Part shown: positions 1 to 64,000 of the stretch, piece by piece
Position numbering within the stretch: position 1 is the first letter of the stretch
How the letters are laid out: every line of letters starts with the position of its first letter
Assembly: GCA_025093555.1 (NCBI GenBank)
Contig: JAIWNF010000081.1
Coordinates: 62,001-126,000 of the forward strand
Length of the DNA stretch: 64,000 nt
Source of the DNA: Circinella umbellata
Taxonomy: Eukaryota > Mucoromycota > Mucoromycetes > Mucorales > Lichtheimiaceae
Direction of reading: 5' to 3'
The notes under the pieces: model-generated
Databases searched by the model: none
What the model saw: the letters and a program-made list of their open reading frames with translations, nothing else
What the model was told of the DNA's origin: nothing
Position numbers and translations under genes: made by a program

Positions 1-1716
1 ATCTTGCATATAATAACAACCATATCCATAACTCTGGATATCATTATCTTTTTTTAGATTATTTTATTTTATAATCTACGCTATCCTGGTTTTTTTTTTA
101 TGGATCGTGAGTGAAGAAATCAATTGGGTTAGACTTTGCGAAATAAAATGTTTATTTAGTTAAATATCATATACGTAAAAGATCGTATGAAAAACAAACA
201 AATAAACAAATGATTATTTATTATTATTACTATTATTAATAATATATCGAGATTATCAACATTTCTTTAAATAGTTACGTAATAAGAATAAAATTAAAAA
301 TAAACAAAAAGATATAGATTCAATTATAAAGGACTTGGCTCGATCGTTTTTTTTTTTTCAATTTCATCTAAATGAAGTTTCCCAGCAATTTGGTACTGAT
401 GAAAAATGTGTTCTAAAAACAATTTGGGAATTTTATCGATCTAAGCGTGGAGAAGTAATTGGAATTAAATATATTACTAAGAATACGTACCTGAAGACAT
501 GAGTATACTATTATATAGTGAAGAACTAATGCTATTATAAAAAAAAGAAGGTTAAGAGAGAGAGAGACATAAAGAAAAAATAGTCATTGTTATATTTGGA
601 CACTGTACCTCACAGGACCTGTTAACGTTGCTAATGACCATTTAAATCAATATGTGTATATAATTAGTATCCTAATGTACAACTGTCGGGGAATGGGGAG
701 GGGGAAAATCAAAACAAAATTCATTTAAACAATTTTTTTTTTAGTTCTCTTTGCTATATTGTAACACAAATCGTAAGTTTAAAAATACACTCACTAGAAT
801 AATATTATTCCCGTCAGTGATTAACTTAAAGGGATCGTATCGATTCGTAAATGAATCGTGGTAAACAAGCAAGTAAAATAAATTATAATTATTACCTAAT
901 TTATTGATATTTGACACCCATAAGTGGGGTGCTCTAATTATTTCATGTAATCCCTCCCGACTTTATGCATTATTGTGAAAATAATCGGCATAATAACTAG
1001 ATAAGTGCTTTACGTGTTTTAAAAGTACGATGGAAAATGCCATTCATTATATTTGTTGATCGCTATTGATCTGGAAAGAAGAAGCCACCCACGACGAACC
1101 AGAATATTTAATTACTTTTTACTAAAATAGTTTCGACTAAACTGAAACGATCACAAACCTTTTTTTCGTTTTCATTTTTATTTTCGATAAAAATTAAATG
1201 TTTATTAAAACAATTAATCATTAAGAATATATTGATGGATAAAAGCTAAACACATTTTCTTGTTGTATTCATCTAATATATTGAAAAAAAATTAGAACCC
1301 GTTTTATGTAGGTACGTAAATTACTATCACCAATATATTTCAGCTTATACAAAATACAGTTTAATATATATAAATTATATCACGATCACTTTTTGTTTTT
1401 CCCAGGAACTAAATTAATTTACAGATCAAACTTACTGTTTTGACCCAATATCAAAAACTCTGCAATAAAACTGCTGAAACAAAAAGTCTTTCATACTATT
1501 CTTAATAATTACACTGTATCTTCTCACCCCACAACTAATTTAGGAAACTGAAACCAAAAAAGGATTTTTCCAGTTGACTGTTACACAAATAAGTATAACA
1601 AAAAAGGGTTTGGTGGGGAATATACTCTCGTGAAATAGGAGAAAAAAAAAAGAAAGCAGTCTAAAAGTAATCTATCAAGTCGCTTGCATTACTCTGTTTC
1701 CGTTTCCTCGGTATTA
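1..1716. other. AT-rich intergenic stretch with one possible coding remnant
   Basis: No complete gene is visible. The only protein-like stretch is on the plus strand at about 299-505. It stays open through a 12-T tract and encodes a segment including TDEKCVLKTIWEFYRSKRGE before a stop. It has no start codon or convincing splice sites, so it may be the last exon of a gene or a decayed mobile-element fragment. The rest is AT-rich DNA with homopolymer runs. Confidence 0.3.
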
Positions 1717-2575
1717 TATATTACCGGGAAAGAAAAAAAAAGCCTGATTTGTATGATGAGGATAAAGCTTGTTTGATGAGTAAAAAAGAAAGAAAGAAAA
1801 AAGCTCAGGTATAAGTAAATTATTTTGCTTAAATTCATAAGTTATGTATATAGTACGATATTGGATTTCATTATGCAAATATCAACATGCGAAATCATCT
1901 TACCAAGATGTTTCATATGCTTCAGAGTTGAATTTACTCACGCTACGTATAAAAAAAACAAACATACCTCTTATTTTACTTATTTGTTCTGTATCATTTT
2001 AGTAACAACTCAGCAAAAAAAAAAAGGAGAACATGATTCAGAAAGTTTGTATTACTTAAATCCATTTAACTTTAAAATTGAAGAAAGGAGCAAAAAAAAA
2101 AGTTATTTGAAAGTTATATAATAGGTACTAAAAAAATGACGACAAAATAAACTCGAATACGTGAATTCTAGTTTTTATAATATGTGAACCAGCCAAAGAA
2201 TAGTAATATGTCATAACATTGATATAAAGTATACATATTTTACTTGTTTATCAGTGGGTTATTAGTAGTTTGAACGTAAAAGGGTTTAGGATATATTATG
2301 TAATAGAATAGACCTAAAGATTTGGTGCTGAGTTTTTTTTTTTTGGAATTTGGCGCATGATGAATTATAAATTTATGCACCTTGGTTTGCATTTCGGTGG
2401 TTTAAAATCTAACCATCTTGCTTTGTTATAGTATTTTATTTCTTTGGCGAAAAGTATAAACTGTTCAGAAATGAAAGATATGATAGATATAAAAATATAC
2501 AAATATACACTACAACATGTTCTACTTTAAGCATAACACATGATGAAAGAAAACCCAACCTTGAATGATCAATTT

Positions 2576-2887
2576 ATCCCGTGCGATCAATGGGCTGTAA
2601 TTTTTGATGAGTAGATGCGATAATATGTGCTGGAGTTGTTAAAGGATTTACTTTGGTCAAAAACTCGTGTTTTACACCAACCTTTAGTTCTTATCGAAAC
2701 TCTTCAATGGAATTGAGAAATGGCACTTTATCAAATGAATTTGTGATTCTACAATTCTCTATCTCTAATAACGAGCATAATACTCTCTAGCATTCTATAA
2801 TTACCTGAGTAATTTCTGCTCTGCACTTTGGATAATGTTAAGCGTAGTATCAATGAGTTCGACACTGTATTCGTCGCAAAGTGGGAC
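2576..2887 (-). pseudogene. Decayed exon of unknown gene, copy 1
   Basis: Read on the minus strand, this follows an acceptor-like TTATTCTTGTCAG and encodes a segment beginning VPLCDEYSVELIDTT, closely matching the better-preserved copy at 7677-8006. The two in-frame stops of the other copy are present here too. In addition a 13-bp deletion shifts the frame just after them, and the end has further small changes. I do not recognise the family. It is more degraded than copy 2 and certainly not functional as read. Confidence 0.55.
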
Positions 2888-3482
2888 CTGACAAGAATAA
2901 AACCGATTTCAATTACTTCTATGTTATTACCAACATTTACTTTACTATGTTATTTAATAGTAGTAATTAAGCTAATATAACTGTATTTAATAATTATGCT
3001 CATGTACATATACTGCTAAAATATGGCCGTTTTTTCTACTATCAGAAAAAGCTCTTTTTTATCGTACATGATATATATAGATATATTCATCTATTAGTAT
3101 ATGTTGTTTGCTAACAAGTAAAAGTATATATGATATATATCAGTTCGGAGAAAATGTTGATGCCATTTATTATACAATTATGATTAGTAAATAAGCACCA
3201 TGATTATTGAGTTAATATATATATTTTTAGCTAAAATAATTACGGCTCCTGTACTAGTACTTTTATTTTAAGCAGTGGATCATCACAGTAAATATAAAAA
3301 GCCATTAAGTAAAATTTAAAAGGATTTACAATGAAGTAATGGTTTTAATAGGGTTGTTTAAAAGAAATTAGTAATAATATATATACAAGATAAATAATTC
3401 TTGACACTTTGTTTATCCAAGCCTAATAATCTGGTCCTTGATGTATTTCTATTATATGACTTCAACCCATGAGTATATCCTT

Positions 3483-4847
3483 TCAGCTACCTATCATTTT
3501 GTACAATGCACTCTATTAGTAGTTGATCTTTTTTTTTTAATTTATATCATCGTAACAAAAATGAATTTACTTTTTTTAACTTGCAAGTTATTTATACTTT
3601 CGCTTGATTTTTAAAAGTAATGAATGTAGTTTATAATTTTTGCAATGAATTTCGTTAGCATTTGTTCCACCATAATAACAAAAAATGAATCCACTTTCTT
3701 ATTTTTTTTTCAACTTACTATCCATTATGTAGCCTACAACCCTTTGGGAAGAAATCAATTGATGTTATTTAATAACCTTTTTTACAATAAATCTGTATTT
3801 TTCTATTTTTGTGCTATTCTTAAAAAACGTCTTTTATTTTATAACTTACGGCCTATTAAATTATAATCCACACATTTGGTTTTTTAAGTTATGGGTAGCA
3901 TTTATAATTTTTCATAATGAATTCTGTCAGTATTTGTTTCTTTTTTTTTTTGTGCCATTGTAATAAAAATTAACTACACCGCCTTTTTATTATTATATTT
4001 TTTTTTAACTTACAACCTATTCGTATTCAACCCATTGGAGAGGAGGTTTGAAGTAATAGATGTTATTTATGAAATCTGTTAGTACGTATTTGTTCTTTTT
4101 TTTTGCGCTATTATTAAAGACATTGACTCCACTTTTTTTTGTTTTATAACTTACCAGCTATAAATATTCAACACATCGAGTTTTGAAGTAATATAAATAA
4201 TATTCATATAATATTTTTTTACAGTGAATTCTTCTGTTAGTACGTATCACTATTTTTTTTGTGCCATTATAAGAGGCATTCACTTCACTCCCTTATTTAA
4301 TTACTTACGGTTACCTAGTTATAACCAACACATTTGGTTTTACAGTAACGAGTGTGATTTGTATTTTTTAACAGTGAATTCAGTTAGTATTTGTTCTTTT
4401 TTGTGCCGATATAAGAGGCATTCACTTCACTCCCTTATTTAATTACTTACCGCGGCCTAGTTATAACCAACACATTTGGTTTTACAGTGACGAGTGTGAT
4501 TTGTATTTTTTTAACAGTGAATTCAGTTAGTATTTGTTCTTTTTTGTGCCGATATAAGAAACACCGACTGCACTATCTTATTTTTGTTTTACTTACAACC
4601 TATCCATAATCCACCCATTTGGTTTCAAAGTGATGGATATTATATTTACATCGAATTTTAATTTAGTATTTGATAATTTTTTTCGTTCCTAGAACTTCAC
4701 TCCCTTATATTCTAACTTACCACTCTTTACAGAACTGTCAGCATTACTGTCAGTATGTTGAATGTCACCAACTGGTTGAGCAATACTGTTGTATGCTGCG
4801 GAAAGAACCAAAACAAAGATGGATAGGATAATAGTAGAATATTTCAT
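3483..4847 (-). CDS. Microexon-built small secreted peptide, copy 1
   Basis: Product unknown. Exon 1 (4847-4721, 127 nt) starts MKYSTIILSIFVLVLSA, a classic hydrophobic signal peptide, followed by a hydrophilic pro-like region rich in D, S and Q. Nine further exons follow, eight of them microexons, at 4599-4597 (GTT), 4456-4451 (GCCGCG), 4314-4309 (GTAACC), 4157-4155 (CTG), 4016-4014 (GTT), 3852-3850 (GCC), 3733-3719 (15 nt), 3579-3571 (9 nt), and a last exon from 3490 ending at TGA 3485-3483. Every microexon is a multiple of three and phase 1. Each is flanked by AG and GTAAGT (GTAAAT for the 9-nt exon), and most introns contain TACTAAC, TACTGAC or GCTAAC. Joined, they add about 18 residues: GCRGNPGCRY then IMDIKKSS. 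The whole product is about 60 residues with two cysteines near the C terminus. The structure is inferred from sequence without transcript support. Alternatives are exon skipping or a relic ladder of splice sites. Confidence 0.62.
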
Positions 4848-4908
4848 GATGATAGTTTATTGGTGAATAAAGAAAGCCGTAGTTGATTTGATAATAGCAA
4901 AATTTTCA

Positions 4909-4919
4909 CTTTATATAGT
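4909..4919 (-). promoter_or_regulatory. TATA box of microexon peptide gene copy 1
   Basis: Minus-strand ACTATATAAAG lies about 62-72 bp upstream of the ATG at 4847, preceded by a purine-rich run (minus-strand complement of the CCTCTTATCCCTCTCCCCC tract). It is conserved at the same distance in the second copy. A well-placed TATA box suggests a regulated or strongly expressed gene. Confidence 0.6.
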
Positions 4920-6250
4920 CCTCTTATCCCTCTCCCCCTTTTTTTTTGTCTGTGTTGAAAAATATCATATACTATTAAATGGTATAAACAACAAGAATGC
5001 AGGGGCTTAAAGCAGTATCTCAACAAATCAAATTACATTTTCATAATCTGAAACGTTAATGCAAGTAGCTTATTAAAAAATATTTTTAGGTGTGTTCTCT
5101 GTTTATATGCACTAAATCAAATTTGGAAAAAGGGACCTTTCGGGTGTATATATATATGAGGCAGAGGTTTTTTCGACCCGGGTAATATTATGTCTTTACT
5201 TTTAATCTTGATTTATTTCAATGTTATAGGTGTCACTATTTATTTGTTTTATCTTTTATCTTAGAATAACATTAGCTGTAATGTAGTTGTCTATTCCTCT
5301 CTCCTACCCCCTTAATATACTAATCTAACTTTTTCTCTCTCTAAAAGGTTCCGTCAACGCTATATATTATTCTCTTTACCCATATACACTTCTTGCTCAA
5401 AGTATAGTAAGGAAGAAGTGACCTCGAGGCGTAGATCAATTAAACCTTTCATCTTCTTTTCCAAACTCTGGTTCTTTTTCCTTCTAAGGTTTCTAACCAC
5501 GTACTTCATAACAGTATTAAATAGTCAATCCCAGTTTATCCAATATAGATAAATAAGCCCATTGTAACAACAGAAGCGATGCATTTTCATGCATGCCATT
5601 TATAAATATTTAAAATTATTCATATTGTGTATAACAGCTCCATTTATTTTGTGAGATTGATTTGAGAATATCAATAATAAATATTTGAAAGGTTTATTTG
5701 AAGAAAACAAAATAACAGAAAGGATACATGTGGATATTGATTGGGTAAACCTTAAAAAGAAAACCATAGATAAGCGTTCTAAATAGAACCCCAAGCAGAT
5801 AACCGTAATGATAAAAGAAATTAAATAGTGAAGGGAAAAAATTTATTTGCTAGTTTAGAAATACGTAATGCTGAAGACGTTAACTTTTGTAAACATAAGA
5901 GAATAGAGAATATAGAATAGGATTGGTGTTTTCTATTTCGCGTGCTTCTTCATTAACACAAAAGAGAATGTAGACCATTTTTACCTTCGAAATTCGAAGT
6001 CGACACTAATGGTATAGATCCTGGAACTTACTACTATAAGAGTTCTTTATGATTCATTATTCTGTATCCTCTATCTAGACATATGGTGGCTCATCGCACG
6101 ACACACCTTTCATTGTAATTTTGCTAAATTCCAAATCACCATGCAGGATAACTTTATGATTCTAAATTAGTTTTTGATTTGATGTCGAAAGATATAATAT
6201 TGATATTACTTTTTATTAAATTATATTTACTATATATTTTTATATATAGA

Positions 6251-6844
6251 GAATCTATGATGTCACTGTCAAAGAAGGAGTAGAAGAAAAGAATGTTCAG
6301 CATAATGACATTACTCAATCGAATTCTCTATATGATAAGATTGGAAATGAAATTATTTAAGCGATGAAGAGGATCATGAAGATGATGAACTAGATATTGT
6401 TGCCAATAATGAAGACCTCCAGATTTAAGCCAAAATTTAAGAATGCGTATTTGTTCATACCTATATATAAGCTTTTTTTAATGATCTACTATTTCATGAT
6501 TTACTACTTTATGATTTACTTTTCTATGTTTATTTTCTACCTAATGATATGTCATTGATTTAACAATATGCTTTTTATAATAAGCTCTCTACGATTACAT
6601 GCTTCATATTTATTTGTATTTAAGAGTATTATTATATATCATTGGTCTTTACTGAAACAGATGCAGTTGCTTGATATAATGTTACAAAATCAAATTTGAA
6701 AAATGCAAGAAAAAAATGTAGCAGCCAAAAAAGATGAGGTTGCACTACGTGTTGCGGGCTATGAAAGTTAAGGGTTCGAGTTTGAATCAATTTTAAGCAG
6801 TGAACCCTTAAGCAAATTGCGTTCGTAAACGCCTATTTGAGATC
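6251..6844. other. Spacer between the two duplicated segments
   Basis: About 590 bp of unique AT-rich sequence. The plus strand around 6250-6360 reads protein-like (DVTVKEGVEEKNVQHNDITQ) and then hits stops, followed by an acidic frame (about 6360-6430), so a decayed coding fragment is possible. A GGTTCGAGTT motif near 6772 resembles a polymerase III B box, but no tRNA fold was found around it. Confidence 0.4.
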
Positions 6845-7676
6845 TATATTACCGGGAAAGGAAAAAAGAACCTGATTTGCATGATGGGATAAAGCTTGTT
6901 TAATGAGAAAGAAAGAAGCTCAGGTAAGTAAGTTATTTTGCTTTATTCATAAGTTATGTACATAGTACGATATTGGATTTTATTATGCAAATATCAATGT
7001 GCAAAATCGCCTTATTAAAATGTTTCATATGCTTTAATACTCTATTCAGAGTTGATTTTACTCACGGTATAAAGAAAACAATCATACCTCTTATCTCTAT
7101 TTGTTTGGTAACAGCTCAGCAAAAAAAAAAAAGGAGAACATGATTCAAATTCAAAGAATGTTTGTATCACTCAAACTCCATTTATCTTTAAAATGAAAAA
7201 AGGAACCCAAAAAAAAATTATTCGAAAGTTTACATACAATAGATACAAAAACAAATTTGGCAAAATAAACTCGGATACGTCATATCTGATTTTTATAATA
7301 TGTGAACCATTCAAGGAGTAGTAATATATGGCATAACATTGATATAAAGTATACGTATTTTACTTGTTTATTGGTAGGTTGACATAAAAGGGTTTAGATA
7401 TATTATGTAATATAATAGACCTCATAATTTGGCGCTGAGTTTTTTTTTTTTTGAATTTGGCGCATGATATATGCACATTTGGTTATTTACATTTCGGTCG
7501 TTTAAAATCCAACGATGTTGCTTTGTTATAGTATTTTATTTCTTTGGCGAGAAGTACAAACTGTTTAGAAATAAAAGATAGAATAGATATAAAAGTATAC
7601 AAATAGACACTACAACATTTTCTCCTTCAAGCACACACATGATGAACCCCCTCCCAAATCTTGGATGATTAATAAT

Positions 7677-8006
7677 CTACCTTGTGCAATCAAGAATGGG
7701 CTGTAACTTTTGATGAGTAGATGGGATAATATGTGCTGGAGTTGTTAAAGGATTTACTTTGATCAAAAACTCGTGTTTTACACCAACCTTTAGTTCTAAT
7801 CGAAACTCTTCAATGGAATTGAGAAATGGCACTTTATCAAATGAATTTGTGATTCTACAATTCTCTATCTCTAATAACGAACATACTACGTTTGTGATGT
7901 ACTCTCTAGCATTCTATAATTACCCGAGTAATTCCTGCTTTGCACTTTGGATAATGTTATGCGTAGTATCAATGAGTTCGACACTGTATTCGTCGCAAAG
8001 TGGGAC
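7677..8006 (-). pseudogene. Decayed exon of unknown gene, copy 2
   Basis: On the minus strand an acceptor-like TTATTCTTGTTAG is followed by 110 codons. They run VPLCDEYSVELIDTTHNIIQ, then two stops three codons apart (TAA and TAG within GGGTAATTATAG), then about 75 clean codons including EYITNVVCSLLEIENCRI, FDKVPFLNSIEEF and LELKVGVKHEF, ending at TAG. Codon-level similarity with copy 1 shows it was once coding. No family recognised. The shared stops predate the duplication, so the gene was already dead, or the ten-base block holding them is a feature I do not understand. Confidence 0.55.
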
Positions 8007-8632
8007 CTAACAAGAATAAAACCGATTTCAATTACTTCTATGTTATTATCAACATTTACTTTACTATGTTATTTAATAGTAGTATATAATTAAGTTAATA
8101 TAGCTGTATTTAATAATTATGCTCATGTACATATACTGCTAAAATATGACCGTTTTTTCTACTATCAGAAAAAGTTCTTTTTTATCGTACATGATATTTC
8201 TAGATATATCCATCTAATAGTATGATATATGTCGTTTGCTAACAAGTAAAAGTATATATGATATATATCAGATCGGAGAAATGTTGATGTCATTTATTAT
8301 ACAATTATGATTAGTAAATAAGCACCATGATTATTTAGTTAATATATATTTTTCTATCTAAAATAATTACGGATTCTGTATTAGTACTTTTATTTTTAAG
8401 CAGTGAATCATCATAAAACAATATGTATAAGATCACAGTAAATATAAAGAGCCATTTAAGTAAAATTTAAAAGGATTTACAATGAAGTAATGGTTTTAAT
8501 AGGGTTGTTTAAAAGAAATTAGTAATAATATATATAAAAGATAAATATTCTTGACACTTTGTTTATCCAAGCCTAATAATCTAGTCCTTGATATATTTCT
8601 ATTATATGACTTCAACCCATGAGTATATCCTT

Positions 8633-9862
8633 TCAGCTACCTGTCATTTTGTACAATGCATTCTATTAGTATTTGACCTTTTTTTTTTTAGTTGTATCAT
8701 CGTAACAAAAATGAACTTTACTTTTTTTAACTTGCAAGTTATTTATACTCTCACTTGATTTTTAAAAGTAATGAATGTGGTTTATAATTTGTGCAATGAA
8801 TTTCGTTAGCATTTCTTCTACCATAATAACAAAAAATGAATCCACTTTCTTATCTTTTTTTCAACTTACTATCTTTATGTAGCGTACAACCCATTGGGAA
8901 GAAATCAATTGATGTTATTTAATAACCTTATTTTTTACAATAAATCTGTATTTTTCTATTTTTGTGCTATCCTAAAATAATGTCTCTTATTATATAACTT
9001 ACAGCCTATTAAATTATAATCCACACATTTGGTTTTTTAAGTTATGGGTAGCATTTATAATTTTTCATAATGAATTTTGTCAGTATTTGTTTTTTTTTTT
9101 TTTGTGCCATTGTAATAAAAATTAACTACACCGCCTTTTTATTATTATATTTTTTTTAACTTACAACCTATTCGTATTCAACCCATTGGAGAGGAGGTTT
9201 GAAGTAATAGATGTTATTTATGAAATCTGTTAGTACGTATTTGTTCTTTTTTTTTTTTGCGCTATTATTAAAGACATTGACTCCACTTTTTTTTGTTTTA
9301 TAACTTACCAGCTATAAATATTCAACACATCGAGTTTTGAAGTAATATAAATAATATTCATTATAATATTTTTTTACAGTGAATTCTTCTGTTAGTACGT
9401 ATCACTATTTTTTTTTGTGCCATTATAAGAGGCATTCACTTCACTCCCTTATTTAATTACTTACCGCGGCCTAGTTATAACCAACACATTTGGTTTTACA
9501 GTGACGAGTGTGATTTGTATTTTTTTAACAGTGAATTCAGTTAGTATTTGTTCTTTTTTGTGCCGATATAAGAAACACTGACTGCACTATCTTATTTTTG
9601 TTTTACTTACAAACTATCCATAATCCGCCCATTTGGTTTTAAAGTAATGGATATTATATTTACATTGAATTTTATTTAGTATTTGATAATTCTTTTTTTG
9701 TTCCTAGAACTTCACTCCCTTATATTCTAACTTACCACTCTTTACAGAACTGTCAGCATTACTGTCAGTATGTTGAATGTCACCAACTGGTTGAGCAATA
9801 CTGTTGTATGCTGCGGAAAGAACCAAAACAAAGATGGATAGGATAATAGTAGAATATTTCAT
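8633..9862 (-). CDS. Microexon-built small secreted peptide, copy 2
   Basis: Paralogue of the gene at 3483-4847. Exon 1 (9862-9736) encodes the same signal peptide and pro-region. Microexons: 9613-9611 (TTT), 9470-9465 (GCCGCG), 9311-9309 (CTG), 9167-9165 (GTT), 9005-9003 (GCT), 8872-8870 (ATA), 8730-8722 (9 nt), then a last exon from 8640 to TGA 8635-8633. The predicted tail is VCRAGCYIKKSS. The two cysteines and the IKKSS end are kept, but five codons fewer are present because the GTAACC module is absent and the 15-nt exon has become 3 nt. Its TAG acceptor is mutated to TAC, and a downstream AAAG|ATA|GTAAGT replaces it, preserving frame. The open frame and matched phases in both copies argue for function, though no transcript evidence is available. 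Confidence 0.6.
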
Positions 9863-9922
9863 GATGATAGTTTATTGCTGAATAAAGAAAGCCGTAGTTG
9901 ATTTGATCATAGCAAAATTTTC

Positions 9923-9933
9923 ACTTTATATAG
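9923..9933 (-). promoter_or_regulatory. TATA box of microexon peptide gene copy 2
   Basis: Identical minus-strand ACTATATAAAG at the same spacing from the ATG (9862) as in copy 1, followed upstream by the same purine-rich tract. Confidence 0.58.
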
Positions 9934-11245
9934 TCCTCTTATCCCTCCCCCCCTTTTTTTTGTCTGTGTTGAAAAATATCATATACTATTAAATGGTATA
10001 AACAACAAGAATGCAGGGGCTTAAAGCAGTATCTCAACAAATCAAATTATCTTTTCATAATCTGAAACGTTAATGCAAGTAGCTTATTAAAAAATATTTT
10101 TAGGTGTTCTCTGTTTATATGCACTAAATCAAATTTGGAAAAAGGGACCTTTCGGGTGTATATATATATGAGGCAGAGGGTTTTTCGACCCGGGTAATAT
10201 TATGTCTTTACTTTTAATCTTGATTTATTTCAATGTTATGGGTGTCACTATTTATTTGTTTTATCTTTTATCTTAGAATAACATTAACTATAATGTAGTT
10301 GTCTATTCCTCTCTCCTACCCCCTTAATATACTAATCTAACTTTTTTTCTCTTTAAAAGGTTCCATCAACGCTATATATTATTCTCTTTACCCTTATACA
10401 CTTCTTGCTCAAAGTATAGTAAAGAAGAAGTGACCTAGAGGCGTAGATCAATTAAACCTTTCATCTTTTTTTACAAACTCTGGTTTTTTTCCCCCTCTAC
10501 GATTTCTAACCACGCACTCCATAGCAGTATTAAATAGTCAATCCCAGTTCATCCAATATAGATAAATAAGCCCATTGTAACAACAGAAGAGATGCATTTT
10601 CATGCATGCCATTTATAAATATTTAAAATTATTCATATTGTGTATAACAGCTCCATTTATTTGTGAGATTGATTTGAGAATATCAATAATAAATATTTGA
10701 AAGGTTTATTTGAAGAAACAAAAAATAACAGAAAGAATACATGTGGATATTGATTGGGTAAACCTTAGAAAGAAAAACATAGATAAGCGTTTCAAATAGA
10801 ACCCCAAGCAGATAACCGTAATGATAAAAGAAACTAAATAGTAAAGGGAAAAAATTCATTTGCTAGTTTAGAAATACGTAATGCTGAAGACGTTAACTTT
10901 TGTAAACATAAGAGAATAGGGAATATAGAATAGGATTGGTGTTTTCTATTTCGCGTGCTTCTTCATTAACACAAAAGAGAATGTAGACCATTTTTACCTT
11001 CGAAATTCGAAGTCGACACTAATGGTATAGATCCTGGAACTTACTACTATAAGAGTTCTTTATGATTCATTATTCTGTATCCTCTATCTAGATATATGGT
11101 AGCTCATCGCACGACACACCTTTCATTGTAATTTTGCTAAATTCCAAATCACCATGCAGGATAACTTTATGATTCTAAATTAGTTTTTGATTTGATGTCG
11201 AAAGATATAATATTCATATTACTTGTTATATTTTTATATAGAAAA

Positions 11246-12141
11246 TAGGCCCTGTATGTATCTCTGATAATAGCTTATTTATACGTAATAATGTTTTGTG
11301 ATCTATTGATGTAAGCCATATTTTTTCCACCCACTGTATTTTGGTAGATGACCATTAGAGACAATATAATAAGGAGTTCTCAGATAACTCCTCCAATGCT
11401 TGAATTTCACAGAAGATGCGGTTTGGTATACTTGACTCGATGTTTGTCTATTAGTAGTATTAAATGTTTTGAACATATGATAAAGAGCTAGTGCTAGCAT
11501 TTTAAGAGTGGATTACGTAATATAGAATATGGCCAATTAAAGTTAAAAATGAAATCATCATTTTCAGAAGAAGTGTCTTCTTATTCTCAATCTCTGAATG
11601 AACTAAATCGTTTCAAAAAAAAAAGTAGTGCTATATTATTTATGTTAATAAACAAACATGTAAATGCTTCAATGTTTTCTTTATCAATATATGTATTAGG
11701 TGCATGTGTGGTTGTTGCTGAGAAATAGCTGCGTCTGGTGATTGGATCTTGTTTTTTTTCAAAAGTGGTTTTAAGCCAAACAACAACATTAAATGAAATA
11801 TCATCAAAATTCCTCTTGATGACTTTTTTTTTTATGAACTTTATAAGATTATAGCTGGATTCCATTTAGTATACTTGTTATTATATAATTTGTTATGAGC
11901 GAAAAAAAAAAGACAACCCAAGGTTACTAACAAAAGTATATGAAATACCAATAGGTGTATGTAGTTAATCCACCATCCAATTGAAATTCCCCAATTTCAC
12001 GTTTGGCCAAGTTCATTTTTATTGGCTGCGTTGGGGGGAGACTAATCACATAGGCATTTTTTTTTTATGCAAAAAAAAAAAACCAAAAACCTTTTGGAAA
12101 ACCATTAGTTTTTTTTTGGGTCACGTACTATTTTTATTATT
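11246..12141. other. Intergenic stretch, no supported gene
   Basis: Two minus-strand frames of 65 and 92 codons occur (11303-11500 and 11587-11865). The second (starting MESSYNLIKFIKKK) has mixed composition and could be a fragment of a decayed gene, but neither has splice context or a recognisable domain. The last 200 bp is the AT-rich promoter region of the next gene. Confidence 0.35.
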
Positions 12142-15100
12142 ATGGAACCATCATTAAACAATAATAATAATAATAATAAAAAAGTGGATACTGTCACTAA
12201 ACTTGACGATGATAAATTGGCTCAATTACTTGGTCTTGGATTCGATATTGAAGTTTGTAGAGCTGCGCTTTTACACAATGATTCTATTCAATCAGCAACA
12301 GAATGGTAAATAAAATAAAATGAAATAAAATATATATAATGTTAGATTTTTAGAGAAGAAGCAAAAAGAAAGAACAAAGTGAAACAATTCCAGGTTTTGT
12401 TGATGAAATTAAAAATATTTTTTTTTTTTTTGTACGCGCGTCTTAATGTATGTATGGATTGAATGTTATTTGGTCATTGTAGGATTTTAGGTAATGAATC
12501 TACACAAACTACTTCTTCTACAAGTCAGCCTGTATTATCACTTTGTCCAGAAACTTTAAGTTCATCACCACCATTATCCTCCAAGGCACAACCACATGTA
12601 TTGTTTGTTTTTTATATTCTCAACTCTTAGAATATCCAGTTGTACACTGTTAAATATTACTAACCATAAAAATTAAAAATTAAAAAATAATAGATACCAT
12701 TGTCCAGTGAGAATGCTCCTGGGAGTAATAGTAGTATTAATCGACTTGAAGATACTAAAGAAATGAATCGCTTGCGTGAAGAATCAATGAAATCAACAAG
12801 AGAAGCAAAAATGGAAAAGAAACGTGATAGAGAGGTAAATGCATTTTTTTTTATTCTTTGTGTATATATCTATGTTGTTTTAAAGGAGGGGGCGAGGAGG
12901 AATGATATAGAAGATTGAAAGTAAGAAAAAAGAATGTACCTTGTTGGAACCCTATTTAAATAACATATTTGAATATAGGCGCGTGAACGAGCTTTAGCAC
13001 AAATTAAAGAAGATAAAGAACGTCGAAAACTTTTTAAAAATACACAAGTGATCAATGAAAATAATAATAAGACGTCTCGTAATATGGGTGATCAACCTCC
13101 TAATAAAGTAACAGAGTATGAAAAAGCTCAACAAGAAATAAAAAAACAAAAACGGTTGGATCGAGAGGTTAATATATGATTGGTTTTTTTCTTTCTTGGA
13201 TTTGGAGGATAGAGTCAATTAATTTGAAATATGTTAATGTATATAGTCTAAGAATAAAGCATTAAAAGAAATCCAACAAGATCGTGAAAATATGAAGTTA
13301 CGTCATCAACACTATAGCCAACCTGTCAACCTGTCATCACAATCAACAGTTGCAACTTCATCGAAACCAATAAATGACAAAAATAATGCTCTTATTCAGG
13401 TAAAAAAAAGAAATATGATTATATCACTCAAAAATAGTGTTAACACCCCTTGTATTTTTTAATAATAGTTTAAATTAAGTAACGGGTCAACTGTTCGTAA
13501 ACAATTTCAGGCTAATGCATTTCTTTCTGAATTATATGCATTTGCAAGAGAAAAAGAAAAAGAGATTGGAAATACACCTTTGGGAAATAATCCAATACGT
13601 TTGATTTCGGTAATAATAATATTTTTTATCTTTTAAAAAAATTATGATTAGTTAAAACTTATCATTATAAATGATTATTAGGCATTTCCCAAACAAGAAT
13701 TTATTGAAGGAGAAAAATTACTCACAGTTCAAGCTGCAGGTTAGAAAATAATAATAATAATAATAATAATATATATAAATTGGTTATAGTTCTCTAAAAC
13801 CCAATCATTTTAATGTATAGGTTTTATTCCAAATGTGTCTTTGAATGTGATTAGACCCACAGTAAGTAAAAAAAATAAACTTACATTTTATAAATTTATG
13901 CGCATAACAACTTTATTTATTTTATTTCTATTTGGGGGGGGTGTTGAATTATTTTATTGTTGGGGGTGGGGTTGGAAATGTCCATTTTTTTTTAACATTA
14001 GGCAGAAGAAGATTCAAATATAAACGTATGTAACCATTTATTCTATTATTTTTGATTGATAACATAACCCCTACATATTAACAGGTTTTAAATTAAACTG
14101 GTTACTTTCACACATAATATATATTTGATAGGTGAGAGATCGTAATAATGATATTGTTATGCAAGATGTAGAACAAGAAGAAAATGATAATAATGAAGAT
14201 CAACATGAAGTTGAAGAAGAAGAAGAAGAAAATGAGGATCATGATATAGATATGCCAGATGCAGTAAATAATAATTTAGGTATTCCTACTCATGGATTTC
14301 AAGGATTACAACATCATCAAGGACAAAATACCAATTGGAATTGGGGTACACAAGGACATAGTTTATTATCTACTGATAATGATAATCATAATAATAATAC
14401 AAACGAACAAGAACGTGGAGAACATGGTAATATATATATATATATATATATATACTTTATTAACTAATTGAAAGTAAAACATTTGATTATTAACCAATCT
14501 AAATTTATTTTTATTTTAGATGAATTCATCAATCGTCAGAATATGTTATCGGCGATTGAACGAAGAAATATATCCACGTTAGATCAAGAAAAACAACAAC
14601 TAGAGTCATTTCACGCGCGTGGAAAAGCTCGTGATATTCGTTCGTTGAGAGATACATGTGCTATATCTGTCGCAGGTAAATTGGTTTATTCTATTCTATT
14701 CAAATGAAAACTCTTATCTCATGCTTCTATATTTATTAGGATTTTTAACTCAACCTACGTTGGAAGCACATAGTCGAATAAAACATTTATTATATGCATC
14801 ACCTAAAGTATCTGAACTTCTATTACTTGAATTAATTCATACAAGAAAATTGGAAAGATCTTCGATGAAAAGATTAGCAGATCATTGGTAATAAAATGTA
14901 TTTTGATTTTCTTTAATAATAATCTGGATGAAGAGTAGTATTTTAATATATATGTTTTATAGTTATTTGCAAAATGTATGTCTTGATTCATATATTTATG
15001 CAACAGACTCTCTTTTACAAGAGCTTAGTTTATCTAATTCATCAAGTACAATAACGAAACTAAGTTTTAAAGGATGTGATGTAATTACTGATTCTGGTAT

Positions 15101-16881
15101 TCGCTATATTGAAGGTAATAGATATATATATATATATTATGCATTCATATTAACTATTAATTGTAAATTAATTATTACCCAATAAATATGAATTAGGCTT
15201 AAAAAATCTCGAATACTTGGATGCAAGTCATTGTAAAATGACGAATAAAGGCATCAAAAGTTTAACAAGTACGTATTTTAATATATAATTATATAAAATT
15301 CTATAAACTAATTATGGAAAGGAATTAATCTCTTTTTTTTTTTTAGAATTATCACAATTACAGTATCTCAACTTGTCAAAAACAAAAATTACAGATGGTG
15401 GATTCCATTTTATGATGGAAAATGCTCATTTTAAAGATAATTTACAAGTTTTATTAATGGATGGATGTCAAGGAATTAAGTCAAATAATACTTTTCTATT
15501 GATAAATAATGGTAAATAATAAAAGAAATGAAAAAGGAGAGGGAGGAGTGGTAGGTATTTAATGTTATTCTTTTTATAGCATTTCCAAATTTGGTTACAC
15601 TTGGATTAGCATCGACAGGAATAAGTCAACAAACAGTTGTATCCCATCCTAAATTAAAATGTCTTCAATGTCTTGATATCAGTAATACAAATTTAACAGA
15701 TGAAGATGCTATTCGGATTATTTGTAATTATAAATCAATCCATGAACTTAAATTATCTGGATGTCATCAAATTACTTTACGTGGTCTTGGTTATTTTGCT
15801 CGAGGTAAAAAAAAAAAAAAAAAAAAAGTATATATTGAAATAGATTTTTACTTTATTTGTTAACTTAATATGTACCTCGTGTTAGATTTACAAAATTTGG
15901 AAATGATTCAATTTCCTAATCGTGAACATGATCTAGATAGTGTATTACCAAGATATGCAGGTAAATGTTTGTTTGTTTGTTTTAAAGAAAAACAATATAT
16001 ACTAATTATTTTTATATAAATATATAATTTAGAATTACCTCTACGTTATTTGGATTTGACAAGTTTTCAAATTACAGATGAAGGAGCTCATTCTATTGCT
16101 AGAATGAAAAAACTACAATATTTAAGTTTAGATGGAACAAAATTGACGGATGAAGGTGTTTCTAAATTTTCAGGTAGTTATTTATTTTTATTGTTAATTG
16201 ATTTTTCTATTTTTTTTTCCTCGCATTTATCTTGTTATATTATTATTATTATTATTATTTGTAGGATTAATTGATTTAAGAAAACTTTATCTTGATCGTA
16301 CAAATATATCTGATGAAGGTCTATCTCAACTTAAAGGTAATCTACTGTAATACAAAAAGTTTTTAAGAGGACTAAAAAAAAATAAGAGAGGGTTCTTTTT
16401 TGTTTTTCTAATCTAATATATATTTAGGACTTTGTAAATTAAATACACTATCCCTAAGTAGAACTCAAGTTACTAATTCTCTTTTAATTTTATTGGGTGA
16501 TTTTGAAAAAACGGGTTTTACAAGGTCTTTGAGAACATTAAATTTAGCACAATGTCAACATATATCTGATATGGGTATTCAAGGTCTTAAAGGTAAAAAT
16601 AACAAAAAGTTGGGGGGGGGTAAGGAAATTGAGTTAACTTGTTTCTTTTTTTGGTATTTTAGGTATGATTAACCTTAAGAATTTAAATTTGGATCATACA
16701 AATGTGAGCCGTCAATGTCTTCGTCATTTGAAAGGTAAAGAAATCATCTTACTGTTTGATTTGAATAGAATTAAATAATATCATTAAATCATAATGTAAA
16801 ATAGATTTGGAACATCTTAAACCAGTAAGATTATTAGGTATTGAACGAGACGAAGAAGAAGAAGAAATAGTTCTTGTGTGA
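12142..16881 (+). CDS. UBA-UBX-leucine-rich-repeat fusion protein
   Basis: Predicted 946 residues from 22 exons (12142-12305, 12483-12597, 12694-12834, 12979-13167, 13247-13399, 13469-13609, 13682-13739, 13821-13861, 14002-14025, 14132-14426, then twelve more to 16805-16881). All joins keep frame. The N terminus has a UBA-like three-helix segment (LAQLLGLGFDIEVCRAALLHN, about residues 25-55) and a charged coiled coil. A UBX domain follows (FKLSNGSTVRKQF...NPIRLISAFPKQEF...GFIPNVSLNVIRP, about 255-335), of the type that binds Cdc48/p97. Next comes an acidic stretch, then a long C-terminal run of leucine-rich repeats of the AMN1/F-box-LRR type (LKNLEYLDAS, LSQLQYLNLSKT, LKNLNLDHT). UBA plus UBX suggests a ubiquitin-binding Cdc48 adaptor, and the LRRs may select substrate. 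The fusion order is unusual. Strong call on domains; the role is inferred. Confidence 0.85.
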
Positions 16882-17449
16882 CAAGAATAATTTTGATTGT
16901 GTAATAACAAAATTTTACTATTGTAATTTCCCCGCTAAGATGGGATTTACCCCTCCCCCCCTCCTTTCCCCTGGGTGCCTGTGTTTCTTTTTTATTCCAC
17001 TCTTTTTCTTTTTTTCCCCCCCTTTATCTTTCTTTCTTTCTTTCTCTTCCTCTTCCTCTCTTCCTCTCTCCTTAATTTGTCGACACTCGCCCTTTCTTTT
17101 ATATAAGTTTATTTGTCCAGTCTTTCCTTCATTCCTTTCCAGACAAATAAAAAAAAAGATATATATATATATATATCTATTTTAAAGAGTTGTGCGTGAT
17201 ATATTATTAAAGTATAAATTATCTTTGTCCCTGGAGGATTTCACATCCTTTCATTATCATCTATCTATTTACTCGTTTTACTTACCAAAAAAAAAAAAAA
17301 CTTATTCTCTCTCCCAACCCCTTTTGTAATAATCCTCATCCATCTTTTTTTTTTTTTTTTTTTTTTCTTTCTCCTTTTTATTATTCTTTTTTCTATCTCT
17401 CTGTTTTTTTTTCCCCAGATAATACCTTATTATTATAAATATCAAAACA
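16882..17449. other. Intergenic promoter region, pyrimidine-rich
   Basis: No gene seen. Long C- and T-rich tracts (17000-17100 and 17340-17415) precede the next start codon, as is common for promoters and 5-prime leaders here. The open frame across 16874-17185 is low-complexity and not coding. Confidence 0.5.
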
Positions 17450-20203
17450 ATGCGGGACTCATTTTTTAAAATGGTTGGTTCTGTACGACTTGTACAAGAA
17501 GTTTCTAGGTCTGCTTCTTCGTCACCTACTTTAACTCCTACAGAATCACCTCAAGGTGAAGACTTGTCTCATCATCAACAACATACTACTACGACAACGA
17601 CGACGACGAGTAATACTTCTGAAACAACAACTAATATAAAAGTTAATTCACAACCTCCTATAATCAACAATGTCATTCCTATGGATAATGACAATGACAT
17701 TGATGATAGTCATACCCCAATAAATACTGATTATAATACCAACAAGAACAATGATGACCATGACACAATAAACAATAAACCAATGACAGAATTAACAATG
17801 AATAAAAGTCATTGGACTGGTTTACAAAAAACATCCATAACAGTACCTAAAGTAAATTATCCAGTTTCATTGGCAAGTTATTTACCAGGTATTACACCTG
17901 GTTACGCGAATTCGAGAACGACTTTACCTAGTTGGATGGTAAATAATAGTACAAGTACTTTAAATGCAAGATCGAAACGAAAACATACTCGAGAAAATTC
18001 ATTTTATTCTATACGTCAACATAAACCTAAACAACCTTCATTGTCTACTTTAGAACAAGAAGAAGTATTGAATATGCAGTCTATGCAACAACAACAACAG
18101 CATGTTTCAGTTTCCGCTTTTGCTATTGGAGCATCACCTAATAATATAACTTCATCATTATTTCAACAACAACAAAATACACCTTTATTAACATTTAACA
18201 ACAGCAACAACAACAACAATGATAATAATGATAATAATGATAGAAAAATGGGCTCTTTAATGATCAATGATAAACTGAAACCAAAATCACAAAAATTATT
18301 ATGTTTGTGGCCATTACCCATCATCACTCGATATATTATTGGCATCTCTTTGTTAGTATCCATCATGAACTTTATAGGATTTTTTCATTTAAAATGTTCA
18401 TCCCCTTCTTATGTGATTCATCGATTGGAAATTATGAATCTTCTACTATCTCCCTTTTTATTTACTGGATCACTTCACACTTTTCTTTTATTTGGATGGA
18501 ATATATTAATATTGGGATTATTTGAAGAATCCTTGGCTCACATGTTGGGTGGTACACGGCGCTTTGTTAAAGTATTAGTGGGTATTCTACTTTCCGTGTG
18601 TATGATGAGACAAGGTATTGGCTATTTGTTTTCTAAATCCACTGGATTTGCTGTCCCTAGTTTATTTTTTAGTGATTCATTACATGAATGTAACCAAGGT
18701 AATAAAAAAAAAGTTTTTTTTTTTTTTTTTTGCTATTTTTAAATTTTTAACGAAATCTAACTAGTTTTTTTTTTTTTATGTGTCAAAAAAAAAAAAAAAG
18801 GTCTTGCTCCATTTTTATTTGCATTATTGATTGTACAATCATTAAGTATTGATGATAAATATATCTTAATGTATGGACCTGAAACATCCAATCAAAAGAT
18901 GACCGTGCGTAAAGTAGCACTTCAATTAGTGATGTGTTTAATGAATTATACGGTGAAAAATATTCTTTGGTGGTCATTGACAGGTTTATTAACGGGTTCT
19001 ATCATGACCATTATTATTCAAACATGTCTTGCTCATCAACGTACATGGTTTGAAGATATGTCACAACAAGAAGAAGAAACGAATTCATTTTCTTTTTTGA
19101 TGGGTGGAGAAGAACAAGAAAAAAGTAATAATAATTATGAATCATTTATTTATCATCAACGACGTATTCCATTGTGGCGTATCTTATGGTCAACTGTCAA
19201 AAAAGGTGCCCTCGTTGTCATGATCACATTGCCTGTTTTACTGATGTGTAATGCCTATTATACCCGAGAATCCTTTGTTGATCCGACTGTATTGAATCAA
19301 GTGACCCATGATCGATATATGTTTTCATTTGTTGTCATGACAGCACCGCGTCGTGGTAATCCAGCTTATCTTTCACGTACTTTGGCATCTTATCTTGAAA
19401 ATTGGCCTGTGAATCCCCCTCCTGGTTCTCTTTATGATCGTGTTCAAGGTTTAGTGTATACTCATTTTACCAATCACACACAATTTGATATTGCCAAAAA
19501 TCATTTCTCGCACGATCCTAAAGGACAACGGTATCTCAAATGGATTCGGGAAGAAGGAAATTTATTTGATCAACGATTGCATGTCAGTAAAGCATTAAGT
19601 CTAGTGGCGGATCATTATCAAAGTACTTATATTGCTCTATTGGAAGATGATTTTCCAGTATGTGGTGAAAATGAATGGCGTCAAATTGAAAATGTAATCT
19701 ATCATGCGAATCAACGTGTACCTGGTCACTGTGGTGTATTTGTTGGTACTGGTGGCAGGTAAATATATATATATATTATACTAGAGAGAGAAAAAAAGAA
19801 TGATTATTTAACATTTTATTTTATTATTATTATTATTATGACATAGTGGATTGTTTATGAAACCTAAAATTGCCAAGCTGGTATCTGGATTACTTTTAAA
19901 ATATACCGATACACCACCTGATATTGTTGTACAACAATGTCTTGCAGGTGATTTACCTGAATGTAGTGAATGTAGTCAAACATTAGTGACAAGTAAAAAA
20001 TTATTAATGTATCATATTGGTTTTAATACATCCACAAGTCATGATCGAACTTATAAGAAACATGATTTTCAATGTGGTTGGCGACATCCTTTTGTAAGTT
20101 TTATTCTTCTTCTTATTGTTGTAGTTCATTTATTAAAAAAAAAAAAGAAAACTAATAACTTTTCATTATATAGAATGGTGATCCTGGTGTAATCACTCTT
20201 TAG
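17450..20203 (+). CDS. PGAP4-like GPI glycosyltransferase with rhomboid-like N-terminal membrane region
   Basis: Four exons (17450-18698, 18801-19758, 19847-20093, 20174-20203) give 827 residues. Residues 1-280 are low-complexity and probably cytosolic (T, N, Q and D rich). A multi-pass region follows, about 287-480 (LPIITRYIIGISLLVSIMNF; LLLSPFLFTGSLHTFLLFGW...FEESLAHMLGG), that resembles rhomboid-like pseudoproteases. A further membrane segment is near 552-570. The C-terminal 240 residues look like a GT-A glycosyltransferase of the PGAP4/TMEM246 group: FVVMTAPRRGNPAYLSRTLASY, then LLEDDFPVCG with an EDD metal-binding motif near residues 698-700, and a cysteine-rich end with FQCGWRHPF. PGAP4 adds N-acetylgalactosamine to GPI anchors in the Golgi; that activity is inferred here from family resemblance. 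The start is the first ATG, with a second ATG at codon 8. Confidence 0.75.
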
Positions 20204-20834
20204 ATTTATTGTTCTCGTTGTTCGATTCTTTCTCTTTATTATTATTATTATTATTATTTTTAATTCTTTGTACAATAGATTATCTATTTCTTTCTCTGTC
20301 TCTCTCCTTTATTTATTACAAAAAGGTATCTTAAATCTTTTCCCATATACAAAAACATAAACCGAATAGTTTCATTCCCTCCCCCTACACCCCTCAGTAC
20401 CCTTATTATTCTTATTATTTTTATTAGTCTTGATATTTTATTTAAATGTTGAAATGAATCCATAATTATTATATACTTTTTTTTTTTTTTACTTTAAACT
20501 ATTATTATTATTATTATTATTATTATCATATATAAGAAAAAGAAATGGGGGGTGGGAGAAAGGAGAAATATATTAATTATTGAAACATGTGAAAAATGAT
20601 AATTTAAAACACCCTTTTTTTTTTGCCCTCATATTGTAACACTATTACGTACTTGTTGCTATATATATATGTAAAAAAAAAAGTTCATAATTATAAGAAA
20701 AAAAAAAGATGGGACAAAATGTGTATTTGAAATAAAACAAAATAGAATGCGTTAGAAATTTGGGTGAAGGGGGGGAGAGAAGTAAGCTTGGGGGGGAATT
20801 AATGGTACAAAGAAAGAAAAAAGAATTATACTAA

Positions 20835-20875
<41 letters not shown>

Positions 20876-20945
20876 TATATAAAAGATAGAGAGGGAGAGA
20901 GAGAGAGGGAGGGAGAGAGTAATACGACAAAGCCTGAGGTCTTTG

Positions 20946-21007
<62 letters not shown>

Positions 21008-21073
21008 TTATTTTCTCATGAAGAAATAGTAAGGGGGGGGAGGTAAAAAAAAATTAATAATAAGATAGTGCTT
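20204..21073. other. Convergent intergenic region with microsatellites
   Basis: This is the 3-prime space between two convergent genes. It contains (ATT)n runs, an uninterrupted TA tract near 20840-20873 and GA-rich microsatellites. No open frame is credible. Confidence 0.6.
20839..21004. repeat. TA and GA microsatellites
   Basis: An alternating TA run is followed by (GA)n interrupted once, with the second block (about 20949-21003) essentially pure GA dinucleotides. Simple-sequence repeat, likely length-polymorphic. Confidence 0.9.
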
Positions 21074-22816
21074 TTAATCCAAAGAAAGAGTTCTATCACC
21101 AGGATTTTGTGTTAATGCAGTTTCAGTACGATCACGAAGTAAATGTTGTTTGAGTCCTTTATTAAAATTAGACCAACATACTGCAGCATTTATAATGGTA
21201 AGCACTAAAAGTGCTAATGAAACACTTGCTAAAAAGAAAAGGATATTAGTTAATCAAAGAAGAAGAAGAAGAAAGAAGAAAGAAAGAAGAAAGACTTACC
21301 AAAAAATGTTAAGAATTTTAAAACATTTTTATATTTTGTTATTTCACTTGGTGTATACATCCGAACGATCTTAAATATAAAATAAGCACATCCTGCTGCT
21401 AAACCAACAAAAAATATGATAACTAACGGTTTAGATTCATGACGTACCTATAATATATATAAGAAAGAGATTAGTTATTATAAATACTAATAATAGTATG
21501 AAGAAGAAGAAGAGGAAGATACTTACTGCATACACTGCTAATATTAAAAATAAACAAATAAGTGGTAATGCAATAATAGTTAAAGGAAATTCAACATCAC
21601 CAGAATGTAATACCAATACTAAATATTGAATTGAATAACCCAAAAAGAAAAACATATCAATTTTTAAAATGGTTAATAAAATTTGATACCATCGATACAT
21701 ATCTATTATTCAATATAAAAAGTACATTAGTTTTCATTATATATATATATATAATAGATTCCATATTTAAATAAGAAAAAAAGACTTACTTCGAATGATA
21801 GGATCGGCACCAATCTTTTTATAAATTCGCCAACTAAAAAATTCAAAAAGATATATATTCATTATATTAAAATACGTATTTAAATAAGACAAAGAACTCT
21901 TCTTTTTCTTACCCAAATTCTTGATAAAGTCTTGCACCAAGATATAAATAAATTAATTCACAAACACCAATAATAACCACATTAACAATTAATAATCGAG
22001 TAATTAAATATTTAAGATGTTCAACATCTTTTTCTGAATTTTCAGTATCTTGATCCATAGCTTCTTGAAGTTGTTGAAATTGAAAACCAGAATAAATAAG
22101 ACAACACATATTAAGTAAAATAAAAGCTATTACTTGAATTGTATTTTGCATTCGAACCTAACAACCAAAAAATGATTTAGCTTCTATTATTATTATTCTT
22201 ATCCTGATTCCAATTTTTTAAAAAAGAATGACTTACAGCATCCCACGCAATACCAATTTGATACACTTGACATATAATAAAAATCATTAAATATACAGGA
22301 ATACCTTGACCAATTGATTTTTTATAACTAAGAAGAAGAAGAAGAAGAATAAATTCATTGTTTATAAGTATTATATTAAATAAAAAAAAAGCCTTACTCT
22401 GAATTAATAAATTTTGCAAATATAACAGATTCAAGTGCAATAACAACAGCAGCTTCAAAAATAGCTGTTAATACAAAATAGGTTGAATGTTTTGAAATGG
22501 TTAAAAACTACATTTATAAATATATATATATATAAAAAGAGGTTGTTATCTAAATAAAAATGAACATTTTATATATTATACTCCATTAAAAAGGTACAAA
22601 AAAAAAGAGAAAGAAAGTTTAATTTTTTTTTCTTCTTTATACATGTGTGTGTGTGTCTCTCTCTCTCTATATAATATAGATATATATATATATATATAAA
22701 AGAAAGGAACTTACATGAAACCTTGTTTCAGTAGACCGTTCCTGTTGTGAATAATCATATAATTTTCGTGGTTGATCCGATTCAAAAGTTGAACCGACAA
22801 AATTCTCTGTCGACAT
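21074..22816 (-). CDS. UPF0658-family Golgi membrane protein
   Basis: Eight minus-strand exons (22816-22715, 22507-22398, 22327-22237, 22157-21913, 21833-21790, 21702-21527, 21447-21300, 21228-21074) join in frame to 356 residues. A short hydrophilic start (MSTENFVGSTFESDQPRKLY) is followed by about seven to eight hydrophobic segments: TYFVLTAIFEAAVVIALESV, VYLMIFIICQVYQIGIAWD, IQVIAFILLNMCCLIYSGF, LLIVNVVIIGVCELIYLYLG, LTIIALPLICLFLILAVYA, and two more near the C terminus. WRIYKKIGADPIIR, between membrane segments, is typical of the fungal family typified by fission yeast C23H3.04. The biochemical role of the family is unknown; the Golgi location comes from the family. Confidence 0.8.
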
Positions 22817-25466
22817 TATATATTTTTGTTTTTGTTTTTTTTTTTTCGTTTTCGATTCCTTGTTTGTTTTGTTAATTATAGAGGGGGGTTGAATGTAATT
22901 GAATGAAAGGATGGAAATTGAGTAATTAAAAGGTTGTTGTATTAAATATTGAGTTTCGTTTTTCGTTCGTTTTAATTATTATAGTTGTTGTTTCTGTTAT
23001 TGTTATTGTTGTTATTGTTTATTGTCGATATAATAATATTAGGTACAGTTTTTCAAAGGTACCAAAAAGTAAAAGAGAAGGGAAAGTTTTTGTTGTTTGC
23101 TGTATGGGGAAATAAAGAAAAAAGAAAGCCAAAAAAAAAAAAAAAAAATGTTGGCTGAGGTTATTATTACCCAACTTACGCATCCTTTTTTTCTTTTTTT
23201 TTTAACATAAATTTGCACTACCATTTGATTATATAGCAGTAATGGATTTTGCCAAGCCAAAAAATGTTTATAGATATTAAACTTTTTTTTTTCATAAGAT
23301 AGAATTATCTGACGACTTCAAGTAAAATAACTATAATAATATAATTAAATATCATATTTATAATAAAACCTTACCCATCACCTTATTTAGCCGATATATA
23401 TTAAACTACCGGCCGATCTTATTGTTATCCCCCATTAGCGGAGGAAAGAAATATATCGATTCTTTTAAAAAAACGCGTTTATTTTTTCTACTCAAATTTG
23501 TTGTTTGTTTTATAAACTCTTTTTCAATAAAGTCACGGGCCCGTTTACTTTACAACTTTTATTTATTTATTCTTTTCTCTTTATAAATCTTCTTAAACAA
23601 CACATTTGTCCCCAAATAAAGAACCAAATCTGTTGATTATAAATAAATAAATAAATAAAAACCAATAAGTTCCGTATTCTCGGTATAATCTGATTGGGAG
23701 AAAACAATTCTTTTTTTTTCTTCTGTTACCATGGACAAGAACATTACATTTTAGGATTCAAACAGTTTTTGGGTAAAAGGAGGGGGGGAGAGCGGGTGTT
23801 GTTGTTGATGATGATGATGATGATAGCAACTTTAAAAGGTACCATGATTGATTATAAACAAAAAACAGATTTTCTTTGGATCTATTTTTGGGATCTATAA
23901 TTTACTATTATAGTAGTGCAATTCATTTCTTACTGTAATATTATTTTTTTCTTAATAGATGCATGAAATAAATAAGTAAGTGGATTTCAATTGTAAGTAG
24001 TCAAGTAAAGAAGTAACGCGGGAAAATAAAAATAAAGTTTTCGTCATTTTTGTGGATGAACCCTTTCATGTTTGGTTTTTTTTTTTGTTTTGGTATAACA
24101 AGTCCAGGGCTTTTTTTTCACCAGACACACCAACATAACGATACACTCTATTTAATTATTATTGAAAGAAACTTGTGCAACAAAAACGGAGAATGAGCTC
24201 TTTTTATTCAAATGTTAAGATTTTCAACGGAAACAATTCCGTTGTCATCATCCATTTCCTCATTCGAAAAAAGTTATTTATTATTATTAGGGGTGGGTCA
24301 TTTAAATCAACAAATAACACGTATCTTTCTCTCACTCTCTTTCTCTCTCTCTCTCTCTCTCACACACACATGAAAAGTGGGGGAGGGGGAGCAACGGATG
24401 ATGGATTCAAAATTGTCTATTAAAAAAAACATACAGTAGTAAGATGAAGCAAAAAGTTTATAAAAAAACTCCGCTCAAAGAGGGGGAGAATATGCAAGAG
24501 AGAGAGAGAGAGAGAGACAGAAAAAAATATAAAAATAAAGAGGTTTTTTCTTTTTTAAAAAAAAATCAAGCACGGATCATCCGAGTACTAAGGTCTCGTA
24601 TTACACAGACCTATCAGGGATGCATATTACTATCGTCGTCATACAGTTTTTCTTTTTTTATTACTTTAACCTCTACTCTCTTTCTCTCCCCCGAACAGTA
24701 ACATAACAAAAAAAAAAAAAAACATACTCCGTTATCGTGAGGCTTGAACCACGGACACAAACAAAGCGGAATGGCCAAAGACGGTCGGTCTTTTATAACG
24801 GGTAGGTACTGTAACACAAACAAACCTAAACCTCAAAGTTTTTTTTTTACTAAAATGCTTTAAGAAATAAAAAACGAAACTAATCGAATTTTCCACTCGA
24901 TACTATTTAAACATTAATTTTTTTTTGTTTAAAATAAAAAGAATGAAAGAGGAGGGAAGAAGTAAAGAAAAAAAGAAGAAATCATACAGAGAAATATATA
25001 TATTATGCATACGAATTTATTCATTCTTATATTTTAATTAAAGTGAAATTTCATTTAATAAAGCTATACAGCGTTCATTATTTTTTTAAACTGGTGTAAG
25101 GTTAGGAACTAAATTGTTATTGTCCTTTATTTTTCTGTGGTGTAGTGTGGCTCTCCACTATTAACATTTACATTATTGCTACTAAAAAAATGATAAAAAA
25201 AGGCCTTTTTTTTTTTCCCACCTCAAACGTTCTTCCCCTTTTCTTTTCTTTTATATATATTTTCATTTCTCTTTTTTTTTCATTTCTCTTTTTCTTTCTT
25301 GTTTTCTTTCTTTTCTCAACCAAACTCTGTTTTCTCTATTTTTGTAAAAACATTATATTTTATTCACTTTTTTCTTTATCTATAACTCACTTGCGCAAAA
25401 AAAAAAAAAAAAAAAAAGACAACAAAACCAAAAAAAAAAAAAGGACTACTCTCCCAATTTATCACC
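22817..25466. other. Long divergent intergenic region
   Basis: About 2.6 kb between divergent genes. I see no gene: open frames at 23694, 24175, 24444 and 25145 (plus) and 23039, 24614 (minus) are low-complexity readings of homopolymers and GA/CT repeats. A GC-richer island at about 24725-24800 contains inverted 7-bp arms but no valid tRNA fold. CT-rich and A-rich tracts at 25200-25440 probably form the promoter and leader of the ankyrin gene. Confidence 0.5.
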
Positions 25467-27393
25467 ATGGCAGCTGTATATCAAAACAGCTCTCTAAGCA
25501 ACAATAACAATACACAAAAACAATGTACATCCACTTCATGTTGTTCTCCACTTCGTCTTTGGCGTACTTTACAAACGATTATTCACAATGATTCTAAAGA
25601 TGAATTTTCGCGTCTGTGCGAAACAACCCCTACAGAACTCATCACGCGTGTCCTCCTGACATCGCGACTTTCAAACGACCCGGCTCTGTACTCCCCTTCT
25701 CAAAAATCGCGTGTCATACAGTTCCCTATCCATGTTCGACAAGAGGCCGTGCGCAAGTTTGGAAAGTTAGTAACTGATTTGAATCCCATACAACTTGCTC
25801 TGGTTTTAAAAAATCCAGTGATCGCATTTCAACTTTTAGTTTTTTTAAAAAATAATGCTACAGTACAAGAATTGACTCAATTCTTACATCATACTTGGGG
25901 TCAACGAAATACTACTTTACATCTTGCTTGTTTTTGGAATATGTCGAAACTTGTACGACTTTTAGTGGATTTAGGAGCAGATACCAATGCTCGGAATACC
26001 CGACTTGTCTTACCCGTTGATTGTTGCACCAACAATGAATGCTTGGCTTTGTTGTCTCCTCCTCCTACTACTACTATTCCAACAACAACTCCAACAACAT
26101 TGACGACCAAGAATACGGGTGTGGCTCAAAAAGTAAATACAAACTCAACAAAGCCTTTACAACATCGTCCTTCCATGTTATTAAAAAAGGCTGCAGAAAG
26201 ATCCATGACAACGCATGTTCCTACTTTATTATCACCTTCACCCTCACCTCAACAAGAAGAAGAAGAAAGAATAGTTCAAGTCGTTGGACAAAATAATCAT
26301 CATGATGAAATTACAGCTACCAATGAATTTTTTGATACTAAAAAACCATTGTCCCCTTCACCTTTAGAAGGAGATCATCAACGTGGAATATTACGTATGT
26401 CACCCATGTCATTTTCTTCATCGTCTTCTTCTTCATCCTTTTCTTCTCTTTCGTCTGTTGAAGAGGGTACTACCAAATCGGATGATCTTTGGACTCCGCC
26501 TCCGTCTCCCATGACAATAATCACTGAAAAGAAGAATAATAATTTTCCACCTGCATCTTGGACAACAGCAACAAGTGGCACACATGTTATTATGGGATTT
26601 TCATCTTCTCCTCCATCTCCTGTTCCTACTCGACCTGCTTGTTTCCCAACGATGCGAACAAATAAGCAAGAAGAGAATGAAGAACAAGTAAAAGAACAAA
26701 TGATCAAAGTATTAAAAGCTTTCAAAGATGAAGAAGAACAACAAGAACAAACGGAAATGATAAAATCATCGACACCTAAGGAATCTTCTTTTGGTTGTAT
26801 AAAACGTCAAGTCCGTTTTGATCCAAAAACAATTCTTGTCGATGCTTGTACAAGAGGTGATTTCCCTGAATTTATTGAAATGATGAATTTAGCGACAAGT
26901 GACATGACAGATATGTATAATCGATCGTTACTTCATATTGCTTTGTTAAATGGTCATGAGAATATTGCAAAGCATTTGATTCATTCAGATAAAATTGATG
27001 TGAATCATGCAGATAATAATGGTAAGAGAGAGTTTTTTTTTAGTTATGAAAACTTATTACTCCGACCTCTAACTTATTTTTTTTTTATAGGTTGGACTGC
27101 TGCTCATTATGCATCTGCTTTAGGATTATGGAAATGTCTTGAGCAGTTAGCATCTCTTGAAGAAATTGATTTATATATAAGAACATATCAAGGTTATTTT
27201 ATTTATGATTGTCCCGTGACAGAAGTTGACAAACGTCGTTGTCGAGGTAAACTAAATTTTGTTGTTGTTTTATTATATTTCCTCTTTTATCTAAACTTTA
27301 ACTATAACTTTTTATATATATATAGTCATTATTGAACGAGGTGCTCGTCGTGTCAAAGCAACCAAAGTCAGAGCCAATTCTTTATGTTATTAA
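25467..27393 (+). CDS. Ankyrin-repeat protein with PP1-docking (RVxF) motif, MYPT-like
   Basis: Three exons (25467-27021, 27091-27246, 27326-27393) give 592 residues. A first ankyrin-like pair sits near residues 130-195 (NTTLHLACFWNMSKLVRLLV, DLGADTNARN). A long disordered linker rich in S, T, P and Q follows (about 195-440). The C-terminal half opens with KRQVRFDPKTILVDACTRGD at about 446-465: RQVRF fits the [RK]x[VI]xF docking consensus for protein phosphatase 1, and its position directly before the ankyrin stack mirrors MYPT/PPP1R12 targeting subunits. Ankyrin repeats follow (SLLHIALLNGHENIAKHLI; WTAAHYASALGLWKCLEQL). A role as a phosphatase-targeting subunit is inferred. The short basic C-terminal exon (ERGARRVKATKVRANSLCY) supports the last splice. 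Confidence 0.75.
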
Positions 27394-28672
27394 ACAAGAA
27401 AGTTTCTTATGTTCTTTATACCCTCTTCTTTTTCTTCTTACAATCCAACCAAAAAAAAAAAAAGGCCATTATAAAAAAACAGAACCAAAAACCAGCTTCC
27501 GTAACAAAAAAAAAAAAAAAGGAATATCGTTTCCTTGTACATATCCAAACTTTAATCTAAAAACCAAAAAAGTTACCTCTTTTTTTTTTCACACTCAAAA
27601 ACGCTCTTTTTTTTGTATCATCACACACACACGCAACTTGTACTCACTCACTTTCTTTTACATACTTTTTTTTTTTTGCTTCCCTTTCCTCCTCCCCCCC
27701 CAAAAAAAATCCTTCTTTATCATTATTTCTTTTTTTTTACCAAGTATCCAAAAATTTTTATACATAGTTTTTCTTTTTTGTAATTTTTTTTACCCCTTTT
27801 TTTTATATATATGTTTGTATCTATTCTTAAAAAAAACAACCCTTCAACACCCCCCCCCTTTTCATTCATTTGTATATTATTTTTTTCACACACACACACA
27901 CACACACAACATCTATGCCTTGTTATGATTTTATCTATTGTACTTCTTTGTGTTATAACTAACTTACATATCCCTTTCCATTCTTTTGTACTTATTTCTT
28001 CAACCTTCTTCTGCTTTTGTATTATGCCTTTTCTTTCTCTATTATTATAATTTATATATATTTATATACATCTTTGTCATATTAGCTGTAGATAGAATCT
28101 TTTTTTCTAAATATTATGACTTTGGGTCATTTCAAATGGAAACAATAAATACATTTTGATACAAAAACACTTACTCCACACACGAAATCTTTTCGTGTAT
28201 AGACCCACTCTGACTATAAAAGATGGAATCGTTTGTTGGGTTACTAAGAAATTACCAGTTGACACGATAATAATCTTAGTAGAAAAAATATCTTTATTTA
28301 ACTAGAATAAATAAGATTCAACCCATTTTTTTTTTTAGTACAGTCTCCCAGTCCCAGTATATAGAGTGGGCTAGTAAAAAAAAATACAAGTTTAAAAAAT
28401 TAGCTTGATCATCTCAAATAATAGTAGCTCTAAAATCTGTAAACAAAAAAATAGAACAGAGAATTACTATTCATGTTCGTTCATGACAAAGCTATCTTAT
28501 TATTAAAAAAAAAAGTGCGCAGCAGACTAACGATAAGAACCTTTGCGGTGATTAAAAACCTCTCAACCTGCATTTTTTTTTAAGGTTTTTTTTTGAACTT
28601 GGGCTATTTGATTATTTTTGCTCTCTTCTCTTTTAACTCCTTGAGGATTTCTCGCATAATAATAATAAAATC
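27394..28672. other. Intergenic region
   Basis: Holds the 3-prime end of the ankyrin gene and the promoter of the cullin gene. Frames at 27332-28050 are phenylalanine/lysine-rich readings of T and A tracts with a (CA)n microsatellite near 27887-27908. Nothing else is supported. Confidence 0.5.
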
Positions 28673-31234
28673 ATGCCACCTAAAAATGCAAAAGGTTTTT
28701 TTTATTTTATTTTTACAACATTTAAATCAATAACAAAACAACTCAAATTCTAAATCGTTCTTTCTTTTTTTTGATTTAAAAAAAAAGTGTCAAAGAAACG
28801 TAAAACATCGTCTACTTCTTCTTCCAATACACAAACGACTTTAGATTCTTTTCGTCGTGTATCAGGTTCACCACTTAAAGTATCACGCGATTCCAATACA
28901 CCAGAAAATAATAGCCCAGTTCCCATGAATGTGGATCACGATTTAACACCCACTGGAACACCCATGAATGCAACATTAGGATCGTTTCGTCGTTCATCAC
29001 AACCTAATAAAGTATTTATTAAGAATTTTAAAGGTTAGAATTAAATGAATCAAATATTGAAGATAGTAATGTAAACCTTCTTTATTAAAAAATTGTAAAA
29101 ATATAATATAATATTTTAGAGTCACCTATACGTGAATTATCAAATAATTATTTTGAAGAAATATGGGAGAATCAAAGAAAATTATTATTAATGATATTTC
29201 ATAATGAACCTATTCAAATGAGTTTACAACTAGCTTATGAGGTAAAAACATTATTTATTTTTCTGAATTAGTATAACGAGAATCTAAATTCAATATTATC
29301 TTACTTTTTGAAGGCATGTGAAACAATGTGTCGATATCACAAAGCTGAAGAAGTGTATCAACGATTAGAAAATGAATTATTAGTACATATACAACAATTA
29401 AAAACATCTTTATCTGAAGGGTAAAATAATATTAAAAAACAAGTGAAGAATTATTATTAAAAAAATGGGAGAAATAACTGAAAAAACAAAACATTCTTAG
29501 ATTGGAAACCAATAATACACTATTTATCGCTACATTAAATCGTGAATGGGTGAAATTATGTTCTTCATTGGTAATGTTATTTAGACATGATATTTATTTT
29601 ATAAAAAAAAAGACTAAATGAAATCTAAATATCTATATATATTAGGTCTTGATACGAAATATTTTTATGGAATTAGATCGTCGTTATTTAATTCGTGCTA
29701 CTGAATATTCTTCTATTATGTAAATATATATCTGTTTTTTTTTTCTTACAAAATATAAAAAATATATAGGTGAACCTAACTTATATTTAGTGATTTGGGA
29801 AAACAACTTTTTCGAGAACATGTCATGGGATCAACAACATTAAAAAATCATACAATTAAAGATATTCTTGCACTCATTACAAAAGACCGGTAAAAAAAAA
29901 AGAAGATGGATTTTTTTTATAAAAGGAAATGTATAAAAAAAGAGACGATGATATTAATTAACATTGGATGACATATATATATTAGTAACGGGAATACAAT
30001 TGATAAAGAACTTGTTCGATCTTTAATGACTATGTTATTGGAACTTAACATGTATACAGATGATTTCGAACCTGAATTGTTAAATAATACACGAGATTAT
30101 TATCATACTGAAGCGAATCGATTAATACAAGAATATAATATTCCTGATTATTTGTTACACGCCAATCAGAGATATAAAGAAGAAGGAGAAGAACGTATAC
30201 AATCTTATTTGGAACAAACAAGTAAAACAAAATTACTTGAAGTTGTCAAAGCACAATTTGTTTATGTAAAAATTGGACAAATTCTTGAAAAAGGTGAACA
30301 TATATCTAACCCTGGTATGTTGAGTAAGAGAGACACACTTATATATTATTATTATTATTATTATTTTAGGATTTGATACAATGATGGATCATATGGAAAA
30401 GGAACCATTAAAGATATTATATACTTCAATTCTTCATGATCGAGGCATCATTCATTTGAGAACTGCATTTTCCAGTTATATTAAGGTTAGTTTAGAAAAC
30501 AAGATGTTTAAAGATTCTTGTTATTGATAAAAAAAGGGGGGGGGTTGTCTTTATATATATATATATAATAGCGTCGAGGAGCAGAATTAATCAAGGATCC
30601 AAAACAAGATGCCCGTATGATTACATCACTTTTAACATACAAAACCAAACTGGATGAAATTGTTCATGATTGTTTTAATAATGATGAAATGTTTTTGAAT
30701 GCATTAAAAGAAAGCTTTGAAGCATTTGTTAATTCAAGACGTTCTAAACCAGCTGAATTATTAGCTAAATTTATTGATAGTAAATTACGTGCTAGTTCAA
30801 AGGTAAAGATTTTATTTATGGATCAAGTTTTGGGATATGTAAAAAAAAAAAAAAGAAGGATAGAATACTTATTCAATACAATGGATATAGCAAAAAAATG
30901 TTGAAGAAGATTTAGAACAATTATTGGATCGTTTATTGGTCATTTTTAGATATTTACAAGGTAATTAAATGGATTATATACGACTCATGTGGATCATAAA
31001 AGAATGTATTAATAAAAAAATCATTTTCAATATTTATATAGGCAAAGATGCTTTTGAAGCATTCTATAAACGTTTCTTATCTAAACGATTATTATTAAGT
31101 AAAAGTGCATCGAATGATTTAGAAAAGAGTGTACTAGCAAGACTTAAAACAGAATGTGGATCAGGATTTACAAAGAACTTGGAAGCTATGTTCAAAGATA
31201 TTGAAGTATCCACGGATCTTAATAACGAATTCAA

Positions 31235-31284
<50 letters not shown>

Positions 31285-32443
31285 GATATATTAAAAAGTA
31301 TGTATTCATTTTATATATTATAGTCTTCTGAACAATACCCACGTAATCTTGATATGGTATTCCAAGTAAATGTATTAGCACAAGGGATTTGGCCAACTTA
31401 TTCAATGTGTGAATTTACATTACCACCTCAGGTAATTTCTGATTTTTATGCCATTTGATAATAAACAATATTAATTAATAAATAAATTTAGATGTTACAA
31501 TGTCAAACGTCATTTGAAGAATTTTATCCAACTAAATTTACAGGTCGTCGACTTACCTGGCAAAATTCACTGGCTTCATGTACAATAAAGGCAACTTTTC
31601 CATCAGGAACAAAGGATTTAACTGTTAGTTTATTACAAACAACAGTTTTAGTATTATTCAATGAGAATGATGTACTTTCTTACATGGATATTGCTCAAGC
31701 AACCAATATGGGTAAAAATGAGTTAAACTTTGGTTCATGTTTCATTGGAAAAATGTTGTATTTTTTTAACATCTATTTCTTTATATATTAATAGAGGAGA
31801 AAGAATTAAAACGTACATTGCAATCTTTAGCATGTGGTCAACATAAAGTTTTATTAAAAGAACCGAGTGGTATGGATATTCAAATGTCTGATACATTTAA
31901 ATATAATTCTGATTTTACAGCTACTTCTGTAAGATTGAAAATTAATGTATTACAACAAGAACAATCTGGAGAAGAAAGAAAAGCAACAGAAACTAAAGTG
32001 CTTGTGGATCGACAACATCAGGTTTGTTACCAATATTAAAGGGGGATAAAAAAAAAAGATTATCTTTGAGGAAGTATAAATGAATTTAACTTGTTTATAT
32101 TTATATTATATATATATTAGCTTGAAGCAGCTATTGTTCGTGTAATGAAAGCCAAACGAAAACTGAATCATACTGATTTAATGAGTGAACTCTTCTCGCA
32201 AGTCAGGTTTCCTCTTGAGGTAAAGTGAATCTAATAAAGAAAACTATAGTTATTGAAGTAATATTAAACTGGTTATTTATTTATTATCAGTCAACGGATA
32301 TAAAGAAACGAATTGAAACACTTATTGACAGGTAAAATAAAGAAAGGAAGAAAAGAAAGGATTGGTTATTAACTTTTTCTTTTTTATTTAGGGAATATCT
32401 TGCACGTGATGAAGAAAATCCTAGTACATACATTTACAAATAA
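28673..32443 (+). CDS. CUL4: Cullin-4-like ubiquitin ligase scaffold
   Basis: Eighteen exons (28673-28694, 28788-29033, 29120-29241, 29314-29420, 29501-29570, 29646-29719, 29791-29889, 29986-30314, 30370-30485, 30572-30802, 30891-30960, 31042-31235, 31324-31431, 31492-31711, 31795-32021, 32121-32219, 32291-32331, 32392-32443) join in frame to 808 residues. A disordered N terminus leads to [11 protein letters not shown], the CUL4-style entry to the first cullin repeat. The cullin homology region is clear: [20 protein letters not shown] and [19 protein letters not shown]. The C terminus has the NEDD8-acceptor context [13 protein letters not shown] and the winged-helix end [22 protein letters not shown]4 bridges DDB1-type substrate receptors to the RING protein Rbx1 in nuclear ubiquitin ligases for chromatin and DNA repair. 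Choice of CUL4 over CUL3 rests on the N and C termini. Confidence 0.87.
31236..31280 (+). repeat. Long poly-A tract in a cullin intron
   Basis: About 45 consecutive A residues directly downstream of a GT donor in intron 12 of the cullin gene. This is the longest homopolymer in the window and may be length-variable or a sequencing weak point. Confidence 0.85.
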
Positions 32444-33894
32444 ATCAATGATTATTTTATTACCATTCTAAAATGCTTCATGATGACATATTATCTACTT
32501 AATAAACGTTGAGTAATCTGTATATATAAGAAAAAAACTTGACTTATTTTAAGAATAACATGACTACGTACATTGAAGAACATGAGTTCAATTTAAATCT
32601 ATAGAAAGTATAACATTGGTGAGTGATAAGTATATCAAACAAGTACTTTTACCACTGGAAAGGATGATATCCACTCGAAAAGTTATCATGTGATTTTGTT
32701 ATTAAGATATGTCAACCCTATTTTTAGAGATTATTTCTGTGCTGTGTGCAACATCAATCCAAGATTTTTTCTTTTCTTTTTTCTTCACTTGGTAATGGTT
32801 TACTTTCAGTGAATTCCATTTTCTTTTTATTTGAATCTAATAAAAAAAAAGGCTCCAAATAAAATGTTAAAGAAAAATAATGATTATTATCAAGTAAACT
32901 CTTTTTCTTTCTTTTTTTACATGAGCTTACCTCCTCTTTCTATTCGAGCACCGAACAAGAAAAAAAAAAGGTTTATGTGAGACAAGAAACTAAATCACCG
33001 CTAATTTCTTCTGCTGACTTTTATGATGGAGAGTTGTAACTTCTTTCATATTATTGTTATAATGGATGCGATAGAGTCATTTTGTATTGACTTTGATAAT
33101 GAATTATTTAATTATTAAAGATTTTAAAGAAAAGTATGAATAGTTTATAGTTATTGTTGATCATAGAGGGGGAGAAAAGAGAGAGATTTTACACGGTGCC
33201 GCTGACATTTTATTAACTTTTCTTCTGCTTTTGTCTACTGTAATATGCGGATCGATCGTTTATTTTACTTGTGATGTATTATACCTATTATATATAAAAT
33301 ATAACTTTAACTTTGTTCCTTCAAAACATAAAACAAATCTCTTTGGTTTTTTCAAAAGGTGTAGGATGTCAAAAAGGGTCCATTTTGTATAGATATAAGG
33401 GGAGTTTTTTTTTGACTTCCAGTGTGACACGAAAACTTATAAAAAATAAAAAGACGTGTGGAAAAAAATGCTAATGGTTTGATTGGTGTATAAATTATAA
33501 TACCAATAGTATCCAGTTGGGATTTGATGCAACCCCTTTTTTTGACACAAGAAGTTCTGAAAGGGTAAAATCAGCTGAGTTTATTCTATCATTTTCTGGA
33601 ATCAAACCTTTTTCTTATCCTTCTCGATCTTCTAAATGTACCTTTTTTTTTTACAAAAAGAATTGAAACCCTTTTTTTCTTGTTGAATGAACACTGGGAA
33701 TCGTGGGAACTTTGTAAAAAAAAAAAGGAATTCAGGAACAAAGCCGAGAGGACGGGAAAAAAAAAGAAACATAATTAATCGCCATTATTAGCAGTCAACA
33801 GGTCTTTTATAAAAATTACATAAATCACACTTTTCTCTCTCTCTTGATCTTTTTCTCTTTTCCCAATTCTTTTTTTTTTTTCTAAGAAAAAAAA
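32444..33894. other. Intergenic region
   Basis: About 1.45 kb of AT-rich sequence between two plus-strand genes with no open frame of note. A CT-rich leader (33825-33890) precedes the transporter start. Confidence 0.5.
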
Positions 33895-36420
33895 ATGACA
33901 GAAATATCTCGAGAAAAGATAGTTGAAACAACAACAACAACAACTATAAAAACAGATTTAATTTTATCTGAAAAGAATCAAGATAGCATTTATCATGAGG
34001 ATATTAATAGTGAAAAAGAAGAAGAAGGCATCGAATATATTACTCTTCATGATGGTAATCGATATCCTGTACCTACAAAAGAACAATGGAGTACATTACG
34101 TGAAGTTGCCGATTCTGTACCCAAAAGTGCGTTTTTAGTTATTATGATTGAATTCTGTGAACGATTTACTTATTATGGTTTAAGTGGACCTTTTCAAAAT
34201 TATATTCAACAGCCACCTCCCCCTGAAGGATGTAAGTTAATAGTTTAAAATCGATTTCTTCATAATAAAAACAAAAATACCCTTTTTTAATTGTTTATAT
34301 ATATAAAAATTAAAGATCCTGCTGAAACACCTGGTGCTTTAGGACGTGGACAACAAACTGCTACAGCCCTTACCGTCTTTTTTCAGTAAGTATAAAAATT
34401 CATGAACAAAGGGGGGGTATACACAAGCCATCTTAGACGTAGTAATAATTCATATTTTGAAATGCTTAAATTAGATTTTGGTGCTATGTGACACCAGTAA
34501 GTAATCTTATTTTTTTGTTTCTTCTATATTACTATCACTTACCGTTATACTCTTGGTATAGGTTTTAGGTGGTATTATTTCTGATCAATACTTGGGAAAA
34601 TACAATACTATTTTATTATTCTCTGTTATTTATATGCTTGGTCTGGTGGTTTTGACAGCCACTTCTGTTCCTACATCCATTGATAGTGGAGGTGCTTTTC
34701 CAGGTATGTAAAAACTATTCTACACGGAATGGAATTCATTTTTTCAACAAATGTGTGTTACTCTTAAAAAAATAGTTATTAATTATAATGGGGTGGCGGG
34801 TCTTCCGTGATTATAACTATAGGTTTTATTGTTGCTTTGATTATCATTGGTCTTGGTACAGGTGGTATCAAAGCAAATGTTTCTCCTTTAGTCGCTGAAC
34901 AATATGCTGTTCCAAAACCTTATGTTCGCGAACAATCGAAACGATCTTGGTATGGTGCTAAGAAGAGTGATGAAACTGAACTGGTCATTGTTACACCTCA
35001 AGCAACCTATCAAAAATTATTCAGTTATTTTTACATGGGTATCAATTTTGGTTCCTTGTCAGCTATCTTTACTACTTTAATGGCTAAAAACATTGGATTC
35101 TGGTCGGCTTACTTGCTCCCTACCTGTATGTTTATTCCTGGTATTGCTGTTGTCGTTTTTGGAAAGAAGCAATATCGTCAACATCCACCCCGTGGCAGTA
35201 TTTTTATTGAATTATTCCGAGTTATCAAGTTAATTCCCAAGTATGGATTAGAGGGTGCTAAACCCTCGGTAATGACTAAAGTGAACCCTGCTTTGGCTGA
35301 AAAGATTACTTGGGATGATGTATTTGTAGATGAAATGCGTCGTACTTTCAAAGCGTGTATTGTCTTTTGTTGGTATCCTATTTATTGGCTTTGTTATTCA
35401 CAAATGACCAATAACTTGGTTTCTATGACTGCGGTAAGTCTTTTCTTAACTATATTAATGGTTCAAATTATATTTATATATAAGTCTAATTCTCGATGAA
35501 TATATTATAGACCATGTTGACCGGAAATGTTCGTAAGTAAAAAAATAAAATAAAATAATAATACGTATTGGAAGACATAGGTTTACTTTAAATACTTTAG
35601 TTTTATTAATTACTCCTTGTTTTCCTTTATAGCCAATGATATCATGCAAAATCTTAATCCATTCACCTTGATTGTTACTATTCCTATTATGGATCGTATC
35701 TTTTACCCATTACTTCGTCGTTATGGCTTCCAAATGCGTCCTATGGTTCGCATTACCTGGGGCTTTTTCTTTGCTGCAAGTGCCATGGCTGTAAGTAAAC
35801 AATATATATCATTCCCCAAATACACATATACATCAACTAAACTTTTATTTATTTATTTAGTATTCTGCTGGTATTCAAACGCATATTTATAACACTGCAC
35901 CTTATTTTGATCATCCTAATGGAAATGGAAAGAATTGGGTTTCTGCTGCCTTGATTATTCCTGCTTATGTTTTAATTGGTATTTCTGAAGTATTTGCTTC
36001 TATCACAGGTAATTCCTATTCTTCTTTGCTTATAATAATATGTTTTCTTTAGGAGAAAAAAAAATGTTAGTTTATTAACCAGCACTATTTATATATAAAA
36101 TAATAAAAAAACTAGGTCTTGAATATGCATATAAGAAAGCTCCTGTTATGATGAAATCTTTGGTCATGTCTTTGTTCTTGTTAACAAATTGTTTCGGTGC
36201 TGTTCTTGCATTTGCACTTGTTTCTGTAGCCGAAGATCCTAAATTGAATTGGATGTATACTGGCATTTCAGCTGCTGCTGGTGTCTGTACTATTCTTTTC
36301 TGGATTGCTCATCACAAACGAGATGCGTATGATGTTGAAGAAGATGCTATCCATCGTAAGGAAGATGAAATGGATAAGTATCAAGGTGTTGAAAAAGATA
36401 ATGAAGATGATGTAAAATAA
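33895..36420 (+). CDS. PTR2: Proton-coupled di/tripeptide transporter, PTR2 (POT) family
   Basis: Nine exons (33895-34231, 34316-34385, 34475-34496, 34562-34703, 34823-35433, 35511-35532, 35633-35790, 35861-36008, 36116-36420) join in frame to 604 residues. Two exons are only 22 nt. Family signatures are visible in order: FCERFTYYGLSGPFQNYIQ (proton-coupling ExxER-like start of helix 1), GALGRGQQTATALTVFFQ, VLGGIISDQYLGKYN, LGTGGIKANVSPLVAEQY, and YSAGIQTHIYN later in the protein. Hydrophobic segments account for the expected 12 helices. The cytosolic N terminus is long and acidic and the C terminus is charged (EEDAIHRKEDEMDKYQG), as in yeast Ptr2, where the termini are ubiquitination targets. 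Function: plasma-membrane uptake of small peptides. Confidence 0.9.
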
Positions 36421-37014
36421 TTTAATTACGTACATATTCAAATTGTACAATACTACTACTTCTGTCTATTACTACGTACTTCCTTTATTATTATTATTAT
36501 TACTATTATTTATACTTATTTAAAAGTTCACATGTATACTATACAGATTCATTTAGATTTAATAATTTTACTTTTTTTTTTTGTTTCTACCTCTTCTATA
36601 TATTATTCTATTTAATACATTTCTTTTTCTCTTTTGCAAATAACCTTTCCTTTATTCGTTAAAAAATATTTGAATTAAAAAAAAAAGGATATTACGTATT
36701 TAATAATCTTTTTATTTTCGGATTTTTATACAGCAGTGACATTTGGAATATTATTAATACTTATGAGCTGAGTAGCAGCAATCATTATTTATTAGATGAG
36801 CCATCACAGAAAAAGATAGCAGATCTACCACCTATAATGCAACATACCCTAATATTCTATTTTTATAAACATGATGACTATACTTTATGTAAAGAAGCGC
36901 TATATAACATATAACAACATAGCAAATAGTAAGAATAATAATAAAGAAGGCAGTAGGTCATTATTTATTTATTGCTAATTGTAAATGTTCCATCAGAATG
37001 ATAATCTAAGAGCC
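36421..37014. other. Convergent intergenic region
   Basis: About 590 bp between convergent genes. AT-rich, no gene seen. Confidence 0.6.
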
Positions 37015-39865
37015 TTAACGACGCCATACTAAGTCGTATTGTTGGTATTCTACCAATTCGTCTCCAATAGCTTGAACCACTTGACTTAAATCCTTTCTAG
37101 CTTGTTCTTCTGATTCTCCACGTAATTCAGAATAATATTTAATTTTTGGTTCGGTTCCACTATGACATTAATTATATACAGTTCATCAAGTTAATTCTAA
37201 TTTTTTTTAAACTCGTTGCCCTTTCTCATTTACTATTGTTGGGGGTGGGTCATTTTTTTTTAATATACCTTGTTCTAATAGTAAAAACTGCATTATTTTT
37301 CAAACGGAAAGTTATCATTTCAGATGAAGACGATACTGGTAATGTAGGTTTATTATCTGGAGTATTTGAATCATAACCCACAGTTAAATCACGAACACCA
37401 ATAATTGGGATTCCAGCAATTTGTGTTGGATAAGCGTATGTGCCCGATTTTAAATTTTCTTGGGTCTATATATTTATATATAAATGTTTAAATCTCTTTA
37501 AAAAAATGTATTCATCATGAAACAAAAGGAAAAAGATTATATATATATTAACTCTTTTTACCTGTTCATGACCATATCGTATCCTTTCAAAAATTGTCTT
37601 TATAACTTGTTTATCATCACAAATAAAATATGAATTTTCAGAAACAAAGTAACCATATTTTGCATAAAGTGTTTCCAAATATTGATTTACTGTCAATCCT
37701 CGATTATTTAACTGTACAGCCCATTCAGCAAAAAAGGCCAAGGCACTAATGCCATCCTTATCCTTGACAAGGTCACCAATAGTAAATCCAATGGCCTCTT
37801 CATAAGCAAATGCTAAATGATATCCTTCGTTTTCAAGATCCATTGATTTGTTACCAATCCATTTGAACCCAGTCAACGCTTCTTCAAAACGAAAACCTTC
37901 CACTTCGGCCATTCTTGCTAAAAATTTAGATGAGACTGTACTTGCTACCATGGCAATTTTATCTATTGATGTAAATGTGTTGAGCGGATATGATACTCAT
38001 AAGTTAGAAAAATTGATCCAAAAAAAAAAAAAAAAAGTCTTTAACTAGCAGTCTTATTCTGTCAATAATTTTTTACCAATTGGAATACCACTTGCTTTAG
38101 CCTTTTCAAAGCAAGCAGCACCAAGGACAGCACCAATTTGATTGCCAGTAAATAATTTCCATTCACCACTATAAATATATATAATTAGCTCTTGCATATA
38201 GAGAAAAAAAAAACATTTAAATAATACCTACTTGATTTTTTCAGCAATAGCTAATCTGTCAGCATCGGGATCATTTGCTACTATTAAATGTGCATTATTG
38301 CGATCCGCTGTTTGAATACCTAGACTCTAAATAATAAATTATATGTATATGTATATGTATATGTATTATTTTATAAGTTATATCGTATACATATACTTTC
38401 ACTTTCCTCCAACCAAAAAAAAAAAAAAAAAACAAAATACATACCAAAGAACCTTTACCTTCTTCAGGATTAGGAAACTCAACAGTAGAAAAATCTGGAT
38501 CAGGTTTTATTTGTTCCTCTACCTCAATAAAAGGAGGTAAACCAAAAACTTCAAAAGCTCTTTTGGCAAAAGGAGCACCTACACCGTGCATGGCTGTGTA
38601 AGTAAATTTTAGTGTTGATTTCTCATTATCAGATCTATTAAATAAAATCCATTATTTTTAAGTTTTATGAATAAGATATCCTCTTGTAATTGTCCAATTT
38701 TTTTTTTATTTACCTGAAACGAGATAATCCAGCTAAATCTTTAAAATAATTATCAATAACACCTTCAGGTTCAGCAGCTAAATCACTCGTATCAACTAAC
38801 TTATAATCCCATGACCATGGTGTAAGATTATCTAAGATAGTTTTTGCAATTCCTTTATCATGAGGTGGAATAATTTGACAAGCATTCTCCCAATAACTAC
38901 AAAAAGTATTATCCATTTAGTTTTCCCAATCTCTTTTAAACTTTTTAAGATGAATTAAACTTACACTTTGTAACCATTATCTTGTTTAGGATTCTATTAT
39001 ATTCAGATTAAATGTATTAATATTAAGTTTTAATATCATAAATATGCAATGTATACTTTACATGAGAAGCAGTAATCATGATACCAGCAGCAGCTTTTTT
39101 TTGTTTGACTGTATATGGCTATATCCAATATAAAAAAGAAAAGAAAAAGATGAATGAAAACTATAAGCTCCCTTTTAGCAATATATTTATATAAAAGAAA
39201 GAGTTAACTAACGAACCACTAGAGGAGTATGGATATAATCATGATAATACCATACACGAAAACCTTGAGTAATAAATGCAGTAGCTGTTAACCGTGCGAA
39301 ATTTTCGGAATGATGGCGGTGATCATGACCAATCACTACGCCTCGTTCTTTTGCATCATGCACCGTTTTTAACAAGTATTTGGCCAAACCCTGATAATAT
39401 AGAATAAGAACTTTTCCTTTTTAATAATGTACATATCTCTTTTATATATATATTTTACCTGGGAAGTCTGTAATACTGTTAAATCATTCATTCTAGAAAA
39501 GCCTGCTTCCATTTTTGAACGAAGTCCTTTTTTTTATACATTGTAATTAAGTTCTTTTCTTCTTTTTAATTGTCACTTCAATAAAAGGAAAAAAAAAAGA
39601 GTTTTATGTACCAGCTGTGCCAAATTCAATACGAGTTCCTAATCGTTTCTTTAGCTCATCATAGCTTCCTTGTTCTAATAAGGCAGTTATTTCAGTACGT
39701 GTTTCGTCATTCTATAGAATTTATAGTTTGTATACTAATTGAGTTTATAGACATATATATGTATATTGTAAAAAAAAGAAAGAAAGAAATAATAATATTA
39801 TATTTTACTTGATCAAGTTGAAGCCATTCTTGAACCAAAGCAGCAATGTCACTCTTTTCTAACAT
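37015..39865 (-). CDS. PGM2: Phosphoglucomutase-2 / phosphopentomutase
   Basis: Thirteen minus-strand exons (39865-39809, 39711-39612, 39526-39459, 39390-39217, 39118-39062, 38993-38965, 38896-38714, 38634-38445, 38326-38232, 38168-38077, 37962-37562, 37465-37269, 37159-37015) join in frame to 595 residues. The alpha-D-phosphohexomutase landmarks are all present. [15 protein letters not shown] starts domain 1. The phosphoserine loop is [14 protein letters not shown], with the serine split from NP by an intron. [13 protein letters not shown] is the magnesium-binding loop, [19 protein letters not shown] the sugar-binding loop, and [13 protein letters not shown] the C-terminal phosphate-binding loop. 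The TASHNPK and RTSGTEPK contexts fit the PGM2/phosphoribomutase branch, which interconverts ribose-1- and ribose-5-phosphate in nucleoside salvage and also acts on hexose phosphates. Cytosolic. Confidence 0.9.
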
Positions 39866-40728
39866 GATAAAGATATTTTTTAACAATAAGAAAAGGGGCA
39901 AAAAAAAAAGAAAGCTTCTTCCACTTTATGTACCCTTTTTTTTTCTTTTTCTTTCTATTTTCCGACAGTTTTGCATTTTTATTATCTATTTCAATCATAG
40001 ATCCTATTTTCACACTAATGGTGTAACATTTGACCTCATATATACATAGTTAGGATATCCTCGTGATAATGGTATATATATATAATCAATAAGGATTTCT
40101 TATATAAATCAGAGTATAATTCTAATATAACTATTTTTTAAACATGCATGAATGCATTAATATCAGTTTTATTTTTAAACTTTTCAAGCAAGTTGATTTA
40201 ACGTTAAATCATTTCTAATATAAACTTTCTTGAATAAATAAATAAAAAAGTTGGAATGACCCAATTTCTCTACGTACAATAAGCTGAAATAGACTTACGA
40301 TTATCTCACCATGAAGAGTTGTTGCGTGGGATTTTTAACAGTAAACATGTTCATATAAACATATTAGTATGAATAACTATCTCTACCATAGTAATAAAGA
40401 GCCTTAACATACTATGAATAATAATAGTGTTGTCAATAATGCATTATACCTTTACTAATTAAGTAAAATATCATAACCAACTAATAAAGTGATAATAGAA
40501 CACCTAGTAATAAAGTTATTATACGTAGAGAGAGTGAAATGAATACATATGAAATTATACACTAAAACCCAAAGATTAGACGGATCGGCTCTGCTCCGAA
40601 TCCGGGGTGTGTGACGGTTTTGTTTTAAAGCAGAGGTCAAAAAAACAAAAAATTAAAGCGCGTTAATAAAGAATATATAACTAAAAAGTTTCTTTTTTTT
40701 TTTTCATTCATACAAAAATATATTTAAC
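39866..40728. other. Divergent intergenic region with a GC-rich imperfect palindrome
   Basis: Promoter space between PGM2 (minus) and TIM10 (plus). Mostly AT-rich. A conspicuous GC-rich island at 40575-40620 holds an imperfect inverted repeat, CGGATCGG...CCGAATCCG (40581-40604), a possible binding site for a zinc-cluster regulator that reads CGG/CCG triplets. Confidence 0.4.
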
Positions 40729-41122
40729 ATGTCATTCTTTGGTGGAAATGCTATGCAATCGCAACAAGCGGTTAACCCTCAAAACATTGCCATGGCAGAA
40801 CAAGAACTTGAAATGGTGACTGATTTATTCAACCGGTGAGTTCTTTATTATTTTTATTTTCAAACTATGAAATTCAACTTGTCATTATATTTTTCATGTG
40901 TATATAAATAATATATACTAATTAACAAATAAAAAATATAAATATTTATTTAGTATTGTCGATTCGTGTTATACCAAGTGTATTTCTAAAGAATATCAAC
41001 AAAACGACTTAACTCAAGGTGAATCTGTATGTATCGATCGTTGTGTTTCCAAGTTCTTTGACGTCAACACCAAGGTTGGAGAAAAAATGCAACAAATGGG
41101 ACAACAAAATATGCCAAAATAA
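40729..41122 (+). CDS. TIM10: Mitochondrial intermembrane-space chaperone Tim10
   Basis: Two exons (40729-40835 and 40954-41122) encode 91 residues, the usual size for small Tim proteins. The twin CX3C signature is present (CYTKC and CIDRC, about 16 residues apart), each forming the disulphide-clamped helical hairpin. NIAMAEQELEMVTDLFNRIVDSCYTKC and CVSKFFDVNTKVGEKMQ match Tim10 rather than Tim9 or Tim8. Tim10 forms a hexamer with Tim9 that carries carrier-type membrane proteins across the intermembrane space; import is by the Mia40 relay, so no N-terminal presequence is expected and none is seen. Confidence 0.93.
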
Positions 41123-42432
41123 AGAAATCTATTCCCCGTCTCTTTTCTCGCTTCTCATCAACCTTTTGTTTTCGTCTACTATTGTAATTCAACTATCTCA
41201 TTTCTTTCATCAACAAAAACGGATCAACAACATTCATCAAAATCAAAAAAAAAAAAAAACCTGTGCTAGAATCGTGATTTTCTTATCTCTCTTGTATTTA
41301 GACTTTTCCTTTCCACAAAATTTTTTGTTGGTCTTTTTTTTTTGTATATTAGTTTTTTTTTTATTAAAAAACAAATTGGAAACATCGTAAAAATATACTA
41401 TAAAACTTTAAAAGAATGGAAAGAGGCAGAAAAGGATAATAAGAATTGAGAGAATAGTTAATGATAATGGTTATTATTAACAGAAAGGATAAATAATGAA
41501 GAATAAGAAATTGTTCATATTAAAAAGATAATGCATATGTGTTTGTATTTAAATGCTTAAATATTCATCATCTGTTAATTTTATATATAAAATAATTGAC
41601 CTCCCTTTTTACAATACGTCTCCCTTTTTTTTTCATGTAATATACTTTTTGTCATATATAAAAAAAAACTTATTATTTCTTATAAAAAAGAAAAGAGATA
41701 TATTTTTGTCTTTCTTTTTTTGGTCTTACATACTTTTTTTTTTAATATTCTTGCTTTACTTGTTATTGTACACAATTTCATATACAAATTTAACATAAAA
41801 ACAAATATTGGGGGAGGGGAACAATATTTTTATGTTTTAGCATGCAATGCAATGCACAGCCTGGTTGAATTATTATTTTGAATGGGGTTTTTTTTCACCT
41901 AATAAAACATAACCTTAGTTTATTTCTACAAGACTTTCTTTCTTAATATGTCAATATATAGATATACGTACATAGATATAACAATAAAAAAAAAAGTTAT
42001 AAAGTATTATAATTATAATAGCTGATGGTAGTAATAATTCATATAAAGTTTATATGGAAGAGAAAAAAAATAAGCTGTTGGAAAGAAAAAACGAATACCA
42101 CGTTATTTCCTCCTTACCTTCATCAACCAGTGACCTTGTTCCCCTTATTCTATTATTCTCCCTTTGACATACTCTATCTCTAATTTTCTTTTATATAATA
42201 ATTCCCATGACGATAAAACAACACAGCAAGTGCCCCTTCTTCTTCTTTTCTTCTTCTACTTTTTACTTTTACTTTTACTTTAGTTCTTTTTTTTATTATT
42301 TTATTTTACCTGTGTGTGTTTATATTATTTTGCTTTTTTTCGTTCTTTTATTATCATCTAGTAGTATTATAAATATTTTTCATCGATCTACCAACAAATA
42401 TTTAGTAACTTGTCCATTTTCTTTGTATCAAT
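41123..42432. other. Intergenic region
   Basis: About 1.3 kb, AT-rich, containing the 3-prime end of TIM10 and the T/CT-rich promoter of the next gene. Open frames here (41019, 41553, 42207) are low-complexity. Confidence 0.5.
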
Positions 42433-43867
42433 ATGACAACCACAACACCTATACCAACAGCAACGACAATAACAACAACAAAATCATCGTCTCAGTCACC
42501 AGCGACAACTTTATCATTGGATGTGACTGATCTGATACGAATTTTACAAGTTCAAATACCCCAACTACACAATGAATCTATTTTATATGTAAGTATATTA
42601 TCCTTGTTTTGTTACGTATTTGAAACACTTTTTGTTATTACGTATTTTCTATTGTGTCAAATTACCATTTAATTTTATGGACACAAAAAAAAAAAAACTT
42701 CAGAAGGCTCTTCTTATTTTTATATGCGTTTTCTGTTTACATGGCAGTTATTTGGTAACATGTATTATTTATTTTCACCTTTTTTTTTTGTAATGATATA
42801 TAGGAGCATAAAGCACAAATGGAGGATACCAAAGAACAATATCGGTTGTTATGCAGCGAAACAGATAGTTTACGCAAGGTAAAATAAATAAACCATTATC
42901 AAATTCGAAACCCGTATACAAACAAAGCCCATTGTAACAGTAACACTTTTTTGTTTCATATAATAGAAATTGCTGGCAGTTGTACAAGACAATAACAACC
43001 ATCGTAAAATACAAGAGCGCATGGAATCTCAAATTTATGCACAACAACAAGAGCTTGCACAAGTTCAAAAAGAATCACAAACTTTAACTCGACAACGAAA
43101 ACACCTTGAAAAACGACTTGAAAATGAAGTAAATAAACGTTTTGTCTACTACTATCCATCGCAAAAAAAAAAAAAAAACTGGGATTTTACTTTGATGACA
43201 AAAAATGTACTAATAACTATGAATATAGTTACAAAACTATGAAAGTGACAGGCTATTATGGCAACAACGAGAAATAGATCTTAGTAGGGAGTTGAAACGC
43301 TGGTCAACACAAGACCGAGTAGGTACGCCTCGGCGTACCCGTAGTGCTACGGCATCGAATATTTTTGCACGTACCAATAATAATAATAGTTTACCTGAGC
43401 CAGGTATGTACAGATAGAAAGTCTTTTATTCACTTTATGAATTTATTCGACTTGTACCCAACTCATTCTTATAATTTTATATGCTGTTTCTCCTTTTTGT
43501 TTTTTTTAAAAAAAACAATGATAACGAAATTAGAGTCCTGGACAGCAAGAAACTCGGGTAACGGTGTGATGGGTACACTTTTTGAAGGACCAACCAAATC
43601 TATTGACAGTGTCACTGCTAGGGATACCAAAATCCGAGTTCAAGAAAAACTTTTGTCGGGTTTTAAAAATGAAATAGATCACCAAAAACGAGTAATTCAT
43701 GAGGCTATGTTAGGTGCTGAAGCACAGGAGAAACGAATAAATACTTTGGAGCAGGAACTAACTAGTTTAAAAGAAGTGAACGCTTCCCTAATGGAAGATA
43801 ATGAAAGTTATCAAATGTTACTACATGAAAAAACCATGGCTGGTGAATTTTCAAAGGTAAAAAAAAA

Positions 43868-43899
<32 letters not shown>

Positions 43900-44954
43900 A
43901 TAAGGAACATGATTTTTCAACTCCCTGCCCCCCCCTCTTTCTATTTATGATGGTGATGCGCTTATCTTTTTATCTGCTTAACGTGCTTTATATATCTATC
44001 TCCTTATACTAATATAAATTTAACTGCACCGTATAGAAATCGGCCTTGACTATAGCTACGGAAGAAGAAGAGATGGATAAAAATACTACTACCTTTAATA
44101 GTGACGATAATGATATTATCGTTTCTACTAGTTTATCAAGCAGCAGCAGCAGTAACAATATGATGATGAAAAAACCAAAATCTACTAGCTTAGCAGCTGA
44201 ATTAAATAAAGTGCAGAGCGGAGATGATTGCAAGTGCCAACATGCAGCTTCAGTCCAAAGTATGTGTATTCCCAAAAATAAAAAGAGTTTGGGGAAAATA
44301 AATAAGAGATATTAATGGAATCAAATAGAACTTTCGGACGAAATTCGAGTTTTACAAGAATCAAACAAAGCCTTATCCTTATATATGAATAAGATTCTCT
44401 TAAAAATCGTCGGTAATCAAGAACTTGTAGATGTACTCAATATTGATGAAGACGATGAAGATGATGGTGAAGCTTCAACATCCAAGTCATCCATATCATC
44501 ATCATCACTGTCACCATCTAGTAATAAGATAAAGGATCACACGACTCAACAAACTTCGCCAACTTCTACCACGTCACCCCGATGTTTTACTACTGGTGCT
44601 ATTAATACAAATAATAGCGATAGCAAGAACAATAATCGACCACGACGAAGTACAATATCATCATGGATTTCTGCACCAAGACATTCTGCCATTAATGAAT
44701 CTTCCACAACTGTGGGCCGTCATAGAAGCCATACGAACAATGACGGAAGTAATCACCATAGCAACAGCAACGGAGGTTGGTCACGCGCATTGAAACGCAT
44801 GACTGTGATAGGATGGTCTTCGAGTAAAGATTCATCAAATAGTAATAATATTAATATGAATTCCAGTAACAACAACAAGAATTCAAATGTTATAACACAA
44901 GCAAATCACGATTCAGCTATTTCCTCTTGTGAAAGTATCATTTTAGAAGAATAA
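42433..44954 (+). CDS. Coiled-coil protein of unknown function
   Basis: Seven exons (42433-42588, 42804-42878, 42967-43128, 43229-43403, 43534-43856, 44037-44259, 44329-44954) join in frame to 579 residues. The start is threonine-rich. A strong coiled coil covers about residues 35-160 (LIRILQVQIPQLHNES, AQMEDTKEQYRLL, QELAQVQKESQTL, RQRKHLEKRLENE), and a second runs about 215-300. A short conserved-looking block (LQESNKALSLYMNKILLKIVG NQELVDVLN, split here for length) lies near residues 385-415, then a disordered S/N-rich C terminus with basic patches. I do not recognise the family. It resembles fungal cytoskeletal or cell-polarity coiled-coil proteins only in layout. Frame continuity across six introns makes the gene itself secure. 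Confidence 0.75.
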
Positions 44955-45198
44955 AAAATTAATTTTTTTTTCCCTTTTCTGATAATCGTTACTATCTATT
45001 TTGATTATTATGAACTACAAAAACTCCGCTCTTGGCTGTTGATTGATTAGTGTAAGAACCAAAAAAAAAGGCAGAGGGAATTTGGGAGTAGTGTTCTATA
45101 TTGTTCTTTTTGTGTCCAGTTGTTCAGACGGACAGACAATATTTTTTTTTTGTTCACAATTATTAAATACACAACATTCAACTCTGATATAAAAAAAT

Positions 45199-46008
45199 AT
45201 GGACAATGTGAATAGTAATAATGATAATTTAAACATACCTTCTATTGGTCCAACACAAAACTTGACCATCTCGTTAGAAGCACACCATATAAATTCAACA
45301 ATAACAACACCAACAAACACAACAAGAACCAATTTCAATAACAATCTCGGTGGACCCATGCGAAGAGCACATCGTACATCAACACCTCGATATAACCCAA
45401 CTGGCTATTCATCCTTGTCGTCTTCTTCCACGTCATCTTTTGGTCTTTCAGGAACTGATCGAACATTTATTGATTTTACTCGTTGTTTATATCAAACCAA
45501 GTCCATTGTTAAAGGACTTCAACAATTTAGCAATTCCATTTGTCCAGCTCTTCGACTTTCACCATTCAATGGTCATTCGGCATCGTCGTCTTTGCGTGAT
45601 CCACGCTTATCTTCGGAGGAATTTGTTCGTCATGTCAATCAATATCTTGATAATACTTTTCAAAAAATATCACGATTATGTAAAATGTTATTGTTGATTC
45701 TGGCACGAATTGAACAAAGCAACGCAGAAGTCAAAAGAGAACGAATTGATTCTTTTCGAACTGAAGTATGGGAACAAATGAGTTTGGCAACATATACAAA
45801 GGAAACATTAATACGATACATTCAACAACATATTGATTCGGCTGCAACTCCTCATTCCCGTAACTCCAACTCATCTTCCTCAACATCATCACCAAAATCA
45901 TTTTCTGGTGTTACTTCACCCATTAATAACGATATTATCGGTGGTGGATTTAATTCACCATCACCATCACCATCAGCAGCCTATCCACCCACTTCATCAG
46001 CCGTATGA
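45199..46008 (+). CDS. Small helical protein of unknown function
   Basis: Single exon, 269 residues. The N-terminal 80 residues and C-terminal 55 are disordered (N, T, S, P rich). The central part (about 85-215) is predicted helical with mixed charge and leucine spacing: FIDFTRCLYQTKSIVKGLQQ, EEFVRHVNQYLDNTFQKISR, LCKMLLLILARIEQSNAEVK and FRTEVWEQMSLATYTKETLI. The last codon is followed by TGA in an AT-rich, GA-microsatellite 3-prime region. No family recognised; the folded core and clean reading frame argue that it is real. It lies 244 bp downstream of the coiled-coil gene on the same strand. Confidence 0.65.
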   Translation: MDNVNSNNDNLNIPSIGPTQNLTISLEAHHINSTITTPTNTTRTNFNNNLGGPMRRAHRTSTPRYNPTGYSSLSSSSTSSFGLSGTDRTFIDFTRCLYQTKSIVKGLQQFSNSICPALRLSPFNGHSASSSLRDPRLSSEEFVRHVNQYLDNTFQKISRLCKMLLLILARIEQSNAEVKRERIDSFRTEVWEQMSLATYTKETLIRYIQQHIDSAATPHSRNSNSSSSTSSPKSFSGVTSPINNDIIGGGFNSPSPSPSAAYPPTSSAV

Positions 46009-47337
46009 TTATAAATATATATATAAATATGTATATATAAAGAAAACGAGAGAGAAAGAGAGGGAGAGGGAGAGATAGAAGAAATAGTATATCACTGTAT
46101 ATTCCCTTTACCCATGACCCTTTCCCCTTCGTCCACCTTTCCTGACTTTTTTCATCACTCTTCTTCCTTCTTTTGTATCATAGTCCTTTGTTTATTCATT
46201 TATGTTTTTTTTTTCTCTTTATCTTCTTTCTCAGCATTTTTTTCCACTAACGGCATCGTTTTAAATAATAGTAACAAATATACCACTTTTCTTTTCTATT
46301 ATTATTAGTTGACGAAACTATTTTAATTGATATTTTTTGAAATAATAATCATAATTATAATAATACTAATAAAAAGCTCAATGAATAGTAAACAAGCCTG
46401 TATAATATTAAAATATCATTGACTGATATCATTTAAAAGCATCTTGCCTTTCGAAGATGTAACTTGATCCATCTTACTGACAGACTATCAAACATTCTTG
46501 GAAGTATTAAGGTTGTGTTGTTGACAAGGAAAGAGAATAATAAACTGATGTTGTTTTTTATACGTATGGATATATATTTACGTAAAGTATGTTTCACGTC
46601 GCCCATGGTCATCTTCTATTTTCAGTATATAACTGATCCATTTTCGTTCTTTAATTTTAAAATATCAGAATTCATTTTTATTTTTAACACGCATATCAAC
46701 ATTTCTTTTTTCTTCAAAACAATCGCTCTGGATCCTCAAAGAAGATTAGAAGAGGACGGTTATGAGTCACCATTGTAATCATCTGTAAGTACGGGCAGCT
46801 CAGGAATAGTAACTTGGTGCGAATGGAGAAATGTCTTATATATCGTAGATCACAGCGATACCTACTTTTTATAATAAAGAATATCAATGACACTAATTTG
46901 AAGGAAATTAGTATTTAACATATATGCTAATTAGTCGCTTGATGAACAAACATATATGACATAAAAACCTAGCTGATAGCAAAACCTAAAACAATCGAGC
47001 AATATTGTTTAGAAAAAAATTCAATATTTACTGGTTAGACATGAAAATAGAAAATAAGAAATATGATCCCCTTTGTCTTCTTTATAATTAATGTCGGCGA
47101 AAAAATAAGTATAAAAACGAGTTATAATGCTATAATATCATAATTGTTGGCCTCTGAGCGAGGTCAGAAAGGATAGGGTTGGGTGTGGTAATTATATTTC
47201 ATATCTTTTATTTTCATGTTTAGCTAGTCAATTCAAGTGTCAAAAAAAAAATTCTTACAGAATTGCTTGAGACAGCCAAATATAAAATATAAAATATAAT
47301 TTGCTAATCCAGAGAATGAAATACAATATTAATTTTT
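46009..47337. other. Intergenic to repeat transition
   Basis: No supported gene. The frame at 46464-46778 ends TIALDPQRRLEEDGYESPL, which looks protein-like, but the rest of the frame is T-rich noise. It may be an exon of a decayed mobile-element gene. GA repeats lie at 46040-46080. Confidence 0.35.
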
Positions 47338-47580
47338 TTACTCCTGAACCATATTATGGTCAGTTGCATGGTAGAAAACTTCTTCATTATTTGAATCGCT
47401 GTCAGGAAAAGCACCACTGGTGATGAGGGTAGTAGTAAAATCAAACGAAAAATGGTTTTGGCGGTGATGATTCTCAAAGATGGGGAAGGATGGCCAATTA
47501 CCCATCATAACAACACATTCTTTGGGAATACCCGATTGGAGAGCCAAGGAAGAGGAATAGAGCGTAACGAAACTCGTTTT
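47338..47580 (-). pseudogene. DIRS-like tyrosine recombinase C-terminal fragment
   Basis: Minus-strand frame containing ALQSGIPKECVVMMGNWPSF, PIFENHHRQNHFSFDFTTTLI and an acidic tail ending at TAA. The order (helix with SGIP, xxMGNW, then xFENHxR) resembles the C-terminal helix and tyrosine region of tyrosine recombinases of DIRS retroelements, with FENHHRQ at the position where the catalytic-tyrosine segment of these enzymes usually lies. The upstream frame is broken just before it (the sequence shifts frame at about 47543). A reverse-transcriptase fragment of the same element class lies 0.9 kb upstream on the same strand. Confidence 0.5.
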
Positions 47581-47897
47581 TCACCAGTGGACCATTTAAT
47601 AAACTTTTCAATCTAGTTTAAAACTTATATATTTATTACGGAAGACTAGATTGACCCGCACCTATGGGTATATGGTCGCTTCCTTGCGGTACAGAATGAA
47701 AAGAATAATAATATTTACAAAGTGATACTGGGGTTGTGGCAATAACTGAAAACCCCCAGTATGGGGAAAAGCTAGAGCTAGCATAAGAAAGAGAGTGTAG
47801 GAGAGGCGAAAAAGAAAGAAAAGAATAACAGAAAAAGATTAAAAGAAGATAATTGTGGCGGGATAGAGAGAGAGAGAGGGTACTAAACGAAGTGTTA

Positions 47898-48026
47898 GTC
47901 AGGTGATGTTGATTGTGGTGGTATTGAAAAATTCATAGCTTCCTCTGGTGCTGGCTCGTCTTCGTCAAATATATCATCTGGATGACTAAGAAAATCAATT
48001 TCTCTTAGCACCCGAATCAATGCTGA
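47898..48026 (-). pseudogene. C-terminal coding fragment of unknown gene
   Basis: Minus strand, frame reading SALIRVLREIDFLSHPDDIF then an acidic DEDEPAPEEAMNF and a short tail to TAA at the end. It begins exactly where a solo LTR ends (48027), so the LTR probably split a longer gene. Family not recognised. Confidence 0.4.
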
Positions 48027-48446
48027 TGTTATAGCAATAGAAATTTAATGAAATAAAAGAGATGTTAAAAAGTCAACGAGACCCGAAAGAACAATAATTG
48101 AACTGAAGTTTATTAAATAAAATATTATCTCTATTTATATGAATCTTATTATCAGTGGGATATATTGATATGTGCATACGTAAGATTTATATTTGTCATG
48201 GCCATGTGAATTATGAATATAAGATTAATGATATTAAGATTAGACTTTGCGGTTAACGATTTGATATATCTACACAGCTGTTATCTGTTATCATTATAGA
48301 AGACGGACTTATGTGTTCTTATAAATCATGGTCCAAATAGGGAAATACACAAAATGTCAGTAAAGCATAATTAAAGATACTCTATATTTTTAATAATTAA
48401 AGTAACAAAAAATTATCTTTATGAATAATATGTGTTGGATACAACA
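48027..48446. mobile_element. LTR family A, copy 1 (solo LTR)
   Basis: 420 bp starting TGTTATAGCAAT and ending GGATACAACA, the TG...CA type with short TGTT/AACA inverted ends. A near-identical copy in the same orientation lies at 53989-54409 and a diverged inverted copy at 49167-49598. No clear target-site duplication around this copy. It abuts DIRS-like reverse-transcriptase coding sequence on its right. Confidence 0.75.
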
Positions 48447-48995
48447 ATGATCCAATTATCGAGATATGCACTGAAATGAATTCCTTGAGAGCAAGCCCAT
48501 TTCAAAATAAGCTTCATGAGCTTGGTAAATAACCAAGGGACCACCGATAGGCTAAATGGAGTTGTACCAATAAAGCTAGTATGTTTTACCTTTCCAGTTT
48601 AAATAGAGATAAGAGTGTGAGTCTTGATGCACCAGAAAATAAAGGAAGAGATCTGACAGGTTGATTAATGCTAAATAACTGTTACATTTGATTTGTTTCG
48701 TAAATTCTTATCGTATTCCATTTTAAATTACAGTGCCTGAATATAGCCGTTGAGTTTTTGATATGGAAAACAGGATTAGAACCGCCATTTTTTTCTTTGC
48801 TGGATTACAAACATGCTGTTGCAAAACCCTGGTGTTGTTAGGATAGACTTTTTGATTACACCTTTGGTTAATAAAAGGGAGATTTCTTGATCCAGAAGTT
48901 GTTCTTCTTGTTGATTGTATAGAGGGAGCTTGTGGAGAGGAGGTAGTGAAACAAATGGAATTTTGAATCTGAAACGAACTGCTTTGAGAAGTCTT
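48424..48995 (-). pseudogene. DIRS-like reverse transcriptase fragment
   Basis: On the minus strand, several frames together spell a DIRS-type reverse transcriptase: EQLLDQEISLLLTKGVI, then TPGFCNSMFVI, KLNGYIQA and, after a break, TPFSLSVVPWLFTKLMKLIL, KWACSQGIHFSAYLDNWIIV. The order (primer-grip-like start, F.V.K..G..RPV.D...LN region, then the YLDD box) is that of DIRS polymerases. The catalytic box reads YLDN instead of YLDD, frameshifts separate the blocks, and an LTR interrupts the 3-prime end. Dead element. The residue change is a single-base G-to-A on the coding strand. Confidence 0.65.
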
Positions 48996-49166
48996 TCGTC
49001 GATTGAAAAAGTGATCTACTAAAAATAATATTGAGGGAGACAACACTCAACAATTGATGGAGAACTTTTTTTTTATCATTGTTATGAAATAGGCTATTGT
49101 TAGTAATTGCCTTTGTTACTGCCATTGCTGTTGTCGTTAGTGTTGTGATGCTAATTGTTGTGGTGC

Positions 49167-49598
49167 TGTTGTATTCAACATACAATAGGTTCATTATAAC
49201 AGCCATTTGATATTATTTATTTCAATACAGCATAAATCAAATATGTTTCACTGACATTTTGGTATTTCCCTGCGCATTCCAATGCCTTTTAATATTAAAG
49301 AAGTCTGTCTTCTTTATTGATACTATTTAACAGCTGCATTGATATATTATTTTATTAATGGCAAAATGTATAGGACATAATGTTTACGTATCTTATTGTC
49401 ATTATTCATTGTCATTAACAAATCAAAAGACTATCATTGTTTCATACACACATATTGATATACCCGTCCGTTGAGTAAGATTTAATATAAATAGTGTTAA
49501 TATTTTCATTTAATAAACTTCAGTTCAATTGTTGTGCATTTGGGTCTCGTTGACTTATTACTGTTTCTTTATTTTATTAATTCTTGATTGAAATAACA
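49167..49598. mobile_element. LTR family A, copy 3 (inverted, diverged solo LTR)
   Basis: Inverted relative to the copies at 48027 and 53989, starting TGTTGTATTCAACAT and ending AAATAACA. Internal blocks such as CTGACATTTTG, GTATTTCCC, AACAGCTG and CTTCAGTTCAATTGTTG match the reverse complement of copy 1. Flanked by GGTGC on the left and GGTGT on the right, a 5-bp target-site duplication with one mismatch, which supports an old independent insertion. Confidence 0.7.
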
Positions 49599-49739
49599 GG
49601 TGTTATGAGCTGGTGTTGTTCGTGATATAACGGCCCTACTGTGAGGACAAGCCTGATCTGAAAAACTGTTGTACGGTATTAGAATAGATTGACTCTAATT
49701 GAAGGTATGTTTATTATTACGAAGACTATTGGCGGTTTT

Positions 49740-49921
49740 GGGAGTTAATCATTAATCTAGTGATTATTATTTTAATATTTCAATGCCAAGAAAATCAAAA
49801 ATATTTTATATTATTGATTTTAATCTCTTGGCATATAATTATTTTATTTGTATATAAAAATATTATAGAATTCTTAAATTCTATAAAATTTTTGTAATCA
49901 TTAAATTAATGATTAACTCCC
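49740..49921. mobile_element. Foldback MITE-like element
   Basis: 182 bp bounded by GGGAGTTAATCATTAAT and its exact reverse complement. The similarity extends inward for about 27 bp with few mismatches and outward into GGCGGTTTTG / CAAAGCCGG. A second nested inverted repeat (ATGCCAAGA...TCTTGGCAT) lies inside. No coding capacity. Target duplication unclear. Confidence 0.7.
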
Positions 49922-50571
49922 TTCAAAGCCGGTTTTTTATTCAATAATAAAATATCAACATCAAGAAATATCATTGCTACGTACTGGATTACTAGACTGA
50001 AAATTGCACTGCCCAAAATAACAGAACCTGATAAAAGACATGTATTAGGAATTGATACAAATATTATGGAATATATTCGTTCTACATTCTTACATTCTTA
50101 GCAAACAGCACTAACCTTTTCATATCGACAAACCCTTATCGATCTATTGTTGTATGTTTGAGTTAATAGTTATTATATATGAAAGAGAAAGAGGGAGAGG
50201 GGAGCTGTTAGAATATTGGTTGCAATGGTCAGAGTACTTATTCGTGTAACAAATAGATGGCTTTTAAGGTACCTACCCAAGTTATGTACTATAGGGTCAC
50301 CGAAAGTCACTAACAGTCGTCAATTTTTTGATTTCTTTATAGTGATAGTTAGTATTAGGTCAGTATCTGGTCATTACATCGGAATTTACAAGAAATAATG
50401 ATTGGTTGGTATCAGGTCTTTACATGATAATTTTTGCAGTGTATATTTTGGATTATAGGAAAACACAGGAATGAAGGATGGAAAGAGTTTTATATTTGAT
50501 CTATAGATTTGTTCATTCATATTTAACACTTTATATATCATAAATTATTGTTTGGTACTATATCAGTATGG

Positions 50572-50860
50572 AGACAAGTTGACATCTTTTAGATATTCAA
50601 CTAAGTCTTAATAACACCTTACCAGTTGTTTAGGGTTTATTACATAAAGTCCAGAACACCTTCAAAAAAATCTTTGATTTTTTCTTGGACACCTTCCTTT
50701 TCACTAGGAATAAGATAATCGATTCGATTTCTAGAAATCAAGATAATTAAAAATTTTAATGTTATAAAGTTTTTATTTTATTATATATTACATATAAAAT
50801 AATAGATTATTTAATTGCATTAAAAATCTTATTATCATAATATATTCGATTAATCTCTTA
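50572..50860 (-). repeat. Dispersed repeat B, copy 1, with 3-prime end of a mobile-element gene
   Basis: About 290 bp shared in the same orientation with 58482-58760. On the minus strand the better-preserved frame reads RNRIDYLIPSEKEGVQEKIK then DFFEGVLDFM and a TAA stop, so the repeat includes the last codons of a coding gene and its 3-prime flank. Family not identified. The other copy has the same frame with several breaks. Confidence 0.55.
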
Positions 50861-51499
50861 TGATCCCATCTAGTGATATGTATTTGAAATGGGATCCCAT
50901 TAGTAGGATCATCTCTATTTGGAATTAGACACTGATTTTTATATTTTGTATTGCCAAAAACCTCATGTTATCATTATATTTTGTGAACATTCATTTTTTG
51001 GGCTCAGAGCCCTAAATAATAATAGTATAATTTTATACAAAAAAGTATTGACAATCATTTTTAAATTATTCATCAGACTTAAAAAAACCTTAAGGTTGAC
51101 ATGCATAATGAACACACTCTTTAATTCACAAATAAAAAGAACACACCACTCTTTTCAGAAGGACACAACAGACATAATCGAAAAAGCAACCAACAAGTTC
51201 CTCCATGAATAGCGTAAAATATGTGAAAGAAAACTATCATAAACCGAGATTTAATATTGTGAATTTCTACAAACATTTTAACTTCGGTAAACATGAACAT
51301 GGTGAATGGGAATTCAAAAAAGTTATTGGCTATTGCTTACGAGAATGTAAACACAAATCGAAGTGGAAGAGTTGATTAGAAAATCAACAAAACAATAATT
51401 TCCAGGTAAAGAAGATGAACTAATAGATTATATTAGTATAAACTGTTTAGAATTTGTGTTTGAAGCATTTTGTTTGAAAACTTATAAAAATGGCCTGTT

Positions 51500-53372
51500 T
51501 TTTACTTCATTTATAGATTCTTCAAAGACCTAAAATTAATGAATACTAGCAGAATACTGAAGTACAAACAGTTGAAACAACTGCCAAACACCAATACAAA
51601 CTTTTTCTGTATGAAATATTAGAAGAAGAAAAAAGGGTTTGCTATTAATTTTCTTCAATACTTTTTTAAAAGATTATAATCTATATATTGACCTTATCTC
51701 CTGACACTTATATTTTCAGGCTGAACAATAGCTTCATAAAAGAGCTTGGGAAAATATGGAGGATGAAGAACAGCAACATTCTCAACAACAGTGACAAAGG
51801 GTCTCTATGGTAAGTGAAAAGCCATAGATTATAAGCAAGTATAGAAGAAAAAAGTGGGATAAGAAGTCAGATTCTTATTGAGATTATCCCCACAATATAT
51901 CGAATTAGGCACCTGAATCACTACCACTACCCACTACTATAGGAGCAGATATGTTACTTGAACAGCAGTTGGCTTATGATAACAATAATAACAGTTTTAG
52001 TAGTAATACTTCTTATGATTGTTTTGACAATGAATCAATCGATGTTACAGTAAGTGGCAGTTTTTAAGAAAAAACAATATGAGAGTAGATGTTACCGTTT
52101 AGGTAATATTGTGACCAAGAGCTCAAGCTTGGGAAAATAAGCTTGAGTTGTAGAGATGGGCTTAGCCCATATAAATAGTTATTACACCCATTAAATAAAA
52201 ACCAGGCCTTTTATCTCTCTTTTATACTTTCGATTACTTTTCTATTTTCATTGTAACAATTATTGACCTGAAATAACTATAGACTAGGTTTAGTCTGTAA
52301 CAGTAGATTGGACTGTCTATTTGTATGGTAGAGATAATAATGTTTTTTTATATAATGAAAGTAAATAATGAATTTGGCTAATAAGTCACAATTGGTGTCT
52401 CTTCTCATGCCAAGCCCTTCTCTATGCCTGATAATATTGATGATTTATTGGCCTTATCTTTATGACTTCCTGAAGGCTACTGTTTAGGTCGAGTGCCTGA
52501 TGCACTAGTTATGGTTGAGGGTGCCAACATTGCAACCTGTTTTCATTTCTTCAAACAACTTTCCATAGAAGCTGCAAGTACTAATTGCCTTCAAATTGAA
52601 TACAACTTTCTGCAATTGCATCATTATCTCATATGCTAATCTTAAAACCAAATTAATATGACAATTATATTCCATTATTTCCATTGAATACTTTCCAAAA
52701 ACTGCTTAACGGTCCATATGAAATTTGATATTAAATTTCCTACTGATATTTGAAATGAAGTAGATCAGATTGTAACTGATACAGTCTACCAACAATCATC
52801 AGAATGACAAATTACAAGGATAAAAGCAATAACCAGATTATTGAAAGTTGCGAGTTGCTGCGATTATGAAGTTTCTCGCACTATACTTGGAATTACGTCA
52901 TTGTAAGTATACACTCATATTGCTATGAATGTAAATTGAAATATTTTTTGAGCCATACATTCAACCCATGTATATATATATGTAATTTTCTTTACTAGGA
53001 TTCAAGGCTCCTCAGCCAGCCAATTGGTGACATATCTTGCATCAGAGAAACTGATCTCTGGAATAGATACTTTGGTCTACTTCTTAATCTAATCTTAGGT
53101 GACCCTGAAAAATAATTATTTTTATACTAGACTAATAAGATCACTTAATAAGGAAGAAGCAAGGTTTTTTGTAGTAGACCTGATGTAGTCGTTGCGATAC
53201 TAACCTAACCAGACTTTGTTGATGGCATTGGATATGGCGAGGTAAAACTCGCAGAACCTACCCATAATTGTGATAGTCTAGGCTGTGATCTTTTACTATT
53301 GGGCACCTTTTGTAAAACATCGATTGATAATGACATTACATATTCTCCAATTGGTTTTCAAATTCATGGTAA
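51500..53372 (+). pseudogene. Decayed multi-exon gene, PD-(D/E)XK nuclease-like
   Basis: Several exon-like blocks lie in order on the plus strand: VETTAKHQYKLFLYEILEEE (51570-51636), RAWENMEDEEQQHSQQQ (51740-51792), an exon between AG and GTAAGT at 51910-52050 (APESLPLPTTIGADMLLEQQ...), LPEGYCLGRVPDALVMVEGA (about 52470-52540), and SRPDVVVAIL followed by DGIGYGEVKLAEPTHNCDSL and LLLLGTFCKTSIDN (53175-53335), ending FQIHG. RPDV followed by GEVK is the arrangement of a PD-(D/E)XK catalytic core. In-frame stops and frameshifts break most blocks and a solo LTR sits inside. I believe related genes recur in Mucoromycota genomes, but this is memory of a pattern, not a search. Confidence 0.55.
52088..52302. 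mobile_element. LTR family C, copy 1 (solo LTR) with perfect target duplication
   Basis: 215 bp starting TGTTACCGTTTAGG and ending AGTCTGTAACA, with six-base inverted ends TGTTAC/GTAACA. Flanked on both sides by GTAGA, a perfect 5-bp target-site duplication. An inverted copy lies at 60107-60318. Very short for an LTR, so it may derive from a small non-autonomous (TRIM-like) element. Confidence 0.85.
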
Positions 53373-53866
53373 ATTTATATATACATATATATTTTTTTAA
53401 GAAGAGTTCATTAATATGATAAATAAGGGCTCCTAAATAAGAGTATGAGTAAACTGCATAGCAGAATGAACCATAGTCTAATGTTCAGAAAATTGTTAGG
53501 GCAACCCCAGCAGTAGAGGTATAATCGTTTCTATTTTAGAATCAAAATAAACTCGTTTTAGCAACCCAGATGATTTTTCTCCATCAGTGAGGTGCTATTT
53601 GGAGGAGCTAAAAAAAATTAAGTAGAAGAAGGAGAAATTTTTTTTATATCCCCTGAGTGCATGTATGCAATTTACAAATGATTGTCAATTTTTTTCCAGC
53701 AGATCCATTTTGCCTCACCGTTTACAACCGCTGCTAGGGTTGCCCTTATGGATTTCTTTTTAATTTCGGACTTTTTATAAGTTCGGACTTTTAAACCATG
53801 CATATTAAACCTTTTTTATTAAAAACAAAATTGAATTTTTTTTCATAATTAAAAAGTATTCTCAAA

Positions 53867-53988
53867 ATGGTTGCCCTAAATGATTTTCTTCCTATTAATC
53901 ATATACAATTACAAACAAATCTATGCAATAAGGCAGACACTTTTATACAGTCTGAATTTGACCATTTCATGGAAAAAAACATCCTCAC
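53867..53988 (+). pseudogene. N-terminal coding fragment truncated by an LTR
   Basis: Plus-strand frame MVALNDFLPINHIQLQTNLC...FDHFMEKNILT, interrupted at 53989 by an LTR family A copy. Family not recognised. Likely the start of a gene broken by insertion. Confidence 0.4.
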
Positions 53989-54409
53989 TGTTATATCAAT
54001 CAAATATAATAAAATAAAAGAGACGTTAAAAAGTCAACGAGACCCAAAAGAACAATAATTGAACTGAACTTTATTAAAATAAAATATTATCTCTATTTAT
54101 ATGAATCTTATTATCAGTGGGATATATTGATATGTGTATACGTAAGATTTATCTTTGTCATGGCCATGTGAATTATGAATATAAGATTAATGATATTAAG
54201 ATTAGACTTTGAGTGGTTGATGATATGATATATCTATGCAGCTGTAACCTTATATCATTATAGAAGACGGACTTCTGTGTTCTTATAAATCATGGTCCAA
54301 ATAGGGAAATACACGAAATGTCAGTAAAGCATAATTAAAGATACGCTATGCTTTAATAATTAGAATGACAAATAATTATCTTTATGAATAATATGTGTTG
54401 GATACAACA
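53989..54409. mobile_element. LTR family A, copy 2 (solo LTR)
   Basis: 421 bp in the same orientation as 48027-48446 and nearly identical to it, with the same TGTTAT start and ATACAACA end. No matching direct repeats flank it, so target duplication is lost or rearranged. Confidence 0.78.
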
Positions 54410-54419
54410 ATCTTTATGG

Positions 54420-54760
54420 AATTTTTTATTTTTTTCCCTTTTTTATGGTATATGAAGTTTACTATGTTTTGAACATAAAAAATCTGGTTTATTATCCTCA
54501 ATATTTGTACGTATTTTCTTATGATACATATGCCCTTCATTTTTACCTCTTTTTGTGTATATGTACAAACATTTTTATTTGTATTCAAATACCAAAAATA
54601 ATTTGTTTTTGTAGCTTCAACTTCTTTTTCTATAATACTGGCTATCATTTTTTGTTTTTTCTTTTATTTTTCTACTAACATTTCTTTATCAAAATATTCT
54701 ACTATTACTTCTTTCATAAGCTGTTTAATAGAATGTTGCATATAACTTCTATACTATTAT
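54420..54760 (-). pseudogene. Fragment of a Cys/His-containing element protein, copy 1
   Basis: On the minus strand the blocks NYFWYLNTNKN, KRGKNEGHMYHKKIRTNIED and FLCSKHSKLHIP appear across two frames. They parallel NPFWYLNSSENKCTH, EGYMCCKKIRTNLGNEKK and a KRHIPKKR end in the minus strand at 57408-57700. The spacing of aromatic, Cys and His residues suggests a small zinc-binding DNA-binding domain (FLYWCH or BED-like), but I cannot assign it. Frameshifted. Confidence 0.4.
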
Positions 54761-55394
54761 TATGCATTCTATCTTTGGCAATTGGTTGATAGAGATAATA
54801 CTCAGTTGAATTGATAAATTAAAGAAGAATTTATAAACTCTAAATTATCAAATAAATTGTTAAAATTATTACATTTTTAGAAATTCTATTATATTAGATA
54901 CTTTAAATGAAAATTGAATAATCATATAAAATAAAATGGACGATACATTTAATGATAATATTAATCATCAGTTAATAAACTTATTATTAATAAATGGCAG
55001 TTTTTAAATGACAATTGTGAGATAAATACGAGTAGTAAAAAATAGAAAGATGGGACTAAAGTAAAATATAGTTGAGAATCTGTTTATTCCTGAAATAAAA
55101 TAACTACTCTTTTATATCTTTTCTAAATTATGTAACTATCTTATTTTATCCGATCATGGCTAAACTATGTTTTATACGAATGGATGAGAGGACCTATTAT
55201 ATTTGTTCTATTATAAATATTAATTCTAGATCATTCTCTGAAACCGTTTGTGACAGTTGTTACTAATCTCATTCTTTCTTTGATGTTCCTTTTTTATCCA
55301 GATTAATAATAAGAACGAATCAAAGTAAATAATAGTGTATAATTGGTTATATCTTTTATCCTTGACGGAATGATGTTTGACTGATTATTCATGA

Positions 55395-57170
55395 ATGGAT
55401 GGAATATATGTGTTATTATGGTGGTTCACCACAAATTGGCCAATTACTCATAATAAATATAAACATAGAACAGAAGTTAAACCTCTTCATTTTATAAATG
55501 ATATTAAAATAAAATTAGAAAATAAAATTGGATATGTAGCAGTTTCTTTTTCTTACAATGCTTTATGGAGTAAATGAATATCTAGGACCATATAGTGAAT
55601 TAGAAAAAGAATTAATTTTGCTTTATCATCTAGTATGTGGTGAAATAGGACATTTTATGAGTAGATATATGAAGTATTCATCTTTTTATAGTGTTTATAA
55701 AAGATTTTAGATTGATAATTATAAAGTATTAAATAAAAAAGTTGATGGGTTTTTATCAACAATGTTTTCATCTCCTAAACTAAGAATATATAGTTCATTA
55801 AAACGAAATCCTAAACAATTTAAGCATGTAACATTAATTATAGATGGTCATGATTCTAAAATTAATTATGTTTATACTAATATTAAAACAGAGGGATTCA
55901 ATCCTTAATAATTAAATTTACTGTAAACAGTAATTTAATTATATTAAGACTTTCATGTCAAGCGTTCTAGGAATTTAAAATTTCATTTTAAATTATCTGA
56001 ACTAATAAGTTGTCGTCCAAGTATTGCTAGACTTAAAGGTTATATAATTAATTAAAATTAATTATTATAAACCTTTTGGCTCCTTTTTTCTTTATTTAGA
56101 TTTATAAAATTAAAAAAAAGTCTAAAAATTAATTTTTTTTTTTATTTTTTATAATTCACCATTATTCTTAATAATTAAATGTTAATTAAAATTACATTTT
56201 AATATAACTTTAACTGTTAAGAATTAATTCCCAGAAAAGCTATTTTCATATAAATTAAAAAAACCTGGATGTAGAACCTATATTATTTGTGATATTAATG
56301 AAATGATTTTGTGGGTATCTAATAGTGAATTTTGTGGTGAAAGTTCTGATGGTAATATTATGTTTTTAAACATGGAATTATATCAAAATTATAGATTACA
56401 GACTGTGTAGCTATGAATGGTGGTTATTCTTTATTTTTAAATCAATTTTATAAAATTTCAGAAGAAAAAGGAAAAACATATATCCCATTTGAAAAATTAT
56501 TAGTGTTGATTTAACATATCATGAAACACATCATAATGATATCTTTGGAAGTTTCAGATCTATTGTAGAAAATCAATTTTCAGTTATAGGTAGTAAATTC
56601 AAGAGATTTAATAATAATCATAAGGTTATTAAAATGTATGATAAAAAACATTATAATCTACAATTTAAATTAGTTTATTTAATGAAAAATATTCAGAAGT
56701 TGGTAGTTGACTTTGATATAAATATACAATCACATTATAAATTGTGGGAAACTAATAATTTTGATTTTTCTATTGAAGAAAAGATGATAGATATAGTTAT
56801 ATCAAATGAAATAAAAGTAAAAGAAAAAACAAAAAGACTTGAAGAATTACAACAAAAATTATTATCAATGGAATTACATGATAATCTATATATTCAAAAT
56901 ATTAGTGATGACGATATAGAACTATACAAAAATAAATCTGATTCTGAATTAGATATTCCAAAAGAATATAGTGGAAATAAAAGAAAAAGAAAGAATGGTA
57001 AAAATAAAGTTACTGATATAAATATTCTAAGAAATAATGATAAAACAAGATATGAAATTGAAAAATTTTTAATTAAATGGAAAGATTATGATGATGAACA
57101 TAAGAGCTGGATTCCTATTAATAATTTTAACCAAAAAGAAATGTTAAATATGTATGCTAATCAACATTAA
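55395..57170 (+). pseudogene. PIF/Harbinger-like DDE transposase with chromodomain-like tail (broken)
   Basis: Coding blocks follow each other on the plus strand: MDGIYVLLWWFTTNWPITHN (55395), LRIYSSLKRNPKQFKHVTLI then IDGHDSKINY with the first catalytic-type aspartate (about 55780-55870), SELISCRPSIARLKG (56000), KKPGCRTYIICDINEMILWV with SNSEFCGESSDGNIMF (56250-56370), and HHNDIFGSFRSIVENQFSVI leading into a clean 178-codon frame at 56634-57170. That frame ends FLIKWKDYDDEHKSWIPINN, a chromodomain signature (IKW..Y....SWIP). Stops and frameshifts divide the blocks, and hairpin-forming AT-rich sequence lies at 55911-56230. The DDE fold family and Harbinger-type assignment rest on motif order only. 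Confidence 0.6.
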
Positions 57171-57407
57171 ATTATACTTATTTTTAGATAATTCATTCTT
57201 TATAAAAAAATGCAATACTTAGGCATGTCAGCAATTGATGAATAATTCTGTACATATAGCAGCCTATTTTTCTTTTGTTTTTTTTTATCTTTAGTATTAA
57301 TTTAATATATTAATTTATAGTTTCTTAAAATCAATAATTGCACTATTACAAATATATACTTTATTTTGTTTTAATTTTCTTCCTTTAATTTTTTTAACGT
57401 CGGTTTT

Positions 57408-57720
57408 TTAGTTACTTCTACAATCAGCTTTCTTATGTATAGTCACATCATCATTTATTTTTTTCACTCTTTTTTTAGGGATATGTCTTTTAGAATGTGT
57501 TGAACAAAGAACATTTTTTTTCATTACCAAGATTTGTTCTAATTTTTTTACAACACATATAACCTTCTCATTTTCCCCTTTTATTAATATGAGTACATTT
57601 ATTTTCACTAGAGTTTAAATACCAAAAAGGATTATCTTTAACTGCATTATAACCCTCTTCAATTATACTTTTCATAACTTTTTTTTGTTTTCAATTTTAT
57701 CTATAAGTTTTTCATTTTCA
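57408..57720 (-). pseudogene. Fragment of a Cys/His-containing element protein, copy 2
   Basis: Minus-strand paralogue of 54420-54760 in the same orientation, with NPFWYLNSSENKCTH, CCKKIRTNLGNEKK and KRHIPKKRVKKINDD spread over shifted frames. The two copies bracket the DDE transposase remnant. Confidence 0.4.
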
Positions 57721-57963
57721 AAATACTTATTCATAATGTTTTTTATAGATTTCTCCATAGAGATTTTGCACATAAGTATCTCCTTATTTAAGATAACCAT
57801 AGTGCTTTTTTTTGTTTATTTATACTGCAAAAATCTATCTTTATTATATAAATATAATGAACAAATAAAAAATTTAATTTTTATTTAAAAAAGTAATTGA
57901 GTTTAAAAATTAAAAAATTACAGTTAGAAATTATTTTCCCAGTTTACATATTTTTAACAGTTT

Positions 57964-59042
57964 TTACAATAGAAACCAGTCTCCTTCATGTACATACTCA
58001 ATATAATGATTTACAGACTCATGCAAATATCCAAGTTGTTCTAAACAATCAGTATTATATACTGCCCATTCATCAGAATGAAGCATTGTTTCAGCCTTGA
58101 TCAATTTTTGAATTAATAGAATAAGTATCTGTCTATTATGTCGCTCTCCCTTAAAGACAATATATTGGCATTTATTGGTATTACTTGTACAGAAACAAAA
58201 ACTCATACACCTTCAACACGAGTACCTCTTAAGTTATTTTTGGTTTGACCAAACTTACTCTCATCCATTTCAATAATAACACCTTGACCACCAATGGGTT
58301 CTTCTATTAATAAAATGTATATATTAGTATATAATATAAGTATATCAATTACTATATATTAAAAAGTTTTACCTTCCAGAGAGTACGTAATATCCTGTTC
58401 AGTCAAATCAAATAGTTCATCCCAGATTTTTTTTAGCTCCTTCCCATCCTAATATATAGTCTTAACGCTACTCTGTTAGGGGACTTGTTGATATCTTTCA
58501 GATACCCAATGAAGTCTTAATAACAACTTACCAGTTGTTAAAGGTTTACTATATAAAGTCTAGAACACCTTCAGAAAAACTTTGATTTTTCTTAGATACC
58601 TTCTTTTACAATGATGAAAGGGATTATTGTTTCGATTTCTAGAATTGGGATAATTAAAAATTTTAATTTTATTTTATCATATATTATAAAATAATAGATT
58701 TTTTAATTACATTAAATATCTCATTATCATAATATATCCGGTTAATCTCCTTGCCGTAAAACGACCTGCAATTAAATGACGAGCTACAGCAAGGCAGTTA
58801 TAAACCTTGAAACAGTGTCTACTAAACTAAGAATAAGTCTGGATACTTTTTTCTTGGTTACAAGTATAACAGTAGAAAGTACCATTAGCACCATGATTCT
58901 AGCATGAATACATTAATTGAGAACAAGTAAGACACTTCATTTCACAGTAAAAAACATCTTTTTCAAAAATATAATTAACAGCAGCAGATGCAGAATAAAA
59001 TGTTGGATTATCAATCTTAGGAAGTTCTTGATAAATAGGCAT
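57964..59042 (-). pseudogene. Merlin/IS1595-like transposase (broken)
   Basis: Minus-strand blocks in the order of ISXO2/Merlin transposases. An N-terminal zinc ribbon starts MPIYQELPKIDNPTFYSASA with CEMKCLTCSQ and CYTCNQ pairs. A helical segment follows (RVALRLYIRMGG-like, then IWDELFDLTEQDI). After a plausible intron (58304-58372) come GGQGVIIEMDESKFGQTKNN with the first catalytic aspartate, the LRGTRVEGV block, and MLHSDEWAVYNTDCLEQLGY with the second. The VNHYIEYVHEGDW end is where Merlin proteins have VNHS.NFVDP. Several in-frame stops (for example TAG within the zinc ribbon and TGA after EGV) and repeat B at 58482-58760 interrupt the frame. Dead copy. Confidence 0.7.
58482..58760 (-). 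repeat. Dispersed repeat B, copy 2
   Basis: Direct repeat of 50572-50860, more degraded, lying between the zinc-ribbon and catalytic parts of the Merlin-like transposase. Confidence 0.55.
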
Positions 59043-59159
59043 AATAGTGGTTAAAAAAGAGAGGTTGAAAACTAAAAAAGTTAAAAAAAAGGGAATTAAT
59101 AAAATATTAGCTCTTTTTATACTTTTTTTTATATAAAACTCTATTTTTTTAATCTTACT

Positions 59160-60655
59160 AGATATAGGTTAACAGTAACAACAAATATGGCGTGACTCAA
59201 AACGCTGAGTCAAAAAAAAAAGTCTGAGGACTATAAAAGGTAAAAGGTAAAAGTTTCACCTATAACTTTTTTTGTTTTTTTTACTACTTTGAGCTATATT
59301 TTTAAGGTTTCATATATAAATAAGAATTTTCTTTTTCAAAAAGAAATTCTAAGCCACATCTAAGCCCTGGGTATAAACCTGGACTGAACCCCCACTTCTA
59401 CTTTGCTCTCTCCATTATCATTTAAATAAAATCTTACCTTCCTCAACATCAGCTTACCAAAAAACTATCTATTTCTTCGATCTGTGGTAATTTCTTTTTC
59501 TATAATTAAACACTTCCAAATTTTTTATGTCTAATAATGTTTCTTGTTCAAAAACTTTAACATCGTTTTCATGGGGCAAATGGTCGACAATAATCTTTTT
59601 TAAGTTTTTATGTTATCTATAGTGATTATACAGTGATTGTCAGAACAAGTTGATCAAAATAAGTTTTATTAATTTCTCTTTTACCTTATAAAGTTGTATA
59701 AGTCTTGGATATTTGTTGACAATCCTGCATAATCTACGACTACCAAACACACATTCTTTGTACTGGGCAAATATGAAAGAAGGTCTATTAAATTTTGTTA
59801 GCATCTAAAGCACATAAATGTATGTCGGCCAGTTCAATATACCTTGCATTGATCCATCTGTGAATTTGTTCAAGGTTTCCATGTCTTCATTTTCTATGTT
59901 ACTATCGCGCTCGCTAATGGGTTGGTTGGACTTACAACAATGGGAAACAAAGACCTTATCGACTAATGACTGCTCTCGAAGACGACTAACCATATGTTGC
60001 ATCAACCATAGTCTGTCTTCAGTTGTTTCATCACCAGGTGATTTTCTACAGTAGCTGATTATTTCATAATTCTAATGGATGTTTGATAGTGTTACAACGT
60101 CATGGTTGTTACAGACTAAACCCAGTATATAGTTATTTCAGGTCAATAATGATACCATGAAAATAGAAAAGTAATCAAAAGTGTAAAAGAGAGATAAAAG
60201 GCCTGGTTTTTATTTAATGGGTGTAATAACTATTTATATGGGCTAAGCCCATCTGTACAACTCAAACTTATTTTCCCAAGCTTGACCTCTTGGTCACAAT
60301 ATTACCTAAACGGTAATAGTGGTGACCTTTTCGACAAAATTTTGCTGATATATAATATTAGTTTAAATATACTTCTTATGAAAACTAAGCATAGCTTACC
60401 CATAAAGTTTTCTTTTAATATGTAAAGTGGTTGAATACATGTAGAACTATTTTTTTTATGCTTCTGGTTGACCTTTATGAAATGAATATTTTTAGCCAAA
60501 TACCATTTGCTAAATCCTATCACATTCTTATCATCAAACATAGTGGTATATCGACGGGTCATTTCTATAATCATATCGAGTGTGCATTCACAGTACTCAT
60601 ATACTTCATCGTTAAATGGATTGTATGATAAAAATACTTCATTTAGATAGTGCAC
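59160..60655 (-). other. Unidentified minus-strand coding remnants
   Basis: Two minus-strand frames, 60005-59805 (MMQHMVSRLREQSLVDKVFV... SMQGILNWPTYIY) and 60655-60302 (VYEYCECTLDMIIEMTRRYT, NVIGFSKWYLAKNIHFIKV), have protein-like composition and lie either side of a solo LTR. They are probably pieces of one decayed gene. No family recognised. Confidence 0.35.
60107..60318. mobile_element. LTR family C, copy 2 (inverted solo LTR)
   Basis: Reverse-complement match to 52088-52302 along its whole length (for example GGGCTAAGCCCAT, TTTAATGGGTGTAATAAC, AAGGCCTGG). Starts TGTTACAGACTAAACC; the far end has decayed from GGTAACA to GGTAATA. Flanked by ATGGT and GTGGT, a 5-bp target duplication with one mismatch. 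Confidence 0.8.
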
Positions 60656-60659
60656 AACC

Positions 60660-61280
60660 TGTGGTATTGAGCCTATATTAGACAGTTGATTAGAAAGCTG
60701 TAATACGCTAGATAAATTTTTATTAAAAGAATTCCTTTAATTACTAAGTCTTTTTTCAATTGTTGTCACATTATTTTGTTCATCATTCTATGATTGTTGT
60801 AGTAGCTGCAGTTGTTCTGATGTAGTTGTAATGTATTGGTGGTATCAAAAGGGATTACTATATATTTTTGGGAGGTATAATAGGATGGGATCTGTAGGAT
60901 CTTTTTCATAGAGATCAACATCAATACCGTCAATTTTATTTAAAAGTTCTTTTTCATTCGTTTCATTGAATTCTTACTGGAAGAACATGCATGCTGCTTG
61001 GCCCCTAGTTATATTCATAGTGTGAAAAAAAATATTAAATTTGGTACAATAGAGCAAAGCCAAATACCCCCTTAGTAACCTTAAGCTCAAATAGGTTCCT
61101 AGGCGATGCTTCTAATTGTCCACGCTAATAACGTTGACAATTTTTTGTTCTATTTATGAATCTCTTTATTTCAGACGTGTTCTGCCCAGGGCAAATAAAA
61201 GATTGCGCATCTTTCCATCTTTATAGTAGATTTGTAATCCTATTCATCATTTTCTTTATTCCTCATTATTTGTATTTATC
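60660..61280. other. Repeat-rich stretch, no supported gene
   Basis: AT-rich sequence with short broken minus-strand frames and nothing assignable. Confidence 0.35.
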
Positions 61281-64000
61281 ATGAACAGTCCCTCATTTCT
61301 TGTAGTGTTTACTACAATGGCTAAAACTAGTATGTGTATCCGTAAACTAAGAAAACCATATCATCGACCACCTACTGATGAGCAATGTACTAAGTTACAA
61401 CAACAAACTGAAGAAACCAATGGGATCACAAAGAGACCTCACGCAGAAGAAGCTAATGGTAACAATATATTTTATAAGTTTAATGTATTCTGTAAATTGC
61501 TATAATAACTATTTTTTTTGTAATATAATACAGTAAGTATTCGCTAAACCGGTACTCATTAAGCTGGTATTTCGCTAAACTGGTAGTGTCTCTCATTTAT
61601 TTTTTATATACTTAGTAAAATACCAGTAATTCGCTAAACCGGTATCTGGTGAACCTTTCCAAATATTTACCGGAATTATTTTAGTCTTTTTTTCTTATAT
61701 ATGTGTGTATATAATAATATTAATTTTTTATTGGTTCTGTGATCAAATCGGATGACATTTTTTATTGTTTTATTAGATTTAATTGGTAAAATCAGTAATT
61801 CGGGCTTGGTTATATGTTATCTCAGCTCTTTCCTTTGTTTCTAGAAGCTTAATTTTTTTTCGCACCAAGTAAAAAATATCCAGATCGTCCTTGTCGTCTA
61901 GGGAAAGTCTGTCAACAAATTGCTGATAGTATTGCCTTTTTTCCGCCAATTTGAGATGGAGACTTTTTTCTTCTTCCTCAATTTCTTCCTCTACTTGTTC
62001 TTCATCATCTACTATATAACTGTGTTGTTAATAAAAGTTATTTCTAGTTATTGATACAACTGCTCAACATACTCGATATTAATACATACTTTGTTGTAAA
62101 TTCATCAACTGATCGAAACGCTGATCCATTGTCCAAATTTCATGAATGGCATCATTTTCATTATTAGAAGATAGGTCGACTGTATCAAGACTATCTTCGT
62201 CTGTACCAACTGTTAGAAGATGATTATTGATTTGTTCATTTAAATCAAGATCATCCTCCAAAATAGTGGCTTCTTGTGCAGCAACTTCTTCTTCAGAAAC
62301 TGTATTAGACATAAGGCCAGTATGAAGAAAACAATTTTTTATTGTTTCAGGTGTTATTCTTTCCCATGCCATTTTTGACCAATCTAGAGCCTGTTTCAAT
62401 TTGATATCATAAAGTTTTTCAAGCTTCCCTTCATTATATCTAATAGTTGCCTGGTGGAATAGCATGGCACTAGATATATAATAAATATGGAAGTTATTTA
62501 AACAGAAAACTGATGATTGAAATGTGTATAAAAGTATACTATTAAGATATCATATGTACCGGTATCTCTTTTTGAATGCAGTAATGATTCCAGCATCGAG
62601 GGGTTGGTAGTGCGAAGTAGTATTTGGCGGGAGCATGCAAATTTCAATGTTTTCTAGTTCCATGTCCAAATTTTTATGTGAAGGAGCATTGTCCATCAGC
62701 AAAAGAACTTTTTTACCTTTATGAGCAGTGTATACAGCATTGTCAATTTTTCTTAAGATTTTTCTAAAAATCTCTTTTGTCATCCATGTCTTTGTGTTGC
62801 TATAGTACTTGTATGCATTAGAAACTATAGACAAAATAATTGAATTCATAAATAAAAACTTTAAATTTTAACTATGGCCCGAATATATTTAGTTACTTTT
62901 TCCATTAAATCCTTGTCCAGTTTCATATCGACCAATATAATAGGGAGAGATTCGATGAGATCTATCAGCATTACAAACACAAACAACAGTAATTCGATTC
63001 TTATCGACTTTGAGACCACCAATTGACTGTTTAGATATAGTTCGATGTGGTACTTGCTTATAAAAGAGCCATGTCTCATCAATATTATAGATGCGTTCAG
63101 GTGGAAACTCAGAAATCTTCGCTTTCACAGCATTGAGGTCTTCTTGAATGCTATCAGCATCAACCTCCACCTCTCCAGATTCACCATGGATACGACGAGA
63201 TTTAAAACCATACCGCCCCATAAACTTAATTAACCACCCTTTGGAAAACTGGAAATCCTCTGGTACTTCAAGCTGGCGACGCCTACACTGGATTTTGGCT
63301 TGGTGTATAATGCTTGCCATGGAGATAGGTTGACTTGCATTAGACATCTCAGTAACATACTGGGCAAGTAGTAACAATTCAAGTTCTGGGGGTGCAGGTT
63401 CTCAAATTTTTTTGGCATTAAGATGGTGTTCGGTCATTGCCATATATTCTTTTTTTTTCTTCAAAATATCAGATATAGTTTGTTGACCGGGTAATTTATC
63501 CAGGTTAAATTCGTCTTTAGCCCATCGAGCAAGTTCAGATTGAGTTATTCTTTCTTTTTGCTTTTTCAAACAAATAGCAAGTTTTTGGCAGTTTGTCAAT
63601 GCAGATTTTTTGCCCATTGTTGATAATAATTAAGAGTGAATAATTAAATATGGTAAAGTAAGAATAAGATAAAGGAATCAAAACGATCTTTATTAAACAA
63701 ACTGCCATCTTTTTTTATATCTTATATAGCAAAATTCAATCATAGTTATTCTTCTAGTATATTCTACATATTACTATATACTGAGTTTCAATTCGCTAAA
63801 CCGGTACAAATCCTCACATATATTAGGTACTGGTTTAGCGAATACTTACTGTATATTGAAGAAGATATAATGAATGCTGAAGAAAGTAGAGAAGAGAATG
63901 ATGCATCTATTATCTATAGCAGATCAGAATATGGTAACTAGTAATGCCAAAAAATTTTATGTATAAAGTGTTCGTTATACTTATTATTTACCATTGCTAT
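61281..64000 (+). CDS. Partial gene of unknown function interrupted by a pogo element in its first intron
   Basis: Exon 1 (61281-61458) encodes MNSPSFLVVFTTMAKTSMCI and a hydrophilic stretch ending HAEEAN, then a GTAACA donor. After the transposon, exon 2 (63862-63933) continues in frame (G plus AA gives Glu) with DIMNAEESREENDASIIYSR and ends at a second GTAACT donor. The gene then runs off the window. Without the 2.3-kb insertion the intron would be about 80 nt, normal for this genome, with the acceptor GAAG only about 8 bp from the insertion point. Family not recognised; start could be a later ATG (codon 13). Moderate confidence that these two exons belong together. Confidence 0.5.
61531..63851 (-). 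mobile_element. Nearly intact pogo/Tigger-type DNA transposon
   Basis: 2321 bp bounded by 25-bp terminal inverted repeats with one mismatch, each beginning CAGTAAGTATTCGCTAAACC, and flanked by TA on both sides (61529-61530 and 63852-63853), the target duplication of the Tc1/mariner-pogo superfamily. Extra copies of the ATTCGCTAAAC-GGTA core occur near the ends (about 61570, 61631 and 63791), probable transposase-binding subterminal repeats. It contains one transposase gene on the minus strand. Confidence 0.93.
61779..63617 (-). pseudogene. Pogo/Tigger transposase with CENP-B-type DNA-binding domain, one in-frame stop
   Basis: Four minus-strand exons (63617-62897, 62824-62560, 62469-62090, 62011-61779) join to 533 codons including the stop. 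The N terminus (MGKKSALTNCQKLAICLKKQ) and FSKGWLIKFMGRYGFKSRRI are the two helix-turn-helix parts of a CENP-B/Tc5-type DNA-binding domain. The DDE_1 catalytic core has YNIDETWLFYK (first Asp), VLLLMDNAPSHK (second Asp) and LPPNTTSHYQPLDAGIITAF (third Asp), followed by KKRYRAMLFHQATI, TPETIKNCFLHTGL and an acidic coiled C terminus. The only visible lesion is a TGA (codon 72, about 63402-63404) where CGA would give Arg in the KKI-EPAPPE stretch, compatible with one CpG transition. So it is recent but probably inactive unless the stop is bypassed or is a read error. Confidence 0.85.

Follow-up and report, generated by a model that had tools for sequence, protein, structure and literature searches.

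Candidate arrays of single-codon exons in small-peptide genes of the fungus Circinella umbellata

The closest described kind of gene to the one reported here is the micro-exon gene (MEG) of schistosomes and tapeworms. MEG exons are given as 6-81 bp in length, mostly 15 bp, and the abstract of the same paper gives a range of 3-81 bp (PMC10526429). A MEG has been defined as a gene of seven or more exons, of which no fewer than half are micro-exons (shorter than 70 nt and divisible by three), including a run of four or more (PMC7653826). A second group, the bicycle genes of aphids, was reported to have about 17 exons on average, which start at codon position 2, and one aphid gene, megacycle, to contain more than 100 micro-exons (PMC9168663). 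Single tiny exons with RNA support were also reported, such as those of 1 nt in CYP621A of Fusarium and of 1 nt in APC11 of Arabidopsis (PMC12940212, PMC4674806). Xlr2 of Trichoderma has a single very small exon. A fungal micro-exon switch, as presented in PMC11121469, consists of a single exon.

We describe herein a gene of Circinella umbellata that very probably belongs to a family of apparently secreted small-peptide genes, in which the mature peptide would be encoded by tandem units of an intron and a micro-exon, the latter usually of 3 nt. MEGs resemble this family in that numerous short symmetric exons come after one for a signal peptide, and the models of the gene, of its second copy and of four long relatives all fall within the operational definition of a MEG (PMC7653826). 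However, the micro-exons of Circinella are nearly all single 3-nt units in runs of up to 43, the introns are short (~135 nt) and homologous to each other whereas those of MEGs are long, and the host is a fungus. The resemblance is one of described features. Bicycle genes share with the family many small internal exons of the same phase and apparently secreted products. The internal exons of the family also start at codon position 2, with junctions in phase 1 throughout, and a common phase alone is no sign of kinship. On the other hand, bicycle genes encode insect salivary proteins and, compared by description, are not presented as having single-codon exons in the portions of PMC9168663 used here. 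The genes CYP621A, APC11 and Xlr2 each contain one lone micro-exon, as opposed to an array that codes for the mature protein.

The preliminary description of this locus knew of no fungal example of a gene built mostly from such exons. None was found in a search of the open-access literature either, with the caveat that single fungal micro-exons, down to 1 nt, have been published (PMC12940212, PMC11121469). Nor did the same search turn up any account of single-codon exons in runs.

The window gene and its second copy

The window, that is, the whole stretch of 64,000 nucleotides that was analysed, holds two copies of the gene on the minus strand (contig C191), WA and WB, which are modelled with eight and seven micro-exons, respectively. 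Here and below, micro-exon calls are models read from genomic DNA, not transcripts. WA runs from 4847 to about 3490, according to a direct reading of the strand and a listing of splice-like sites. Its first exon (4721..4847; 127 nt) contains the ATG, a signal-peptide-like stretch and a pro-region, and ends in phase 1 before GTAAGT; the start, here as in the rest of the family, apparently encodes a signal peptide when read by eye. It is followed by GTT (4597..4599), GCCGCG (4451..4456), GTAACC (4309..4314), CTG (4155..4157), GTT (4014..4016) and GCC (3850..3852), which are 3, 6, 6, 3, 3 and 3 nt long, and by a seventh micro-exon of 15 nt (3719..3733), the acceptor of which is uncertain. The terminal exon and 3' end are placed at 3300..3490, with an ATAG acceptor at 3491-3494 and an arbitrary lower bound; a CATNGGGTTGAAGTCATAT-like stretch there is common to the relatives.

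The mature part had been described as the product of eight micro-exons. Seven of these (3, 6, 6, 3, 3, 3 and 15 nt) stand as units of the form AG, a multiple of three nucleotides and GTAAGT, and exon 1 and all seven have the junction phase, phase 1, that had been assigned to them. The eighth, given as 9 nt, does not stand: the sole donor-like site of this degenerate unit (3585..3602) is GCAAGT, and the acceptors give an exon of 18 nt (3602-3585) or 12 nt (3596-3585). The frame stops inside either reading, after ...YIMDTKV or ...YIMDI, and ends with ...YIMDSS if the unit is skipped. The two cysteines of the tail were recovered (GCRGNPGCR); the basic KKSS end was not.

WB extends from 9862 to about 8640, roughly 5 kb from WA, to which it is 92% identical over most of its length. 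Its first exon (9736..9862) is identical at 127 of 127 nt, and its array (8736..9613) is modelled with micro-exons of 3, 6, 3, 3, 3, 3 and 12 nt, the last two being weak. Essentially, WB is WA minus one unit: the third unit of WA is missing in its entirety, a clean loss that takes two codons away. The counterpart in WB of the 15-nt micro-exon measures 3 nt and has a weak AAG acceptor, and for that reason the last two units of both copies are uncertain. Between the copies, 3 of 44 micro-exon bases and 29 of 972 intron bases differ. Moreover, units 2 and 3 of WA are 94% alike outside their exons, yet the exons read GCCGCG and GTAACC. These figures are suggestive only of diversifying selection on the exons, the numbers being too small.

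A gene nearby shares 85% identity with Circinella minor. Elsewhere in the window, by eye, a frame at 56493-57170 (plus strand) resembles the end of a chromodomain-type integrase, and another at 62079-63401 (minus strand) a DDE transposase. A tRNA scan of the window returned none.

Relatives and exon lengths across the genome

Genome-wide searches covered 210 contigs, which total 50,779,861 bases. The window gene, used as a DNA query against the fungus's own genome, gave 35 matches, and queries with the first exon or with 3 kb from the largest array returned the same loci. The family comprises eight loci with micro-exon units and one ordinary two-exon relative. Besides WA and WB, there are L009 (C147) with 18 modelled micro-exons, all of 3 nt; L010 (C177, minus strand) with 23; L011 (C177, plus strand) with 43, all of 3 nt, in an array at L011:2547-8574; and L012 (C113) with 11. 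These six genes contain 110 modelled micro-exons in total, and the unit profile finds successive units along the full length of the arrays. The genes share one plan: a signal-peptide-like first exon ends at a donor in phase 1, the units follow (between 11 and 43 of them in the four long relatives), and a short final exon contains the stop. The last intron of L009 measures 1,099 nt.

The remaining two of the eight loci show visible damage or rearrangement. L013 (C153) has a stop in exon 1, and over 1 kb of other DNA breaks up its array, as it does that of L014 (C101). Unit-free stretches of about 1 to 1.7 kb interrupt the arrays of L009 (~4912-5887), L013 (~2180-3875) and L014 (~2010-3113), and are perhaps insertions. 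Lone matches were also seen: a 108-nt match to the window gene at L015 (C112:612023-612130), where the splice-site listing contains no array, and a weak match to exon 1 at C178:820900-820962 (E 0.077). Both are possibly relics.

The two-exon relative (L026, at C8:39755, minus strand) differs from the arrays in having one normal intron and one normal second exon. The intron is 160 nt long, lies in phase 1 and occupies the same place as in the family; the second exon is of normal size and codes for a cysteine-rich domain that had no match in a Pfam search. Its first exon is of the same kind as the family's, and also occurs in its close relatives P0090 and P0092 of Circinella minor. Upstream of the start codons of this gene and of WA, L009, L010, L011, L012 and L014, a similar 5' leader can be recognised by eye, with a TATA-like run followed by a AATCAACTACATCTTTCTTCATTCAGCAATAAAACATCATC-like stretch, which suggests that their expression may be under common control.

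How constant is the length of the micro-exons? As modelled, 101 of the 110 measure 3 nt, six measure 6 nt, two 12 nt and one 15 nt, a count that is not free of selection, as the 97 units used to build the unit profile had 3-nt exons to begin with. If one simply takes the AG nearest to each donor and does not demand multiples of three, the exon is 3 nt in 97 of 110 cases and 6, 12 or 15 nt in nine; the remaining four contain an AG themselves. Because of that seeding, a pattern search of the whole genome serves as the independent test of length. Two neighbouring 3-nt exons 110-140 nt apart occur at 64 places, all in family loci, versus none for the reversed control, and the pattern thus exceeds chance. 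The same pattern with neighbouring 4-nt exons occurs nowhere in the genome, with 6-nt exons at a single place, WA, and with 3-nt exons separated by gaps of 45-75 nt nowhere. Single sites of the form TTAATAGNNNGTAAGT number 43, versus 6 in the control.

Splice signals and predicted joined products

A typical unit consists of an intron of about 135 nt with a strong GTAAGT donor, a TACTAAC-like branch site and a TTAATAG-like acceptor, and then 3 nt. The introns average 134.7 nt (sd 10.0, n=110), and their lengths are not multiples of three (44, 30 and 36 in the three classes modulo 3). The donor is GTAAGT in 100 of 116 cases, and the acceptor ends in TAG in 99 of 110. A branch motif was recognised in 90 of the 110 introns, where it precedes the acceptor by 68.8 nt on average. 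In the part of these 90 introns that lies between the two (5,648 nt), AG was seen 14 times versus 228 expected, GA 204 times. In the 5' part of the introns, AG is not depleted (463 versus 488 expected). Selection for the use of each acceptor predicts just such a depletion. The idea of non-coding RNA hosts in the introns was dropped, as Rfam gave no match in the window or in L009-L012.

The units are mostly 60-70% alike. Within L011, flanking introns are most similar when offset by 22 units (0.686, versus a mean of 0.630 and an sd of 0.017 over offsets), and so are residues (first among 38 offsets, a value that none of 20,000 permutations reached); a DNA search gives a self-match of 2.7 kb at 70%. 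The array holds a 22-unit block duplication, each half of which codes for about 22 residues. In the two halves, exon change is 0.38 per site versus about 0.31 for introns; here as between WA and WB, micro-exon bases are not slower to change than intron bases. Taken together with the tandem, homologous nature of the units and the damage to L013 and L014, this lack of extra conservation would be in line with a non-coding tandem repeat or a decaying pseudogene family, in which splice-like motifs were kept by recent duplication alone. Units that are 60-70% alike are, however, far from recent, and yet AG plus donor is identical at 162 of 168 positions (96%) in the halves of L011, the flanks of which are ~69% identical. 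The exclusion of AG between branch site and acceptor and the lack of an Rfam match in L009-L012 also speak against such a repeat, which we find scarcely credible.

We return to the reading of the arrays as coding exons. With local codon usage derived from window genes (1,737 codons in six segments; one further segment lacked an open frame and was dropped), phase 1 scored best in all five arrays tested, with summed log-odds of 18.3 versus -32.0 and -44.2. It won narrowly in L009 (-1.6 versus -1.9), and its score in WA was negative. Phase 1 is free of stops in the four long arrays (L009-L012), as is phase 0; phase 2 has six stops in L011 and two in L010. When the exon order was shuffled, 1.95% of 2,000 trials were free of stops, versus 0.25% with random bases. 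The joined products end with ...DRRDSGVQKNCGFCSGEGCKLKPACRKNP in L009, ...PVPVPIHVPVNICGNDVIGILNPACVDQNQGTQ in L010, ...LGAIRAQIHEIKAQIRVSVGDQKTELRAHLHKIATQIRNALIEALRD in L011 and ...RLCNALQQHTILCH in L012.

The joined product of L010, with its 23 micro-exons, matches the Pfam chaplin family PF03777 (ChpA-C) with an E of 5.4e-9 and 36.2 bits, versus a cut-off of 21. The match covers residues 25-64, with 25-39 coming from exon 1 and 40-63 from micro-exons. The other four joined products tested did not match this family, nor did any of nine shuffled exon orders of L010, and a six-frame search of the unspliced genome with PF03777 returned no matches, so that no ordinary chaplin gene was found elsewhere in the six frames. 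That the match appears only after joining is the strongest single argument for joining in the modelled order and phase. No NCBIfam family was hit by the L010 product, and the whole product found no homologue in the protein collection. Its likeness to the chaplins of Streptomyces (PF03777) consists in a score above the Pfam cut-off, and unlike them it comes from a fungal gene with the domain spelled by 23 micro-exons.

These results also bear on whether exon 1 might be joined straight to the terminal exon, with the units as splice-like decoys or relics and a product of exon 1 plus a few residues. Skipping the whole array keeps the frame open in all four long genes, and the protein models deposited for Circinella umbellata at two family loci (P0091 and P0093, found with the family profile) contain no micro-exons, P0091 reading from exon 1 into intron sequence. 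Such skipping would leave unexplained why exons are fixed at 3 nt, why a phase-1 frame stays open for up to 43 codons, why every unit excludes AG and why exons spell a Pfam domain, and we consider it improbable. The arrays are, in all likelihood, real arrays of single-codon exons. The central claim of the preliminary description, of a gene with its mature part encoded by symmetric phase-1 micro-exons, some of 3 nt, is supported, and the relatives are far stronger evidence for it than WA itself: two of them have 18 and 43 unbroken 3-nt exons, and to these are added the Pfam domain after joining, the exclusion of AG and the exact exon length across the genome.

As to what the peptides may be, secreted surface or defence-type peptides appear to be the likeliest class, because of the chaplin-like member, the cysteine-rich members and the signal-peptide-like start. 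We would weakly suggest surface-active or cysteine-rich secreted peptides, one of them chaplin-like; a surface role as such is less likely than not. An amphipathic helix had been expected for the L011 product and was rejected, as its helical moment is unexceptional (1,212 of 5,000 shuffled orders reach it). A larger moment at 160 degrees was noticed post hoc and is not counted as evidence.

Proposed growth and splicing of the arrays

The one two-exon relative, with its phase-1 intron, suggests that the arrays may have grown within a pre-existing phase-1 intron. The two-exon relatives also point to an origin in this lineage. Growth and shrinkage would proceed by unequal exchange of whole units, which would keep the frame, and point changes within units would alter single residues. 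This model is based on visible traces, namely the one-unit difference between WA and WB and the 22-unit block duplication of L011.

Because every junction is in phase 1, every codon in the run is split by an intron, and would take its first base from one exon and the other two from the next. Exon definition would have no room on an exon of 3 nt, so that the introns would have to be recognised and removed one by one. Most simply, removal would proceed from 5' to 3'; with every step the exon would lengthen by 3 nt and would come to end at the next GTAAGT. The near-invariant GTAAGT would then offset the missing contribution of the exon to donor pairing.

Every unit is symmetric in the models, so that any subset can be skipped in frame, as had been pointed out earlier. 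Real arrays could then act as a generator of diversity, with units skipped in many combinations to give a range of peptides from one gene, set apart by single residues, as was proposed for the micro-exon genes of flatworms. Some weak donors (the 16 of 116 that are not GTAAGT) would fit this idea, which is compatible with single-codon exon arrays as such. However, the donors are nearly uniform, and both the chaplin-like product and the 22-unit repeat of L011 preserve the order of exons, which suggests that inclusion is the rule. We therefore regard combinatorial skipping as unlikely.

These genes probably represent tandem repeats with a monomer made up of one codon and one intron. The peptide would be a direct readout of unit order, with every codon split by an intron, would evolve in frame by gain, loss and block duplication of units, and would take up to 44 sequential splicings to yield about 50 residues. 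If transcripts confirm this, the spliceosome would be able to handle exons that fall short of the footprint of its factors, and to do so repeatedly, up to 43 times in one transcript. Intron definition and ordered splicing would then be directly testable in a small natural gene. The arrays would show how single codons of a peptide can be reshuffled with the frame intact, and current annotation would be overlooking an entire class of secreted peptides, as is suggested by the models deposited for two of the loci.
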